A DNA stretch of 64,000 nt from Paludisphaera rhizosphaerae. Its GTDB lineage: Bacteria > Planctomycetota > Planctomycetia > Isosphaerales > Isosphaeraceae. The notes beneath the pieces are model-generated. The model was not told where the DNA came from, ran no database searches, and saw only the letters and a list, made by a program, of their open reading frames with translations. A program made the position numbers and the translations under genes. Positions 1 to 64,000 of the stretch are shown here, piece by piece (position 1 is the stretch's first letter; the number at the start of each line of letters is the position of its first letter). The stretch covers positions 62,001-126,000 of the forward strand of contig NZ_JAALCR010000001.1 of the NCBI RefSeq assembly GCF_011065895.1, given 5' to 3'.

Positions 1-332
1 GCTCTGGCTCTGCTGGGTCGGCGGCGACTTCTCACGCTACGTGGTGGGTTGGCTCGCTTAGCAGGGCGATGCGGGCGATCACGTGCACGGACATTTCGCG
101 GTTCTCATCGACCACCGTCGCCGCCTTCATTCGGAACGACCATACGCCATCCCGTTGAGTTGATTTCTCTCGAACATCACGGCCGCAGCGAGTTCGACGG
201 CCGGGTGCACGATCACCAAGACCAACGTGGAGAGCTTCACGATCATTCCGCGATGATGACGGCCGCGTTGGGGGCTACTCCGCAGGACGAGATTCCAGGA
301 GATCGCCGAGGTCGGCCGGCCGATGGTGTCGT
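1..332. other. No confident gene
   Basis: No reading frame here has convincing coding character. A minus-strand ATG at 246 opens a 39-residue frame ending at 127 with a hydrophobic stretch (residues 3-22) but only a weak ribosome site. I do not call it a gene. Confidence 0.3.
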
Positions 333-656
333 TCAGAGCGTGACGGCCCGGCTCAGCGCGAGGTAATCCTCGTAACTGAGGTCGAGGTCTCCGCACCCGG
401 TCGGCCCCTGGAAGAGCCGGATCTGGAGGGGGCCGAAGGGATCGTCGAAGCTGGCGTGCAGCAGGAAACGATCGGACTGGGGCCTGTCCGCGAAGAACTC
501 GGCCGGGAGGACGTGCCGGTAGCCGCGTGCGACGGCGGTCCGGTTGAGGCCTCGTAGCTGGTCGAGGGTGGCCGCCCGCTCGTAGTCGGCGATGAGCAGT
601 TTGCACGAGTCGCAGAGGATCGCGGCGGATTGGGCGCCGCAGGACAGGCAGTGCAT
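333..656 (-). CDS. Small zinc-ribbon-like hypothetical protein
   Basis: A 107-residue cytoplasmic protein of unknown function. Cys3/Cys6 and Cys15/Cys18 form two CxxC knuckles at the extreme N-terminus, the layout of a zinc ribbon. The rest is mixed and soluble with an acidic C-terminus (GDLDLSYEDYLALSR). The frame stays open upstream to 1040, but the ATG at 656 puts the first CxxC at residues 3-6 and follows a GGAGG-type ribosome site, so I start there. It diverges from the isomerase-like gene at 967. Function is not recognised, and the zinc-binding idea rests only on cysteine spacing. Confidence 0.6.
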   Translation of the reverse strand: MHCLSCGAQSAAILCDSCKLLIADYERAATLDQLRGLNRTAVARGYRHVLPAEFFADRPQSDRFLLHASFDDPFGPLQIRLFQGPTGCGDLDLSYEDYLALSRAVTL

Positions 657-966
657 GGTTGGATCCTCCCGGGGGCCGATCGAAGACCGAAGAGAATCTA
701 TCACACTTTGAGAATGATTGACCCAATGGCCTCGATTGAGGCCATCCATGATGTGAACCGGTCGACATCGTTGGACGTGATTGCGTCTGCATTTTTTTCT
801 TGGCGACATGATCGACGGACCTGGTAAGGTGGCGGCGTCGACCCGTCGTCGATACCTCCTCTCCCCGAGGACGATATCCCTCGTCCTCCCGTCGACGGAT
901 TCGGTCCATTCGATTCGACCCGTCTTGTAGCATGGCTCGCGCACGGACACTTCACGGGAGGTCGCC
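657..966. other. Divergent intergenic region with a perfect palindrome
   Basis: This 310-base divergent spacer has no convincing gene. Positions 726-745 form an 8-bp perfect inverted repeat around GATT (ATGGCCTC / GAGGCCAT). On the minus strand TTGGGT and TGATAG lie 17 bases apart just beside it, a possible promoter for the zinc-ribbon gene, so the palindrome could be an operator or a leader hairpin. Confidence 0.35.
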
Positions 967-1923
967 ATGATGCGGAACCGCAGGGAGTTCCTCGGACTCG
1001 TCGGTGCAGCGACGACGATCGGCATGACCGGCGTCGGCAATGCCCAGGATCAACCCTCGCCAGGGACGCCGACGCCCGCAGCGAAGCGACGGCGTCCGAT
1101 CGGCGTTTCGACCTACTCGTTCTGGCAGTTCCGCGGCAACCGGCTGGGGATCGAGGACTGCATCGAGAAGGCCGCCGCGATGGGGTTCGACGGCGTGGAG
1201 GTCCTCCACGTCCAGATGAAGGACGACTCCAACCCTGCGCTCCAGAGCATCAAGCGGAAGGCCCATTCGGTCGGACTGCCGTTGATGGGCTTCTCGACTC
1301 ACCAGGGGTTCGTCTTCCCCGACGAGGCCGAGCGTAAGGCGAACATCGAAAAGACGCTCCGTCAGATCGACCTGGCCTACCGCATGGGCATCCCGACCAT
1401 GCGGATCAACACCGGACGCTGGAACACCATCAAATCGTTCGACGAGTTCATGGCCCACAAGGGAATCGAGCCCACGCCGGCCGGCCACACGGATGACGAG
1501 GCCTTCGGATGGGTCATCGGCGCGCTGGAGAAACTCCTCCCCCGCGCCGAGGAGTGCGGGGTCGTCCTCGGGCTGGAGAACCACTGGGGGCTCGGTCGTA
1601 CGGCCGGCGGCGTGCTCCGGATCGTCGAGGCGATCAAGTCCCCGTGGCTCAAGATGACGCTCGACACGGGCAACTTCCTGGAGAACTCGTACGAGCAGAT
1701 GGAGCAGATGGCGGCCAGCCCGATCGGCGTCGAACTGGTGCAGGCCAAGACGTATTTCGGCGGCGGCCGCTGGTATTCGCTGGACCTCGACTACGCGCGG
1801 ATCGCCAAGATCCTGAACGACCACGACTATCGCGGCTGGATCTCGCTGGAATTCGAGGGGAACGACGACGCCGAGACCGGCGTGCCGAAGAGCCTGGAGA
1901 TGCTTCGCAAGCACCTCGGTTGA
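967..1923 (+). CDS. Tat-exported sugar phosphate isomerase/epimerase-like TIM barrel
   Basis: A 318-residue protein of the xylose isomerase-like (AP endonuclease 2) TIM-barrel family. It begins with a twin-arginine signal (NRREFLGLVG), so the folded, probably metal-bound enzyme is exported. Barrel signatures are visible in order: EVLHVQ, RINTGRW, LGLENHWG, TLDTGNF and the C-terminal SLEFEGND. The Glu and Asp residues in these match the family's divalent-metal ligands. A GGGAGG ribosome site precedes the ATG. The substrate is unknown; planctomycetes carry many such exported paralogues that are thought to act on sugars or inositols. Confidence 0.85.
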   Translation: MMRNRREFLGLVGAATTIGMTGVGNAQDQPSPGTPTPAAKRRRPIGVSTYSFWQFRGNRLGIEDCIEKAAAMGFDGVEVLHVQMKDDSNPALQSIKRKAHSVGLPLMGFSTHQGFVFPDEAERKANIEKTLRQIDLAYRMGIPTMRINTGRWNTIKSFDEFMAHKGIEPTPAGHTDDEAFGWVIGALEKLLPRAEECGVVLGLENHWGLGRTAGGVLRIVEAIKSPWLKMTLDTGNFLENSYEQMEQMAASPIGVELVQAKTYFGGGRWYSLDLDYARIAKILNDHDYRGWISLEFEGNDDAETGVPKSLEMLRKHLG

Positions 1924-1939
1924 GACAGGCGTCGACTCC

Positions 1940-3178
1940 TCAATCGATGAATCGATTGCGGCGCAGGTCGCCGTGCGGGTTGAAATCCCGGTAGTGGGGG
2001 GGGATGGCCTCGTAGAGCGTCGAGACCGTCGGATAGAGCATCAAGAACGCCAGCGCAGCGCGGTACCAGGCCTTCCCCCGTCGATAGCGGATCTCCTGAA
2101 CGCCCTCGGCGATCAGGGCGAAGAATAGCGGGACCGTCCACAGGATCAAACGCCCGTGGAACGGATATCGCCGCACGATGGAGGCCCCGATCGCCAGCAT
2201 CACCGGAAGCGCCAGCATCCAGAACGCCGCCGCATCGCGCGCAGCCAGCCTTCTCATTCCCCAGCCGGCGAACACCAACGCCATGAGAGCGAACGCATAG
2301 GGGAGGAAGCGGGGGACAAGATTCAAGGGTGTGACGAACGTCTCCAACAGGATATTCGCGGTCGTCGCTAGATCGGCGAGGCTTCGCGGCGGCATCGGCG
2401 GGAAGGCGAAGTTCCAGAACACGTACATCGAGGTCGCCGCTCCCAGCAGGCCGCTCGCCAGGCGATGCGCTGCGAAGGCGCTCACCGCCCAGGCTGCCGC
2501 CATGGCCGCGAGGGCTCGGGCCTCATCCCTCCGGCCGGATCGTAACCGAGTCGCCAGCAGAACGATCCCGCAGCCGGCCGTCACGAAGACCGAAGGGAAC
2601 GAGAACCAGGGCGAGACGATCACAAGGATCGCCAGCGCGAGGCGGCGGCGGGGGGTTGATGGTTCGTTCACCTCCCGCAGGCTGAGAATGGTGATGAGGA
2701 GCCCGATCGCCAGGTCCGAGGCGTAAGGCTTCAACTCGTTCGAGTAGTAGACGAGATCGTCGCCGAACGCGAAGAGGAACATGGCCACAAGCGCGGCGGG
2801 CGGCGTGAGGAGCCTCTCGACGAGCCTGCGGAAGAGGAAGAGGGCGCCGATTCCGCACGCCAACGGAATGAGGCGAGTCACGTAAGGGGAACCGCCCAGG
2901 AGCATGACGAGGATCCGCTCGACCGCCAGGAAGCCGGGCGGGGCGAGCTGGTCGGAGGTCAGCGGGCCGGAGAAGTCGAAAGGCGCCTTGCCTCGGATGT
3001 TCCCGAGCAGCGAGCCCTCGTCCATCCAGTACGAGCGCCCCTGCGAAAAGACCCAGACCCGAAGCGCCGCACCGAGCCAGACGCAGACGTCGAGCGGCCG
3101 ATGGGTGATCAGGTCGTGAAGCCAGTTCAGCAGCGGTGTCGTATCGATCTGGCGGGAAAAGGCGTCGCGGATGGGCAC
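1940..3178 (-). CDS. GT39/ArnT-like membrane glycosyltransferase
   Basis: A 412-residue integral membrane protein of the GT-C fold. It has an acidic pair in the first periplasmic loop (WMDEG, residues 51-55), then about ten hydrophobic segments and a YYSNELKPY motif near residue 143, as in dolichyl-phosphate-mannose/ArnT-type transferases. Such enzymes move a sugar from a polyprenyl-phosphate donor to lipid or protein at the outer face of the inner membrane. It is convergent with the isomerase-like gene and divergent from the MBL-fold gene. The acceptor cannot be told from sequence. Confidence 0.75.
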   Translation of the reverse strand: MPIRDAFSRQIDTTPLLNWLHDLITHRPLDVCVWLGAALRVWVFSQGRSYWMDEGSLLGNIRGKAPFDFSGPLTSDQLAPPGFLAVERILVMLLGGSPYVTRLIPLACGIGALFLFRRLVERLLTPPAALVAMFLFAFGDDLVYYSNELKPYASDLAIGLLITILSLREVNEPSTPRRRLALAILVIVSPWFSFPSVFVTAGCGIVLLATRLRSGRRDEARALAAMAAAWAVSAFAAHRLASGLLGAATSMYVFWNFAFPPMPPRSLADLATTANILLETFVTPLNLVPRFLPYAFALMALVFAGWGMRRLAARDAAAFWMLALPVMLAIGASIVRRYPFHGRLILWTVPLFFALIAEGVQEIRYRRGKAWYRAALAFLMLYPTVSTLYEAIPPHYRDFNPHGDLRRNRFID

Positions 3179-3333
3179 GAGTCGTCGTCGCTCCTGGTAG
3201 GCCGTCGATGGGGCCCTGCGGCCCGCTCGAACACTCCCAGCCTATCCTGACCAAGAGGCTAGCGGTATCTTCGACTGGCGGCGCGTGCTGGAACCGCCGC
3301 GAATCGACGGTCGTTGCGAGGGTCGAGTCTGCG

Positions 3334-3996
3334 ATGCGCATCAAGTGGTACGGGCACGCCGCGTTCCTCATCGAAACGCAGGGCGTGCGGATCATCCTGG
3401 ACCCTTATCGTTCGCCCGATTCCGGCGGCTACGAGCCGGTCGCCGAACCGGCCGACGTCGTCGTGGTGAGCCACGAGAACGACCGCTACCACAGCCACCT
3501 CGGTCAGATCGTCCCGCCGTTCCACGTCATCCGGGCGCTCGAACTCCCTCCGGAAGGCGAGGCGTTCGGCGGGATCACGTTCCAGGCCGTCCCGGTTTTC
3601 GAGAGCCCCGAGCGACTCCCCGGCGACGAGGTGACGATCATCCTCTTCCGGGCGGAGGGACTGCACGTCGCCTTCCTCGGCGACCTGGGACATCTGCTGA
3701 CCGACGCGGAGCTGGAGCCCATCCGTGGGGCCGACGTCGTCCTGATCCCGGCGGGGGGCAAGCCGACCCTGGACCTCGACGACGTCCCCGCTCTGCTGGA
3801 CGCCATCGGCCCGAAGGTCGTCGTGCCGATGCACTACAAGACGCCGAAGATCAACCTGAACATCCGGCCGATCGAGGAGTTCCTGGAGCGGCTCCCCGAC
3901 GATCCCGTGGTTCGAGTCGACGGTTCGGAGTTCTCGATCGACCGGGATACATTGCCAGATCGAAGGACGGTTTATCGGCTTGAGCACGCGCGTTGA
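3334..3996 (+). CDS. MBL-fold metal-dependent hydrolase (UlaG/UPF0173-like)
   Basis: A 220-residue metallo-beta-lactamase-fold protein. MRIKWYGHAAFLIE, the DPY turn, VVVSHEND, the AFLGDLGH strand and PMHYKT match the UlaG/UPF0173 group of small MBL hydrolases. The usual HxHxDH metal motif is degenerate here (SHENDRYHSH), so metal binding may differ. The frame is open upstream, but the family N-terminus MRIKWYGH fixes the ATG at 3334. It ends 10 bases before the convergent ABC permease gene. The substrate is not inferable. Confidence 0.75.
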   Translation: MRIKWYGHAAFLIETQGVRIILDPYRSPDSGGYEPVAEPADVVVVSHENDRYHSHLGQIVPPFHVIRALELPPEGEAFGGITFQAVPVFESPERLPGDEVTIILFRAEGLHVAFLGDLGHLLTDAELEPIRGADVVLIPAGGKPTLDLDDVPALLDAIGPKVVVPMHYKTPKINLNIRPIEEFLERLPDDPVVRVDGSEFSIDRDTLPDRRTVYRLEHAR

Positions 3997-4006
3997 GGCC
4001 CGTCGG

Positions 4007-5182
4007 TCAAAGCTCGCGAAGGGCGGAGATGACCTCCAGTTTGACTGCCCGGAGCGCGGGGAGCATGCCGCCGAAGAGGCCCATCACCAGCGTCATGATC
4101 AGGGCGACGGCCATGACCCAGGGGCCGAATCGGAAGTTGATCGTCACCGAGGCGAAGGTGGCGAAGTTCGAGGTCTCGATGGAGATCAGGCTCATCGGGA
4201 TCGTGGCCAGCAGGCCGAGAAGGCCGCCGAGCAGGCTGAGAAGGATCGATTCGCCCAGGAAGGAGAAGAGGACGTCGCCCCGCGAGAAGCCCAGGGCGCG
4301 CATCGTGCCGATCTCTCGGGTCCGCGACTTCACGGCCGAGAACATCGTGTTCGCCGCGGCGAACATCGCGCCGAAGGTCAGCAGCACGGCGATCAACGTG
4401 CCGGCCCCCTTGAGGAACAGACTCGACTCCGACTGCTTGCGGAAGTATTCGGCCTCGGGGATCGCAGCAAGGCGGAACTGGGCGCCCTCGTCGATCTCCT
4501 TCCTCAGTGCGTCGAACTCCGCCGGGCCGGCTGCGCGGATCTGGACGCACGAGACGGACGCCTCGCGGCCGGTGTTGCGCTCCACGTCCTTGAGGTCAGC
4601 CCAGACTTCGCTTTCGGCCGCGCTGCCGCCCGCGGTGAAGACGCCGACGACCCGGTACTTCTCCTTCTCGCCGAAGACGAGCTGTCCGCCGACCTGACCT
4701 CCCTTGTAGAGACGGGCGATCCCCGGACTGACGATGCACTCCCCTTTGCCGGCCTCGATGTCGCGACCGGCGATGATCTTGAAGTTCGGCCGGAGCTTCC
4801 GCGAGGCCGGCTGGACGCCACGGATGATCAGGTTGTTGAAGCTCGGGCGCTGATCGTCGCTCCGATTGCGCTCGGCGATCGCGATGTTGAGCAACTCCTT
4901 GGCGGCGATGGGGCCTTCGGCGTCGTGAAGGATGCCGCCCAGCGTCAGCAGCTCGTCGGCCTTCTTGGACTCAAAGCCCCCCGTCGTTTCGGCCGTCGCC
5001 CCCTTGCGGAGGACGATCAGGTCGAGCGGGTCGCCCGAGATCTTCAGGCTGTGCTCCAGCCCTTCCACCAGGCCGAACAGGATGCAGGACGACGCCACCA
5101 GCAGCGCGGTGCCGAGGACCGTCATCAGGGTCGTCTTCCAGCGGACGCGGAGGTTGCGGACGTTGTACTTGAACGGAATCAT
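4007..5182 (-). CDS. ABC transporter permease, FtsX/MacB type
   Basis: A 391-residue permease with an N-terminal membrane helix (residues about 15-40), a long periplasmic MacB core-like domain, and a C-terminal FtsX domain with three membrane helices (around residues 255-390). This is the topology of type VII (mechanotransmission) ABC systems. It is the last gene of a minus-strand operon of adaptor (8496), ATPase (7107), permease (6386) and this permease, with gaps of only a few bases between the last three. The pair of permeases probably forms a heterodimer driven by the ATPase. Confidence 0.85.
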   Translation of the reverse strand: MIPFKYNVRNLRVRWKTTLMTVLGTALLVASSCILFGLVEGLEHSLKISGDPLDLIVLRKGATAETTGGFESKKADELLTLGGILHDAEGPIAAKELLNIAIAERNRSDDQRPSFNNLIIRGVQPASRKLRPNFKIIAGRDIEAGKGECIVSPGIARLYKGGQVGGQLVFGEKEKYRVVGVFTAGGSAAESEVWADLKDVERNTGREASVSCVQIRAAGPAEFDALRKEIDEGAQFRLAAIPEAEYFRKQSESSLFLKGAGTLIAVLLTFGAMFAAANTMFSAVKSRTREIGTMRALGFSRGDVLFSFLGESILLSLLGGLLGLLATIPMSLISIETSNFATFASVTINFRFGPWVMAVALIMTLVMGLFGGMLPALRAVKLEVISALREL

Positions 5183-5189
5183 GTCGTCC

Positions 5190-6386
5190 TCACACCACCT
5201 TGCGGAGACCGTCGACCACCGACGTATTCGAAGCGATCACCGCCGGCGCGAGACCGCTGACCAGCCCCACGAACAGCGACACCCCCAGCCCGATCAGGGC
5301 CGTATTCCAGGGGACGTAATAGAACGGCAGGAAGCCCCCCATGAAGCGCGAGACGTCCACGGCGTCGCAGAGCCCCTTGCAGCCGAGCGTGCCGATCGCG
5401 CCGCCGAGTCCGGCGACCAGAACGGCCTCGGCGAGGACGAGGAACAGGACCTTCGACTTGCTGAAGCCGATCGCTTTGAGGACGGCCACCTCGGTCGTCC
5501 GCTCGCGCATCGACATGGCCATCGCGTTGCCGGCGACGAACAGGAGAGAGATGACGACCGCCCCGCCGATCCAGTAGATCGTGTCCTTGAGGTCGCCCAT
5601 CATCTCCGAGAACATCTGGCCGAAGGCTTCTTCGGTCTGGGTCCGGGTCGGAAATTCGGTGCTCTTGTATTCCTCGTCGACCCGCTTGCAGACGGCCGTA
5701 GTGGCGTCGGCGCTCTTGCACTTCACGAAGACCATGCCGGCGTTCCCGGAGCCGGCCGTCGTGCCGTTGGGGTTCGAGAGGCCGCCGGCGGTCCCGGACG
5801 TCTTGAGGAGGTCGTCCAGATACTCGTAGTGGAAGAGGCACATCCGCTGGTCGGTGTTCGACGGCGAGTCGTAGATCCCCTTGATGACGAGCTTCAGGTC
5901 GACCGGGTAAATGTCGCCCTGAAGGGGGAGGGAGTCGCCGACCTTCAGATTGTAATCCCGCGCCAGCTTGGGGCCGATGACCGCCCCATCCTTGCTGGCG
6001 ACGAACGCGGCCAGTTGATCGGGGGCCAGCTTGAACTCGTCGAGGACGTTGAAGATCGAATCCGCGTTGCAGGCGAACTGGGCGAAGAGGGCTCGCTCGT
6101 TCTGGTACTTGCCGCCGTACCAGGAGAACGGCGAGGCCGCCGCGACGCCTTCCATTCCGGCGATCTGCCGGACTCTGGCGATCGGGATCATGCCCGCGAA
6201 GCCGTTGGCGTTCATGACGATGACGCGGTTGTAGACCTTGCTGTTCTGCGAGGCCTCCTCGTTCATGCTGAAGAACGACAGGAGGATCATCATCAGGAAC
6301 AGGCAGATGGCCGTGGACGCAACGGTCAGCCCCGTTCGGACCGGGTTCCGCCGCGCGTTGCGGAAGATGTAGGTCAGGTATTTCAT
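5190..6386 (-). CDS. ABC transporter permease, FtsX/MacB type
   Basis: A 398-residue paralogue of the next permease, with the same architecture: N-terminal helix (about 18-40), large extracytoplasmic domain, and three C-terminal helices including a stretch like TEVAVLKAIGFSKSKVLFLV, typical of FtsX domains. It starts one base after the ATPase gene stops and ends seven bases before the second permease, so the genes are almost certainly co-transcribed and translationally linked. Confidence 0.85.
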   Translation of the reverse strand: MKYLTYIFRNARRNPVRTGLTVASTAICLFLMMILLSFFSMNEEASQNSKVYNRVIVMNANGFAGMIPIARVRQIAGMEGVAAASPFSWYGGKYQNERALFAQFACNADSIFNVLDEFKLAPDQLAAFVASKDGAVIGPKLARDYNLKVGDSLPLQGDIYPVDLKLVIKGIYDSPSNTDQRMCLFHYEYLDDLLKTSGTAGGLSNPNGTTAGSGNAGMVFVKCKSADATTAVCKRVDEEYKSTEFPTRTQTEEAFGQMFSEMMGDLKDTIYWIGGAVVISLLFVAGNAMAMSMRERTTEVAVLKAIGFSKSKVLFLVLAEAVLVAGLGGAIGTLGCKGLCDAVDVSRFMGGFLPFYYVPWNTALIGLGVSLFVGLVSGLAPAVIASNTSVVDGLRKVV

Positions 6387-6387
6387 G

Positions 6388-7107
6388 TTAGGAGAGCAAG
6401 GAGACCGAGGGCTTTTTTGGGATCACGTCGTCCACGAGTCGGCCCTTGTCGAGGTGCAGGATCCGCGAGGCGCGGTTGGCCGCCAGCGGGTCGTGGGTCA
6501 CCATGACGATGGTCTTCTGGAACTCGCGGTTGAGCTGTTCCAGGAGCGTCAGGATCTCGTCGGCCGTGTTGCGGTCGAGGTCGCCGGTCGGTTCGTCGGC
6601 GACGAGCAGGAAGGGATCGGTGACGATCGCTCGCGCGATGGCCACGCGCTGTTCTTGACCACCGGAAAGCTGTCTCGGATAGTGGTGCTCACGCCCTTCC
6701 AGGCCCACGACGCGGAGCGCCGTGGCGACGTTCTCCTTCCTTCGCTTGCGCGAGAGGCTCGTCAGCAGCAGGGGCAGCTCCACGTTCTCGGCGGCGGTGA
6801 GGACGGGGATGAGGTTGTACGTCTGAAAGATGAAGCCGACGTTGTCGGCCCGCCATCGGGTGATTTCGGCCTCGGAGAGGAGGCCGAGATTCTGGCCGTG
6901 GACGATCACCTCGCCGCGAGTGGCGACGTCCAGGCCGGCGACCAGATTCAGCAGGGTCGTCTTGCCAGAGCCGGACGGCCCCATCAGGGCCAGGTAGTCT
7001 CCCTCGGCGACGGTCAGGTCGAGCCCCGAGAGGACGGGGACGACGAACTCGTCGCGGCGGTACTCCTTCTCGACTCCGCGCAGCTCGATTGAAGGGGACG
7101 CTTCCAT
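6388..7107 (-). CDS. ABC transporter ATP-binding protein, LolD/MacB type
   Basis: A 239-residue ATPase with Walker [12 protein letters not shown] (residues about 42-52), a Q-loop, signature [15 protein letters not shown], and Walker [13 protein letters not shown] followed by the switch His in VTHD. The EPTGDLD form is typical of LolD/MacB/FtsE-like systems. It lies between the HlyD-type adaptor and two FtsX-type permeases, so it powers that export or lipoprotein-handling complex. It is not fused to the permease as E. coli MacB is. Confidence 0.92.
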
Positions 7108-7164
7108 GTCGACGAAAACCTCTCGGGGAATGGGTCGATGCCCACAGCCGCGGCCTCTTGGGCG

Positions 7165-8496
7165 TCAACGGCTGGCTTCGCGGACCTGCTCGCCATCGCG
7201 GAGTCCGCGAGGCGGATTCAGGACGACCTTGTCGTCGGCCTCCAGGCCGGATTCGACGCGGGTGGAGCCCCGGTTCGAGTTGGCGACCTCGATCTTGCGC
7301 TTCGAGGCGCGCGAATCGCGGTCCAGAATCCAGACCCAGTCGTGGCCGTTCTCCTGGAAGACGGCCTCGCTGGGGACGTAGAGGAAAGGGTGGCTGGCGT
7401 CGGACTGGGCGAACTTCTCGTCGGGGAGGAAGTGGACCGTCGCCGCCAACTCGGGGAACAGTTTGTCGTCGGGGTCGAGGATCTCGACTTTCACCTTGAC
7501 CGTCGCCCGGGTGCGGTCGCCCATCGGGGTGATCTGCCGCAACCGGCCGCGATAACGTTTCGTGGGGACGGCCGTCACCGAGACCTCGGCCGGCTGGCCC
7601 TCCCTCACGCGGTACATCTGCTCTTCGGGGATGTCCGCCTCGACGTCCATGTTCGTCAGATCGGCGATCGTCACCACGGCCGACCGACCCAGAGCCGAAC
7701 TCATCGCCATCGGGCTGATGATTTCGCCGACCTCCCCCTGCTTCTCGACGACCGTGCCGTCGAAGGGGGCGTAAAGGTACATCTGGTGGTGGATCGTCGC
7801 CTCGATCTCCTCGATGTTCGACTTCATCATCTGGATCGACGCTTCCGTCGCGGTGATCCGGGCTTCGGCCCCTTTGCGGGCGGCGACGGCCTTATCGTAG
7901 TCTTCAGGCGGGGTCATGTTCTTCTCGTGGAGTCGGGCCAGCCGCTTCTCCTGACGGTCCTTGTCCCAGAGGTCCACCTTCGCTTCCTCCAACTCCGCCT
8001 CGGCGCGGGCGAGCGACGCCTTGCACTGGGCAAGCTTCGCGTCCATGTCGTGGTGCTCGATGACCGCGAGGACCTCTCCCTTCTTGACCTGCACCCGCTC
8101 GCGGACCCGCATCTCCTCAACGCGGCCGGCGATCTTGGTGCCGATCATGGCCTGGTAGCGTGACTTCAGATAGCCCTTGGAGGTCAGCAGCTTCTCGGCC
8201 TCGCCCAGCGTCATTTTCTGGACCAGTCCGATGGAGACCTCGGGCTTGGACCGCATCCGGTCGTACTGGTTGTAGGCGACCACGCCCGCCCCGCCGACCA
8301 CGCCGAGGGGGATCATCCAGAGGAGCATCGAGAGCAGGCGAAGGCCGATCCCCTTGCGCCGCCGGTAGACCGTGCCGGGCGTCCCCGGTGCCGGAGCGGG
8401 CGAGGGCGTCGAACGCGTCGGCGGGGCTGTGGGGCGTCCCGATCGTGGTCTCTCGATCCGGAGCGACTCCAACTCCTCACGTAGATTGCTCGCCAT
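7165..8496 (-). CDS. HlyD/MacA-like periplasmic adaptor protein
   Basis: A 443-residue membrane-fusion protein. A Pro-rich cytoplasmic N-terminus (about 60 residues) is followed by one membrane helix (residues about 55-77), a biotinyl-lipoyl-like half (GRVEEMRVRERVQVKKGEVLAVIE), a long coiled-coil hairpin (about 140-215), the second lipoyl half (APFDGTVVEKQGEVGEI) and beta-barrel and membrane-proximal domains. It heads the export operon and would link the ABC complex to the envelope. No outer-membrane TolC partner lies nearby. Confidence 0.85.
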   Translation of the reverse strand: MASNLREELESLRIERPRSGRPTAPPTRSTPSPAPAPGTPGTVYRRRKGIGLRLLSMLLWMIPLGVVGGAGVVAYNQYDRMRSKPEVSIGLVQKMTLGEAEKLLTSKGYLKSRYQAMIGTKIAGRVEEMRVRERVQVKKGEVLAVIEHHDMDAKLAQCKASLARAEAELEEAKVDLWDKDRQEKRLARLHEKNMTPPEDYDKAVAARKGAEARITATEASIQMMKSNIEEIEATIHHQMYLYAPFDGTVVEKQGEVGEIISPMAMSSALGRSAVVTIADLTNMDVEADIPEEQMYRVREGQPAEVSVTAVPTKRYRGRLRQITPMGDRTRATVKVKVEILDPDDKLFPELAATVHFLPDEKFAQSDASHPFLYVPSEAVFQENGHDWVWILDRDSRASKRKIEVANSNRGSTRVESGLEADDKVVLNPPRGLRDGEQVREASR

Positions 8497-8737
8497 CGCG
8501 GGCCTCGCGAGTGTTTTCTGAAAAGCGTTGCATGAAGAGACGCGTCCTTAAGGTCGACGCGACAGGTATGGATGCGATGCGCCGGACTATAACCGGGGAG
8601 CCGATTCGCCGCGAGGGCGAGTGGCGCTAGTGATCGCTCGTACCCGAGTGTACCGTCGTAATTCGACGAAGACGTCGTCGTATTTTAACAGAATCGGGTT
8701 TTCCGCACGCGAGCGTGCAGGCGCGACGGGGTCTCGA

Positions 8738-9784
8738 TCAGGGTCGTTCGGGGGGAAGGACGGGGGGGTCGTCCATATCCTTTGGAATCTCGGCCCTGGG
8801 GCCGACGGTCAGCGTAAAGACCTTGCTCTTCTCGTCGAAGCTCCGCAGCTTGCCGCGCTGGATGGCGACGTGGCCGGCGTGCTTGATCCGGACCTGCCAT
8901 TGAGTTGGTTTGGGGATTCCGCCGAAGCCGCCGTAATACGAGACGAACCAGCGATAAACGCCCGGCGGGCCGTCGCCCTTGATCTGCGAGCCGTCGTCCT
9001 TGCCGGTTTCGACGAGCCAGTAGATGTTCTCTGGGCCGAAGCCGCGTGTGTTGTCGACGTCGAGTTCGCCCCCCTGATCGCCCCTGCGCTCCTCCCAGTA
9101 GATTTCCTTGCCGCCGGGTTCGATGACGTGGAGGTCGAGGTCGGCCTGGGTGTCCCAGATCAAGGTGAACTGGGGGTCGCCGACCTTGACCTGGATTCCC
9201 CGGATCGTCTCCGAACCGTCGCCGAAGCGGGCCAGGCCGAAGCCGGTTCCGTCCCCTGCTCCTGGGTTGTCGTTGGGGGCTCCGCCGCCGACGCTCGATT
9301 TCCCTCGGGACTTCAGGGCGACGGAGCCGAGATCGAGTTTGCTCATCTCAATCAGCGGCTCGGGGGTCGGTGCGGAGGTCGCCTCGGTCACGCCCGGCTC
9401 GTCCTCGGGCGTGTTCAGTCCTCCCAGCAGGGTCGTCCCGCCGATGACGCCCTCGGGCGAGCCGCCCAGCCGGGAGTCGAACTCAATCGGTCTTCGAATC
9501 GGCGGTGTGAAGTACCAGAACGCCAGGACGAGCAGAAACGCCGTGTGCAGGCCGACGGAACCTCCCCAGCTTTTGAGCGTGTCGACCGTCCAGAAGTTCG
9601 CGCCCATCGAACTTGGTTCGCCGGCCAACCCCGCTTCGGCCGTGACGACGGCGGCCCTGGCTCGGCGCGGAGGGGCCGGCGGGTAGGCGATCGGGACGCC
9701 GCTGATGGGTTCGCGACGCTCTTGGGGAGGGGTGGACATAAAGACTGAGCCCCGGGGCGTCGACGTGGATCGAGCCTCTCGCAT
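8738..9784 (-). CDS. Membrane-anchored DUF2135 (YfaP-like) protein
   Basis: A 348-residue protein with a Pro/Ala-rich cytoplasmic N-terminus, one membrane segment (HTAFLLVLAFWYF, about residues 79-91), a low-complexity region, and a C-terminal domain with TQADLDLHVIEPGGKEIYW and the DVDNTRGFGPENIYW box, the hallmark of DUF2135/YfaP proteins. This domain is often found with surface or VWA proteins. An ATG at 9739 is an alternative start; the 9784 start has the better ribosome-site match. Its role is unknown. Confidence 0.7.
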   Translation of the reverse strand: MREARSTSTPRGSVFMSTPPQERREPISGVPIAYPPAPPRRARAAVVTAEAGLAGEPSSMGANFWTVDTLKSWGGSVGLHTAFLLVLAFWYFTPPIRRPIEFDSRLGGSPEGVIGGTTLLGGLNTPEDEPGVTEATSAPTPEPLIEMSKLDLGSVALKSRGKSSVGGGAPNDNPGAGDGTGFGLARFGDGSETIRGIQVKVGDPQFTLIWDTQADLDLHVIEPGGKEIYWEERRGDQGGELDVDNTRGFGPENIYWLVETGKDDGSQIKGDGPPGVYRWFVSYYGGFGGIPKPTQWQVRIKHAGHVAIQRGKLRSFDEKSKVFTLTVGPRAEIPKDMDDPPVLPPERP

Positions 9785-9929
9785 CAGAATTCCAGGCTAG
9801 CACGCAACCGGGAGGCGACGGTAGCTCAATCCGGTTGCGGAACCTTGACCTCGCCGTTACGGTTGATCGGAATCGACGCGCTCCGAAGCGCGCCCCGAAT
9901 CCGCTTCTCCATCGGGAAACCGGCCCCCC

Positions 9930-10727
9930 ATGATTCCACGGCATCTCGCGCAGTTGTTCCAGGCCGTCGCGTCGGGCGAGATGACTCCCGAAAAGGCGGC
10001 GCAGGCCATTGAGGCCCAGCAGCAGGGGTTCGCCGAGACCGGCGGGTTCGCGCACGTCGATCTCCATCGCCGCAATCGTTGCGGTTTTCCCGAGGTGGTC
10101 TTCGGCCTCGGCAAGACGGCCGACCAGATCGAGGCGATCCTCCACACTCAGATTCAGCACGGCCAGGGCTGCCTGGTCACGCGGGTCGAGCCGACGGTCG
10201 CGGAGCGCTTGCGCAGTGTTTTCCCCGAGGGCGTCCACAGCGCGATGGCCCGGACGTTCCGCAAGGCCGGCCCGGAGGCCGAGGGACCAAAAGTCGGTCG
10301 AGTGGTCGTCGTCACCGCCGGCACCAGCGACCTGCCCGTGGCCGAGGAGGCGCGCGTCACCGCCGAGGCCTGGAATTGCGAGGTGACTCTGCTGGCCGAC
10401 GTCGGGGTCGCCGGTCTGCACCGGCTTCTCAGCCGGCTCGACCGTCTCAGCGACGCCGATGCATTGGTCGTCGTCGCCGGTATGGAAGGTGCACTGCCGA
10501 GCGTGGTCGGCGGGCTGTCGTCGTGCCCGGTCATCGCCGTGCCGACCAGCATCGGCTATGGGGCCAACTTCCAGGGGCTCGCCGCGCTCCTGGGGATGCT
10601 CAACAGCTGTTCGTCGAACGTGGTCGTCGTGAACATCGACGCTGGCTTCAACGGCGGCTACGTCGCCGGCCTCATCGCCCGGCGGGCGGGACAGGCCCGA
10701 GCGGGCGTCGACGGAAAATCGGACTGA
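9930..10727 (+). CDS. larB: LarB, pyridinium-3,5-biscarboxylic acid mononucleotide synthase
   Basis: A 265-residue LarB homologue. The N-terminal region ends in a GFPEVVFG-type motif, and the C-terminal half is PurE-like (VVVVTAGTSDLPVAEEA, VVVAGMEGALPSVVGGL, PTSIGYGANFQG, NIDAGFNGGY). In characterised systems LarB carboxylates and hydrolyses nicotinic acid adenine dinucleotide, the first step of nickel-pincer nucleotide synthesis. LarC and LarE are not in this window. It is followed after 12 bases by an NAD(P)HX dehydratase gene, so the two may form an operon. Confidence 0.92.
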   Translation: MIPRHLAQLFQAVASGEMTPEKAAQAIEAQQQGFAETGGFAHVDLHRRNRCGFPEVVFGLGKTADQIEAILHTQIQHGQGCLVTRVEPTVAERLRSVFPEGVHSAMARTFRKAGPEAEGPKVGRVVVVTAGTSDLPVAEEARVTAEAWNCEVTLLADVGVAGLHRLLSRLDRLSDADALVVVAGMEGALPSVVGGLSSCPVIAVPTSIGYGANFQGLAALLGMLNSCSSNVVVVNIDAGFNGGYVAGLIARRAGQARAGVDGKSD

Positions 10728-10739
10728 GGTCTCCGCGCC

Positions 10740-11663
10740 ATGGCTTTGAAACGGGTCGAATCCATTCCCTCGCTGCCGGTTCGGTCTCCCAAGGGACACA
10801 AGGGGGATTACGGCTCCATCCTGATCGTCGCCGGCGGACGGGGCATGGCAGGAGCGGCGGGGCTTTGCGGGGCGTCGGCCCTTCGTTCCGGCGCGGGGCT
10901 CGTTCGGGTCGCCTGCCCAGCCGAGGTCCAGCCTACCGTCGCCTCGTTTGAGCCCTCGTACATGACCTACCCCCTGCCCTGCGACGTCGAGGGGTTCCTC
11001 GACTTCGCCGCGGCGCGAGGGGCGCTTGAACGGCTCGCCGAGAAAGCCGACGTCCTGGCGATCGGTCCCGGCCTCGGCCAGACCGACTCGATCCTGGAAC
11101 TCGTCCGTTGGGCCGTCGAGTCCTCGGGAAAGAAGCTCGTTCTGGACGCCGATGCCCTCAACGCGCTGGCGAAGGACGTCCGCATTCTGGAACGGCTCTC
11201 GCAGCCCGCCGTGTTGACGCCTCATCCTGGCGAGTTCGCCCGTCTCACCGGTAAGACGATCAAGGAGGTGCAGGCCGATCGCGAGTCGCTGGCTTCCGGC
11301 CTCGCCTCCCGCAGCAAGCATCTCGTCGTGGCCGTGAAGGGCCAGGGAACGCTCGTGACGGACGGCGATCGAGTTTACGTGAACACGACCGGGAACCCCG
11401 GCATGGCGACGGGGGGGACCGGAGACGTTCTCACCGGCGTCGTCGCGGCGCTTCTGGGACAAGGACTTGCGGCCTTCGAGGCGGCTCAACTGGCGGTCTT
11501 CACCCATGGGACCGCGGGGGACATCGCCCGGGATCATTCGGGAGAGATTGGGCTGATCGCGGGCGATCTCGTCGACGCCCTCCCCGACGCCTTTCAGCAC
11601 GGGGTCGACGGGCACGACCCGAACGACGAAGACGACGACGACGACGTCGACCTGACGCTCTGA
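10740..11663 (+). CDS. nnrD: ADP-dependent NAD(P)H-hydrate dehydratase
   Basis: A 307-residue ribokinase-like enzyme that repairs hydrated NAD(P)H at the cost of ADP. Motifs in order: HKGDYGSILIVAGG, GAAGLCGASALRSGAGLV, AIGPGLGQ, LVLDADALN, TPHPGEFARL and the anionic-hole GNPGMATGGTGDVLTG. Most bacteria fuse this domain to a YjeF_N epimerase; here it stands alone. The last 18 residues form an Asp-rich tail (DEDDDDDVDLTL) unlike the core family. It directly follows larB, with which it shares pyridine-nucleotide chemistry. Confidence 0.92.
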   Translation: MALKRVESIPSLPVRSPKGHKGDYGSILIVAGGRGMAGAAGLCGASALRSGAGLVRVACPAEVQPTVASFEPSYMTYPLPCDVEGFLDFAAARGALERLAEKADVLAIGPGLGQTDSILELVRWAVESSGKKLVLDADALNALAKDVRILERLSQPAVLTPHPGEFARLTGKTIKEVQADRESLASGLASRSKHLVVAVKGQGTLVTDGDRVYVNTTGNPGMATGGTGDVLTGVVAALLGQGLAAFEAAQLAVFTHGTAGDIARDHSGEIGLIAGDLVDALPDAFQHGVDGHDPNDEDDDDDVDLTL

Positions 11664-11714
11664 GCGTCGAACTTGATGGATTTTCGGGATTCGCTGACGA
11701 TGCGGTCGTCACCT

Positions 11715-11742
11715 GTTCGATGGGTATCGTGTAGGATATACT
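11715..11742 (+). promoter_or_regulatory. Possible promoter for the coiled-coil gene
   Basis: A good -10 element TATACT lies at 11737-11742 with only weak -35 candidates upstream (TTCGAT 15 bases away, or TGTTCG 17 away). It is 130 bases before the GTG start at 11876 and after the end of nnrD. This is inferred from similarity to the housekeeping consensus only. Confidence 0.35.
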
Positions 11743-11875
11743 AAGGTATCTCTCCGCGGCCCCGGATCGGCCGAGCGCATGTACCTCCTGGACCGCCTCC
11801 CCCGCCAATCGCCCTTCAGGCGACCACGGACTTGTTCGGGAGCTGATCGGAATCAACGTCGTGAAGGAGGTCGCA

Positions 11876-12382
11876 GTGTCAGCCCCCGACAATCCGTCCT
11901 CGGCGTCATGGACGTATCGCATGGAAGTCTCGCCGACCGGCCAGGGTCCTTCGGGCTCGGTCCAGGGACAGAACGACCCGATCGTCCTGCTGCATCATCT
12001 GGTCAACCTGCAAAACCAGACTCTCGACGTCCTCCGGCAAAACCTGGAGATGAACCGTCAGGAACTGGAGCTGACCCGCGAGATCGTTCAGGTCAACCGT
12101 GAGCAGCGCGCCCGCCAGTCCGCTGAGCTGGAACGCTGGCAGAACGGCCATCAACGGGTGCTCGACGCCAGCCGAGAAGCGCTCGGGCGGCTCGAACAGG
12201 TTCACGCCGCGCTGATCGCCGAGATGGCCGACTACGTCGAGGAAAACCACGAGAACCTGGTCGACGGTGATTTCGCCCTCAGCGATTTCGTCGATCGGTT
12301 CGGTCCTCGCCTGGCTCACCTCAACACGATGCTGGCTGTTCTCCGTCCCCTGGCCGTGGCCCGGCCGAAGCCCGACGCCTGA
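11876..12382 (+). CDS. Coiled-coil hypothetical protein
   Basis: A 168-residue soluble protein that I do not recognise. Residues about 35-125 are heptad-rich and strongly helical (LLHHLVNLQNQTLDVL, then Glu/Arg-rich coiled coil), and the C-terminus is a compact region ending in a basic-Pro tail. I chose GTG 11876 because a perfect AAGGAGG lies six bases upstream. A GTG at 11861 in the same frame would begin on that ribosome site and is less likely. It may be an oligomeric or scaffold protein; no partner is implied by its neighbours. Confidence 0.65.
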   Translation: MSAPDNPSSASWTYRMEVSPTGQGPSGSVQGQNDPIVLLHHLVNLQNQTLDVLRQNLEMNRQELELTREIVQVNREQRARQSAELERWQNGHQRVLDASREALGRLEQVHAALIAEMADYVEENHENLVDGDFALSDFVDRFGPRLAHLNTMLAVLRPLAVARPKPDA

Positions 12383-12424
12383 TCGATCCCGCGAGCGATC
12401 GGCGAGCCGCTCTTCGAAACGCAA

Positions 12425-12460
12425 AACGCCCCGGCGGATTCCTGAATCCGCCGGGGCGTT
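12425..12460 (-). terminator. Strong hairpin terminator after the RRM gene
   Basis: A 16-bp perfect stem (12425-12440 with 12445-12460) encloses a four-base loop. On the minus strand it is followed by GTTTTG, so it most likely ends the RRM gene. It may also stop transcripts of the convergent coiled-coil gene. Confidence 0.7.
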
Positions 12461-12500
12461 GGTGTATCACTCGCTCAAGGGAAGCGAGAGCCGAGGTCGA

Positions 12501-12914
12501 TCAATAACGACCGCCGCGGTCGTAGCCACCGCCGCCGCCGCGACGATCTCCGCCGCGACCGCCGCCGCCGTAACCACCGCCGCCGCCGCCGTATCCGCCG
12601 CCGCCGCCGTAGCCGCCGCCGCCGGAGCGACCACCGCCACCATAGCCGCCGCCGCCCGAACGGGGCTCACGCGGGCGGGCTTCGTTGACCGTCAGGCGAC
12701 GGCCTTCGGATTCATGATCGTGCAGGCCGTCAATGGCGGCCTGGGCCTCGGCGTCCGTGCTCATCTCGACGAAACCGAAACCCTTGCTGCGGCCGGTCTC
12801 GCGATCGGAGATGACCTCAGCGCTCTCGACGGTGCCGAACTGCGAGAACAGCTGCTCCAGGTCCGAGCTGTTCACGCGGTACGAGAGATTCCCGACATAC
12901 AGTTTCTTGCCCAC
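12501..12914 (-). CDS. Glycine-rich RRM RNA-binding protein
   Basis: A 137-residue single-stranded RNA-binding protein. The RRM spans residues 3-80 with RNP2 LYVGNL (5-10) and RNP1 KGFGFVEM (44-51). After residue 88 it has an RGG-like tail of GGGGYGGGG units with Arg, Asp and Tyr. It resembles cyanobacterial Rbp and plant GRP proteins, some of which are cold-induced RNA chaperones. It starts at GTG 12914 with TAGGAG eight bases upstream. The region upstream has a minus-strand TATACT near 13077, which would give a leader of about 160 bases, so post-transcriptional control is possible. Confidence 0.92.
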   Translation of the reverse strand: MGKKLYVGNLSYRVNSSDLEQLFSQFGTVESAEVISDRETGRSKGFGFVEMSTDAEAQAAIDGLHDHESEGRRLTVNEARPREPRSGGGGYGGGGRSGGGGYGGGGGYGGGGGGYGGGGRGGDRRGGGGGYDRGGRY

Positions 12915-13333
12915 CTGCTAACTCCTAGCGTGGCGACTCGACTCCGACCCACTACTCACTTTCCGGGTCCTGAAAGGGGCCGTGAACCGGCCCTGGTGGT
13001 GGAAAGGCGGAAGAGGCAGACGAGAAGCTCTATTGGGATCTACGGCACGCGCTCGTTCGGTTTCCAGCCAATCCAGAGTATAGAAACATCGCGGTCGCTT
13101 TGGTAGATCGAATCCGGCACTTCGGCCGGAATCTCGAAATCCTACGATTTTACCCGCCGCGGACGCCCTGTCGCTATACCGTCGATTCCGCGGGATCAGG
13201 AAAATCTAGGAAGTCGACGGATTCGTTACACTGCCGGCCTGAGTTTTGTATGGGGGTCTCAACCGGTTCTCGTCGCATCAACGTCTCAAGGCTTGCGAGC
13301 GACTTCACCTAACAAGGAACCGGAGAACGAACC
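12915..13333. other. Divergent intergenic region with possible promoters
   Basis: This 419-base region between the RRM gene and the Lys-rich gene has no credible ORF. On the minus strand TATACT near 13073-13078 is a fair -10 element. On the plus strand TACACT near 13227 could serve the Lys-rich gene. Neither has a good -35 match. Confidence 0.3.
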
Positions 13334-13648
13334 ATGCCGCGGGGAGATAAATCGAAGTACACGGACAAGCAGAAACGTCAGGCCGATCACATCGCCGAGA
13401 GTTATGAGGACCGCGGCGTGCCTGAGAAGGAAGCTGAGCGCCGGGCCTGGGCCACGGTGAACAAGGAGACCGGCGGCGGCAAGAAGTCGGGGAGCGGCCG
13501 GGGCAAGGCCGAGAACCACGAGCCAAGCAAGAAGGGCGGCAAGCTCAGTGGGGCCGCTTCGGCAGCCCGCCCGGCTTCGGCGCGGTCCGAAGCCGCCAAG
13601 AAGGCCGCAGCCACTCGAAAACGCAACAAGGAGGAGAGCGCCTCCTGA
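13334..13648 (+). CDS. Small Lys/Arg-rich protein of the 'plasmid stabilization' family
   Basis: A 104-residue very basic protein. Its N-terminal half (MPRGDKSKYTDKQKRQADHI, then EAERRAWATVNK) matches a small family annotated in databases as plasmid stabilization proteins, although the gene is often chromosomal and no function has been shown. The C-terminal half is a Gly/Lys/Ala-rich disordered tail, likely nucleic-acid binding. It has an AAGGAACCGGAG ribosome site and ends 3 bases before the convergent GNAT gene. No partner toxin is present. Confidence 0.75.
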   Translation: MPRGDKSKYTDKQKRQADHIAESYEDRGVPEKEAERRAWATVNKETGGGKKSGSGRGKAENHEPSKKGGKLSGAASAARPASARSEAAKKAAATRKRNKEESAS

Positions 13649-13651
13649 GGC

Positions 13652-14188
13652 TCAGGATCGAAGCGCCGGCGTGCCGGCGATCGTCGCTCCGGCTCGCCGG
13701 ATTCCGTACACCTCGACGGGGATGTCGAAGATCTCCGTGCGTCCTTCCAGCCGCATCCCCAGCCGACGCGCCACGCGTTTCGACGCCAGGTTGTCGCCGT
13801 GGATCATGCTGATGACGTGGCGTTCCTGAAGCGTCGCAAAGGCGAACTCCAACGAGGCGCTGGCCGCTTCAGTCGCATAACCTTTGCCCCAGTAGACGCG
13901 TCGAAGGGCCCAGCCGACCTCCAGGCCCGGCCAACCTTCCGGCCGCCAGCAGCCTACGCGTCCCAGCATCTCTCCAGTCTGCTTTTCTTCAACGGCCCAG
14001 AAGCCGAAGCCGCGCAGTCGCCAATGTCCCAGGATCATGGCCATGTTCCGCCAGGCCTCGGACCGGTTCATCGGCCCGGAGCCCAGATACCTCATGACGT
14101 CGGGATCTCCCGTCATTGCGACGTAGGCGTCGAGGTCGCTTTCGCGGAACTGGCGGAGGACGAGTCGCTCGGTCTCCAGGGTTTCCAT
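13652..14188 (-). CDS. GNAT-family N-acetyltransferase (RimJ/RimL-like)
   Basis: A 178-residue acetyltransferase. It opens with METLETERLVLRQFRESDLD, the standard start of RimJ/RimL-type GNATs, and has the acetyl-CoA loop region VYWGKGYATEAASAS (about residues 109-123) and a C-terminal NLASKRVARRLGMRLEGRTE. The frame stays open far upstream over the transglutaminase gene, but the family start fixes the ATG at 14188. Substrates of this family range from ribosomal proteins to antibiotics; nothing here decides which. Confidence 0.88.
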   Translation of the reverse strand: METLETERLVLRQFRESDLDAYVAMTGDPDVMRYLGSGPMNRSEAWRNMAMILGHWRLRGFGFWAVEEKQTGEMLGRVGCWRPEGWPGLEVGWALRRVYWGKGYATEAASASLEFAFATLQERHVISMIHGDNLASKRVARRLGMRLEGRTEIFDIPVEVYGIRRAGATIAGTPALRS

Positions 14189-14437
14189 GAGCCAACGGAT
14201 TCCACGAGAAGGCAGGTGCGCGGTTTGGGTCTCCCAGTCTAGTGCCGACGAGGGGCCTGTGGCGAGGCCGCATTCGGATGAGCCGGCGGCCCCGGCCGGT
14301 TGTCGTCGCCGAGGGCGTCCCTCACTTGAGCTTGAGGGCGTCCCGTCATTCTCCGATAGTGAAGCAGAGGGATTCCGCGCGCCGGGCGCGTCCAAGTGTG
14401 GATGCCGCTGCTCGTCCAGGGAAAGGTCTGGGTCGTC

Positions 14438-15931
14438 ATGAACCGAATTCGACTTCGCCGCTCGAGCCTCCTCCTGATGATCCTGACGACCGCCCTCGCC
14501 GTCCCGGCCGCCCACGCCGAGGACGCCTGGGACGCCGTCTTCCTGGCGGGCAACAAGATCGGATACATCCACACCTTCATCGAAAAGGTGACGGAGAAGA
14601 ACCGCCCGCTGAACCGCGTGCGGGTCGACACCGTGCTGAGCTTCCGCCGCGGCGACGACGTCGTCACCCAGAAGATGATGTACGGCACGATCGAGACCCC
14701 CGAGGGGGAAGTTCTCCGCCTGGACACCCGAACTCTGACCAGCGACAACGAGATCCGCGTTTACGGCGATGTGATCAAGGGGCAGATGCGGTTGATCCTG
14801 GAAGGGACCAAGCAGCGTCAGGAGCAGATCGTCCCCTGGGGGCCCGAGGTTCGCGGCCCTTATGCGGCCGAGCAAAGCATGGCCAAGACGCCGATGACCG
14901 AAGGGGAGAGCCGCACGCTCAAGATGTACATCCCCGACCTCAACAGGGTGGTCGACATCGAGCTCAAAGGCGGGCCGACCTCGGACATCGAACTCGGCGA
15001 CGGCATGAAGCGGCCGCTTCGGAAGGTGGAGCAGATCGCGACGCTGGACGGTAAGGTCCGCCCCGAACTGGGCGCGACGCTCTGGGTCGACACCGCCGGA
15101 CAGATCCTCAAGCAAGACGTCGATCTTCTGGGCGGGATGACCACCTATCGCACCACCGAGGAAGGGGCCAAGGCCCCTGGCGGTCGGATCAAGTACGACC
15201 AGATCCGGGGGACGATCGTCAAAACGTCTCGCGAGATCCCCAACCCCTATCAGACGACGTACATCAAGTATCAGGTCACCCTCAAGGACGAGGACCCGAC
15301 CAAGATCATCCCCAACGATCGCCGCCAGACGTTGACGCCTTCCGGGGACGGCAAGTCGGCCGTCATGATCATCAACACGATGGGGCCCAACGACGGCGAG
15401 GCCGGGTCTGAACCCGGGCCCGAATTCCTCCGTCCCAACGGCGTGGTGACCAGTGCGGACGCCCGGGTGAAGCGGTTGGCCGATCGCGCCGTCGGAAACG
15501 CCGCAGATCCCTGGGAGCAGGCCGTCCGGATCAACAAGTGGGTCTTCCAGAACATGCGGAGCAACTTCGCGACGACGTTCGCACCCGCCAGCGAGGCGGC
15601 CGTGAACCTCACCGGCGACTGCACCGAACACTCAGTCCTCGCGGCGGCCATGTCGCGAGCGAAGGGGATCCCGTCGCGGGTCGCCGTGGGGCTGATCTTC
15701 GTCGACAGCAAGGAACTGAAAGCCAAGGGCTTCGGCTTCCACATGTGGCACGAGGTCTTCGTGAACAATCGCTGGGTCGCCCTCGACTCCTCGTTCGACC
15801 AATCGCAGGTCGACGCGACGCACATCAAGCTTTCGGACTCCAGCCTGGAAGGGGTCTCGCCGTTCGAGTCGTTCCTGCCGATTCTCCGCGTCCAGGGGAA
15901 GGTGACGATCGAGCCTCTGGAACTCCGCTGA
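14438..15931 (+). CDS. Exported transglutaminase-like protein
   Basis: A 497-residue protein with a signal peptide (residues 1-27, cut near AHA-ED). The N-terminal 330 residues form a beta-rich domain of unknown role. The C-terminal transglutaminase-like cysteine-peptidase domain shows the catalytic Cys in GDCTEHS (about residue 395), His in HMWHEV (about 435-438) and Asp in ALDSSFD (about 450). It is likely periplasmic and acts on peptides or crosslinks. ATG 14438 is chosen for the signal peptide and an AAAGG ribosome site. The sugar-binding lipoprotein gene follows after 67 bases. Confidence 0.82.
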   Translation: MNRIRLRRSSLLLMILTTALAVPAAHAEDAWDAVFLAGNKIGYIHTFIEKVTEKNRPLNRVRVDTVLSFRRGDDVVTQKMMYGTIETPEGEVLRLDTRTLTSDNEIRVYGDVIKGQMRLILEGTKQRQEQIVPWGPEVRGPYAAEQSMAKTPMTEGESRTLKMYIPDLNRVVDIELKGGPTSDIELGDGMKRPLRKVEQIATLDGKVRPELGATLWVDTAGQILKQDVDLLGGMTTYRTTEEGAKAPGGRIKYDQIRGTIVKTSREIPNPYQTTYIKYQVTLKDEDPTKIIPNDRRQTLTPSGDGKSAVMIINTMGPNDGEAGSEPGPEFLRPNGVVTSADARVKRLADRAVGNAADPWEQAVRINKWVFQNMRSNFATTFAPASEAAVNLTGDCTEHSVLAAAMSRAKGIPSRVAVGLIFVDSKELKAKGFGFHMWHEVFVNNRWVALDSSFDQSQVDATHIKLSDSSLEGVSPFESFLPILRVQGKVTIEPLELR

Positions 15932-15998
15932 GCCGGTCGCCACAATGGGGCCGCGTGCGAGGCGGCCCCACTCCCTCGGCTCCCGGGAGTCCGAAGCG

Positions 15999-16964
15999 AT
16001 GTCGACCCTGAAACTGCTGGCTGCGCCGGCCCTGCTGGCCCTGTTCCTCTCGGGATGCGGAGTGGAAGTCGCGACCGACTCAGGCCCCTCGAAGCCGGCT
16101 GGGAAGGGCTCCGGGAAGATCGGCGCGGTTCTCCCGATGTTCAGCCATCCTTTCTTCACGGCGATGAGAGAAGGGATGGAGGCCAAGGCCAAGGAACTCG
16201 GCCTGGAGATCGACGTTCGCGACGGCCAGGACGACGACGCGAAGCAGATCGGCCAGGTTGAGACGCTCCTGAACCTGGGCTGCAAGGCGATCATCCTCTG
16301 CCCTCGCGACGAGGACGCGCTCATCCCCGCCGTCGAAGCCGCCAACCGCGCAGGGACGCCGATCCTGGCCGTCAACCGTCGGATCAACGGCGGCGAGGTC
16401 GTCAGCTACGTCGGGGCCGACGACGCCGAGGGGGGCGTTCTCCAGGGGGAGGAACTCGTCCGACTCCTCGGCCCCAAGGGGGGCAAGATCATCTACCTGG
16501 AAGGGACCGAGGGCTCCAGCCCCCAGCGCAATCGGAGCGAGGGGCTGACCGCCGTGCTCCAGAAGCATCCTGAGATCGAGGTCGCCGACCGTCGTTTCGC
16601 CGGCTTCCAGGAAGACAAGGCGAAAGGGGTCATGACCGACCTCGTCCGCCGCTTCAAGCCCGGCGAGATCCGCGCCGTGGTCGCCCAGTCCGACGAGATG
16701 GCGCTCCCCGCCGCCGAGGTCTCCCAGGCCGAAGGGTGGAAGGACGTCGCCGTTCTCGGCTTCGACGGCGCGAAGACGGCCTTCGACGCCGTCCGCGACG
16801 GCCGTCTGGCCTGCACGATCCTTCAGGACCCTCGTGAACAGGGGGCGAAGGCCGTCGAGGTCATGGCGGCGAAGCTGAAGGGGGAGTCCGTCGACCGCGA
16901 GGTCGTCACCCCCCTCCGCCTCATCAACAAGGCGAACATCGACCAGCACAAGCCGGCTTACTGA
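15999..16964 (+). CDS. Ribose-type sugar-binding lipoprotein of an ABC importer
   Basis: A 321-residue type I periplasmic binding protein. The signal peptide ends in the lipobox LFLSGC (Cys20), then come two Rossmann-like lobes: [20 protein letters not shown], the [20 protein letters not shown] strand-helix, [13 protein letters not shown] and [19 protein letters not shown]. This is the RbsB/XylF-like class. No permease or ATPase adjoins it; a matching ATPase and permease lie 5 kb downstream at 21749-24216, so they may work together. Its last seven bases overlap the end of convergent dapF. Confidence 0.85.
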
Positions 16965-17803
16965 CCGGTTTCACGCCATTCGCCGCTGAAGACCTCGGTG
17001 GCGGGCCCGGTCATGAGGACCGAGGCGTCGCGCGAGGCCCATTCCAGTTCCAGGTCCCCTCCCGGCAGGTGCGCGAGGACCTTCGGGCCGGTACGCCCCG
17101 TCAGCACGCCGGCCACGCAGACGGAGCACGCCCCTGTCCCGCAGGCCATCGTGATCCCGGAACCCCGTTCCCAGGTCCGCATCTTCACCTCGCTGGGCGA
17201 GACGACCTGCGCGACGTGGAAGTTCACCCGCTTGGGGAAGACCGGGTGACGCTCGATCAGCGGCCCCAGCGTCTCCAGGGGGAAAGCGTCAACGTCGTCC
17301 ACGAACAGGACGGCGTGAGGGTTGCCCATCGAGACGGCCGTGAGCTTCAGCTCCTTGCCGCCGATCTCCACCGGCGCTTCGACGACTGGATCGCCTGGAA
17401 GGGTCGTCGGAACGGCGTCGGCGTTGAGGATCGGCGTCCCCATGTCGACGCGGACGAGCTTCGCCTCGCCCCCTTCGACGGTCAGGTCGAGCGTCAGGAC
17501 GCCTCGGCCGGTCTCAACGGTCACGCGCGGTTTTTTGGCGATCCCGTGGTCGTGGATGTACTTGGCGACGCAGCGGACGCCGTTGCCGCACATCTCGCCT
17601 TCGGAGCCGTCGACGTTGAACATCCGCATGCGGGCGTCGGCGCGGTCGCTGGGGAGGATCGCAATCAGGCCGTCGGACCCGATGCCGAAGTGGCGATCGC
17701 TGACCGCGCGGGCGATCGCGCCGAAGTCGGCTGGCTCGGGCTGGGTGAAGGTCTCGACGTAGACGTAGTCGTTGCCGAGGCCGTGCATCTTCGTGAATTT
17801 CAT
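16958..17803 (-). CDS. dapF: Diaminopimelate epimerase
   Basis: A 281-residue enzyme that converts LL- to meso-diaminopimelate for lysine and peptidoglycan. Both catalytic cysteines are present: Cys72 in MCGNGVRC and Cys221 in [10 protein letters not shown], with the [10 protein letters not shown] start and SMGNPHAV motif. Length is normal. It is monocistronic in this window. Its presence fits the finding that planctomycetes make peptidoglycan. Confidence 0.95.
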
Positions 17804-17950
17804 GGGCGGAGTGGATCGCTCGGGCGGGTTTTGGGTCGCCCCGAGGCTCTCGGGTTGGCCCTCATGGCGGGGGCGACGGTAACATTGTAGGCTCGATCAC
17901 GACGCCGCTTCCAGCGCCCCGCCTCTTTCGCGGGAAACAGCGAGGACCCG

Positions 17951-18763
17951 ATGAGCTCCGTTGCACCTCCCTCGAATTACGACCTGCGATTTGAAGTCCT
18001 GGGGATCCCCGTTCGCGTCCATCCTTTTTTCTGGATGTTCAGCGCTCTGCTGGGGATGACCGGCGCCCGGAACGACCTGAGGTTGGTGGCTCTGTGGGTC
18101 GCCTGCGTCTTCGTCTCGATCCTCGTCCACGAGTTCGGACACGCTCTCATGGGGAAGTGGTTCGGCGGATCGCCTTCGATCCTCCTCTACAGCCTGGGAG
18201 GTCTTTGCTACTCCGGCACGGAACGCACCCCCGGCCAGAGGTTGGCGGTGGTCCTGGCCGGTCCTGCCGCGGGTTTCCTGCTCTTCCTGGCGACGTTGCT
18301 CGTCTACAGCCTGCTTTACCACATCACCCCGGCGGAGCACCTGGCGCTCGTCAGACCCTTCGTCGGTCTCACCCCGAACGCGCAAGCCTTCCTCGGCGGA
18401 CTAAGCAAGCTTCCGAGCGGACTGGGTCGAGACGTGAGCCTGATCAGAGAGACGTACGTTCAGATGGTGCAGATCAACCTCTACTGGACGTTGATCAATC
18501 TGTTGCCGATCTGGCCGCTCGACGGTGGGCAGGCGGCTCAGGTGGTGATGACTCAGGCCAATCCCCGCAACGGCCTGCGATGGAGCCACGGCGTTTCCTT
18601 CGTCACGGCTGGCTTGATCGCGATTTTCCTTGGCGTGCAGTCCCAGGATCTGTTCATCACCTTGTTCATGGGATACTTCGCCTATATCAACTACGAACAA
18701 CTCCAGCGGCTGCATGAAGCCAGCCGGTTCAGCAAGGATGACGACGACTGGTGGCGGCGTTGA
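17951..18763 (+). CDS. Site-2 protease family (M50) membrane metalloprotease
   Basis: A 270-residue intramembrane zinc protease. HEFGH (residues 60-64) supplies two zinc ligands and the catalytic Glu, and NLLPIWPLDGGQ (about residues 182-193) the third ligand. There are about six hydrophobic segments and no PDZ or CBS domain, so it is a minimal rhomboid-sized S2P of the kind often of unknown substrate. A GAGGA ribosome site precedes the ATG. The lon gene follows 217 bases later beyond a terminator. Confidence 0.88.
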   Translation: MSSVAPPSNYDLRFEVLGIPVRVHPFFWMFSALLGMTGARNDLRLVALWVACVFVSILVHEFGHALMGKWFGGSPSILLYSLGGLCYSGTERTPGQRLAVVLAGPAAGFLLFLATLLVYSLLYHITPAEHLALVRPFVGLTPNAQAFLGGLSKLPSGLGRDVSLIRETYVQMVQINLYWTLINLLPIWPLDGGQAAQVVMTQANPRNGLRWSHGVSFVTAGLIAIFLGVQSQDLFITLFMGYFAYINYEQLQRLHEASRFSKDDDDWWRR

Positions 18764-18844
18764 ACGCGTGTGCCGAAAAGCAACATGGCGGAAAGCCGCC
18801 CGGGACCGCGTAGTTCGTTGTCTCAGCACGATTTGCGTTGCATT

Positions 18845-18876
18845 GGGGGAGCTTGTAGGGTCCCCCTCTTTCTTTT
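18845..18876 (+). terminator. Rho-independent terminator after the M50 protease gene
   Basis: The stem GGGGGA (18845-18850) pairs with TCCCCC (18861-18866), followed by TCTTTCTTTT. This is a classical intrinsic terminator about 80 bases after the protease stop. A TTGCGT-N17-TAGGGT match overlaps it and could be a weak lon promoter. Confidence 0.65.
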
Positions 18877-18980
18877 CCAGGCAGGATGGACCACAATTCA
18901 CGAGTCCGCCCGCGAAGAGTCCGCATCGGGGCTCGTCCGCCTCGGCGTCCTTTTGAACAGCGCGAGCAGAACGGGGTTTC

Positions 18981-21521
<2,541 letters not shown>

Positions 21522-21529
21522 GTCAGACG

Positions 21530-21711
21530 TCTTCCCCCCTGGACGGGGAAGGCAGACCGCGCAGCGATCAGATGAGGGGGACGACTGCCGAGAAGTTCTC
21601 GGCTGCCAGTTCTCAATTTTCAGCCGAGGGAACGTAATCGCAGTTCTCTGACAACTGAAAACCGAGAACCATTCGTCCTCTACGGACCACCTTCCCCTCC
21701 AGGGGGGAAGT
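21530..21711. repeat. MITE-like inverted-repeat element
   Basis: A roughly 180-base non-coding element between lon and the ABC ATPase gene. Its ends are near-perfect inverted copies: 21531-21552 reads CTTCCCCCCTGGACGGGG plus AAGG, and 21690-21710 is its reverse complement lacking one base. Inside are a 7-1-7 palindrome (CCGAGAA/TTCTCGG, 21588-21602) and a second inverted pair (21608-21622 with 21655-21669, 13 of 15 bases). The layout suits a miniature inverted-repeat element or long RNA hairpin. No transposase is present. Confidence 0.6.
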
Positions 21712-21748
21712 TGGCTTGATTCCGACGACTTCCCCCGCCCGCTCGCTC

Positions 21749-23245
21749 ATGCCTGACCAATCTCCGGATCCCGGCCGCGTTTCGCTGGTCGGACTGACCC
21801 GCTCGTTCTCGGGCGTTCGAGCGTTGAAGGGCGTGGACCTGGACCTCGTCGGCGGCGAGATCCACGCCCTCTGCGGCGAGAACGGCGCAGGGAAGAGTAC
21901 GCTCATCCAGATCCTCGGCGGCGTGGTTCGGCCGGATTCGGGGACGATCACGATCGACGGCGTACCAGCCCGGTTCGCGAACCCCGCCGCGGCCCTCGCG
22001 CGGGGCGTCGCGATCATCTATCAGGAGCTGAGCCTCGTCGACGAGTTCACCGTGGCCGAGAACCTGGCGCTCGGCAACGAGCCTCGTCTGGGCCCCTGGA
22101 TCGACCGCCGGGCCATCCTCCGCGATGCTCGACGAGTGCTCGAAGAACTCGGCTTCGCGATCGACCCGGCGGCTCGCGTCGGTTCGTTTACGATCGGCGA
22201 ACGCCAGCAGGTCGAGATCGCTCGCGCGCTCGGCCGACGGCTTCGCGTGCTGGTCCTCGATGAGCCGACCGCCGCCCTCTCGCGCGCTGAGACGGGGCGG
22301 TTGTTCGACGTCCTTCGCAACATCCGCGATCGAGGCGTGCCGATCCTCTTCGTCTCCCACCACCTGGACGAGGTCTTCGAACTGGCCGACCGGATCACCG
22401 TGCTGCGAGACGGCTCCAAGATCGGCTCTTGGAAGACCTCGGAAATCTCGCTTCCGGAAGTCGTCGCGCACATGGTCGGCGAGGCTGTCGACGTTCGTGA
22501 ACGACCGCCTCGGAAGGCCGCCGCCGAGCCCCGCCTGCGAGTGTCTGGTCTCGTCGGCCGAACGCTCCGGGGGTTGGATCTGGATGTCGCCCCCGGCGAA
22601 GTCGTCGGTTTGACGGGGCTCGCCGGCGCAGGGCATGAGGAACTGGCGTCGATCTTGTTCGGAGCCTCGCGAGCGGAGGCCGGAGAGGTCTCTTGGGAAG
22701 GACGTCCCTTTCGACCCAGACATCCGGCCGAGGCTGCTCGACTGGGGGTCGCCATGATTCCCGCTGACCGTCGCGGCCGGGGTCTGATTCCCTCTCAGGG
22801 GATCCTGGAAAACCTGACGCTCGCCAGCTACCGCGAGTTGTCGGTCGGCGGCTGGCTTCGTCCGTCTCGTCGCTGGGCGCTGGCCCGCGAGTGGTGCGAG
22901 AAGTTCGAGGTCGCCTCGTCGGGGCTCTCCCAGAGCGTGTTGACGCTTTCGGGGGGGAACCAGCAGAAGGTTCTCCTGGCGCGCTGGGCGGCCCGCGATC
23001 CAGAATTGTTCATCCTCAACGAGCCGACCCGCGGAATCGACGTGAAGACCCGCGAGGCGATCCACCGCTGGATCGATGGTCTCGCGGACGCGGGCCGCTG
23101 CGTGTTGCTCATCACGTCCGACGTTCAGGAGATGGCACGGCTCGCCGACCGCTGCGTGATCGTTCGCCAGGGGCGCGTCGCCCGCGAACTGCGTCCGCCC
23201 GACCTCACCGAACACGCCGTCTCCGCAGCCGTGGTTGAGGGCTGA
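21749..23245 (+). CDS. Sugar ABC transporter ATP-binding protein (RbsA-like)
   Basis: A 498-residue protein with two ABC cassettes in tandem. The N-terminal cassette has Walker A GENGAGKSTLIQ, FTIGERQQVEIARAL and Walker B VLVLDEPTAAL. The C-terminal cassette has a degenerate Walker A (GLTGLAGAGHEEL) and LSGGNQQKVLLARW with LNEPTRGIDV, as in RbsA/MglA/XylG. ATG 21749 gives the usual N-terminus; a TTG at 21716 inside the upstream repeat is less likely. The permease gene starts 26 bases downstream. The binding protein is missing here and may be the lipoprotein at 15999. Confidence 0.92.
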   Translation: MPDQSPDPGRVSLVGLTRSFSGVRALKGVDLDLVGGEIHALCGENGAGKSTLIQILGGVVRPDSGTITIDGVPARFANPAAALARGVAIIYQELSLVDEFTVAENLALGNEPRLGPWIDRRAILRDARRVLEELGFAIDPAARVGSFTIGERQQVEIARALGRRLRVLVLDEPTAALSRAETGRLFDVLRNIRDRGVPILFVSHHLDEVFELADRITVLRDGSKIGSWKTSEISLPEVVAHMVGEAVDVRERPPRKAAAEPRLRVSGLVGRTLRGLDLDVAPGEVVGLTGLAGAGHEELASILFGASRAEAGEVSWEGRPFRPRHPAEAARLGVAMIPADRRGRGLIPSQGILENLTLASYRELSVGGWLRPSRRWALAREWCEKFEVASSGLSQSVLTLSGGNQQKVLLARWAARDPELFILNEPTRGIDVKTREAIHRWIDGLADAGRCVLLITSDVQEMARLADRCVIVRQGRVARELRPPDLTEHAVSAAVVEG

Positions 23246-23271
23246 GCCCCCGAGATTATCGAGAGACCGTC

Positions 23272-24216
23272 ATGCCCGCAGCACTCCGACCCATCGTCGC
23301 CCGACTCCCCCAGATCCTCCTGATCGTCGGGGCTCTCGCGCTGATGCTTCGGACCGAACGTTTCTTCACGCCGGGGACGCTCGCCAGCATCCTGGCCCAG
23401 GCCAGCATCATAGGAGTGCTGGCGGTCGGCCAGGCGTTCGTGCTGATCGGCGGCGGCTTCGACCTGTCTCAGGGGGCTCTGCTGGCGCTGATCGCGGCGA
23501 TCGTCGGTCGGCTTTCGCAGGACGCCTGGGGATGGCCTGTCTGCCTGACGGCGGCCTTGCTGGGGGGCCTGCTGCTCGGTTCGCTCAACGGGTTTTTCGT
23601 TTCCGTGGTGAGGACGAACCCGTTCGTCACCACGATGAGCACGCTGCTGATCTTTCGAGGAGCGGCGTTCATCACTCTGAGCGGCGGCCAGATCAAGACG
23701 CCCGTCTTTCAAGGGCTGGATTCGGGATTCAAGTACGGCGAGACGTTCGTCTCCTTCCGTGGCCTGATCTTTCTGGCGGCTGCGTTGATCTCGTGGATCG
23801 TCCTGCGATGGTCAGTCTTCGGGCAGCACGTCTATGCGCTGGGAGGCAACGCTGAAGCTGCGCGGCTGGCCGGCGTTCGGACGATTCGGCTGCGGATCTG
23901 GACCTTCGCCCTCAGCGGTCTAGCGGCGGGAGCGGCGGCCGTGCTCTTTCTAGCCTGGGTGCGGATGGCGAAGGCCGATACGGCCGTCGGCTATGAGTTC
24001 GACTCGATCGCCGCCTGCGTGGTCGGCGGCGTGTCGCTTCAAGGAGGACGGGGAAGCGTTCTGGGGGCGGCAGCCGGCGCCCTGCTCCTTCAGGCGCTCC
24101 GGACTCAGATTACGATGAGCGGATTCCCGGACGAATACCGGACGTTCATCACCGGCGTGGTCATCCTGACCTTCGCCGCCGCCGACGCCCTAGCCCGACG
24201 CAACGAGCGAGCCTGA
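23272..24216 (+). CDS. Sugar ABC transporter permease (RbsC-like)
   Basis: A 314-residue membrane protein with 8-10 helices and the family's conserved cytoplasmic loop motif (QHVYALGGNAEAARLAGV, about residues 184-201) and GVSLQGGRGSVLGAAAGALLL near the C-terminus. This is the ribose/xylose/autoinducer-2 class of importer permeases. It is co-directional with, and 26 bases after, the ATPase gene. A single permease gene implies a homodimeric channel. Confidence 0.9.
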   Translation: MPAALRPIVARLPQILLIVGALALMLRTERFFTPGTLASILAQASIIGVLAVGQAFVLIGGGFDLSQGALLALIAAIVGRLSQDAWGWPVCLTAALLGGLLLGSLNGFFVSVVRTNPFVTTMSTLLIFRGAAFITLSGGQIKTPVFQGLDSGFKYGETFVSFRGLIFLAAALISWIVLRWSVFGQHVYALGGNAEAARLAGVRTIRLRIWTFALSGLAAGAAAVLFLAWVRMAKADTAVGYEFDSIAACVVGGVSLQGGRGSVLGAAAGALLLQALRTQITMSGFPDEYRTFITGVVILTFAAADALARRNERA

Positions 24217-24303
24217 GCCAGCGGCTGGTCTGGCGTTTTTCAGGCGATTCGCGTAGGCTCCCCCGCGCGCTCGGGGGCCTCCACTTCCAGGGAAGGAAGT
24301 TCC

Positions 24304-24969
24304 ATGAAGATCCAGCATCCGCTGCTGATCCAGACGATCGGCCATGTCGGTTCGCACCTGATTCGCGGGCTGGGGAAGACGTGGGACTTCCACTTCCGCT
24401 ACGAGGATCCGGCCGTCGACCCTGAGGTCGCCCGCCGCGAGGGGAAGCGCTACATCTACGCGTTTTTCCACGAGGTGATGCTCTTCCCGGCCTATTACTG
24501 GAACTGGCCGTCGATGAACATCCTCATCAGCGACCACCGCGACGGTGAGATGATCACCCAGGTTGTGAAGCGGCTGGGATTCGGCGTCGTCCGGGGCTCG
24601 ACGACCCGCGGCGGCGCCCGCGCACTCCGCGAGATGACCGAGACCATCACCGAGGGGAACCTCTGCGTGACGCCCGACGGTCCCCGAGGCCCCCGTCGGC
24701 ACGTCCATCAGGGGATCGCGTATCTCGCCAGCCGGACGGGTCTGCCGGTCGTCGGCGCGGGAATGGCGTTCAAGGACTCGTGGCGGGCCAAGAGCTGGGA
24801 CCGTTTCTGCGTCCCCAAGCCATGGAGCAAGGCGGCGGCCGTCACCCCCGCGCCGGTCTTCATCCCCCCCGACGCCGACCGCGAGGCGCTCGAAGCCGGC
24901 CGGGCCGAGATCGAACGTCGCATGAACGCGGCCATGGACGAGGCCGAGGCGTGGGTCGAGAAACTCTGA
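24304..24969 (+). CDS. DUF374 lysophospholipid acyltransferase family protein
   Basis: A 221-residue membrane-associated acyltransferase-like protein. The sequence ISDHRDGEMITQVVKRLGFGVVRGS, the catalytic-type TRGGARALREM and VTPDGPRGPRRHVHQGIAYLA match DUF374, a relative of the PlsC and LpxL acyltransferases. It likely acts in glycerolipid or lipid A-type synthesis at the inner membrane. The ribosome site AGGGAAGGAAG is seven bases from the ATG. The gene stands alone between the ABC permease and a DUF2752 gene. Confidence 0.85.
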   Translation: MKIQHPLLIQTIGHVGSHLIRGLGKTWDFHFRYEDPAVDPEVARREGKRYIYAFFHEVMLFPAYYWNWPSMNILISDHRDGEMITQVVKRLGFGVVRGSTTRGGARALREMTETITEGNLCVTPDGPRGPRRHVHQGIAYLASRTGLPVVGAGMAFKDSWRAKSWDRFCVPKPWSKAAAVTPAPVFIPPDADREALEAGRAEIERRMNAAMDEAEAWVEKL

Positions 24970-25072
24970 TCCGGGGTTGCCGTAAATCGCCCAAGCGAGT
25001 AGGTTGCCGAGGCATTTCCGGACGATTCAAGTCCGACGGTCGGCGTCTCGATGAGCGCCCCGGTCTCCTGCG

Positions 25073-25714
25073 ATGAATCAACACCCGCCGAGTCGACCCC
25101 TTTCGCAGCCGGTCCGGTGGTCCTTCGCGGCCCTGGCGGTCGGACTGATGGTCATGCTGGCGATCGGCCGAAGCCTGAAGCCCGACCCTCGCGGTTACGG
25201 CTCGCACGAGCGGCTTGGGCTGGCTCCGTGTTCGTATCTGGCCTCGACGGGACGGTTCTGCCCCTTCTGCGGGGCGACGACCGCCGTGGCCGAGACGACG
25301 CGGGGGCGACTGGTTCGAGCCTGGCGGGCCAACCCCGCGGGGGCTCTGCTGGGCGTGCTGGCCGGGCCTTTGGTCGTCTGGTTGATGCTGGGCGTCTGGA
25401 CGCGACTGCCGATCGGCTTTCGCTCGCCGGGGACGCCGCTGGTGGGCCTGCTGTTCCTGCTGGTCCTGGTGGGTTCCGCATTCTGGTTGATGCGATTTCT
25501 TGACGGCCCGGCCGACATGGCCCCCGCCGGCGCGGCGCCGGTTTCAGGCCCGACCCGGCCCACGCCCGAACCAAGGAAGGAGGGGGCGGCCAATGACCCC
25601 CCGTACGATGACGAGGATGCGACGTCTCTCCGCCCACGCGGTGGCCTTCGCCCTGCTGCTGACCCTCGCGGGCTGCGACCCGCGGACCCTGATGTACTTC
25701 CTCCAGCCCTATGA
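25073..25714 (+). CDS. DUF2752 membrane protein
   Basis: A 213-residue protein with three membrane segments (about residues 17-37, 97-118, 124-145). The core RFCPFCGATTAVAETTRGRLVRAWRAN is the DUF2752 signature: CxxC followed by a helix with R/AxxAW. Function of this family is unknown. The last 70 residues are hydrophilic and Pro-rich, and the last 122 bases overlap the next gene in another frame, so the real C-terminus of either protein deserves caution. Confidence 0.75.
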   Translation: MNQHPPSRPLSQPVRWSFAALAVGLMVMLAIGRSLKPDPRGYGSHERLGLAPCSYLASTGRFCPFCGATTAVAETTRGRLVRAWRANPAGALLGVLAGPLVVWLMLGVWTRLPIGFRSPGTPLVGLLFLLVLVGSAFWLMRFLDGPADMAPAGAAPVSGPTRPTPEPRKEGAANDPPYDDEDATSLRPRGGLRPAADPRGLRPADPDVLPPAL

Positions 25715-26303
25715 GCCGACGATCCCCGCGCCCGGGCCTTCGCTGAAGGGGAAGAAGGTCGTCGTCCTGACCGCCGCGGATGCGGGGACGTTGAGCCGAT
25801 TCCCGGGCCTCGAACGCGACCTCTCCCGGCAGTTCATCAGTGATCTGAAGAAGAACAAGAAGATCACGATGGTCGAAAGCGAGAAGGCCGGCGACTGGAT
25901 CGAAGCCCATCCCAAGTGGTCCGACCCAGTCCAGGCCGCCCGCGACTTCGAGGCGGACGTGGTGGTCGTTCTGGAAGTGGAGAACTTCGAGACCCGGCAC
26001 CCGGGCGACCTCAACGTCCTCCAGGGGAAGGCCAAGGTCCATATCCAGGCGTTCGAGCTGAAGTACCCCACCAACAGCAAGGGGAAGCCGCTGACCGACC
26101 AGGAGAAGGAGTCGGAGTCGATCTACGACGACTACCAGGAGTCCGAGTTCCCCAAGCGCGGGCCGATCCCGATGGATTCCGGCGTGGGCGAGCCGACCTT
26201 CAAGAGCAAGTTCCTCAAGGTCGTTGCCGACGAATGCTCCTGGCACTTCATCGAGCACGCTCAGGAGGACATGATCGAGGACGTCCGCTTCAACGGCCGT
26301 TGA
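25593..26303 (+). CDS. Hypothetical lipoprotein
   Basis: A 236-residue predicted lipoprotein. Residues 9-25 are hydrophobic and end in the lipobox LTLAGC. The mature part is mixed alpha/beta with strand-like VVVLTAADAG and VVVVLEVENFE, like the fold of TolB-N or GNA1162-type lipoproteins, but I cannot assign it. ATG 25593 is chosen for an AAGGAGGGGG ribosome site about eight bases upstream. Methionines at 25608 and 25617 would also leave a lipobox. It overlaps the DUF2752 gene by 122 bases. Confidence 0.75.
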   Translation: MTPRTMTRMRRLSAHAVAFALLLTLAGCDPRTLMYFLQPYEPTIPAPGPSLKGKKVVVLTAADAGTLSRFPGLERDLSRQFISDLKKNKKITMVESEKAGDWIEAHPKWSDPVQAARDFEADVVVVLEVENFETRHPGDLNVLQGKAKVHIQAFELKYPTNSKGKPLTDQEKESESIYDDYQESEFPKRGPIPMDSGVGEPTFKSKFLKVVADECSWHFIEHAQEDMIEDVRFNGR

Positions 26304-26336
26304 CCTCGATCGCCGAAACCTGAGATGAGAACCACC

Positions 26337-26387
26337 ACGGCCGGGCTCCGCCGCGAATCGCAGGCGAGCCCGGCCGTTCGTGCGTTC
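26337..26387 (+). terminator. Hairpin terminator after the lipoprotein gene
   Basis: An 11-bp perfect stem (26337-26347 with 26367-26377) is followed by a T-containing tract (TTCGTGCGTTCTT). It lies 34 bases after the lipoprotein stop. Confidence 0.6.
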
Positions 26388-26412
26388 TTGCACGAATCCC
26401 GTTGGAATTCGG

Positions 26413-26441
26413 TTGAATGCACGTCTCTCGACGTTTATCAT
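26413..26441 (+). promoter_or_regulatory. Sigma-70-like promoter for the ThuA-like gene
   Basis: TTGAAT (26413-26418) and TATCAT (26436-26441) are separated by exactly 17 bases, a near-consensus housekeeping promoter. It would start transcription near 26448, about 100 bases before the GTG start of the next gene. Confidence 0.6.
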
Positions 26442-26551
26442 CGGACGTGTGAAAGCGGCGATCCCGGTGCGGACGCGCTCTCATCCCACCTAGGTTTGAT
26501 TTCCCGCCATCGCCCCCGCCCGAAACCTGGACCCCCTCCAGGAGGATCTCG

Positions 26552-27313
26552 GTGATTCTTGCCCGCCGATTGTTCGTGCGTGATTTCGCGTCGGCCTTTT
26601 GTCTGATCGCCTGCGTATCCGCGTCGGCTTCTGTTTACGCTCAGACGTCCAAGCCTGTCCGCGTGCGGATCTGGTGCGAGGGCGAGTCGTCGGCGTCCGT
26701 CTATCCCAAGGGGGTCGACGCGGCTCTGGCGGAGGGACTGGCTCGTCATTCCGATTTTCGAATCACCCGGGCGCGGCTCGACGAGCCTCAAGCGGGGCTC
26801 GCCGATCAGGCCCTCGACGACACCGACGTCCTCCTCTGGTGGGGTCGGGCCCGTCACGACGAACTTCCCGACGATCGCGCCGAGGCGGTCGCCGCCCGCG
26901 TCCGCGACGGTCGGCTCGGCCTTGTGGCGCTCTACGCCTCTTGCGGCAGCAAGCCGTTCCGACTTTTGATGTCGGGGACCCCCTGCGAGCCTGCCAGCTG
27001 GCGCGAGGACGGCCGGCCGGAGTTCGTCGCGGTGAGGGCTCCCGACCATCCCATCGCCGCGGGAATCGTTCCCTTCACCATTCCCAAGACTGACATGTTC
27101 TCTGAGCCGTTCGCAGTTCCCGAGCCTGAAACCGTCGTCTTCGTGTCGACCTGGGAGCGCGGGGAGACCGTCCGCAGCGGCCTGACCTGGACCGTCGGCA
27201 AGGGGAGGGTCGTCTATCTCCGGACCGGCTCCGAATCGTATCCCGTCCTGTTCCACCCCGCAGTCCGGCACTCGATCGCGAACTCCCTCTCCTGGAGCGC
27301 CCGGCGCCACTGA
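26552..27313 (+). CDS. Exported ThuA-like (trehalose utilisation) domain protein
   Basis: A 253-residue protein with a signal peptide (to about residue 30, ASVYAQT). The body has a glutamine-amidotransferase-like ThuA fold: VRVRIWCEGE, TDVLLWWGRARHDEL, LVALYASCGSKPF, PDHPIAAGI and GKGRVVYLRTGSESYPV. ThuA-like domains are abundant in planctomycetes and are tied to sugar metabolism, but their reaction is mostly unproven. It starts at GTG 26552 with GGAGG seven bases upstream. It is monocistronic, with its own promoter. Confidence 0.8.
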   Translation: MILARRLFVRDFASAFCLIACVSASASVYAQTSKPVRVRIWCEGESSASVYPKGVDAALAEGLARHSDFRITRARLDEPQAGLADQALDDTDVLLWWGRARHDELPDDRAEAVAARVRDGRLGLVALYASCGSKPFRLLMSGTPCEPASWREDGRPEFVAVRAPDHPIAAGIVPFTIPKTDMFSEPFAVPEPETVVFVSTWERGETVRSGLTWTVGKGRVVYLRTGSESYPVLFHPAVRHSIANSLSWSARRH

Positions 27314-27385
27314 GAGCGGCCTCGGTGAAGCGAATGATGCGAGGCGGCAGGCTTGGGTCGACCCTGCGCCGGTGCGGCTGAGTTG

Positions 27386-27413
27386 TTGACTGGCCCTATC
27401 ACGGTCTTATAAT
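27386..27413 (+). promoter_or_regulatory. Sigma-70-like promoter for the redoxin gene
   Basis: TTGACT (27386-27391) and a perfect TATAAT (27408-27413) are 16 bases apart. The best -10 element in the window, it would give a leader of about 235 bases before the ATG at 27655. A small hairpin (GCTTTC/GAAAGC, 27511-27526) lies in that leader. Confidence 0.65.
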
Positions 27414-27654
27414 CGGTCGATCGAAGCATCCCGAGGGCGTCCGGACATCCGCAGAGGGTCGAAGCGGACGGAGCTCTCGAAAACGGCAAGCCGTGTAGAC
27501 CAGCTATAACGCTTTCTTCAGAAAGCTGAGCGTTCCGAGGGTTCGTCGTCGTCCGGCGGCTCTCGCCTCGACCGATCGGTGGTTCGTCATGTGGGCGGGA
27601 GTCGCGCGGAGGACGCCCGGCCCAGACCTCACACCCCAGACGGAGTCAGCCTCG

Positions 27655-28257
27655 ATGCGGAAAGTTCTTCTCGGCTTGGTCGTCGCAGCCCTGGCGACCC
27701 CGGCGTTCGCCAACGACAAGGTGAAGATCGGCGACAAGGCTCCGGTCTTCTCGGGCATCCCGGCCGTTTCGGCGACCGGCGAGCAGGCCAGCCTGACCCT
27801 TTCGGACCTGAAGGACGACGTCGTCGTCCTCGTCTTCCTCGCCAACCACTGCCCGGCCGTTCTGGGCGTTGAGGACCGCCTCAACGAGTTCACCACCGCC
27901 TACAAGGACAAGGGCGTCACCGTCGTCGGCGTTTGCGTCGCCGACCAGGAAGGCGACAAGCTCCCGGCCGTCGCCAAGCGGATCGCCGACAAGAACGACG
28001 CCAAGATCAACTACCTGTACGGCCACGACGAGACCCAGGCCATCGGCAAGGCCTACGGCGCCAAGACCACCCCGACCTTCTTCGTCCTGGACAAGAATCG
28101 CAACGTCCAGTACATCGGCGCCTTCGATGACAACCCGAAGGAAGAGAAGGTCAGCAAGCACTACGTGAAGGACGCCGTTGACGCCCTTCTCGCCGGCAAG
28201 ACCCCGGAAGTCACCGAGACCAAGGCCCCGGGGTGCGGCATCGGCTACAAGAAGTGA
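27655..28257 (+). CDS. Exported redoxin with NHCP active site
   Basis: A 200-residue periplasmic thioredoxin-fold protein of the AhpC/TSA-redoxin group. The signal peptide is residues 1-19 (cut near AFA-ND). The active site is NHCPAV with a single Cys66 instead of CxxC, then the fold's cis-Pro loop TTPTFFVLD. A second Cys194 lies in a C-terminal APGCGIGYKK tail and could be the resolving residue. ATG 27655 gives the signal peptide; upstream in-frame sequence is not protein-like. A TlpA-like gene follows at 28357. Peroxidase or reductase activity is inferred. Confidence 0.85.
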   Translation: MRKVLLGLVVAALATPAFANDKVKIGDKAPVFSGIPAVSATGEQASLTLSDLKDDVVVLVFLANHCPAVLGVEDRLNEFTTAYKDKGVTVVGVCVADQEGDKLPAVAKRIADKNDAKINYLYGHDETQAIGKAYGAKTTPTFFVLDKNRNVQYIGAFDDNPKEEKVSKHYVKDAVDALLAGKTPEVTETKAPGCGIGYKK

Positions 28258-28356
28258 GTCGGGACGCCTTCAAGGCGACCAACTGAAACTCTCGGGCCGT
28301 CGGACCTTTTGGTCCGACGGCTCGCTTCGCTTCACCCGATCGAGGAACCTGTGGCC

Positions 28357-28890
28357 ATGATCCGCAAATCCGCCCTGCTCTCGGTCTGCCTGGTCGCCTC
28401 GCTCGCGTGCTTCGGTCGCGCCGGCGATACGAAGACCGACGCGGTGACGCTCCGTCAACTCACGTGGGCCGATTTCCAGAAGCACCTCGCCTCCACCAAG
28501 GACGCGAAGTTTACGATCGTCGACGCCTGGGCCACCACTTGCGGCCCTTGCAAGCAGAACTTCCCCCACCTCGTCGAGATGTACCACAAGTACGGCGACA
28601 AGGGGCTGGCCGTCGTCTCGCTGTCGCTCGACGACTACGAAGATTCCAAGGCGGTCGCCGACGCTGAGAAGTTTCTCCGCGAAAAGAAGGCGACTTTCAC
28701 CAACGTCCTCCTGAAGGAGGAGTTCGGCGTCGGCTTCGACAAGTTGAACATCAGCGCCATCCCCGCCGTATTCCTCTATGGACCCGACGGTAAAGAGATC
28801 GCCAGGTTCACCATGGAAGACGTGGACAACCAGTTCACCTATGAGCAGGTGGAAAAGGACGTCCGCCAGCGACTCGGCGTCTCCAACTGA
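28357..28890 (+). CDS. Exported TlpA/ResA-like thioredoxin
   Basis: A 177-residue periplasmic thioredoxin with a signal peptide (residues 1-22) and a classical redox pair Cys62/Cys65 in TTCGPCKQNFP, plus the cis-Pro loop ISAIPAVFLYGPDG. It would act as a thiol-disulfide reductant in the periplasm. It is 99 bases after the single-Cys redoxin in the same direction and may reduce it. The DsbD-like protein at 39028 could supply electrons. Confidence 0.88.
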   Translation: MIRKSALLSVCLVASLACFGRAGDTKTDAVTLRQLTWADFQKHLASTKDAKFTIVDAWATTCGPCKQNFPHLVEMYHKYGDKGLAVVSLSLDDYEDSKAVADAEKFLREKKATFTNVLLKEEFGVGFDKLNISAIPAVFLYGPDGKEIARFTMEDVDNQFTYEQVEKDVRQRLGVSN

Positions 28891-29049
28891 CCTTGGGGCC
28901 GGCCGATCGTTTGTGTTACAGTGTCTGCTTCGGTCCGGACTCCTTCCTTGGGGCCGGCCGCCACTCAGAGTCGGTTCACAAGAGGCAAGGAAGGGGATAG
29001 TCCCCGGCCCTTTTGGAACAAACTCTCATACGAGAAAAGACGAACGGCG

Positions 29050-29289
29050 ATGAAAGACGGCATCCACCCCAAGTACGTCGATTCCACGGTCAGCTGCGGC
29101 TGCGGCAACACCTTCCAGACCCGCAGCACCAAGCCCAAGATCGTCGTGGAAGTCTGCTCGAAGTGCCACCCGTTCTTCACCGGCTCGGTGAAGTTCGTCG
29201 ACGCGGCCGGTCGAGTCGACAAGTTCAACAAGAAGTTCCAGGGGACCTACGGCAAGGCCAAGAAGGCCGCCGAGCCCGCCAAGGCGTAG
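29050..29289 (+). CDS. rpmE: 50S ribosomal protein L31
   Basis: A 79-residue zinc-binding (C+) form of bL31: Cys16, Cys18, Cys36 and Cys39 supply the zinc site, with the family motif [10 protein letters not shown]. The C-terminus is extended by a short Lys/Ala-rich tail. The ATG at 29050 matches the standard MKDGIHPKY start. It leads a cluster with prfA and prmC, a common bacterial order. The 14-base string CTTGGGGCCGGCCG occurs twice in the 160 bases upstream. Confidence 0.97.
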
Positions 29290-29416
29290 TTTCGACTCGC
29301 CTCGATTTTAGGCAACGGCCCGCGGGACGTTCTCGTCCCCGCCGGGCCGTTTCGCTTCCATAGCGCTGGCTTGCTGAACATAGGTCTTTCGAGAACCCCA
29401 TCGGGTCGTCCCTCGC

Positions 29417-30484
29417 GTGTTTGAGAAGCTCCAGGCCGACTACCGTCGCTTCCAGGAGATCGAGCGGGAACTCGTCGACCCGGCCGTGGCCGTCGATCCC
29501 GTCCGCGTCACGGCGCTCTCGCGCGAGCGGGGGAAAATTGCCAAGGTGGCCACCCTTTACGGGCGCTACCTTGAACTCGGCCGCCTGATCGACGAGGCCG
29601 AGACACTCCTCGACGCCGAGCGCGACGCCGAGATGAAGGAGTACGCCGAGGGTGAACTCGCCGGCCTCCGCGAGCGCCGGGAGGTCGACGCGGAGGCCCT
29701 GCGCAACCTCCTCTACGACCGAGAATCGGGCGCGGATCATGCCGCGCTCATCATGGAAATCCGCGCCGGCACGGGCGGCGACGAGGCTGCGCTCTTCGCC
29801 CGCGACCTCTACGAGATGTATCGCCGGTTCGCTGAGACGATGGGCTGGAAGTTCGAGCTGATCGACATGGAGCCGACTGAGCTGGGCGGCTTCCGTGAGG
29901 TCTCCTTCAGCGTCGCCGGCGAGGGCGCCTTCCGGCTCCTCCAGTTCGAGAGCGGCGGCCATCGCGTCCAGCGCGTGCCGCAGACCGAGGCCCAGGGACG
30001 CATCCACACCTCGGCCGCGACCGTCGCCGTCCTCCCCGAGCCCGAGGACGTCGAGATCGACATCCGGCCCGAGGACGTCCGCATCGACCTGATGTGCTCT
30101 GGCGGTCCCGGCGGTCAGCACCAGAACAAGGTCGAGAGCGGCGTCCGGCTGACGCACCTCCCGACCGGGATCGTCGTCAACTGCCGCGATGAGCGCAGCC
30201 AGCACAAGAACAAGGCCAAGGCGTTCCGCGTCCTGCGCTCGCGGATCTACGAGCAGCTCCAGGAACGGACCCGGTCGGAACGCGACCAGGCGCGGCGGAC
30301 GCTGATCGGTTCTGGGGATCGCTCGCAGCGGATCCGCACTTACAATTTCCCGCAGAACCGCGTGACCGACCACCGGATCGGCCTGACGCTCTACAATCTT
30401 GACCAGGTGATCCAGGGGGACATGCTCGACCTCCTGAAGGCGCTGGTTGAGCACGATCGCCGCGAGCAACTGGGCGACCTCTGA
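29417..30484 (+). CDS. prfA: Peptide chain release factor 1
   Basis: A 355-residue class I release factor that frees peptides at UAA and UAG. The GGQ motif is at residues 232-234 within [20 protein letters not shown], and the codon-reading domain precedes it. It starts at GTG 29417. Between rpmE and prmC, it is the substrate of the methyltransferase encoded next, which modifies the GGQ glutamine. Confidence 0.96.
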
Positions 30485-30515
30485 TCGGAACGAACCCCAC
30501 GGAGAGAGGGGCGGC

Positions 30516-31433
30516 ATGCGGCCCGATTCCCAAGAACCCGCGACGGCCGGCGAGTCCCCTCGACGTTCCGACGACGATTGGACCATCGGCCGGCTCCTTG
30601 CCTGGACGGCCGAGTTCCTCAAGAAGCGCGGATCGGATAGCCCCCGCCTCGACGCCGAGGTGATGCTCGCCCACGTCCTCGACTACGAGCGCGTGCAGCT
30701 CTACACCCACTACGAGGAAATCGTCGGCGAGTCGGCCCGCGGCAAGTATCGCGATCTGGTGCGTCGTCGCGCCGAAGGGGCTCCCGTCGCCTATCTCGTG
30801 GGTCGCAAGGAATTCTACTCGCTTCGGTTCGACGTCTCGCCGGCCGTGCTCATCCCGAGGCCCGAGACCGAGTTCCTGGTGATGGAGTTCCTCGCGGCGG
30901 TGAAGGGGCTGGAATCGCCCTCGGCGGTCGATGTCGGGACCGGCTCGGGATGCGTCGCCGTAGCCTCCGCCAAGCACTGTGCGGGGGCTCGATTCGTGGC
31001 GATCGACGTCTCGCCCGATGCTCTCGCAGTGGCCCGTCGCAACGCCGAACGGCACGAGGTGGCCGATCGCATCGAATTCCTCCAGGGCGACCTGCTGGCC
31101 CCGGTCGCCGATCGCGGGCCGTTCGACGTGATCGTCTCCAACCCGCCGTATATTCCATCAGCCGTCGTTGATGAGCTGGACCCTGGCGTCCGCGACTTCG
31201 AGCCGAGGCTCGCCCTGGACGGCGGTGCCGACGGCCTGGACGTCATCGCCCGCCTCGTCGATCAGGCTGCCCCCCTCCTCAAGCCGGGCGGTCGCCTGAT
31301 GATGGAAATCGGCTTCGATCAGGACGAGGCCGTCCGGCGGCTGATCGGGGAGCGATCGGATTACGAGGTGCTTCCGACGATCTGCGACCTGCAGAAGTAT
31401 CCGCGGGTGATTCGAGCCGCGCGGAAGAGCTGA
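30516..31433 (+). CDS. prmC: Release factor glutamine methyltransferase
   Basis: A 305-residue SAM-dependent enzyme that N5-methylates the Gln of GGQ in release factors. The N-terminal helical domain is followed by the Rossmann domain with AVDVGTGSGCVAVA and the catalytic NPPY (residues 209-212). A GGAGAGAGGGG ribosome site supports ATG 30516. It directly follows prfA. Confidence 0.95.
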   Translation: MRPDSQEPATAGESPRRSDDDWTIGRLLAWTAEFLKKRGSDSPRLDAEVMLAHVLDYERVQLYTHYEEIVGESARGKYRDLVRRRAEGAPVAYLVGRKEFYSLRFDVSPAVLIPRPETEFLVMEFLAAVKGLESPSAVDVGTGSGCVAVASAKHCAGARFVAIDVSPDALAVARRNAERHEVADRIEFLQGDLLAPVADRGPFDVIVSNPPYIPSAVVDELDPGVRDFEPRLALDGGADGLDVIARLVDQAAPLLKPGGRLMMEIGFDQDEAVRRLIGERSDYEVLPTICDLQKYPRVIRAARKS

Positions 31434-31457
31434 GGACCACCCCAGCAAGCCCCGCCA

Positions 31458-31492
31458 ATCCTCCCTTCTCCCACCAGGGGAGAAGGGAGGAT
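31458..31492 (+). terminator. Long hairpin after prmC
   Basis: A 15-bp perfect stem (31458-31472 with 31478-31492) with a five-base loop lies 25 bases after prmC. There is no T-run, so it may be a REP-like palindrome or a factor-assisted terminator. Confidence 0.5.
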
Positions 31493-31553
31493 CTGGGTTC
31501 CCGTCAGGGCGGTGAAAGCAGCTCAAATCTCTGAAGGACGCAGGGGAAACACC

Positions 31554-31594
31554 GATGCCCCGCAGCCTCGACCGAAGTTGGGCGACGGGGCGTC
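31554..31594 (-). terminator. Possible terminator after the DUF4198-kelch gene
   Basis: A 9-bp stem with one G-T pair (31554-31562 with 31586-31594) sits 29 bases beyond the minus-strand stop at 31623 and is followed on that strand by GGTGTTTCCCC. Confidence 0.4.
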
Positions 31595-31622
31595 GAGTGG
31601 TTTCAACTCGTCCTGAATGCGA

Positions 31623-33275
31623 TCAGTTCGAGGCGGTCGCCGTCGGCTTGGCCGTGTCGATGTGGACGGCTTCGATGTTCGGCGTTTGAGCCTGGCCGCG
31701 AGCATTGCCGCCCACGGCGATGATCGTGTCGTTCAGGCCCGGCAGGAGCCGGTGCGTCAGCCGGGGGAGGCCCCAACCGCCGATGGCTTCCCAGGCGTCG
31801 CCGGCGTCGTTCAGGCGGAAGATCCGGCCCGAAGCGCCGCTGTAGTAGATCCGGCCGGCGACCTCGAAGGCCGAGGTCCCGAAGCCTTCGGTGCGGCCGC
31901 CGCCGCCGAGGGCGGGGCCCTGCGACCAGGCGCCGGTGGCCGGGTCGTAGATGTCGACGTTGCGATCGACGGTCATGCCGCCGCCGACCAGGCCGCCGAG
32001 GACGTAGAGCTTGCCGTTGTGTGAAGCCACTGAAAGCGCCCGGCGCTGGAAGGGCTGGGGGATCGACTTCCAGCCGTCTTCAGGCTTGTCGAGGTTGAAC
32101 GCGAGGGCGTCCTTGAGGAACGTCGACTCCTCATCCCCCCCCTTCATGTGCCAGCCGCCGGCGACGTAGACCGTCCGGCCGATCACGACGGCGTCGTGCG
32201 TCGAACGGGCTTCGGGCATCGGGGTCAGGGCCGTCCAGGTCTTGCTCTCAGGATCGAATCGGGAGAAGTCGGCGACCGAGTGCAGGTCGTGCTCCTCCCC
32301 AGACTTGTTCGAGGCGACCATACCGCCGAGGCGGTAGAGGTACTTGCCGTCGCTGACCAGGCCGAGGCCCTGAAGGTCCTTCTCCATCGGCAGCTCTTCC
32401 CAGGTCTTGCCGTCTTCCAGGTTGAGGCGGCGGAAGTGCTTGGCCGTGGTGTTGACGTCGTACGAGTGGGTCTTGCCGATGTGGCCGCCGTAGATGTACA
32501 GCCACTTGCCCAGCACCGCGCCGCCGAAGCTGTTGACGGCCGGATCGGGGATGTTGGCGACCGTCGTCGCTTCCAGGGCGGTCTTGCCGCCGAGCAGCGT
32601 CGAGGCGGGGGTGAAGTTGAGCGTGGCGTAGTAACGAGTCTCGGCGAAGGGCTTCCCTTCCTTGTCGCCGGCGGTCGCATCGACGTGGTTCGCCCAGACG
32701 GCAGCCTTGCCGTCGGCGAGACCTTCGACGGCCACGCGGCCCTGCTCGTCGGTCGTCACCTCGGTCGACTCGCCCTTGGCCGGATAGACCTTCACGCGGG
32801 CCTTGGCGACGGGCTTGCCGTTGAAGAGGACCTCAAGGACGGGCGCGGTGCTCGTGGTCACGACGCGGACGCGAAGCTTGTCGCCGTTCTCCTTGACGCT
32901 GTCGGCGACGGCATCCGTCTGGGCGCGAGCGGTGTAGAAGAGGCGGTAGGACTTGTCGTTCTTGGTCATGACGCCCAGGTCGCGCTCGGCGTCGACGAAC
33001 GTGGCCGGCTTGCCGACCCAAAGGCCGTTGCGCGAGTCCGCGGCCACTTCCGACGGGATGGTTTGGCCGTCGGCCGTGATCCGCAGATCCTTGACGTATT
33101 TCAGGAACGACGAGTCGGGCTCGGGGTCCTCATTGAAGAACGCGCGGAAGACCGTTTCGCCGGGCTTGGCGCCGGCCTCGGCCTTGAGCCAGATGAAGTG
33201 GGCCCAGGCCGTTTGCGGCAGCAGGGCCGCGACGATCGCCAGGGCCAGGAGCTTGCTGGAACGGAAGAGTTTCAT
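31623..33275 (-). CDS. Exported DUF4198-kelch fusion protein
   Basis: A 550-residue secreted protein. The signal peptide ends at WA-HF (residue 25). Residues about 26-205 match DUF4198, starting with the typical AHFIWLKAEAG; this family includes periplasmic components tied to Co/Ni uptake. Residues about 240-540 are kelch repeats forming a beta-propeller (FGGAVLGKWLYIYGGH, AVVIGRTVYVAGGWH, GKLYVLGGLVGGG). The fusion is unusual. It is the third gene of a minus-strand operon after DUF1559 and a lipoprotein. A surface metal- or glycan-binding role is possible; no catalysis is evident. Confidence 0.82.
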   Translation of the reverse strand: MKLFRSSKLLALAIVAALLPQTAWAHFIWLKAEAGAKPGETVFRAFFNEDPEPDSSFLKYVKDLRITADGQTIPSEVAADSRNGLWVGKPATFVDAERDLGVMTKNDKSYRLFYTARAQTDAVADSVKENGDKLRVRVVTTSTAPVLEVLFNGKPVAKARVKVYPAKGESTEVTTDEQGRVAVEGLADGKAAVWANHVDATAGDKEGKPFAETRYYATLNFTPASTLLGGKTALEATTVANIPDPAVNSFGGAVLGKWLYIYGGHIGKTHSYDVNTTAKHFRRLNLEDGKTWEELPMEKDLQGLGLVSDGKYLYRLGGMVASNKSGEEHDLHSVADFSRFDPESKTWTALTPMPEARSTHDAVVIGRTVYVAGGWHMKGGDEESTFLKDALAFNLDKPEDGWKSIPQPFQRRALSVASHNGKLYVLGGLVGGGMTVDRNVDIYDPATGAWSQGPALGGGGRTEGFGTSAFEVAGRIYYSGASGRIFRLNDAGDAWEAIGGWGLPRLTHRLLPGLNDTIIAVGGNARGQAQTPNIEAVHIDTAKPTATASN

Positions 33276-33332
33276 ATTCAGATGCTTCTTTTGGTTTCGA
33301 GTGGGATCGGGCGATGAATCGTTCGTGGTCGC

Positions 33333-33572
33333 TCACCCCTCGTCGGGGAGCTGAATCTTCTTGTGACGAGAAGAAGCCTTCGCTTCCTTCTGCTTGCGGA
33401 GCTGCCGCTCCGCCTCGTCCTGAGCCAGGGCTTTCTTGCCCTCTTCCGAGTCGGCCGAGACGATTGGGCTGGTCGTCTCGGGGGTGCCCTCGCCGCAGCC
33501 GGTGACGCTCGCCGCCGAACCCAGGATAAGAAGGCAGAGGGCCGTCGGGGTCATCATTTTGATGGACTTCAA
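33333..33572 (-). CDS. Small hypothetical lipoprotein
   Basis: A 79-residue predicted lipoprotein: a short basic start (MKSIKMM), a hydrophobic segment and the lipobox-like SVTGC, then a charged, likely disordered, Lys/Glu-rich tail. I start at TTG 33572 because GGAG lies seven bases upstream; ATG 33557 would also leave the lipobox, and a GTG at 33611 would overlap the preceding gene. It sits between DUF1559 and DUF4198-kelch in one operon. Such small lipoproteins often follow DUF1559 genes in planctomycetes; their function is unknown. Confidence 0.65.
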   Translation of the reverse strand: MKSIKMMTPTALCLLILGSAASVTGCGEGTPETTSPIVSADSEEGKKALAQDEAERQLRKQKEAKASSRHKKIQLPDEG

Positions 33573-33607
33573 CGTCCGGCTCCTGGTCTCTCGTGGGAGG
33601 TCGTCGA

Positions 33608-34693
33608 TCACATCGCGTCGGACGAGACGATCTCGCCGCCTCCGATGGTCGAGAGCGCCTGGTAGGTCGGGAACGAGATCGAGTCCTTGACGGTCCGCAC
33701 GGTGCCGTCGCCGAAGAGGAAATTCGTCGTGCCGGGGTGGGCCGACCGGAAGTTGGGGAGCACCTGGGCGGAAGCCGGAGCCGCCAGGCCGGGCGCCGCG
33801 TCGAAGACGTCGGTTGCCGATTCAGCGCCGCAGTCGTTGACGCGATAGGCGTTGCCGACCGAATCGACCGTCCTGGCCGCCAGGCCGCCGATGATCCGGG
33901 CCGTCGAGGTTCCCGTGGTCCAGGTTCGCGACCGGCCGTAGGCCATGAACATCAGATTGTCGTAGTAGACCGGCCCAGCCGTGTTGTAGCTTGCGAGCGG
34001 GAGGCAGACGCGAGTCGTGGTGCCGGCGGCGTAGAGCTTGTTCCGCTGGTTGCCGCCGGCGGCTTCCCCCATCAGGAACGTGTTGCTGGTGCCGTCGGTC
34101 ACCTCGGCCAGCCGCGTCGCGGTGTCGAAGCCGAAGGGGCCCATCCGGCCCGTCTCGCCGAAGCCCTTGATCGCGTAGCGGCCAGCCCCGGCGTTGAAGA
34201 GATAGTCGGTCACGGCCGCCTTGGACACCGTCCATCCGCTGCTCGACGTCGATCCCACCTCGCCCGTGGCCCGGTTCGAGGGGCAGAGAAAGGTCGAGAA
34301 CTGCATCGAGAACGCAGTGCTGTTGGACCACTGCGACCAGCCGAAGTACGCCAGCGACCCCGAATACGACGCCGTGCCGAAGTTGAACGCGTTGAAGGCG
34401 TTGGTCTGCTCGACATAGGGGAGCAGGAAGCTGTAGCCGGTGAAATTCAGGTAGGTGTAGTACATCCCTCCCTGAGCGGCCGGCGGCATCGCGTTGTTCG
34501 AGTCCAGGTAGTTGTGGATCGCCAGCCCGAGCTGCTTCATGTTGTTCGTGCACTGGATGCGCCGTGCCGCCTCGCGCGCCGCCTGCACCGCAGGCAGGAG
34601 CAACGCGATCAATACGGCGATGATCGCGATGACCACCAGGAGTTCAATCAGCGTGAAACCCCGACGTCGTCCGACCCGGGTACCCTGCGACAT
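33608..34693 (-). CDS. DUF1559 pilin-like protein
   Basis: A 361-residue protein of the planctomycete-specific DUF1559 family. A type IV pilin leader ([20 protein letters not shown]) gives an N-methylated helix (residues 12-34), then the conserved [14 protein letters not shown] and NNMKQLGLA, and at the C-terminus the family's H...DG motif ([16 protein letters not shown]). It is probably processed by prepilin peptidase and displayed in the envelope as a pseudopilin. It is first in an operon with the lipoprotein and DUF4198-kelch genes. Confidence 0.95.
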
Positions 34694-34905
34694 GTGAGAA
34701 AGCTCCGATGCCTTGCGTTTCGATGTTTCAGGGAATGAGAAAGCCGCTTCGCTTCCATGTCGGTGAGGCGACTCGTCCTAGCGGTGGCGCGTTCCCTGGG
34801 CTCTCCAGAGAACGCCCTCGCAGACCGCTCGCCCAACGATGAGAGCGTGCCATCGCTCCCAGTTCAGCTATCGCATGTCAGCCGCTGAACGGCCTATTGT
34901 GCGAT

Positions 34906-34920
34906 TGAGATTCAATCTCA
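34906..34920. promoter_or_regulatory. 7-1-7 palindromic operator, Fur-family-like
   Basis: TGAGATT-C-AATCTCA is a perfect 15-base palindrome with a one-base centre. It lies seven bases downstream of the -10 element of the DUF1559 operon promoter, across the expected transcription start, a position where a bound repressor would block initiation. The 7-1-7 shape and TGAGA/TCTCA ends resemble Fur-family boxes. Identity of the regulator is inference. Confidence 0.55.
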
Positions 34921-34927
34921 GCGCCAA

Positions 34928-34956
34928 ACTCTAGCGTGGACCGTGTAGGTTGTCAA
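34928..34956 (-). promoter_or_regulatory. Near-consensus promoter of the DUF1559 operon
   Basis: On the minus strand a perfect TTGACA (34956-34951) and TAGAGT (34933-34928) are spaced by exactly 17 bases. Transcription would start near 34921, leaving a leader of about 228 bases before the ATG at 34693. The palindrome at 34906-34920 overlaps the start region. Confidence 0.65.
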
Positions 34957-35007
34957 CAAGCTGGAAGATGAACCGATTAGAAGTGCCGTGAATTTCGAAA
35001 TCGACGA

Positions 35008-35040
35008 ACGCCCCGGAAGGATCGTGATCCCTCGGGGGCG
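35008..35040 (-). terminator. Possible terminator after the kinase gene
   Basis: An imperfect GC-rich hairpin (CGCCCCGGAAGGATC against GATCCCTCGGGGGCG) lies about 30 bases beyond the minus-strand stop at 35071. No clear T-run follows. Confidence 0.4.
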
Positions 35041-35070
35041 AGCAAGGAAGGTCGATGTCAGCCTAAAGCG

Positions 35071-35976
35071 TTAGGCCAGAACGCGTTTCGGCGGTATGGA
35101 GCGGAGGTGTTCGGCGAGAGTCGCCAATGAGGGCCAGCGGTCGCGACGGTCCACGGCGACGAGTTTGAGGAGCGTGTCCCTGAGTTCGTCGGACAGTTTC
35201 GGCTGCACGACCTGGGGATCGGACGGCGGGGTCCGGAAACGCTGGAGGAGAGCGTTGGGGGAAGCGGGGGCGTCGTAGGGGAGCTTGCCGGTCAGGAACT
35301 GGAAGGCGACGACGCCGAAGCTAAAGACGTCGATCTGCTCGTCGATCGATTCCCGACGGATCAACTCGGGGGCCATGTACTGAAGGCAGCCGGTGCGGTT
35401 TCCTGGCTTTCGAAACGCGGGCGTATTGGGGACGGTCAGTCCGAAGTCGATGACTCGCGCCCGATGGTCGTGCGAGCGATCGACGAGGAAGTTTCGAGGA
35501 TTGACGTCGTGATGAATGAACCCGGCCTGGTGGACGGCGGCGAGCCCCTCCGCCGCTTGAGCCAGCCATTCGAGCCGATGCGCCGTGCGGCCGAGCCGGT
35601 CTTCCTGCATTTTCTCGAAGGAGATCCCGTTGATGTATTCCATCACCAGGAATTCTTCACCCTTCGAGGTGATCCCGCTTTCCAGAGTCCGGACGACGTT
35701 CGGGTGGCGGATCTGGATCGCGATCGCCCCTTCGGCGGGGCGCTCCTCATGACGAGACGCACGCGCCTGGGCCGCTTCATTCCGCTCGCGATCCTGGACC
35801 TTGAGGCACACGAGCTTGCCAGACTGGGTGTCGAGCGCCTTATAGACCTTCGACATGCTCCCCTGGGAGGAGACGTCGGATTCGATCAGGAACCGTTTCT
35901 GAATATCGACGACAGGGCGACGGCCGCCGCTTTCCGGCGGTGCTGCGACGAATATCCCTTTGAGTTTGCCGATCAT
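35071..35976 (-). CDS. Soluble Ser/Thr protein kinase
   Basis: A 301-residue Hanks-type kinase without a membrane anchor. Residues about 28-290 form the kinase domain: catalytic Lys in VCLKVQ, catalytic loop HHDVNPRN (His replaces Arg of HRD), DFG in VIDFGL, and MAPEL. The glycine-rich loop is degenerate (SSQGSMSKVY). It should be active but, as a non-RD kinase, may not need activation-loop phosphorylation. The domain fills the protein, with no sensor region. It is monocistronic, so its targets are unknown. Confidence 0.9.
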   Translation of the reverse strand: MIGKLKGIFVAAPPESGGRRPVVDIQKRFLIESDVSSQGSMSKVYKALDTQSGKLVCLKVQDRERNEAAQARASRHEERPAEGAIAIQIRHPNVVRTLESGITSKGEEFLVMEYINGISFEKMQEDRLGRTAHRLEWLAQAAEGLAAVHQAGFIHHDVNPRNFLVDRSHDHRARVIDFGLTVPNTPAFRKPGNRTGCLQYMAPELIRRESIDEQIDVFSFGVVAFQFLTGKLPYDAPASPNALLQRFRTPPSDPQVVQPKLSDELRDTLLKLVAVDRRDRWPSLATLAEHLRSIPPKRVLA

Positions 35977-36351
35977 GTCGCCACGCCCTCCAACGGTCGA
36001 GGCTCGGGCAAGCAGCCCGGGTGGTTTTCTGTCGCGGGGGTCGCAGTCGCGGGGCTGTCAGGCTTCATTCACCGACCGGAAGGGAGGGGCGCAACCGGTC
36101 AGCGAGCAAGTCAGGTCGAGACTACCCCCGAAAGCTCATACGCGTGGCCCGAACGACTGTGACGAGACCTTGATCATACGTCCGAAAGGCCGCCTTCGTT
36201 CACGCCATCTGATTCTATCTTTCCAAGCGGTTTCCTAGTTTATTCGTGGCTGAGATTTCACGTAAATGCTTACGGGAAATGACATCGGCGCGAGGACGTC
36301 TCCGTCTCGCGCCGATTCGTTGGATCGGATCTTCGACTCCCGAACCATCTC
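35977..36351. other. Intergenic region between two minus-strand genes
   Basis: This 375-base spacer holds no credible ORF. It contains the hairpin at 36284-36316, a small hairpin (CGTAA/TTACG, 36261-36274), and moderately AT-rich sequence around 36190-36270 that could carry the kinase promoter. I see no clear -35/-10 pair. Confidence 0.35.
36284..36316 (-). terminator. Hairpin terminator after the membrane glycosyltransferase gene
   Basis: An 11-bp perfect stem (36284-36294 with 36306-36316) with an 11-base loop lies 36 bases past the stop of the minus-strand gene ending at 36352. It is followed on that strand by GTCATTTCCC. Confidence 0.5.
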
Positions 36352-38079
36352 TTATTGTGGCGCCGGAACGCGGGAGACCAGTTTGCCCGAGGGTGTGAGC
36401 AAGACGCCCTCCGTGCGAGCCAGGATGCGACGGCTGCCCATCAAGCTGGGGGGCTCGAACGTGGCGACCTTGACAAGCTTGGGAGCGCTCGGGGGCCAGT
36501 TCTCGTACTCGGATTCCAGCAAGAGGACGTGCTTGCTCTCCGACGTCTGGGGAAAAGCCAGATGCTGCGGGCTGTGCAGCATCCGGATCGGCCGACCGAT
36601 GGCGAAAGCGAGATCCTCCGGCCATTCATGCAACGTGTAGATCGGCCAGTGCGGCAGGAGCCACTGACCGATCGCCCGACCCCACGGCCCCTGGCCATAC
36701 CGATAGGTCCATTCCGGAATGTAGTAACCCGCGTGAACCCACTTGAGGCAGGCAGTGAGCAGGAGCAGAGCCAGCACCCCGCGCTTCGAGCAGCCGAGTT
36801 CGAAGGCCCGCCAGGCGAATGCCGCGACGACCACGCCTCCGATCGCGAAGACCACGCCGATCGGCCGGTAGTAGGTGAAGACGATGGTCAGGACGTATGT
36901 GCCGTAGAGGGTCACGAAAACCCAACCGCCGACCAAGGCTGCGACGATCGCGAAGAAGGCTCGACGCGTCGGCGACGACAACTCGCCCGACCAGGCCGCG
37001 CTCAGTCCGGCCGAGGCGACCACCAGGAGCGCAGCCAGCGCCGGCAGCGCTGACGCCGAGGCCAGCCCGGGGACGATCATGCCGCCGACCATCGCCGCGA
37101 TTCCCACGCGCAGCCAGTCCAGCACCAGGCCGTCGGTCTCGGCCTTGAAACGCTCCCGCAGCGAGCCGCTCGCGGCCAGAAAGGCGAACGGCGAGAGCGG
37201 CATTCCCATCAACAGGCAGCCGATCGGCAGAGCCCATGCGGGTCGCTGGTTCATCGGCGTCGCCAGCGCGCCGAGGAACGAGCCCAACGAAGTCGGCAGC
37301 GTCCAACTGAGACGCTGGGTCAACGGCCACATCAGAGCCGCCGCCGCAGCCTGTGCGGAGGCGACCTGAACGGTCCAGACCAGCCAGGCGACCGCCGTCA
37401 GCACCGGAGGGACGATCATTCCGACCGAGAAATCCGCGTCGCGACGGCCGAGCACGATGACGGCTAGGCCGAGGATCACCAGCGGAGGCCAGCCTCCGGC
37501 CAGGAAAGCCAGCGAGGCCCAGACGCCGGTGATCCAGTCGGTCCGGCGGCTCAACATCCGGTCGAGGGCGGCGACCGTGGCCATTCCGGACAGGAAATCG
37601 ATCCCCGAGCTTCCCGCGTGGCTCATGATCGCGAGCGACCCGAACCAGGCGAAACCGAACAGCAAGGCCGTGGTCGTCCTGCCATGGGCGACGAACCGAC
37701 GGGCCAGGATCCAGCCGGCGGCGAGGCCGGCGACCGCCGAGGGCCAGAGAACGACGCCTGGGTCGGGACGTCCCGGCTCGCCGAGGAGATGGATCACTCG
37801 GGCGATGGCCGCGGGGAGCGGCCAGAGATCGGGCCGCCACTGGCTGTACAACTGGCCGACTGGTCCGAATCCCTCGCCTGCCGCCACGCCCAGCCGGGCG
37901 TCAGAGCCTGTCAGATCGGCGTCGCCGCCGCCGACGAGCACGAAGATCAGGCCGACGGCGATCAGCGTCGGCACGCACCAGGCTCGAGCCTCGGGGAGCT
38001 TGACGACGACCTTCCCCTCGTCCGCCCGAAAGCGCCGGCCGAGACTCGTCCGCCCGGCCTGAATCTGCTCAGTGGTCAT
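36352..38079 (-). CDS. Polytopic membrane protein, GT39-like
   Basis: A 575-residue protein with about 11-12 membrane segments and a C-terminal soluble domain of about 120 residues. The GT-C-like topology, acidic residues in the first loop (GGDADLTGSD) and the YSQWRPDLWPLPAAI stretch suggest a lipid-linked-sugar transferase, but the motifs are weaker than in the other two GT39 genes here. ATG 38079 lies inside the end of the phosphatase gene (11-base overlap), indicating translational coupling. Substrate unknown. Confidence 0.7.
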   Translation of the reverse strand: MTTEQIQAGRTSLGRRFRADEGKVVVKLPEARAWCVPTLIAVGLIFVLVGGGDADLTGSDARLGVAAGEGFGPVGQLYSQWRPDLWPLPAAIARVIHLLGEPGRPDPGVVLWPSAVAGLAAGWILARRFVAHGRTTTALLFGFAWFGSLAIMSHAGSSGIDFLSGMATVAALDRMLSRRTDWITGVWASLAFLAGGWPPLVILGLAVIVLGRRDADFSVGMIVPPVLTAVAWLVWTVQVASAQAAAAALMWPLTQRLSWTLPTSLGSFLGALATPMNQRPAWALPIGCLLMGMPLSPFAFLAASGSLRERFKAETDGLVLDWLRVGIAAMVGGMIVPGLASASALPALAALLVVASAGLSAAWSGELSSPTRRAFFAIVAALVGGWVFVTLYGTYVLTIVFTYYRPIGVVFAIGGVVVAAFAWRAFELGCSKRGVLALLLLTACLKWVHAGYYIPEWTYRYGQGPWGRAIGQWLLPHWPIYTLHEWPEDLAFAIGRPIRMLHSPQHLAFPQTSESKHVLLLESEYENWPPSAPKLVKVATFEPPSLMGSRRILARTEGVLLTPSGKLVSRVPAPQ

Positions 38080-38722
38080 GGGCGGCCTCCTCGGGCAGGG
38101 CTTCCTCGGCGACGGGCGGCAGGGCGACCTCGGCCGCCGCGGTTTCGGGGGTGTTCCGCTCGTCGATGGTGATCGGGTGGTGGAGGTCGGAGTCCGGTTT
38201 GTTGCGGGCCATGGCGTAGATGTAGCCGGGGATCCAGCCCTCGCGATAGGTCTGGCGGCGAGCCTCGGCGGCGACGTCATCGATCGTCCAGCCGTCGCGT
38301 TCGTAGCGATACATGGCCACCGACGATCCCGTTCGACACGTCCCCCGGGCGCAGTGGACCAGGACAGGCCGGCGCTCGGGGGAGTCGACGACTTCGAGCA
38401 CCTTGCGGAACTGCTCCTCGCGGCCGAAGCCGTCCCCCGGCATCGGGAGATTGACGAAGCCGACGTTCATGGATTTCGCCAGGCTTCGTTCGACCTCCAT
38501 CTCCTTGCCGGGGAGCTGGAGGTTGACGACCGTCCGGATTCCGTACCGACGCACGGCTTCCACGAGTTGATCGCTCGTAAGCTGGCCGCTGCGATAGAGG
38601 ACGCCCGGTTTGACGACGTCCCAGTGATCCCATCGCAGCCTGTTCTGGCTGTCGAGTACGGCCATCCAGACGGCGGCGACGACGCCTGCCGCGAAGATCG
38701 CGCCGAGGAGGATTCTGCGCAT
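38069..38722 (-). CDS. Membrane-anchored dual-specificity/tyrosine phosphatase
   Basis: A 217-residue protein with an N-terminal membrane anchor (residues 4-22) and a cysteine phosphatase domain. The P-loop HCARGTCRTG supplies nucleophile Cys124 and Arg130 (CX5R), and the general-acid region includes PMPGDG. ATG 38722 is chosen because the anchor begins there. The stop overlaps the next gene's start by 11 bases. Relatives act on phosphotyrosine, phosphoinositides or lipid phosphates; coupling to a glycosyltransferase-like gene hints at a polyprenyl or lipid phosphate. Confidence 0.8.
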   Translation of the reverse strand: MRRILLGAIFAAGVVAAVWMAVLDSQNRLRWDHWDVVKPGVLYRSGQLTSDQLVEAVRRYGIRTVVNLQLPGKEMEVERSLAKSMNVGFVNLPMPGDGFGREEQFRKVLEVVDSPERRPVLVHCARGTCRTGSSVAMYRYERDGWTIDDVAAEARRQTYREGWIPGYIYAMARNKPDSDLHHPITIDERNTPETAAAEVALPPVAEEALPEEAAHDH

Positions 38723-39027
38723 TCGGCCCCGTCCTGTCCTGAGGAATCCGAACCGTTCCTGGTTCCGGCCGCTCGGAGCCGCAATAGGGGCGTGTGGTTG
38801 CTGCGCAGGGTGCAAGCCGGTCCGAGGCGGTCGGGCATGTTAGGCCAGTCTGTCGGATCGGTCAATGCGAACCACCGCCCGGGGCCGGACGCGCTTCTCA
38901 CCGCCTTGCCGCTAAGCCTATCAGAGCTATAGGATGAAGAGGCTCGAAGCCTCTGGAAGCGATCCTCCCACCCCGGCACGGGATGGATGACGTGAAGGTG
39001 CCGTGTACTCCTCCACAGGGTTCCCCG
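38723..39027. other. Divergent spacer between the phosphatase and dsbD genes
   Basis: No gene seen. A plus-strand TTGCCG (38906-38911) and TATAGG (38928-38933), 16 bases apart, are a moderate promoter candidate for the DsbD gene. Confidence 0.35.
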
Positions 39028-41877
39028 ATGATGCAACCTCACCTCGCCGGTCGCGCCGTTTCGGCGTTCGCCGTGGCGTTCGTCATGATGGCCGTCCCGG
39101 CCTTCGGCGACGGGCTCCAGCCCGCTCAGAAGGACAGCAATCCCCGGGGAAAGCCCAAGGATGCGGAGCTGACCGCGACCATCGAACCGGCCGAGGCCAA
39201 ACCGGGAGACGTCGTTCAGCTCACCGTGCATGCCAAGCTCAAGCGGGGCTGGCACATCTACACCTTCGCTGAAAAGCAGCGCGACGACGGCCCGCGCCAC
39301 ACCCTGTTTGACACGTTCGACCTGGCGGGGTTGGAGGCGGACGGCGCCTGGACGGCCTCGAAGCCGGCCGAGTCCAAGGCCGAGCCCGCCTTCGAGAACA
39401 AGGTCTTCGAGTTCTTCGAGGACGAGGTCTCCTGGAGCCTCCCCCTCAAGGTTCCGGCCGACGCCACGTCGGGCAAGAAGACAATCCGCGTTCAGGCGAG
39501 CTACCAGATCTGCAACGCCTCCAGTTGCAGCTTCCCGGGTCGATGGACGCTCCCCGATGCGGTCCTGACGGTCGTCGGCGGCAAGGCCGCCGCGCCGGAG
39601 GCCTCGCCCAAGGCTGCCCCGAAGAAGAAGGACACGCCCGAGAAGCTCCGGCCTCGGGGCGTGTCGCTGGCTCCTTCGATCTCGCCGGCCGAGGCGAAGC
39701 CGGGTGACACGGTGACCTACAAGGTGGCCGTCAAGCTGGAGCCGGGTCTTCATATTTACGACCTCGAGAAGCCCGGAGCGAATGGGAACGGCCCGGTGCC
39801 GACCGCGTTCGACCTTTTCGACACCGGCGGACTTCAAGCGTCCGGAGCCTGGAAGCCCTCGCACGAACCGACGGTCAAACCTGAGCCTGCCTTTGGCGAC
39901 AATGTGCTCGTCGAGTTCTTCGAGGACGAGGTCGCCTGGTCCACAGAGCTGAAGATTCCCGCCGGCGCCGCGCCCGGCGAGCATACGATCCAGAGCCAGA
40001 TCAACTACCAGATCTGCAATGAGAACTCCTGCTTCCCGCCGACCTATCAGTCGCTCCCCGAGGTCGTCGTGAAGGTGGTCGATGGGAACTCCACGGTCAC
40101 CCCGGCATCGGCCGCCGTGGCCGCGACGCCGGCCCCGCCCGCCGAGATTCCCGCTGCCGCCGCCGTGGCTGCGACGCCGGCCTCGCCCACTGAGACTCCT
40201 GCCGTGGCCGCCGTGGCTGCGACGCCGGCCCTACCTGCCGAGGCTCCGACCGCGTCCGTTGCGGCCTCCCCCGCTCCGGCCGCTGCGGCCGTCCCCGCGA
40301 AGCCGAGCGAAGAGCCGAAGCCCGCCTCCGCCGCTGCGACGGTTATCGGCAAGGCGCCGGCCGAGGAGGCTCCGGTCAGCGAGATCGCCCGGACGGCCCA
40401 GCAAGGTTTGATCCCCTTCCTGATCGCCTCCGCGCTGGGAGGGCTGTTTGCGCTGGTGATGCCCTGCGTTTGGCCGATGATCCCGATCACGGTCAACTTC
40501 TTCGTCAAGCAGGGGGCTCAGAAGGGCAAGGGCGGGACGACGGGCCTGGCCGTGGTTTACTGCCTGGCGATCATCGGGATTTTCACGATGGTCGGCGTGG
40601 TCTTCTCGTTCCTGTTCTCTCCGTCCTTCCTCCAGAACCTGGCCAACAACCCCTGGCTCAACCTGGTGGTCGCCGGCCTGTTCCTGGCCTTCGGTCTGAG
40701 CCTGCTGGGGATGTTCGAGATCAGCCTGCCGAGCTTCCTGCTGAACGCCTCGTCCCGCGGCGAAAGCCGAGGCGGGCTGGTGGGCATCATCTTCATGGCG
40801 CTCACGCTGACGATCACCTCGTTCACCTGCACGTTCCCCGTCGTCGGCGGCCTGCTCGTCATGGCCTCCCAGGGGAACTTCCTCTACCCGATCATCGGCC
40901 TCGCCACCTTTGCATCGGTCCTGGCGTTCCCGTTCTTCGTGCTGGCCCTCGCCCCCGGCCTGATCTCGAAGATGCCCCGCAGCGGCGACTGGATGAACTC
41001 GGTCAAGGTCGTCGGCGGCCTGGTGGAAATCGGTGCGGCGCTCAAGTTCCTGAACACCGCCGAACTCGGCTGGGTCACTCCTGAGAACGCCTGGTTCGAC
41101 GCCCAGGTCGTGCTGACGGCCTGGATCGTGCTCTCCGCGGTTTGCGGCGTCTATCTGCTGGGCCTCTTCCGTACGGACCACGACTACGACGAGGTGAAGG
41201 TCGGCTCCGGCCGGATCCTTTTCGGCTGCATGTTCCTGGGCCTGGCCCTCTACATGGCCCCCGCTCTCTTCGGCCGACCGCCGCAGAGCCTCGTCTGGGA
41301 CCGGATGATCGTGGGGATCCTGCCCCCCGACTCCAACGAACTCGTGGCCGAGACGCGGATCGCCAGCGCGACGGGTGCCGGCGAATCCGGCGAGGTCAAA
41401 GCGACCTCCACCGACCCGGCCCAGGCCGAACGCGAGCAGAAGAGCCTGCACGGCGTTCTCTGGGGGATGAGCCTAGACCAGGCCAAGGAGGAGGCCGCAG
41501 CCCAGAACCGGCCGATCCTCATCGACTTCACCGGCGTCAACTGCGCCAACTGCCGCCTGATGGAGCGGAACGTCCTGCCGAGGCCGGACGTGGTGAAGCT
41601 GCTCAAGGAGTTCGTGACGATCCAGCTCTACACCGACCGGGTCCCGATCGGCTCGCTCACGGCCGACCAGCGCGAGGAACTGGCCCAGGCCAACCAACTT
41701 CGCCAACTCGACCTGGCCGCCGAGCAAACCAACCCGTTCTACGTGATCCTTACGCCCGAGGGGAAAGTCGTCTCCTCGATGGGCGGCTACAACGAACCGC
41801 CCGTTTTCCAGGACTTCCTGACCAAGGCCCTCGATAAGGCCCGCGGCGCTTCCCGGGTCGCCCGGGCGGGCTTCTGA
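39028..41877 (+). CDS. DsbD-like thiol:disulfide interchange protein with duplicated sensor domain
   Basis: A 949-residue envelope reductase. After a signal peptide (to about residue 28) come two tandem DsbD-alpha-like domains, each with a cysteine pair (QICNASSC; QICNENSC), a Pro/Ala-rich linker of three 16-residue repeats, an eight-helix DsbD core with a membrane cysteine in VMPCVWP and another in TSFTCTFP, and a C-terminal thioredoxin domain with Cys839/Cys842 (NCANC). It moves electrons from cytoplasmic thioredoxin to periplasmic partners. The doubled N-terminal domain is unlike the single one of E. coli DsbD. ATG 39031 is an alternative start. Confidence 0.88.
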   Translation: MMQPHLAGRAVSAFAVAFVMMAVPAFGDGLQPAQKDSNPRGKPKDAELTATIEPAEAKPGDVVQLTVHAKLKRGWHIYTFAEKQRDDGPRHTLFDTFDLAGLEADGAWTASKPAESKAEPAFENKVFEFFEDEVSWSLPLKVPADATSGKKTIRVQASYQICNASSCSFPGRWTLPDAVLTVVGGKAAAPEASPKAAPKKKDTPEKLRPRGVSLAPSISPAEAKPGDTVTYKVAVKLEPGLHIYDLEKPGANGNGPVPTAFDLFDTGGLQASGAWKPSHEPTVKPEPAFGDNVLVEFFEDEVAWSTELKIPAGAAPGEHTIQSQINYQICNENSCFPPTYQSLPEVVVKVVDGNSTVTPASAAVAATPAPPAEIPAAAAVAATPASPTETPAVAAVAATPALPAEAPTASVAASPAPAAAAVPAKPSEEPKPASAAATVIGKAPAEEAPVSEIARTAQQGLIPFLIASALGGLFALVMPCVWPMIPITVNFFVKQGAQKGKGGTTGLAVVYCLAIIGIFTMVGVVFSFLFSPSFLQNLANNPWLNLVVAGLFLAFGLSLLGMFEISLPSFLLNASSRGESRGGLVGIIFMALTLTITSFTCTFPVVGGLLVMASQGNFLYPIIGLATFASVLAFPFFVLALAPGLISKMPRSGDWMNSVKVVGGLVEIGAALKFLNTAELGWVTPENAWFDAQVVLTAWIVLSAVCGVYLLGLFRTDHDYDEVKVGSGRILFGCMFLGLALYMAPALFGRPPQSLVWDRMIVGILPPDSNELVAETRIASATGAGESGEVKATSTDPAQAEREQKSLHGVLWGMSLDQAKEEAAAQNRPILIDFTGVNCANCRLMERNVLPRPDVVKLLKEFVTIQLYTDRVPIGSLTADQREELAQANQLRQLDLAAEQTNPFYVILTPEGKVVSSMGGYNEPPVFQDFLTKALDKARGASRVARAGF
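40111..40254 (+). repeat. Three 48-base tandem repeats in the DsbD linker
   Basis: The string GCCGCCGTGGC recurs at 40111, 40159 and 40207, exactly 48 bases apart. Each unit encodes 16 residues of the form AVAATPAxPxExPAxA. A degenerate partial fourth unit follows. The in-frame length suggests a minisatellite that varies linker length without breaking the gene. Confidence 0.75.
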
Positions 41878-41927
41878 ACTGGAGCGAGTCGTTCAAGCTG
41901 GCCAATCGCATCCAATCGACCCTCCCG

Positions 41928-42227
41928 GTGATTGGGTCCGATTGGCTTCTTTCGTGCGAGTGGACGACTGAAGCCAATGGGCGCAACTTTCTTGTAGGCA
42001 TCGGGTTGGGGCGCGATTTTCACTCTCGGCAGTGGGTTCGTTCGATCGCTCTGGATGAAGCGTTGCCGCATACCCTCACGAGTTCGCAGACACTGACAGC
42101 CGCATTTTCAAAAGCCCTCCTATCTCTAGAGTGGCTCTCGGCGGCGATTCATATCTCTGAAATCTCGGACGGATGGGAGGGTGGAATCGATTGGTGGGTC
42201 ACCAGCCCATGGCCAGCGTTAAGGTGA
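41928..42227 (+). CDS. Possible small hypothetical protein or gene remnant
   Basis: A 99-residue frame starting at GTG 41928. Composition looks protein-like (SDWLLSCEWTTEANG, SLEWLSAAIHISEI, WEGGIDWWV), and the frame stays open back into the end of dsbD, so the true start is unclear or lost. There is no ribosome site. Codon use is less GC-biased than its neighbours. It may be a remnant of an acquired gene. The rest of 42228-42468 shows nothing convincing. Confidence 0.35.
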   Translation: MIGSDWLLSCEWTTEANGRNFLVGIGLGRDFHSRQWVRSIALDEALPHTLTSSQTLTAAFSKALLSLEWLSAAIHISEISDGWEGGIDWWVTSPWPALR

Positions 42228-42468
42228 CCTTCGCGTTCATGCTGAGGATGCGATGCACGCCGGAGAGGCGCGGTTTGTACAATCCTCGACGAGCAATGAC
42301 GATCAGGAAGTCGCCTGCTCGGGTGCCGGATTGCTTCGTCGCCGGTCTGATGTACGTCCAGCAGCTCGTTTGACGAGCCGATGCGAAGCGGTCGTAGAGT
42401 GCCCCCTCATTGCCGTGGCCTGGCCCACAGCCCGGAGCTGATGGTGTTTCTCATGGGAGCCGAATCAG

Positions 42469-42888
42469 ATGGGGACTGACTGGGAATACTATAGTCCACG
42501 GCCTGATGACGCTCGCATGGCCGCTGAACGCGAGCGAATCGATTTTTTCCGAGAGCAGCCGCTTGAGGCGGAGTCGAACTGGCGACTGATCCTCGTCCAG
42601 TTGGATGACTTCGGTGGCCCGCCGCCCCCAGAGTTCTACTTCGACCGATGCAGGGAAACGCTTCGAAGTCGTGGGTTCTCAAATGCGGTCGTCGACGAGA
42701 TGGAGAGAATCGTCCACGAGATCGTCCTGCCCTACAACGAACAGTTGCCGTACCCCGATCTCTGGCCACGCGACGAGATCTTGGAACCTGCCATCGATTG
42801 GCATTTCAGGAATGGAGCGATCGACGAGGTCCGCAGAAACAAGTTGCTTGAATTCGCTGGTCACCTCCGACCTCAGTCCAGCACGTGA
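42469..42888 (+). CDS. Hypothetical protein
   Basis: A 139-residue soluble protein I do not recognise, rich in acidic and aromatic residues (DWEYYSPRPDD, FYFDRCRETLR, PYPDLWPRDEIL). It has no signal peptide or membrane segment. It lies in the lower-GC patch beside the PIN/HTH toxin-antitoxin pair and converges on it. An immunity or accessory role is possible but unsupported. Confidence 0.6.
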   Translation: MGTDWEYYSPRPDDARMAAERERIDFFREQPLEAESNWRLILVQLDDFGGPPPPEFYFDRCRETLRSRGFSNAVVDEMERIVHEIVLPYNEQLPYPDLWPRDEILEPAIDWHFRNGAIDEVRRNKLLEFAGHLRPQSST

Positions 42889-42988
42889 AGGTCGACCAAG
42901 AGGAAATATTGGATAATGTTTATATTAGAGGTTCAGATTTTAACGGTTGCAGCAGACTGGTACGAGTTCGATGTGCAGGTTACTGCTG

Positions 42989-43561
42989 TTATAGCCTCTC
43001 TTCGACGGCCCGAAGCAATACGACGCTCCGGTCGAGGCCTACCTTCTCAAGAGTGGCAAGGTGCTCGGAGATCGACTTCGGCGGGTTTTTGAGTAGTCCT
43101 CGCTGATTCTGGACCGCCTGATAGACCTCCTCCTCAAACTCTTCCAGCAATTGGACGAGGAAGGCGTCCGGATGAATGGCGGCGACACCGTGCGGTCGCG
43201 TCAGTTCTCCGGGAAAGTCCTTCAGATTGAAGGTGACGATGCTCTCCGCCCCAGCGTGGATCGCCGCTGCCAGCACATGACGGTCGTCCGCGTCCGGCAG
43301 GTTCAGTGTGGGGATCAGCGGCTCGTATCCAATCACGAGACAGTCTGGGATGGCCGCGTCCATAAGTCGACAACAGCGGGCCAGGCTCGCGGCGGCGACT
43401 TCGGGCCGGACGTTTAGGACGCTACGAGTCCACTCCTCGTGGATGGCGACGGTCCATCTTGGGCGACATGCCCCGGTGATACCCAGCCAGACGAAGAGGT
43501 CCCTCAGGGATGGCGGGAAGAGGATGCAGGAATCGTAAAGGACGGTCGGGGGGCGGCTCAT
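42989..43561 (-). CDS. PIN-domain toxin (VapC-like ribonuclease)
   Basis: A 190-residue PIN-domain nuclease. The acidic catalytic set is visible: Asp10 (YDSC), Glu42/43 (HEEW), Asp93 (DADDRHVLAAA) and Asp115 (NLKDFP). It belongs to the long PIN subgroup whose C-terminal half continues with a helical region (SISEHLATLEKVGL), normally paired with an HTH antitoxin. Its start overlaps the antitoxin stop by four bases (ATGA). Expected activity is cleavage of tRNA or other RNA when the antitoxin is degraded. Confidence 0.88.
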   Translation of the reverse strand: MSRPPTVLYDSCILFPPSLRDLFVWLGITGACRPRWTVAIHEEWTRSVLNVRPEVAAASLARCCRLMDAAIPDCLVIGYEPLIPTLNLPDADDRHVLAAAIHAGAESIVTFNLKDFPGELTRPHGVAAIHPDAFLVQLLEEFEEEVYQAVQNQRGLLKNPPKSISEHLATLEKVGLDRSVVLLRAVEERL

Positions 43562-44022
43562 TTCGGATCAGCGTCGTACAACCCCAGTTCACCGGTCAAA
43601 GCCGCCAACTCTTCCATCGACTTCAACTGTCCCGCGAACATCGTCTTCTTATAGGTCAGCACGTCGCCTAACAGAAGCCGGCGATGGAGACCAACCTTGC
43701 GGGCCGGTAGCGCCCCTTCATCGACCAGTTTGGCGACGTACGGGCGTGAGACGTTGAGGATGTCCGCTGCCTGTTGGGTGGACAACTCGGATTCGACCGG
43801 CGTGACGGCGATCGCTCGACCTCGCCCTAACTCCTCCAAGACTTGAAGGAGGGCCCTTTCTGCAGACGGAGGGAGCGTCATCGTCTCTCCGGTATCCACG
43901 TCGCGGAACTCGAGCGAGGACTTGCTCCTTTGAAGATGCGATGACAGCGCCACGCACGTCTTCTGCGCCATCAGCACTTCCGACTCTGCCGGTTCGATGA
44001 TCTCATGCTTGTTGTTCGCCAT
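43558..44022 (-). CDS. HTH (excisionase-type) antitoxin
   Basis: A 154-residue protein. The C-terminal half holds a MerR/excisionase-like helix-turn-helix (STQQAADILNVSRPYVAKLV, about residues 84-103) that would bind the module's own promoter; the rest should bind the PIN toxin. ATG 44022 has a GAGGAAGG ribosome site. It precedes the toxin with a four-base overlap, the usual order for autoregulated type II modules. Confidence 0.85.
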   Translation of the reverse strand: MANNKHEIIEPAESEVLMAQKTCVALSSHLQRSKSSLEFRDVDTGETMTLPPSAERALLQVLEELGRGRAIAVTPVESELSTQQAADILNVSRPYVAKLVDEGALPARKVGLHRRLLLGDVLTYKKTMFAGQLKSMEELAALTGELGLYDADPK

Positions 44023-44052
44023 GGCGCACCTTCCTCGCAAAGGTTTGAGGAT

Positions 44053-44082
44053 AGTGTATCATGCGTCTCGAAGCCAACGCAA
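44053..44082 (-). promoter_or_regulatory. Promoter of the toxin-antitoxin module
   Basis: On the minus strand TTGCGT (44082-44077) and TACACT (44058-44053) are 18 bases apart, starting about 30 bases before the antitoxin ATG. The surrounding sequence is notably lower in GC. Confidence 0.5.
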
Positions 44083-44180
44083 CAGGCGAAATAAACGAAA
44101 CAGGCTCGGCTGTTGTACAAATGACCCGGCTTGAACCGCGAAAACACATCGTCGTATTTTGATGTGTTCGCCGAATCCGG

Positions 44181-45203
44181 TTAACGAGCCGGCCGGTACA
44201 AGGGCGGCAATCCCAACCCCGAACGCACTTTCTCAACCTCGACGGGGTCGTTGACGGGGTGTTCGGGGACGCGGCCGGCGAGGACGTCGAGGACGCCTTC
44301 GGCGACCATGGTGGCCATGTTGCGGAGGCCTTCCTCGGTCTGGGCGGCGCTGTGGGGGGTGAGCATGACGTCGGGGCGGCCGATCAGGGGGTGGTTGGGG
44401 GGCGGGGGTTCGACGTCGAAGACGTCGGCGCCGTATCCCCAGAGGAGGCGGGCGTCGAGGGCGTCGGCCACGGCTTCCTCGTCGACGACGGGGCCGCGAC
44501 TGGTGTTGATGAGGATGCAGCCTTCCTTGACGTTTGCCAGCGCCGCGCGATTCATCAGGCGGCGTGTGCTTCCGTCGAGCGGGACGTGGATGCTGATATA
44601 GTCCGACTGGCGGAGCAATTCATCGAAGCTCACGCGAGTCGCGCCAGCCCGCAGTTCGGCGTCTTCGGGGGGGCCGATGATGTCGTGGTAGAGGACTTGC
44701 ATCCCGAATCCATGTTTTGCGGTTTCACCCAGTCGCTTGCCGATTCGGCCGAATCCGACGATGCCCAGCGTCCGCCCCAGGATTTCGCGGCCTCGCATGC
44801 TGGTGCGGGCGGCGTAGTTGCCGGCCTCCAGCTCCTTCATCATGATCGGGAAGTGCTTGGACAGGCCGATCATCATGGCGATGACGTGTTCGACCACGTC
44901 CTGCGTGTTCGCCCCCGGCGTGTAGACGACCTGAATTCCTCGGGCGGTGGCGGCGGGGACGTCGATGTGATCGAAGCCGACGCCGTGGCGGGCGACGACC
45001 TTGAGCTTGGGCGCCCAGCTCAGGACCTCAGCGTCGATCTTGCCGGCGGTCCGCGTGATGATCGCGTCGGCGTCTCGCGCCGCGGCCTCGATGGCGGCGC
45101 GGTCCTTGGGATCGGCCACGACGATTTCGGCGGCCTCGCGGACGAGCCGCATGCCGGCCTCGTCCATACCCGTCAACATGAGAACGATCGGCCGATCCGG
45201 CAT
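44181..45203 (-). CDS. D-2-hydroxyacid dehydrogenase
   Basis: A 340-residue NAD-dependent dehydrogenase of the SerA/hydroxypyruvate reductase group. The Rossmann motif GFGRIGKRLG is followed by the catalytic Arg in NTSRGP, Glu in FDVEPPP and His in TPHSAA. There is no ACT regulatory domain, so it is probably not a feedback-controlled SerA. It is divergent from the GT39 gene. A second family member is at 54034. Confidence 0.88.
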   Translation of the reverse strand: MPDRPIVLMLTGMDEAGMRLVREAAEIVVADPKDRAAIEAAARDADAIITRTAGKIDAEVLSWAPKLKVVARHGVGFDHIDVPAATARGIQVVYTPGANTQDVVEHVIAMMIGLSKHFPIMMKELEAGNYAARTSMRGREILGRTLGIVGFGRIGKRLGETAKHGFGMQVLYHDIIGPPEDAELRAGATRVSFDELLRQSDYISIHVPLDGSTRRLMNRAALANVKEGCILINTSRGPVVDEEAVADALDARLLWGYGADVFDVEPPPPNHPLIGRPDVMLTPHSAAQTEEGLRNMATMVAEGVLDVLAGRVPEHPVNDPVEVEKVRSGLGLPPLYRPAR

Positions 45204-45327
45204 TTCGTGTCACCAGGGGGAGAGAAAGCGTCTGCGTCGATGACGTCCGGGAGGATGGGTTACTATCATGAGAAGATCCCGGGCGACGGTCCCGGGTTCG
45301 GGACGACGTCCTAGATTAAGTGCCTTC

Positions 45328-46545
45328 ATGACCCGTGACAATCCATGGACGTCGGCCGTCGTCCCCTTCGTCGTCGCCGTGGCGATCCTCGCTCGCCTCG
45401 CCGCGATGTTCCCAGCGTCGGGCCGATTCGACGATCCCGACAACTATCTCCCCCTGGCCGCTTCACTGGCGGCCGGAGAAGGGTTGTCGCACAAGGGACG
45501 TCCAACGGCCTATCGACCGCCGCTCTACCCCCTCCTGCTGGCCCCCCTGCTCCGCGTTTCGCCCTCGGGTGAGACTCCGACGACCGGGATCGCCCTGCTC
45601 CACCTGGGACTCGGGGCCGGGACGGCCTGGTGCGTGGTCCTCGCGGCCCGGCGGTTGGGGGCCTCGGAGTTTCGGGGGCTCGCGGCGGGCCTGATCGTCG
45701 CCCTCGATCCCGTGCTGGTGTGGCAGTCGCGCTACGTGATGACGGAGACGCCCGCCGCCTTCCTGACGGCCGCGGCGCTGGCGACGGCGGCGGCCGGCGG
45801 CTTCCGATCCGCCGGGGGGGCGGGTCTCCTGCTGGGGCTGGCGGGGCTCTGTCGGCCGAGCGCACTCCCCGGCGCAGGGCTGGTTGCGCTCGCCGCCGCG
45901 ATCGTCCCGCCCGGCGATCGAAACGAACGTGTGAAGCGGGCTGCGGTACTGGGCTTCGCCGTCGTGATCGTCCTGTCGCCCTGGGCGGTCAGGAACCGCA
46001 TCGCGCTCGGCGAGTTCGTCTGGACGACGACCCACGGCGGTTACACGCTGGCCCTGGCGAACAACGAGGTCTACTACCGCGACGTCCTCGACGGCCCACC
46101 GGGGCGCGTGTGGACGGGCCGCGACCAGTGGGCGTGGTGGGACTCAGTGAACCGTCGCACGGCCGGGATGCCGGAGCCGGTCGCCGACCGGTTCATGCGT
46201 GACGAGGCCATCGACCTGGCCCGACGTCAGCCAGTTGCGTTCGCGAGGGCCTGCCTTTCCCGTCTGGAGACCTTCTGGAGTCCGACCCCGGCCGCTGGCG
46301 TGTATTCAACCCGCGTGCGCGCGGTGACTCTGGCCTGGACGCTCCCCTTGTTCACGGCGTTCGCCATCGGCCTGGCATCGCCGACGTTCCGTCGCTGGCC
46401 GGGAATCGTGGCGCCTTGCCTGATTTTGGGCCTGACGATCGTTCACGCGTTCTACTGGACCGACCTGCGGATGCGTGCGCCGATCGTCCCGGCGATCGCG
46501 CTGGTCGCCGCTTTCGCCTCGTTCCCGTGGCGAAGGGGAAGTTAG
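45328..46545 (+). CDS. GT39/ArnT-like membrane glycosyltransferase
   Basis: A 405-residue GT-C enzyme with an acidic pair in the first loop (GRFDDPDNYLPLAASLAAGE) and the YRPPLYPLLLAPLL motif typical of ArnT/PMT-like proteins, then about nine membrane segments. It would transfer a sugar from a polyprenyl-phosphate donor. ATG 45328 matches the start of the hydrophobic region. Its stop overlaps by four bases the stop of the convergent GT2-GtrA gene, whose product may make its donor. Confidence 0.78.
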   Translation: MTRDNPWTSAVVPFVVAVAILARLAAMFPASGRFDDPDNYLPLAASLAAGEGLSHKGRPTAYRPPLYPLLLAPLLRVSPSGETPTTGIALLHLGLGAGTAWCVVLAARRLGASEFRGLAAGLIVALDPVLVWQSRYVMTETPAAFLTAAALATAAAGGFRSAGGAGLLLGLAGLCRPSALPGAGLVALAAAIVPPGDRNERVKRAAVLGFAVVIVLSPWAVRNRIALGEFVWTTTHGGYTLALANNEVYYRDVLDGPPGRVWTGRDQWAWWDSVNRRTAGMPEPVADRFMRDEAIDLARRQPVAFARACLSRLETFWSPTPAAGVYSTRVRAVTLAWTLPLFTAFAIGLASPTFRRWPGIVAPCLILGLTIVHAFYWTDLRMRAPIVPAIALVAAFASFPWRRGS

Positions 46546-47696
46546 GCGACGGCGGCCGGCTCGTCGGCGGCCTCGGAGGGGGACGTTGGAGGCTTCGCCG
46601 TGGGCTTGCGTCGGAAGACGATCCAGCGTGACATCGAGAAGCTGATGCCCGTCGCGACGACGATCCCGACCACGGCCGCAGCCAGCCGGTGACGGGCGAA
46701 GACCCCGAACCGACTCGGGAGATAGAGCCGCAACGTCAGGCTCACCACGATCCCGAGGGCGTTCCCCAGCGCGTAGATGAAGTACTGGCGGATGATCGAT
46801 CCGCCCCGGGTGTCGTTGAACGTCAACCGGCGGTTGAGCAGGAAGTTCCACGTCAGGGCCGCCCCGATCGACAGGCAGCCCGCGAAGAACATCGAGCGGT
46901 TGAAACTCGTCGCAGGCTCCGGCGTTCCGCCGAGCCCGACCGAAGCGAGAAACCAGAGCAGGACGGCGTAGAGCGTGAGGTCGACGACCATCCCGGACGC
47001 GCCGACGATGCAGAACTGGACCAGTCGCGAGAGGGTGCCGAAGCGATGGTCCAACACGCGCTTGAGCTGTCGCAGGTCGTCGAGGCCGATGGGGTCGAGC
47101 CGCCGTCTGTCGTTCAATCCGGTGGGCACGGGGACGTCCAGGAACCGGCCGGAGCACCAGGTGAGGACGTCCAGCAGGATGCGCGATCCCGGTATGCGGG
47201 GATTCTCCAGCACCAGGGAGCCGACGGCCGAACGGCGGAGGGCGACGAGGCCGGAGAGACCGTCGGAAGTCCCCAGCGCGAGCCGACCGAGGATCGACAG
47301 GGTTCGTCCCTGGACGCCTCGAAGGCTGAACAGCCCGCGAGAGCTGTGGGGGACGCCGACGACGACGTCGGCCTGGCCGGCGTCGAGGGCGTCGAGAACC
47401 TGCGTCAGGGCGTCCGGGCCGTATTCGCGGGCGGGGTCGAGGATGATGAGGGTCTCCCCCTTCGCTGCCGTGAGGCCCTGGCGGAGGAGGCTGACGTGGT
47501 CGGCGCCCTCGTCGATGACCTGGATCATCGGGTAAAGGCCGATGGTCGACCGCTCCACGGGAGCAGAGCCGGCCCAGATCACCTCGACCGCGTTGACGCC
47601 CGGCCGTTCCAGCAGCAGACGCTGGTATTCCGCCAACTCGTCGTGGCGGAAGGCCTCCTCGCGGGTCTCCGGGACGATGAGGCTGATGAGGCTCAT
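46542..47696 (-). CDS. GT2 (DPM1-like) glycosyltransferase fused to GtrA domain
   Basis: A 384-residue protein. Residues 1-220 resemble the dolichyl-phosphate-mannose synthase branch of GT2, though the usual DxD is replaced (LIILDPAREYGPDAL), and the four-helix GtrA domain follows (VQFCIVGASGMVVDLTLYAV; LTWNFLLNRRLTF, about residues 235-365). Such fusions load a sugar onto polyprenyl phosphate and help flip it. It lies next to, and convergent with, a GT39 gene that would use such a donor. ATG 47696 is chosen to fit the GT2 start. Confidence 0.82.
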   Translation of the reverse strand: MSLISLIVPETREEAFRHDELAEYQRLLLERPGVNAVEVIWAGSAPVERSTIGLYPMIQVIDEGADHVSLLRQGLTAAKGETLIILDPAREYGPDALTQVLDALDAGQADVVVGVPHSSRGLFSLRGVQGRTLSILGRLALGTSDGLSGLVALRRSAVGSLVLENPRIPGSRILLDVLTWCSGRFLDVPVPTGLNDRRRLDPIGLDDLRQLKRVLDHRFGTLSRLVQFCIVGASGMVVDLTLYAVLLWFLASVGLGGTPEPATSFNRSMFFAGCLSIGAALTWNFLLNRRLTFNDTRGGSIIRQYFIYALGNALGIVVSLTLRLYLPSRFGVFARHRLAAAVVGIVVATGISFSMSRWIVFRRKPTAKPPTSPSEAADEPAAVA

Positions 47697-47727
47697 GGGC
47701 GGGGCCGTCCTTCCGTGGGAACCGTCG

Positions 47728-48807
47728 TCATTCGGCGAGCGCACGGTCGATCCAGCCGCCGCCGAGCACCATGTCGTCCTGATAGAGCGTGACGACCTGT
47801 CCCGGCGCGACCGCAGCCTGCGGCGTCTCGAATCGGACCCGAACGCGCCCCTCTTCCAGCGGCTCGGCGACCGCCGGGACGGCTCGATGTCGGGCTCGGA
47901 TCTGGGCGTGGCAAGAGATCGGACCCTCGGGAGCCGGGGACTGCCAGTTGAACCGCTCCGCCTCCAGGGCGGGCCTCGTCAGCGACTCCCGCCGGCCGAC
48001 GGTCACCGTCTTCGAGGCCGGCTCGATCTGCACGACGTATCGCGGTTCCCCTACGGCGAAGCCTAGTCCACGGCGCTGGCCGATGGTGAATTTTTCGATG
48101 CCGGGATGCTCGCCCAGAACGGTCCCGGTCTCGTCGACGATACTCCCGGCGGTTTCCTGATCGGGGCGGCGACGGTGAATGAAGCCCAGGTAGTCGTCGT
48201 CGGGGACGAAGCAGATCTCCTGACTCTCCGCCTTGTCGTGGACCGGGAGGTTGCACTCCAGGGCCAGGGCGCGGACCTCGGCCTTGGCGAGCCCGCCGAT
48301 CGGGAAGAGGATCCGCGGGAGCATCTCTTTTGAGAGACCGGAGAGGACGTACGACTGATCCTTGTCGCGGTCGAGTCCGCGGCCGATTCGGGGCTCGCCG
48401 CCAGGGCCCTGGGCGATCCGGGCGTAGTGGCCGGTGGCGACGAAGTCGGCCCCGACGCTCTCCCCGTACTCCCAGAGTCGGCCGAACTTGAGCCAGATGT
48501 TGCACATCACGCAGGGGTTGGGAGTCCTGCCTGCGTAGTATTCGTCGGCGAAGTAGTCCTGGATGCGTCCGAACTCGCGTTCGAAGTCGAGGACGAAGAA
48601 GGGGATTTCCAGGCGGTCGGCGACGCGGCGGGCGTCGAGGGCGTCGGCGATGGAGCAACAGGTTTTGGCCCGGCGCTCCTCGGACTCGCCGTGGGAGCCG
48701 GTGCGCATGAAGAGGCCGACGACGTCGTAGCCCTCCGCCTTCAAGAGGTGGGCGGCCACGGAACTGTCGACACCGCCGCTCATCGCCAGAACGACGCGCT
48801 GAGGCAT
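47728..48807 (-). CDS. mnmA: tRNA-specific 2-thiouridylase MnmA
   Basis: A 359-residue enzyme that makes the 2-thiouridine at position 34 of Lys, Glu and Gln tRNAs. The PP-loop SGGVDSS (residues 10-16) activates the uridine; Cys99 (NPCVMCN) and Cys199 (ESQEICF) are the catalytic pair. Sulfur would come from a cysteine desulfurase such as the IscS at 56650. It lies downstream of rplS after a hairpin and 31 bases upstream of the GT2-GtrA start. Confidence 0.95.
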   Translation of the reverse strand: MPQRVVLAMSGGVDSSVAAHLLKAEGYDVVGLFMRTGSHGESEERRAKTCCSIADALDARRVADRLEIPFFVLDFEREFGRIQDYFADEYYAGRTPNPCVMCNIWLKFGRLWEYGESVGADFVATGHYARIAQGPGGEPRIGRGLDRDKDQSYVLSGLSKEMLPRILFPIGGLAKAEVRALALECNLPVHDKAESQEICFVPDDDYLGFIHRRRPDQETAGSIVDETGTVLGEHPGIEKFTIGQRRGLGFAVGEPRYVVQIEPASKTVTVGRRESLTRPALEAERFNWQSPAPEGPISCHAQIRARHRAVPAVAEPLEEGRVRVRFETPQAAVAPGQVVTLYQDDMVLGGGWIDRALAE

Positions 48808-48834
48808 GACCGCGAGAGGCTCCAGAACGGGAGA

Positions 48835-48872
48835 CGAGTCGCGGCGGCCCGTTGCCAGGCGGCCGCGACTCG
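48835..48872 (-). terminator. Hairpin terminator after rplS
   Basis: An 11-bp perfect stem (48835-48845 with 48862-48872) lies between the rplS stop and the mnmA start. On the minus strand TCTCCCGTTCT follows. It may end or attenuate the ribosomal operon before mnmA. Confidence 0.5.
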
Positions 48873-48883
48873 GGATCGATCGA

Positions 48884-49348
48884 TTACTTGGCGTTGGCGG
48901 CAGCCGCGGCGGCCTTGGCCTCGGCCTTGGCCTTCTTGCTGGCGGCCTTGGCGGCCTTGCGCTCGGCCTTGGCGGCCTGCGTCTCGGCGGCGGCGGCGGC
49001 GGTGAACCGCTCCTTGAGGCGGACGGCCTTGCCCGAACGCTCGCGGAGGTAGTACAGCTTGGCGCGACGGACCTTGCCCGAGCGCTTCACGACGATGTCG
49101 GCGATCCGGGGCGAGTGGATCGGGAACTTACGCTCGACGCCTTCGCCCTGGACGATGCGCCGGACGACGAACATCTCGCGGGTGCCGACGCCGGAGCGGG
49201 CGATCACCACGCCGTTGAAGACCTGGATGCGCTCCTTGTCGCCTTCCAGGATACGGACGTGGACGTCGACGGTGTCGCCGATCTCGAACTTCGGCAGCTT
49301 CTCTTTCATGCTGCTCTGCTCGACGGCGGCCATAAATCGGTTTTGCAT
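48884..49348 (-). CDS. rplS: 50S ribosomal protein L19
   Basis: A 154-residue bL19 located at the 30S-50S interface. The core (PKFEIGDTVDVHVRILEGDK, then FPIHSPRIADIVVKRSGKVRRAKLYYLR) is complete by about residue 115; after that comes a 40-residue Ala/Lys tail (AAKAERKAAKAASKKAKAEA) not found in E. coli L19. It is last of the ffh-rpsP-trmD-rplS operon. Confidence 0.96.
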   Translation of the reverse strand: MQNRFMAAVEQSSMKEKLPKFEIGDTVDVHVRILEGDKERIQVFNGVVIARSGVGTREMFVVRRIVQGEGVERKFPIHSPRIADIVVKRSGKVRRAKLYYLRERSGKAVRLKERFTAAAAAETQAAKAERKAAKAASKKAKAEAKAAAAAANAK

Positions 49349-49423
49349 GACTGTGACCTTTCGAGCGGCCCCTACGACGGGCCGGCGTGCAACGTGCGTT
49401 CTTCTTTTGAGGGTGGTTCGGGG

Positions 49424-50101
49424 TCAGCCCGGCGGCGGGCGGCGGTTCTCTCGGCGCCATCGGGCGATGGCCGCGTGGTCGCCGCTCAGCAGGACGTCCG
49501 GGACGGCCATCCCGCGGAACTCGCGGGGCCGGGTGTAGTGCGGGTATTCCAGGCCGCCGTCGGGACCGAAGGACTCGTCGACGGCGCTTTCGGCGTCGCC
49601 GAGGACTCCAGGAACCAGGCGGGCGACGGCGTCGATCACGACCATCGCGGCCGGCTCGCCCCCCGAGAGGACGAAATCGCCGACGGAGAGCAGCTCAGGC
49701 CGGAGGATCTCGATGATGCGTTCGTCGAAGCCCTCGTAGCGGCCGCAGACCAGGGTGAATCGTCCGCGTCCGGCGAGCTCGGCGGCCTTCGACTGGTCGA
49801 ACCTCTTCCCCTGGGGGGAAAGGACGATCAGGTCTCCGGGCGGCTCGGCGGCGTTGCGGACGGCCTCGGCGGCGGCGACCACGGGGGGGGCCATCAGGAC
49901 CATCCCCGGACCTCCGCCGAACGGTCGGTCGTCCACCTGCTTGTGCCGGCCCTCGGCCCAGTCGCGGATGTCCCACAGGTGGACTTCGACGAGGCTCTTG
50001 GCGATGGCCCGGCCGACGATGCTCTCACTCAGGAACCCGGCGAAGAGGTCGGGGAAGAGGGTGAGGACGTCAATCCGGAGCGGCGACTCAGCGGGTGTCA
50101 T
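49424..50101 (-). CDS. trmD: tRNA (guanine-N1)-methyltransferase
   Basis: A 225-residue SPOUT enzyme that methylates G37 of tRNAs to prevent frameshifting. The trefoil-knot motifs LVCGRYEGFDERI, VGDFVLSGGEPAAM and the GDHAAIARWRRE linker are intact. It ends at RRENRRPPPG and lacks roughly 25 residues of the usual C-terminal tRNA-binding helix (E. coli TrmD has 255). The downstream bases do not restore that segment in another frame, so this looks like a genuine short form. RimM normally precedes it but is absent here. Confidence 0.94.
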   Translation of the reverse strand: MTPAESPLRIDVLTLFPDLFAGFLSESIVGRAIAKSLVEVHLWDIRDWAEGRHKQVDDRPFGGGPGMVLMAPPVVAAAEAVRNAAEPPGDLIVLSPQGKRFDQSKAAELAGRGRFTLVCGRYEGFDERIIEILRPELLSVGDFVLSGGEPAAMVVIDAVARLVPGVLGDAESAVDESFGPDGGLEYPHYTRPREFRGMAVPDVLLSGDHAAIARWRRENRRPPPG

Positions 50102-50120
50102 GGCCGACCGATCCCGAGGT

Positions 50121-50435
50121 TCACTCGGCCTTCGGGGCTTCGGCGGCCGGGGCCGGCTTCGGCAGCTCCCAGGACTCGCCCGGGGCCGGCTTGGTCACCT
50201 TGTGCTTGCGGAGCAGAGCCGCGACCTTGTCCGACGGCTGCGCGCCAACGCTCAGCCAGTAGCGGATGCGGTCGGTCTTGAGGACCGTCTGGGTCTCGGG
50301 GTTCCGCGACATCGGGTCGTAGTGGCCGAGTTCCTCGATGGCGCGGCCGTCGCGCGGGGTGCGGGTGTCCATGGCGCAGATTCTGAAGAAAGGCCTGTGC
50401 CGGCGACCCATCGACTTCATACGGAGACGAACCAC
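50121..50435 (-). CDS. rpsP: 30S ribosomal protein S16
   Basis: A 104-residue bS16. The GTG at 50435 has AAGGAG seven bases upstream and gives MVRLRMKSMGRRHRPFFRI, the family start; an in-frame upstream extension to 50516 is not supported. The C-terminus carries a Pro/Ala-rich tail. It lies between ffh and trmD. Confidence 0.95.
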   Translation of the reverse strand: MVRLRMKSMGRRHRPFFRICAMDTRTPRDGRAIEELGHYDPMSRNPETQTVLKTDRIRYWLSVGAQPSDKVAALLRKHKVTKPAPGESWELPKPAPAAEAPKAE

Positions 50436-50618
50436 TCGCGTGCTCCTTCCGAGCTTCCAGGCTCCCGATCGGGCCCCGCCGGAACTACCGGCGACGTGCG
50501 CGTCAGGGCGATTCAAGGTCCTGCAGTTAGGGTCCGGGGGCCGCCGTGCTCGAAAACGGCAAGGGCGGGCCGGAGCCTTCAGTGCTTCGTGGGGTTGTTC
50601 GGTACTGCGCCGCCCTCG

Positions 50619-52112
50619 TTAGGCCGAGGGCTGGTCGCGGTTGTCGCGCTCCTCGCGGCGCTTCTTACGTTCTTCCTTCTCGCGTTGTTTCTTCTGCTTC
50701 TCGCGCTCCTTGGGGGAGAGCCGCTTGCCGGTTCCGACCTTGGGGGCGAGGAGTTTGGCGGTGGGGTTGAGCGCCGCGGCGCGGCCCAGGCCGGTCATGG
50801 CCTTGAGCTTGTCGAGCATGCTCATCTGCGACATCTGCTTGACGAACGCGGCCATGGCGTCGAACTGCTTCACCAGGCCGGAGACGTCCGAGGGGTCCAC
50901 CCCCGCGCCGGCGGCGATCCGGCGGCGTCGCGAGATGTCGATCAGGTCGGGGCGGCTGCGCTCGCGGGGCGTCATGCTGTCGATGATGCCCTGGATGCGC
51001 TTGACCTCGCCGTCGGCGTCGATCCCGCCGAGGCTCTCGGTCATCTGGCCCATGCCCGGGAACATGCTCATCACGTCCTGGACCGAGCCCATCTTCTTGA
51101 TCTGGACGATCTGCTTGCGGAAGTCCTCGAGGTCGAATTTCCCCTTGGCCATCCGCTCTTGCTGGAGGCGGGCTTCCTCGGCGTCGACGGTCGCCTGAGC
51201 GGCGTTGACGAGGCCGACGATGTCGCCCATGCCCAGCATCTGGCCGACGAGCCGCTCGGGGTCGAACGGTTCGAGCCGGTCGAGCTTCTCCCCCTTGCCG
51301 ACGAACTTGACGGGGACGCCGGTCACCTTCCGCACGGAGAGCGCCGCACCGCCGCGAGCGTCGCCGTCCAGCTTGGTGAGGATGACGCCGTCCAGCTCCA
51401 GGGCCTTGTTGAAGGCTTCCGCGGAAGCGACGGCGTCCTGCCCCGTCATGGCGTCGCAGACGAAGAAGACGTGGTGGGGGCGGACCTTCTTCTCGATCTG
51501 CACCAGCTCGGCCATCAACTCGTCGTCGACGTGGAGTCGGCCGGCAGTGTCGAGGATCAGCGTGTCGCAGCCCTTGCGGTTGGCCTCGACGAGGGCGTCC
51601 TGGCAGAGCTTGACGGGATTCACCCCCGTCTCGGAGAAGACCGGCACGCCGATCTGCTCGCCGACGACCTTGAGCTGCTCGACGGCGGCAGGCCGCTGGA
51701 GGTCGGCCGCGACGAGCAAGGGCTTGCGCTGCTGGGACGTCAGCAGCTTCGCCAGCTTGCCGGAGGTCGTCGTCTTGCCTGAGCCCTGGAGGCCGCAGAG
51801 CATGATGATCGTCGGGCCGGACTTCTCAAACCGGATCGCCGGATCGGACGGACCCATCGTCTCGACGAGTTCGTCGTGGACGATTTTGACCAACTGCTGC
51901 TCTGGCCGAACGCTCTTGATGACCTGCGCGCCGGTGGCCTTTTCCTGCACGCGCGACATGAAGTCCTGGACGACGTTGTAGTTGACGTCGGCTTCCAGCA
52001 GGGCCGTGCGCACTTCGCGCAGGCCCTCTTTCATGTTGGCCTCGGTCAAGACGCCGCTGACGCGGAACCGCTTGAAGGCGGAGGACAGGCGCTTTTGCAG
52101 GTCGTCGAACAT
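50619..52112 (-). CDS. ffh: Signal recognition particle protein Ffh
   Basis: A 497-residue GTPase that binds 4.5S RNA and brings signal-sequence proteins to FtsY. The N domain (MFDDLQKRLSSAFKRF), the G domain with GLQGSGKTTTSGKLA, ILDTAGRL and TKLDGDARGG, and the Met-rich M domain (about residues 300-430, with RRRRIAAGAG) are all present. A Lys/Glu-rich tail of about 60 residues extends it beyond the usual 450. It heads the operon. Confidence 0.96.
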   Translation of the reverse strand: MFDDLQKRLSSAFKRFRVSGVLTEANMKEGLREVRTALLEADVNYNVVQDFMSRVQEKATGAQVIKSVRPEQQLVKIVHDELVETMGPSDPAIRFEKSGPTIIMLCGLQGSGKTTTSGKLAKLLTSQQRKPLLVAADLQRPAAVEQLKVVGEQIGVPVFSETGVNPVKLCQDALVEANRKGCDTLILDTAGRLHVDDELMAELVQIEKKVRPHHVFFVCDAMTGQDAVASAEAFNKALELDGVILTKLDGDARGGAALSVRKVTGVPVKFVGKGEKLDRLEPFDPERLVGQMLGMGDIVGLVNAAQATVDAEEARLQQERMAKGKFDLEDFRKQIVQIKKMGSVQDVMSMFPGMGQMTESLGGIDADGEVKRIQGIIDSMTPRERSRPDLIDISRRRRIAAGAGVDPSDVSGLVKQFDAMAAFVKQMSQMSMLDKLKAMTGLGRAAALNPTAKLLAPKVGTGKRLSPKEREKQKKQREKEERKKRREERDNRDQPSA

Positions 52113-52156
52113 GACTCGTCGGGTCGTCCACGGGCGGAAAAGATCGCGAACCGACC

Positions 52157-52185
52157 ATCATATCGCCGGTTGCGATCGGTGGCAA
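52157..52185 (-). promoter_or_regulatory. Promoter of the ffh-rpsP-trmD-rplS operon
   Basis: On the minus strand TTGCCA (52185-52180) and TATGAT (52162-52157) are spaced by exactly 17 bases, about 40 bases before the ffh ATG. It lies in the short gap between the GH10-like stop and ffh. Confidence 0.6.
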
Positions 52186-52192
52186 CGCGTTT

Positions 52193-53683
52193 TCAGGCCA
52201 GCATGTCGTCGCGAAGGGAACGGAGGCGGGCGACGGCCGCCTTGGGGGCCCCGTCAGGGCGGTGGAGGCCGCCGTTGGGGTAAAGGTGAGGAACTCCATC
52301 GCTCGGCTGGAGCCAGTTCACAGCCCGGACGAACGGCTTGGCGATCGCCAGGGCGGTCCAACGAGCGGCCCAATCGGCCTGAGAGGCCTCGGTCGGCGGG
52401 GCCGGCCACTGCCATTCCTCAACCTTGACGTTGGCGTCTGCGTTCGGGTCGTCCGCGGCGGAGGAAGGGGCGACGAGCGTGATGTTCAGCGGCACGTTCA
52501 GGAGCGAATAAAGATCCAGCAGCCGAGAGAACTCGAACAGATCCCGGGCGTCGCTGCCGGGATTGGAATAGCCCGGTGCGATCTCCAGCGCGATGCATGA
52601 GATGCCGACGTCCGATCGGATCAGGTAGTCGCTGAGGTGGAGCGGGCCGAGCTGGAAGCGGCTGTTGCTCATCCACTCCATCCAGGGGCGGTCGACCCCC
52701 AGGCAAAGCTGGGCGGCGGGGTCCGCCTGGCGGGCGACCTGGAGGGCCCGAGCGGTGATCCGGATCTGGTCTTCCTCACCCAGCCCCAGAACCTCATGTC
52801 CGGCTGGCCGGTTGGCGATGTGCCAGACCGGGACCTTGCCCCGGTAGCGGCCGACCACCTGGCGGACGTAATCGGCCACGAAACCGCCGATCGTGTCGAC
52901 GTCGCCGTCCCAGAGCCAGATCCAGTCCGGAAAAGCTCCGGCGCGGAACTCGATCAGCGGCCCGATCTCGACGTTCAGCCGGTTCTTCTTGCCCCAGGCG
53001 AGCTGGGCGTCGATCAGCTCCCAGCGGTGCTTTCCTTCGGTTGGTGCAACGTCTCGCCACGGCACCGCGGCCTGGATCGAATTGAACGTGCTCGACCAGG
53101 AAGCCGAACCGGCGATCTTGGCGGGATCGCCCGTGAGGACGCATCCCAGGTTCGTCGAGAGACGGCCGGCGACGGCCAGACGGTTCTGAAGGACCTGCGA
53201 CGTGTAGGCTTCCGTCAGAAGAGCCCCCGCGCGGGAGGACGCCTCCAGGCTCTCCTGGGCGGCCTGGAACGAAGCGACGGGGTCGTCGGACGCGAGTGCG
53301 GCCTGCACGAAGGCGCGGCGGGCTTTGCGCAGGAGGTCGTCGAGCGTCGAGTCGGTTCGGAGGCCCATCTGCGTCCAGTCGGCCGCCTGGTTGCGGACGT
53401 CGTTCAGCTTGCCGCGGGCCAGTTCCAGGGCCAGAACGTAGGGCGTGGAGCGTTCGCCGAGGGTCGCGGTGCCGACGACCGGCGAGCCGAAACCGGGGAT
53501 CGGCCAGGACGCGAAAAGACGGCCGCTCTCGCTGGAGTCGCTCGAACACGTCATCAGGCCGTTGCGGAAGTCGAGGCCCAGCCGCCCGGGCGTCCGATCC
53601 AGGCCGGTCGTATAAACGCGGCGCTGAGCCGCCAGACGACCGGCGAGCTCGTTCGAGGGCAGCCTGAACTTGAGAACCCCCAT
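52193..53683 (-). CDS. GH10 xylanase-like protein lacking catalytic glutamates
   Basis: A 496-residue protein. Residues 1-180 are an N-terminal domain of unknown type; residues about 190-490 look like a GH10 TIM barrel (FNSIQAAVPWRDVAPTEGKH, LIDAQLAWGKKNRLNVEIG, FVADYVRQVVGRYRGKVPVW). The acid/base motif WDVVNE is replaced by WHIANR, and the nucleophile motif ITELD by ITLVAP, so both catalytic Glu appear lost. There is no signal peptide. It probably binds rather than cleaves a glycan, or has another activity. It is separate from the ffh operon, which starts 45 bases downstream. Confidence 0.72.
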   Translation of the reverse strand: MGVLKFRLPSNELAGRLAAQRRVYTTGLDRTPGRLGLDFRNGLMTCSSDSSESGRLFASWPIPGFGSPVVGTATLGERSTPYVLALELARGKLNDVRNQAADWTQMGLRTDSTLDDLLRKARRAFVQAALASDDPVASFQAAQESLEASSRAGALLTEAYTSQVLQNRLAVAGRLSTNLGCVLTGDPAKIAGSASWSSTFNSIQAAVPWRDVAPTEGKHRWELIDAQLAWGKKNRLNVEIGPLIEFRAGAFPDWIWLWDGDVDTIGGFVADYVRQVVGRYRGKVPVWHIANRPAGHEVLGLGEEDQIRITARALQVARQADPAAQLCLGVDRPWMEWMSNSRFQLGPLHLSDYLIRSDVGISCIALEIAPGYSNPGSDARDLFEFSRLLDLYSLLNVPLNITLVAPSSAADDPNADANVKVEEWQWPAPPTEASQADWAARWTALAIAKPFVRAVNWLQPSDGVPHLYPNGGLHRPDGAPKAAVARLRSLRDDMLA

Positions 53684-54033
53684 GCCTTACTTCCACCCGA
53701 GAGCTTGGGCCTGCTGCGTTCCAGAACGGGCTGCGGGAACGGTCGGTCTCCGCGGCGGATGTGAGCCGTGCGCAACCGCCCACACCAAAACAAAGATATC
53801 GGCCCGTCCAGGGCTTGAACAGACAACCAAGCGCAAGTGTTGGTCCGAGTTCCCTCGGAGAACGCACGACGATACTCTAGATACGGTCGTCGACGATCAC
53901 GGGACGCCGACTTGAGCCCGTCCCGAGACCGACGTCCTCCTCTTCTCCGCCTGAACGTCGGTTCGCAGCACCGGGGACGCTCCCGGACGAGCCGATCGAT
54001 CGGGCCCGCCCTCCTGGCTCGTCCGAGTCCGCC
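53684..54033. other. Divergent intergenic region
   Basis: This 350-base spacer between the GH10-like gene and the hydroxyacid dehydrogenase gene shows no credible ORF and no strong promoter. A plus-strand TTCCCT-N17-TACTCT match near 53848-53876 is the best candidate. Confidence 0.3.
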
Positions 54034-55017
54034 ATGCCTTCCGTTTTGATCTGTCAGGCCATGCTTCGCCGCCGTCCCGGTCGCTTCCGCGACGTGCTCG
54101 TCGAGGCTGGCTTCGAGTGCATCGACCCCGCCCCGGGCCTCGCCCTGACCCACGAGCAACTCCGCGAACTCATCCCCGGAGCCGACGCCCTGGTCCTCGG
54201 CCTGGAGCGACTCACTCCCGATTTGTTCGCGATCGCTCCTCGTCTCCGCGTCGCCGCGCGGACAGGCGTCGGTTACGACGGGGTCGACCTGGAGGCCGCA
54301 CGCACTCACGGCGTCGTCGTCACGACGACCCCGGGTGCAAACCATGACAGCGTCGCCGAGCACGTCTTCGCTCTGCTGCTGGCCCTGACCCGCGAGGTGA
54401 TTCCCAACAACGCCGCCATCCACGCCGGCGGCTGGGTCCGACGCCCCGGCGTCCCGATTCGCGGCAAGACCCTGGGACTCTACGGCCTGGGTCGGATCGC
54501 CCGCGCCGTGGCCGTCCGGGCGAAGGCCTTCGGCATGCGGATCCTCGCTCACGACCTTTTGCCGCCGGCCGCCGGCGACAGCCAACTGGAAATCGAGCGC
54601 GTTTCCCCCGACGAGTTGCTCGCCGCCTCCGACGTCGTCAGCCTCCACGTCCCGCTGACCGAAGCGACCCAGGACCTGGTCGACGTTGGTTTTCTCGCGA
54701 GGATGAAGCCCGGCGCGTTCCTCATCAACACCGCCCGGGGCGGCATGGTCGTCGACGCCGATCTCCGAGCCGCCCTGGAATCGGGCCGTCTCGCCGGCGC
54801 GGGGATCGACGTCTTCCACCAGGAGCCGCCTCCCCTGGATTGCCCCCTGAGAGGAGCCCCCAATCTGATCCTCAGCCCCCACGTCGGCGGCACCGATTCG
54901 GGAGCCGTCCAGGACATGGCGGAAGCGGCGGCGCAATGTATCGTCGACCTGTACCGAGGACGATGGCCGTCGGCATGTGTGGTCGACGAGTCGTTACGCG
55001 AAGGGTGGGCTTGGTGA
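54034..55017 (+). CDS. D-2-hydroxyacid dehydrogenase (phosphoglycerate dehydrogenase-like)
   Basis: A 327-residue NAD-dependent dehydrogenase. The Rossmann motif GLGRIARAVAV is followed by the catalytic Arg in NTARGG, Glu in FHQEPPP and His in SPHVGG. It has no ACT domain, so it may be a short SerA or a glyoxylate/hydroxypyruvate reductase. It is only distantly similar to the relative at 44181. The next gene starts 11 bases after its stop. Confidence 0.88.
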   Translation: MPSVLICQAMLRRRPGRFRDVLVEAGFECIDPAPGLALTHEQLRELIPGADALVLGLERLTPDLFAIAPRLRVAARTGVGYDGVDLEAARTHGVVVTTTPGANHDSVAEHVFALLLALTREVIPNNAAIHAGGWVRRPGVPIRGKTLGLYGLGRIARAVAVRAKAFGMRILAHDLLPPAAGDSQLEIERVSPDELLAASDVVSLHVPLTEATQDLVDVGFLARMKPGAFLINTARGGMVVDADLRAALESGRLAGAGIDVFHQEPPPLDCPLRGAPNLILSPHVGGTDSGAVQDMAEAAAQCIVDLYRGRWPSACVVDESLREGWAW

Positions 55018-55028
55018 AGGGGAACGAG

Positions 55029-56144
55029 ATGGACATCGACCCGAGCGATTCGGCGAAGCGGCAGCTTCAGTTTCGAAGCTGTTACGTCTACTTCGATGAC
55101 AAGGGGGTCGTATTGACGCCGGTCGGCCCTTTAGACCCTAAAAAGCCGAACTGGAGTTGGCGACGACCGATTTTGCCCTACCTTCGACTCTCGGGTGACC
55201 CCTCCGCCCAGGAGCTTGGCCTCGCCGTACAACGTGCCCTGACGTGCGAGCCCGTTGCACCGAGCACGACAACTGGTCCGGGCTCGGTCGAGGCGGCCTT
55301 GAAGGCCGTCGGATATCACGGCTTGACCCTATTGGAGCGTTCCTCAAGATCCTTGACCGTTGAAGATCACGTCGATCGAGTCGAAGTTCGGGGATTTTCC
55401 AACGAGCCCGATGCGTCTACGAAAATGGAGACTTGCTCCTTCGACCCTGAAAAAATCGGTCAGACGCTCCTCTCGCTCCTCCCATCCTGTCCGAAGCCTG
55501 ACCCGCTCGTCCCTCCCAGGCCGGGAAAGTCATACTCCCTGCCCCGACCAAGCCCACGGATGGATGGCGGCGTTCCTCAAACCTTCGGCTACAAGCGCTC
55601 GTGGATCGTGGTCGACTCGACCGACGCCGAGGCCGTCGCGTTGGCGCTCGGCCTGAAAGAATTACGCGAGCAGACCTGGGACCTCGATCCCTATGATCTG
55701 GATGGGGTGTTCGTATCCCCCTCAGTCCTGGGTTGGACGTTCATCCTGGGTCATGACGCCGGATGGAGTGGGAACCCTGGACCCGACACGGAGATCTCGC
55801 AACTTCTGTGCGATCTGAGCCGACGTTTCGGCGAGGCCCAGTTCTTCACGAACCATCGTGTCGTATCACTGGCAGGTTGGGCCCGGGCCGTCGAAGGACA
55901 GATCGTTCGGGCCTACGTCAACGCTGACGACGTCAGGTGGGATGAGGGGGGCCTCACGGACGAAGAGCGAGAGTTGGGGTTCGAGAATTTCGTCCGTCTC
56001 GATACGAAGGTCGAGGAGCTGGGAGAGCTCGATATCCCTGACGAAAGCGATGTCATGACCCTCGCGGGCCGCTGGAGCATCAATCCTGAGGAGCTTGACG
56101 CGTACGAATCCGAAGGGCCGGGATTTCTCGGGGACCTTAACTGA
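55029..56144 (+). CDS. Uncharacterised conserved protein
   Basis: A 371-residue soluble protein with no signal peptide. It looks like two parts: an N-terminal 190 residues with a strand-rich start (RSCYVYFDDKGVVLTPVG) and a C-terminal half with FFTNHRVVSLAGWARAVEGQ, LTDEERELGFENF and DVMTLAGRWSINPEEL. These last motifs recall a widespread, unnamed bacterial family, often orphan or near toxin and immunity genes. ATG 55029 has an AAGGGGA ribosome site. It follows the dehydrogenase by 11 bases; codon use is slightly less GC-biased than its neighbours. Function unknown. Confidence 0.7.
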   Translation: MDIDPSDSAKRQLQFRSCYVYFDDKGVVLTPVGPLDPKKPNWSWRRPILPYLRLSGDPSAQELGLAVQRALTCEPVAPSTTTGPGSVEAALKAVGYHGLTLLERSSRSLTVEDHVDRVEVRGFSNEPDASTKMETCSFDPEKIGQTLLSLLPSCPKPDPLVPPRPGKSYSLPRPSPRMDGGVPQTFGYKRSWIVVDSTDAEAVALALGLKELREQTWDLDPYDLDGVFVSPSVLGWTFILGHDAGWSGNPGPDTEISQLLCDLSRRFGEAQFFTNHRVVSLAGWARAVEGQIVRAYVNADDVRWDEGGLTDEERELGFENFVRLDTKVEELGELDIPDESDVMTLAGRWSINPEELDAYESEGPGFLGDLN

Positions 56145-56165
56145 ACTTGTCGTGCGTTCGAAACG

Positions 56166-56194
56166 CGAGCGGCCGCGAGGATCGCGGCCGCTCG
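56166..56194. terminator. Bidirectional terminator hairpin
   Basis: A 13-bp perfect stem (56166-56178 with 56182-56194) and three-base loop lie between the convergent stops at 56144 and 56219. It can serve both genes; no long T-run is visible. Confidence 0.6.
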
Positions 56195-56218
56195 AGGACC
56201 ATCGAGGTCGGAATTCGC

Positions 56219-56548
56219 TCAGACCTGGAACGACGAGCCGCAGCCGCAGCTCTTGACGACGTTCGGGTTGTTGAAGACGAACCCGCGCTTCTCCAGGCCG
56301 TCGTAGAAGTCGAGGACGGTTCCGTCGAGGTAGGGGTCGTACTTCTTCTCGACGGCCAGCTTGACGCCGTGGAACTCGGCGACGCGGTCGCGGTCGCTGG
56401 TGTCGGTGTCGAAGTTCAGGCTGTAAGAGAACCCGCTGCAGCCGCCGCCCTGGACGCCCACGCGGAGGACCGTGCCCTCGGGCAGGTTCTGGTCGGTGAT
56501 GATCTTCTTGACCTCGTCGGCCGCCTTCTCGGTCAGGGTCACGCCCAT
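56219..56548 (-). CDS. Iron-sulfur cluster carrier, IscA/ErpA family
   Basis: A 109-residue A-type carrier. The three cluster-binding cysteines are present: Cys37 (GGGCSGF), Cys101 and Cys103 (SCGCGSSF). It passes Fe-S clusters to target proteins. It is 101 bases downstream of iscS on the same strand. The scaffold IscU/SufU is not in the window. ATG 56548 has an AAGGAGAG ribosome site. Confidence 0.93.
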
Positions 56549-56649
56549 CGTCGCTCTCCTTCGTTCGCCGGTTCGTCTCGCCCGGTGGTTCGTACTGGGA
56601 CGCCGCTCCGTTGCGACGGCGTCTCGCTCAACAGAATCATACCACGACG

Positions 56650-57891
56650 TCAACTTGAACGTTGTTCGTCTTTTTCCGAAACGCTTCCCGCCGCCCACGC
56701 CGCGCTGTGCACGCGGAGCCTGGCGACGGCCTCTTCCACGACCTCGATCGCGAAATCGATCTCCTCGACCGTGTTGAACCGGCCGACGCCGAACCGCAGG
56801 CTCGCCCGCGCCGTGTCGTCGTCCAATCCCATCGCCCGGAGGACGTGGCTGGGCTCCGGCTCGGCCGAAGTGCAGGCCGCCCCCGAACTCACGGCGATGT
56901 CCCTCATGGCCATCATGAGCGCCTCGCCGTCGACGTAGGAGAAGCTCAGGTTGAGGTTTCCGTCGAGCCGGTCGGTCGGGTGGCCGTTGAGCCGGATGTC
57001 CCGCACGCGTTCGCGGATCCCCGCTTCCAGGCGATCGCGGAGGCCTCGGATCCGCGGCAGATCCTCGCCGCGATCTTTCATCGCCAACTCGATCGCCTCG
57101 CCCAGCCCCACGATCAGCGGGACGGCCGGCGTTCCGCTCCGCAGACCGCGCTCATGGCCGCCGCCGTCGAACATGGGTTTGAGCCGAACCTGAGGATCGC
57201 GCCGCCGGACGTAAAGCGCGCCGATTCCCTTGGGACCATAGAGCTTATGGCCTGAGAGGCTGAGCAGGTCGATGTGGTCGGCCTGGACGTTCAGGTCGAC
57301 CTTGCCGACGGCCTGGGTGACGTCGGTGTGGAAGATGACTCCCCGCTCGTGACAGAGGCTGCCGATCGCTCTGATCGGGTTCAGGGTGCCGACCTCGTTG
57401 TTGGCCGCAATGACCGAGACAAGGACCGTTTCCGGTCGAAGAGCCTGGGCGATCGCGTCGGCGGCCACCTGGCCGGTTTCGTCGCAGGGGACGATCGTAA
57501 CGTTCCAGTCGGTCTCGCGTCCGATCCGTTCGACCACGTCCAGCACCGACTTGTGTTCGACGGCCGTCGTGACGATGTGGTCGCCCTTGCGCCGGAGATA
57601 CGGCAAAGCCCCCTTGATGGCCAGGTTGTTCGCCTCGGTCGCCCCCGAGGTGAAGATGACTTCCTTCGGATCCGCCCCAAGTCCGGCCGCGACCTGCGCC
57701 CGCGCCTTGTCGACCGCCTCGGCCGCCTCCCAGCCGAAGCGATGGGAGACGCTCGCCGCGTTGCCGTAAATCTCTGTGAAATAAGGCATCATCGCCGCCA
57801 CCACGCGCGGGTCGGGTTTGGTCGTCGCGTGATTGTCGAGATAGACGGCCTGACTGGGCACGGGCCTGAACCTCTTGGCGGGAATTTTCAC
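56650..57891 (-). CDS. iscS: Cysteine desulfurase (IscS/NifS)
   Basis: A 413-residue PLP enzyme that takes sulfur from cysteine for Fe-S clusters and thio-tRNA. Lys216 ([10 protein letters not shown]) binds PLP and Cys340 ([14 protein letters not shown]) carries the persulfide, in the extended loop typical of class I enzymes. Other motifs are [22 protein letters not shown] and AANNEVG. It starts at GTG 57891; a second GTG ten codons on, near a purine-rich AAGAGG, is possible. A good promoter lies just upstream. Confidence 0.95.
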
Positions 57892-57910
57892 ACCTTATGC
57901 AGCACAATTG

Positions 57911-57940
57911 ATCTTAGGGTTGGAGCGTCGAACCTTTCAA
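57911..57940 (-). promoter_or_regulatory. Promoter of iscS
   Basis: On the minus strand TTGAAA (57940-57935) and TAAGAT (57916-57911) are 18 bases apart, ending about 20 bases before the iscS GTG, so the leader is very short. No IscR-type palindrome is seen. Confidence 0.55.
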
Positions 57941-58103
57941 GGAAGAGATTCAAGATCCGGGTTGTGTGGATCTCAACGACGGAGTACAAGGCCGATTGCC
58001 GCGATGCGCGAGGCCCTTCCGACGTGGAGGCGACGGGGGGCAGGGCCATCGAACCAGGGATGTTGAACCACTCGCAATGAGCCGGGCACGGCAGGAGGCC
58101 GCA

Positions 58104-58820
58104 GTGGCGTACGACAAGAAGCAGGCGACGGAGGAATTCGGCCGCTGGAGCGAGAGCTACGATCGCTGTGTGCTTCAATGGCTGCTCTTCGGCCCATCCC
58201 ATCGCGCCCTGATTCGTCGAATCGACGCCGTGGCCGGTGATCGGCCGATCTCGATCCTGGACGTCGGGTGTGGGACCGGCGTGTTCGCCGGGCGTATTCG
58301 TGAGGCCATTCCGCAGGCCCGAGTCTTCGGAGTCGACCTGGTCTCCGAGATGCTCACGCAGGGGGCTCACCGCTGGCGGGCGCTCGCCGAGAACGTCCAC
58401 CCGGTCCAGGGGGACAGCGAGCATCTGCCGTTCGCGGCTGGCTCCTTCGACTTCGTCACCTGCGCCAACAGCTTCCACCACTATCCCGACCAGGAGCGGG
58501 CCGTCGCCGAGATGCACCGCGTCCTCAAGCCTGGCGGCCGTCTGCTGCTGATCGACGGATATCGGGACGCCCCCTGGGGTTGGTTCATCTACGACGTTTG
58601 CGTCACCTACCGCGAAGGGAACGTCCACCACGCCTCGGCCCGGCGGTTCCGCGAGATCCTCGACCGCGCGGGGTTTCAGGCGGTCGCCCAGAAGGTTCAC
58701 CGGGGAGCCGCTCCCTTCATCCTCAACGAGGCGATCGCCGCTGAGCCCGCCCCTCTCTACCCGGCGCCCCACTTCAATCTCCGCACGCCGGCGAATGCTG
58801 AGAAACACGCCGAAGTCTGA
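58104..58820 (+). CDS. SAM-dependent class I methyltransferase
   Basis: A 238-residue UbiE/Methyltransf_11-type enzyme. Motif I ILDVGCGTG (residues 51-59), VFGVDLVSEML, QGDSEHLPFAAGSFDFVTCA and VLKPGGRLLLIDG are clear. GTG 58104 is chosen because AGGAGG lies five bases upstream; ATG 58077, in frame, has no ribosome site. It precedes pfaD in the same direction but is separated by a terminator, so a role in that lipid pathway is possible, not shown. Confidence 0.85.
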   Translation: MAYDKKQATEEFGRWSESYDRCVLQWLLFGPSHRALIRRIDAVAGDRPISILDVGCGTGVFAGRIREAIPQARVFGVDLVSEMLTQGAHRWRALAENVHPVQGDSEHLPFAAGSFDFVTCANSFHHYPDQERAVAEMHRVLKPGGRLLLIDGYRDAPWGWFIYDVCVTYREGNVHHASARRFREILDRAGFQAVAQKVHRGAAPFILNEAIAAEPAPLYPAPHFNLRTPANAEKHAEV

Positions 58821-58858
58821 GTCGCGCTTTGCGTTCCAGATCGGTTTGTCCGGCCATG

Positions 58859-58900
58859 CGAGCCCGTCGAGGCGAGAATCGACGGGCTCGTCGTCGTTTT
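58859..58900 (+). terminator. Rho-independent terminator after the methyltransferase gene
   Basis: A 12-bp perfect stem (58859-58870 with 58879-58890), an eight-base loop, then TCGTCGTTTT. It separates the methyltransferase gene from the PfaD locus. Confidence 0.7.
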
Positions 58901-59032
58901 GAGAGGTGGCTGTGACCGGATGTTCTCTGTCGGTTCGGCCCGCGCGCTGGTATACCTGCTCGTTTCCCTGGATGACGAAAACGCCCTGCGACGGCCCCCG
59001 GTGACGGCCTCGCGCTGGTTGCGCGACGCCGG

Positions 59033-60664
59033 ATGTTCCGGTGCGCCTCGTCTTGGTTGGATGACGCAGGGCGGAAGGTGGAGCCGATCGTGGACCGCGT
59101 CGAGACCGTACGTGCAGAGTGGGAAGAGGCTCTGGGCCGCGTCGGTCGGGGAGTCTTCGCGGCGAACATCGACGGTCAGCCTCGCATCCTGAGCGGCTCG
59201 CCTGACGGGCGGACTCCCGACGCCGTATTCATCCCCCCCTGCCCGCTCGACCGGCTGGGCGACGAGTCGTTCCGCCGGCTCCACGGCGTCCGCTACGCCT
59301 GTTACGCCGGGGCGATGGCCAACGGGATCGCCTCCGTCGAGCTTGTCGAGGCCATGGCTCGAGGCGGGATGCTCGGTTTTTTTGGGGCGGCCGGCCTCGG
59401 CCTCGACGCCGTCGAAAAAGCCATCGACCGGGTTCAGGCGAGTTTGGGAGACAAAGCCCCCTACGGCTTCAACCTGATCCACAGCCCGAGCGAGCCAGCC
59501 ATTGAGTCGGGCGTCGTCGATTTGTACCTCCGTCGCGGCGTGAGGCTGGTCGAGGCTTCCGCCTTCCTGAGGCTGACCCTGCCGGTCGTCCGCTATCGGG
59601 TCTCGGGCATCCGACGCGATGAGCACGGGCGGGTCGTCGCGCCGAACCGAATCGTGGCCAAGGCGTCGCGCGTCGAGGTCGCCCAGCGCTTCCTGGCGCC
59701 GCCGCCCGAAGAGATGTTGCGGGAGTTGGTCGGTCAGGGGGCGATCACGGCCGATCAAGCGGCGATGGCCGCCACCATCCCCATGGCCGAGGATCTGACC
59801 GCCGAGGCCGACTCGGGCGGCCACACCGACAACCAGCCGCTCGTCGTACTCTTGCCCACGTTTCTCGCCCTTCGCGATCGGCTTGCCGCTCAATATGGAT
59901 ACGACCGCCCGTTGCGAGTGGGGGCTGCGGGAGGGATTTCGACCCCCTGGGCCGCCGCCGGGGCGCTCGCGATGGGGGCCGGCTATCTGGTGACAGGCTC
60001 GGTGAATCAGGCCTGCGTCGAGTCCGGGTCTTCGGACGCGGTCCGGAAAATGCTCGCCCAGGCCCAGCAGGCGGACATCGCCATGGCCCCCGCGGCCGAC
60101 ATGTTTGAGATGGGGGTGAAGGTGCAGGTCCTCAAGCGTGGGACCATGTTCGCGATGCGAGCCGCCAAGCTGTACGAGTATTACCGAGCCTACGACCGAC
60201 TGGAATCTATCCCGGCCGCCGACCGCGCGAACCTCGAGAAGACGATCCTTCGGCTTCCCTTCGAAGAGGTCTGGAAGCAGACACGGGAGTTCTTCGCCCG
60301 CCGCGACCCGAGCCAGATCACTCGCGCTGAGGCCGATCCGAAGTTCAAGATGGCCCTGGTCTTCCGTTGGTACCTCGGGCAGTCGTCGCGGTGGGCGAAC
60401 ATCGGCGAGCCGTCGCGGACCGTCGACTACCAGATCTGGTGCGGCCCCGCGATGGCCGCGTTCAACGACTGGACTCGCGGCACCTTCCTGGAGAAGCCCG
60501 AGAACCGCCGAGCGGCCGACGCCGCGCTCAACATTCTCTACGGTGCGGCGGTGCTGACGCGCTCGCGAATCGCGGCCATGCAAGGGGTGGCTCCTCCGGA
60601 AGGAACCCCCGCGCTGACCCCCCGGTTCCGTGAAGAGATTGAGAACGCGGGGGCGATTTCTTAA
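59033..60664 (+). CDS. pfaD: PfaD-like enoyl reductase of polyunsaturated fatty acid/polyketide synthesis
   Basis: A 543-residue flavin-dependent trans-acting enoyl reductase. It has the nitronate-monooxygenase-like barrel with GMLGFFGAAGLGLDAVEKAI, YGFNLIHSPSEP, the VEASAF strand, GGHTDNQPLVVLLPT and AAGGISTPWAAAGALAMGA, then a C-terminal domain (PKFKMALVFRWYLGQSS, QIWCGPAMAAFNDW), the PfaD pattern. In Pfa systems it reduces ACP-bound enoyl groups during chain building. It ends one base before the ATG of the KS-AT synthase gene, so the two are coupled. The N-terminal 30 residues are less certain. Confidence 0.9.
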   Translation: MFRCASSWLDDAGRKVEPIVDRVETVRAEWEEALGRVGRGVFAANIDGQPRILSGSPDGRTPDAVFIPPCPLDRLGDESFRRLHGVRYACYAGAMANGIASVELVEAMARGGMLGFFGAAGLGLDAVEKAIDRVQASLGDKAPYGFNLIHSPSEPAIESGVVDLYLRRGVRLVEASAFLRLTLPVVRYRVSGIRRDEHGRVVAPNRIVAKASRVEVAQRFLAPPPEEMLRELVGQGAITADQAAMAATIPMAEDLTAEADSGGHTDNQPLVVLLPTFLALRDRLAAQYGYDRPLRVGAAGGISTPWAAAGALAMGAGYLVTGSVNQACVESGSSDAVRKMLAQAQQADIAMAPAADMFEMGVKVQVLKRGTMFAMRAAKLYEYYRAYDRLESIPAADRANLEKTILRLPFEEVWKQTREFFARRDPSQITRAEADPKFKMALVFRWYLGQSSRWANIGEPSRTVDYQIWCGPAMAAFNDWTRGTFLEKPENRRAADAALNILYGAAVLTRSRIAAMQGVAPPEGTPALTPRFREEIENAGAIS

Positions 60665-60665
60665 C

Positions 60666-63600
60666 ATGGTTGGCCGAACTCGCCCAGACGCCATCGCCCA
60701 GTCCACCAAGATTTCCCACCCGGCCAGCATCGACGCTCGAAAGGGAAGTGACTTGAATCAGGCTGATTCTCCGCCTCCCGTCCCGGTGGCCATCGTTGGA
60801 ATGGGCTGCCTGTTCCCGAAGGCTGAAGACCTCCAGCGTTTCTGGTCCAACATCCACGACCGCGTCGACGCCATCACTGAGGTCCCCGAGACCCACTGGC
60901 GACCCGACGACTACTACGACGCCGACCCCAAGGCCCCCGACCGGACGTACGCCCGTCGCGGCGGGTTCCTCACGCCCGTCGACTTCCCCCTGCTCGACTT
61001 CGGCATCTCCCCCAATACGGTCGAGGCGACCGACACGACGCAGCTCCTCGGGCTTCTCGTCGCTCGGAGGGCTCTTGAGGACGCCGGTTACGGGAAGGGC
61101 GGGCGCGACTTCGCCCGCGACCGGACGAGCGTGATTCTGGGCGTGACCGGGACCCTCGAACTCGTCGTCCCGCTGGCGACTCGTTTGGGCCATCCGGCCT
61201 GGCGGCGGGCCCTGGCCGAGGCGGGCGTCGATCGTGAGACGGCCGACGACGTCGTCCGGCGGATCGCGGACTCCTACGTCGGCTGGCAGGAGGCGTCGTT
61301 CCCGGGTCTGCTGGGGAACGTGGCGGCGGGACGGATCGCCAACAAGCTGGATCTCGGCGGAGCCAACTGCGTCGTCGACGCCGCCTGCGCCAGTTCGCTG
61401 GGCGCGGTCAACGTCGCGTTGCACGAGTTGGCCTCCGGTCGTTGCGACGTCGCCCTTTCGGGCGGGCTCGATACGTTCAACGACATCTTCATGTACATGT
61501 GCTTCAGCAAGACTCCGGCACTGTCGCCCAGCGGCGACGCCCGGCCCTTCGCTGCCGCGGGCGACGGCACGATCCTGGGCGAAGGCCTCGGGATCCTGGT
61601 GCTGAAGCGTCTCGCGGACGCCGAGCGCGACGGCGACCGCATCTATGCGGTGATCCGCTCGATGGGTTCCTCGAGCGACGGCGGCGGCCAGGCCATCTAC
61701 GCCCCCAAGGCTGAAGGCCAGGTCAAGGCCCTCCGCCGGGCCTACGAGCAGGCCGGCGTCGACCCGACGAGCATCGAGTTGATCGAGGCTCACGGGACCG
61801 GGACGAAGGTGGGCGACGGCATCGAGGTCGAGGCCCTGGAAGAGGTCTTCCGGGCCGCGGGGGCCTCGCCTCGCTCCTGTGCGCTGGGCTCGGTCAAGTC
61901 GCAGATCGGTCACACCAAGGCGGCCGCCGGCGCTGCGGGTCTGGTCAAGGCGGCCCTGGCCCTGCATCACAAGGTCCTGCCGCCGACCATCAAGGTCGAT
62001 CGGCCGCTGGATCGATTGGCGGCCGCCGACTCTCCGTTCTACGTCAACGCCGAGAGCCGCCCCTGGGTGGGTGGTTCGGTTCCCCGCCGAGCGGCGGTGA
62101 GCGCCTTCGGATTCGGCGGCAGCAACTTCCACTGCCTGCTCGAAGAGGCCCGGCCCGATCGTCCGAGCATCGACTGGGGCGGCGACGTCCAGATCCTGGC
62201 CTACTCGGCCGACGACGAGCAGGCTCTGGCCCAAACGCTCCCTTCCTGGTCGTCCGAGACGCCCTGGGCCGAGGTGCGAGCCGAGGGCCTTCGCAGCCGC
62301 GCCGCGTTCCGGTTCGATCACGCGGTTAGGCTCGCAGTCGTCGCCCGTCGCGGCGACGATCCGGCCGTCGTCATGAGCGAGGCCCGCGCGAAGCTCTCAG
62401 GCAAGGCGGTCAAGCCGTCGAGCCGCGTCTTCGTCGGTCGAGGAGCCGTCGAAGGCAAGCTCGCCTTCGTCTTCCCGGGGCAGGGTTCGCAGTACATCGG
62501 CATGGGCCGCGAGCTGGCCTGCCGCTTTCCGAGGATGCTCGCCGCGCTGGAACTCGTCGACCGGGAGACCTCGGAGACGCTGGGGGGCGAACGACTCAGC
62601 GATCGGATTTTCCCGCCGACGACCTTCGACGCCGACCAGCGGCGTCGCGATGACGAGACTCTGCGAGACACCCGTCGCGCCCAGCCGGCCATCGGCGCGG
62701 TCTCGTTGGGAATGCTGGGGATTCTCGAAGACTTCGGCGTCCGCCCCGAGATGGTCGGCGGCCACAGTTTCGGCGAGCTTTCCGCACTCCACGCCGCCGG
62801 CCGGTTCGAGGCAAGGACGCTCGCGAGGCTCGCCGCCGTTCGCGGTGACCTGATGGGAAGGCAAGGCGACGGCCCCGACGCCGGCTCGATGCTCGCGGTG
62901 TTCGCCACCGAGGAGACGCTCGCCCGGTCGATCCGCGAGCATTCTCTGGACGTCGTCATCGCCAACAAGAACGCACCGACGCAGTGCGTGCTCAGCGGGC
63001 CCGCGGCCGAGATCGATCGGGCCGAGGAAGTCCTCCGAGCGGCCGGCGTTCGGGCGAAGCGGCTTCCCGTGTCGGCCGCCTTCCACAGCAGGTTCGTCGC
63101 CGACGCCCGCCGACCGTTCCGCGAGGCGCTTGGCCTGGGCGCCATCGCTCAGGGAGCCGTCCGGACCTACGCCAACGCGACCGGAGAGGCGTACCCGGAC
63201 GCTCCCGAAGCGGCCGGCGACCTGCTGGCCGACCAGCTTGCCAGCCCCGTCGAGTTCGCCCCGATGATCGCCGCGATGCATCGCGACGGGGCAAGGCTGT
63301 TCGTCGAGATCGGTCCTGACGCACGGCTCACCGGCCTCGTCGGTTCGATCCTGGAAGGCCGCGACCACGCCGCCCTCGCAATCGATTCCTCCCGAGAGCC
63401 GAACGGCCTTGTCGGCCTGGCGAGCGTCCTGGCCGCGGTCGCCGTCTCCGGACGCAGCGTCGATCTGTCGCGATGGGACGAGGATTTCACGCCCGTTCAA
63501 CCGCATGGCAAGAAGCTCACCGTCCCCGTCTGCGGCGCTCATCCAACCCCCAAGCGCTCGATCGATCCCCCGCCGATTCGAAAGGCATCGGCTCCTGTCC

Positions 63601-64000
63601 CCGCCGCCGTTCCTGCGCCCGCTCGAAACGGGCACGCGCCGAAGCCGACCCCGCCGTCACCGCCCCGACCTTCCTTCGAGCGGACCATGAACTCCCCCGA
63701 TCGCCACCCTCGCCCCTCGACGAACGGCAACGGCCACGCCCACGCCGCCGACCTTGCTCCGCCGGCCGTCACGCAACCGCGGCCGACGCCCACGCCGGCT
63801 TCGGCCCCCAGCGCGTCGTTGCTCCCCACGCCAGCGGTCCAGCAGGTGCACGATCATCTCCTGGCGCTTCAGCAACTCGCCGGGCAGACGGCGCGGCTCC
63901 ATCAGCAGTTCCTCGAAGGCCAGGAAGTCGCGCAGCGGACGTTCCAGACGCTCCTGGAACAGCACCTTCGACCTGGCGTTGGCCCCGTCTCCGCGGCCGC
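60666..64000 (+). CDS. KS-AT polyketide/PUFA synthase (PfaA-like), 3' end outside the window
   Basis: The frame is open from ATG 60666 to the window edge (at least 1,111 residues). A 45-residue leader is followed by a beta-ketoacyl synthase with Cys241 in VDAACASS and the GTGTKVGD and GHTKAAAGAAG His motifs, a linker, a malonyl-type acyltransferase with Ser701 in GHSFGELSA and FHSRF, and a Pro/His-rich linker reaching a helical segment. ACP and reductase domains would follow outside the window. A TTG at 60753 with a purine-rich upstream is an alternative start. With PfaD it forms a secondary-lipid synthase locus. Confidence 0.9.
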   Translation, partial: MVGRTRPDAIAQSTKISHPASIDARKGSDLNQADSPPPVPVAIVGMGCLFPKAEDLQRFWSNIHDRVDAITEVPETHWRPDDYYDADPKAPDRTYARRGGFLTPVDFPLLDFGISPNTVEATDTTQLLGLLVARRALEDAGYGKGGRDFARDRTSVILGVTGTLELVVPLATRLGHPAWRRALAEAGVDRETADDVVRRIADSYVGWQEASFPGLLGNVAAGRIANKLDLGGANCVVDAACASSLGAVNVALHELASGRCDVALSGGLDTFNDIFMYMCFSKTPALSPSGDARPFAAAGDGTILGEGLGILVLKRLADAERDGDRIYAVIRSMGSSSDGGGQAIYAPKAEGQVKALRRAYEQAGVDPTSIELIEAHGTGTKVGDGIEVEALEEVFRAAGASPRSCALGSVKSQIGHTKAAAGAAGLVKAALALHHKVLPPTIKVDRPLDRLAAADSPFYVNAESRPWVGGSVPRRAAVSAFGFGGSNFHCLLEEARPDRPSIDWGGDVQILAYSADDEQALAQTLPSWSSETPWAEVRAEGLRSRAAFRFDHAVRLAVVARRGDDPAVVMSEARAKLSGKAVKPSSRVFVGRGAVEGKLAFVFPGQGSQYIGMGRELACRFPRMLAALELVDRETSETLGGERLSDRIFPPTTFDADQRRRDDETLRDTRRAQPAIGAVSLGMLGILEDFGVRPEMVGGHSFGELSALHAAGRFEARTLARLAAVRGDLMGRQGDGPDAGSMLAVFATEETLARSIREHSLDVVIANKNAPTQCVLSGPAAEIDRAEEVLRAAGVRAKRLPVSAAFHSRFVADARRPFREALGLGAIAQGAVRTYANATGEAYPDAPEAAGDLLADQLASPVEFAPMIAAMHRDGARLFVEIGPDARLTGLVGSILEGRDHAALAIDSSREPNGLVGLASVLAAVAVSGRSVDLSRWDEDFTPVQPHGKKLTVPVCGAHPTPKRSIDPPPIRKASAPVPAAVPAPARNGHAPKPTPPSPPRPSFERTMNSPDRHPRPSTNGNGHAHAADLAPPAVTQPRPTPTPASAPSASLLPTPAVQQVHDHLLALQQLAGQTARLHQQFLEGQEVAQRTFQTLLEQHLRPGVGPVSAA

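Follow-up and report, generated by a model that had tools for sequence, protein, structure and literature searches.

The window analyzed here, a 64,000-nucleotide stretch of the Paludisphaera rhizosphaerae genome (8.05 Mb, Isosphaeraceae), carries on its minus strand a promoter followed by a 7-1-7 palindrome, ahead of an operon for a DUF1559 protein, a small lipoprotein-like protein and a secreted DUF4198/kelch protein. The locus raises the question of whether the palindrome is the operator of a metal-responsive repressor and, if so, which repressor and which metal are involved.

Promoter, palindrome and operon

The features of the locus are as follows.

34951..34956, minus strand: -35 hexamer TTGACA; TTGAC invariant in 8 orthologous promoters
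34928..34933, minus strand: -10 hexamer TAGAGT after a 17-nt spacer; TA.A.T pattern invariant in 8 orthologous promoters
34906..34920, minus strand: predicted Fur-type 7-1-7 operator TGAGATT-G-AATCTCA, 7 nt past the -10, ~+2 to +16
34694..34921, minus strand: predicted 5' untranslated leader, ~228 nt, from the predicted start to the open reading frame
33608..34693, minus strand: DUF1559 (PF07596) protein with N-terminal methylation motif, operon gene 1 (Pfam; box-linked DUF1559 clade)
33333..33611, minus strand: small lipoprotein-like protein, kept in several orthologous operons
31623..33275, minus strand: secreted protein with a DUF4198-like N-terminal part and a kelch propeller (Pfam)

Direct reading of the window letters gives TTGACA-17-TAGAGT-7-TGAGATTGAATCTCA on the minus strand from 34956 to 34906, so the arrangement described by the sequence-only reading (TTGACA, 17 bases, TAGAGT, seven bases and a 7-1-7 palindrome) is borne out. 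Two of its details need correction: the central C is the plus-strand base, the minus strand having G, and the palindrome is not centered on the start, since counting from the -10 places the expected start at ~34921 and the box at about +2 to +16. This promoter is the single case in the window in which a TTGACA is followed at 16-18 nt by a good -10. The palindrome alone is unremarkable, because the window contains 17 perfect 7-1-7 palindromes; the decisive evidence for the box is its recurrence.

The DUF4198 match of the secreted protein (E 1.1e-5) falls below the Pfam cut-off, yet a homologue at locus L273 passes it. No Pfam family was matched by the small lipoprotein-like protein. An RNA element in the leader was considered and rejected: the Rfam search of 34694..34921 returned nothing above threshold and one meaningless weak match, and the length and sequence of the leader vary among orthologues. 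The plasmid search for the window region gave no match. Upstream of the operon lies a short Ser/Thr kinase gene (window 35071-35976), found in the same place at L110, L112 and L118. Also nearby, at 38983-41877, is a DsbD-type protein that carries a pair of DsbD_N domains and, at its C terminus, a thioredoxin; DsbD systems also serve extracytosolic redox.

Copies of the box in the host genome

The box, searched as TGAGAYYNRRTCTCA, has seven copies in the host genome and none in the reversed control. With the pattern TGAGAWTNAWTCTCA and at most one mismatch, six places were found (reversed control, 0), and the seventh was added by a longer pattern with more mismatches. The sites and the genes that they accompany are listed below.

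Window: DUF1559-lipoprotein-DUF4198/kelch operon
C3, L008: feoA-feoB
C5, L009: TPR gene adjoining globin and quinol-type nitric oxide reductase
C17, L007: DUF1559 gene or Peripla_BP_4 protein
C18, L010: protein with DUF7133, HEAT and cytochrome c domains
C24, L011: MauG-like di-haem peroxidase with DUF1559
C19, L029: PepSY_TM protein

The genome-wide search for the 15-mer, which the sequence-only reading had called for, thus leads to feoAB, PepSY_TM and MauG/DUF1559 operons; feoAB is the textbook ferrous iron importer. The fur gene itself showed no copy. The copy at the TPR gene (G000:C5:103754; L009 7236-8015) is a 29-bp near-perfect palindrome, TTGCAATTGAGATTCAGTCTCAATTGCAA. A TPR protein gene is box-led in at least seven genomes (relatives at L069, L104, L111, L114, L122 and L125), several of which also have a globin and a quinol-type nitric oxide reductase close by.

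Position relative to promoters and conservation

Among 108 non-redundant sites, 87 of 216 box arms hold a sigma-70-like promoter, scored as a TTGAC-type -35 separated by 16-18 nt from a -10; in control arms from the neighborhood the figure is 15 of 1702. Most promoter-bearing arms have 4-14 nt between the end of the -10 and the box, and the box therefore normally covers the start, which is a place for a repressor. The orthologous operons compared came from the same genus, Singulisphaera acidiphila DSM 18658, Singulisphaera sp. GP187 and a Planctomycetales MAG. In these the -35 (TTGAC) and the -10 (TA.A.T) do not vary, nor does most of the box, and the remaining leader sequence is not conserved. 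As judged from the aligned sequences, the window promoter and box form a phylogenetic footprint, and by that conservation the site qualifies as functional.

Distribution in the family and the class

Of the 45 family genomes, 43 carry the 16-mer TTGAGAYYNRRTCTCA; the control had one match in total. We inspected 86 family loci, namely 80 fetched places and six other loci of the host genome. The first gene past the promoter-box pairs was DUF1559 in 32 cases, FTR1 in 16, TPR in 7, feoAB in 6, PepSY_TM in 4 and MauG in 1, with ~8 others or none. Box-led FTR1 is nearly always followed by P19, and the FTR1, P19 and PepSY_TM assignments were confirmed in Pfam. FTR1-P19 is a second iron importer, unrelated to FeoAB, and two independent iron-uptake systems therefore share the box. 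The box stands at FTR1 permease operons at L077, L080, L082, L087, L092, L094, L132, L138, L139 and other loci. These permeases have a long cupredoxin-like N-terminal part and are followed by the P19 Fe2+ transport protein, and the operons are often divergent from a methyltransferase gene. At no site examined in the window's own genus was an FTR1-P19 operon box-led.

The same box leads feoAB in two further families of the class. In one (f3), feoA/feoB lie behind 7 of 14 box loci, and DUF1559 and PepSY_TM lie behind one. In the other (f5), the genes led by the box include feoAB, DUF1559 and a DUF4198-kelch gene whose match lies above the Pfam cut-off. The idea that f5 is devoid of the box was discarded: when position -2 was left open to any base, the box appeared in 13 of 17 genomes tested, many of the copies being at feoAB, DUF1559 or DUF4198-kelch genes. 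One genome, G022, has Fur, and no box was found in it under the patterns used. Taken across the class, the comparison makes the box a probable conserved iron-control site over the starts of iron-uptake genes.

Some individual loci show further arrangements. At L081 (4996-5016), the kelch operon promoter has two overlapping 7-1-7 repeats, and L089 has two separate boxes, at 5002 and 6785, before the feo region. In another family, at L194 (737-1515), ~280 bp separate the end of a ferritin-like gene from a following box, which possibly serves the next gene.

Comparison with known Fur boxes

The Bacillus subtilis Fur box, TGATAATNATTATCA (also TGAGAATNATTCTCA), is like the window site a 15-bp inverted repeat with an odd center, and the two share T-7 G-6 A-5. 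A-3. T-1. The half-site TGAGATT agrees with TGATAAT at five of seven positions and with TGAGAAT at six of seven. Also shared with the 7-1-7 form of the Fur box are the overlap with the promoter and the placement at feoAB and other iron genes. What differs is the base choice of the planctomycete form, (A)TTGAGA(C/T)TNA(A/G)TCTCAA(T), with G at -4 and, in Isosphaeraceae, C or T at -2. At main-pattern sites -2 is never A, in contrast to the standard TGATAAT or TGAGAAT; the main pattern itself required C or T there, and a search of the host genome that allowed A found no site with A. In another family of the class A also occurs at -2.

A single 7-1-7 site at feoAB is likewise found in Magnetospirillum gryphiswaldense, where the feoAB1 operator binds one Fur dimer, as seen in a crystal structure (PMC11353095). 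The planctomycete case differs in phylum and in base choice. In the literature searched we found no published planctomycete Fur box, nor any planctomycete report of Fe-Fur binding in vitro or of an iron response of such genes. The best explanation of these likenesses appears to be a box of the Fur type with a planctomycete-specific base choice.

Identity of the regulator

The host genome encodes two Fur-family proteins and one DtxR-family protein. The first Fur (G000:C7, ~108 kb) has two CxxC pairs, an HDH motif and a TVYRTL recognition helix, and its closest relative among solved structures is Campylobacter Fur (4ets). We consider it very likely, from the comparative genomics, that the window site is an operator of this iron-sensing repressor; the binder (Fur), the repressive effect and the signal (iron) are all inferred. 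The proposal of the sequence-only reading that a Fur-type box over the start marks a metal-regulated operator gains support from the feoAB, PepSY_TM and MauG/DUF1559 copies. Its hint at cobalt and nickel is a different matter: the metal is more probably iron, DUF4198 genes being proven Fur or iron targets elsewhere (PMC3751524, PMC12004947, PMC7190382). Among the box-led genes examined, none for zinc, cobalt or nickel uptake was seen.

The main competitor is the DtxR-family protein (G000:C5, ~114 kb), for which the box would be an iron/manganese operator with the same regulon and logic. Of 158 genomes of the class, 157 encode a DtxR-family protein, and regulators of this type are generally known to control feo and manganese genes in other phyla. 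Presence and absence across the class proved uninformative here: Fur and DtxR proteins each occur in nearly every genome, and co-occurrence separates neither because both are nearly universal. Two box-bearing genomes, G119 and G134, show no Fur in assemblies that are fragmented and 94% and 92% complete, respectively. The recognition helices are more telling. The DtxR helix reads VSPGTV in the window's family and VKAPSV in f3, where VKAPSVTGMLKRL replaces VSPGTVTGMLKTL, yet the feoAB box is the same, so that the box does not follow the DtxR helix as a DtxR/MntR-type operator should; where the DtxR helix changes, the Fur helix remains VSR(S/A/P)T(V/I)YR. Fur is favored over DtxR because the feoAB box is unchanged in f3 despite the changed DtxR helix. 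Also against DtxR are the Fur 7-1-7 form of the box, the best structural matches of the host DtxR-family protein, which include manganese-type regulators, and the box-free promoter of the host's Nramp-type transporter gene. We regard control by the DtxR-family protein as unlikely. The Nramp promoter (G000:C21:75924; L220 ~1195-1260) has an imperfect repeat of its own, TTGGTTGACCTAAAACCAA, and a perfect palindrome, AAGTGGGCA-A-TGCCCACTT, which are possible sites of the DtxR-family regulator.

Binding by the other Fur-family protein (G000:C9), whose sequence is PerR-like, with a response to peroxide or another metal, is a weaker candidate still. Its closest solved relative is Bacillus PerR, PerR boxes are, as is generally known, also 7-1-7, and some box-led genes encode haem proteins (MauG). 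However, several box-bearing genomes have the first Fur only (e.g. G005, G015, G024 and G034), and the box targets mainly iron uptake; we give this protein very little chance. A functionless chance palindrome beside a promoter might be suspected from the number of perfect 7-1-7 palindromes that the window contains (17), but position speaks against it, and recurrence and conservation rule it out for practical purposes.

If Fur is the regulator, an Fe(II)-Fur dimer would, under iron sufficiency, occupy the single 7-1-7 box past the -10, over the start, and block RNA polymerase. When iron is scarce, Fur would leave and the DUF1559-lipoprotein-DUF4198/kelch operon would be transcribed, along with the box-bearing feoAB, PepSY_TM, MauG-DUF1559 and TPR genes. 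The operon products may then take part in iron acquisition in the periplasm or at the outer surface.

DUF4198, DUF1559 and iron acquisition

In Caulobacter, DUF4198 genes have been proven to be Fur targets and rank with the genes that respond most strongly to iron and Fur (PMC3751524); in Alteromonas they are iron-responsive (PMC7190382). They often stand alongside PepSY proteins proposed to reduce periplasmic iron (PMC8238504, PMC12004947), and PepSY_TM genes are repeatedly Fur-repressed (PMC8238504). The window operon resembles the Fur-repressed DUF4198/PepSY/DUF2271/ApbE operons of Caulobacter and Alteromonas (PMC3751524, PMC12004947, PMC7190382, PMC8238504) in its secreted DUF4198 protein, its probable iron control and the PepSY member of its regulon. 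It differs from them in that DUF4198 is fused to a kelch propeller and a DUF1559 pilin-like gene leads the operon; neither ApbE nor DUF2271 was seen in it. Because DUF4198 genes elsewhere are iron- or Fur-regulated and often accompanied by PepSY, iron acquisition seems a better reading of the operon's role than cobalt or nickel uptake. DUF1559 is new in the company of DUF4198/PepSY iron genes.

DUF1559 is a very large pilin-like planctomycete family with about 152 matches in the host genome, or an estimated ~2-3% of genes (152 matches in 8 Mb). DUF1559 genes nevertheless lead 32 of the ~74 promoter-box pairs (~43%). On a tree of 112 DUF1559 proteins, the box label changes 16 times, compared with a shuffled mean of 36 (minimum 30); the sample is biased to box-linked clades, since its box loci were selected by the presence of a box. 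The window protein falls in a fully supported clade of 12, ten of which have a perfect box nearby; the remaining two have a one-mismatch box, upstream at L177 and ~400 bp upstream at L179. Its box places the window member under probable iron control. More tentatively, specific DUF1559 clades might be dedicated iron-starvation proteins that build, jointly with DUF4198/kelch and PepSY_TM proteins, an apparatus for iron capture at the surface or in the periplasm, an idea that we hold to be somewhat less likely than not.

The comparison yields a testable planctomycete consensus, (A)TTGAGAYTNARTCTCAA(T), and predicts an iron regulon across the class. Its main value lies in linking DUF1559 subclades to iron, which is, to our knowledge, the first handle on when particular members of this family are made.
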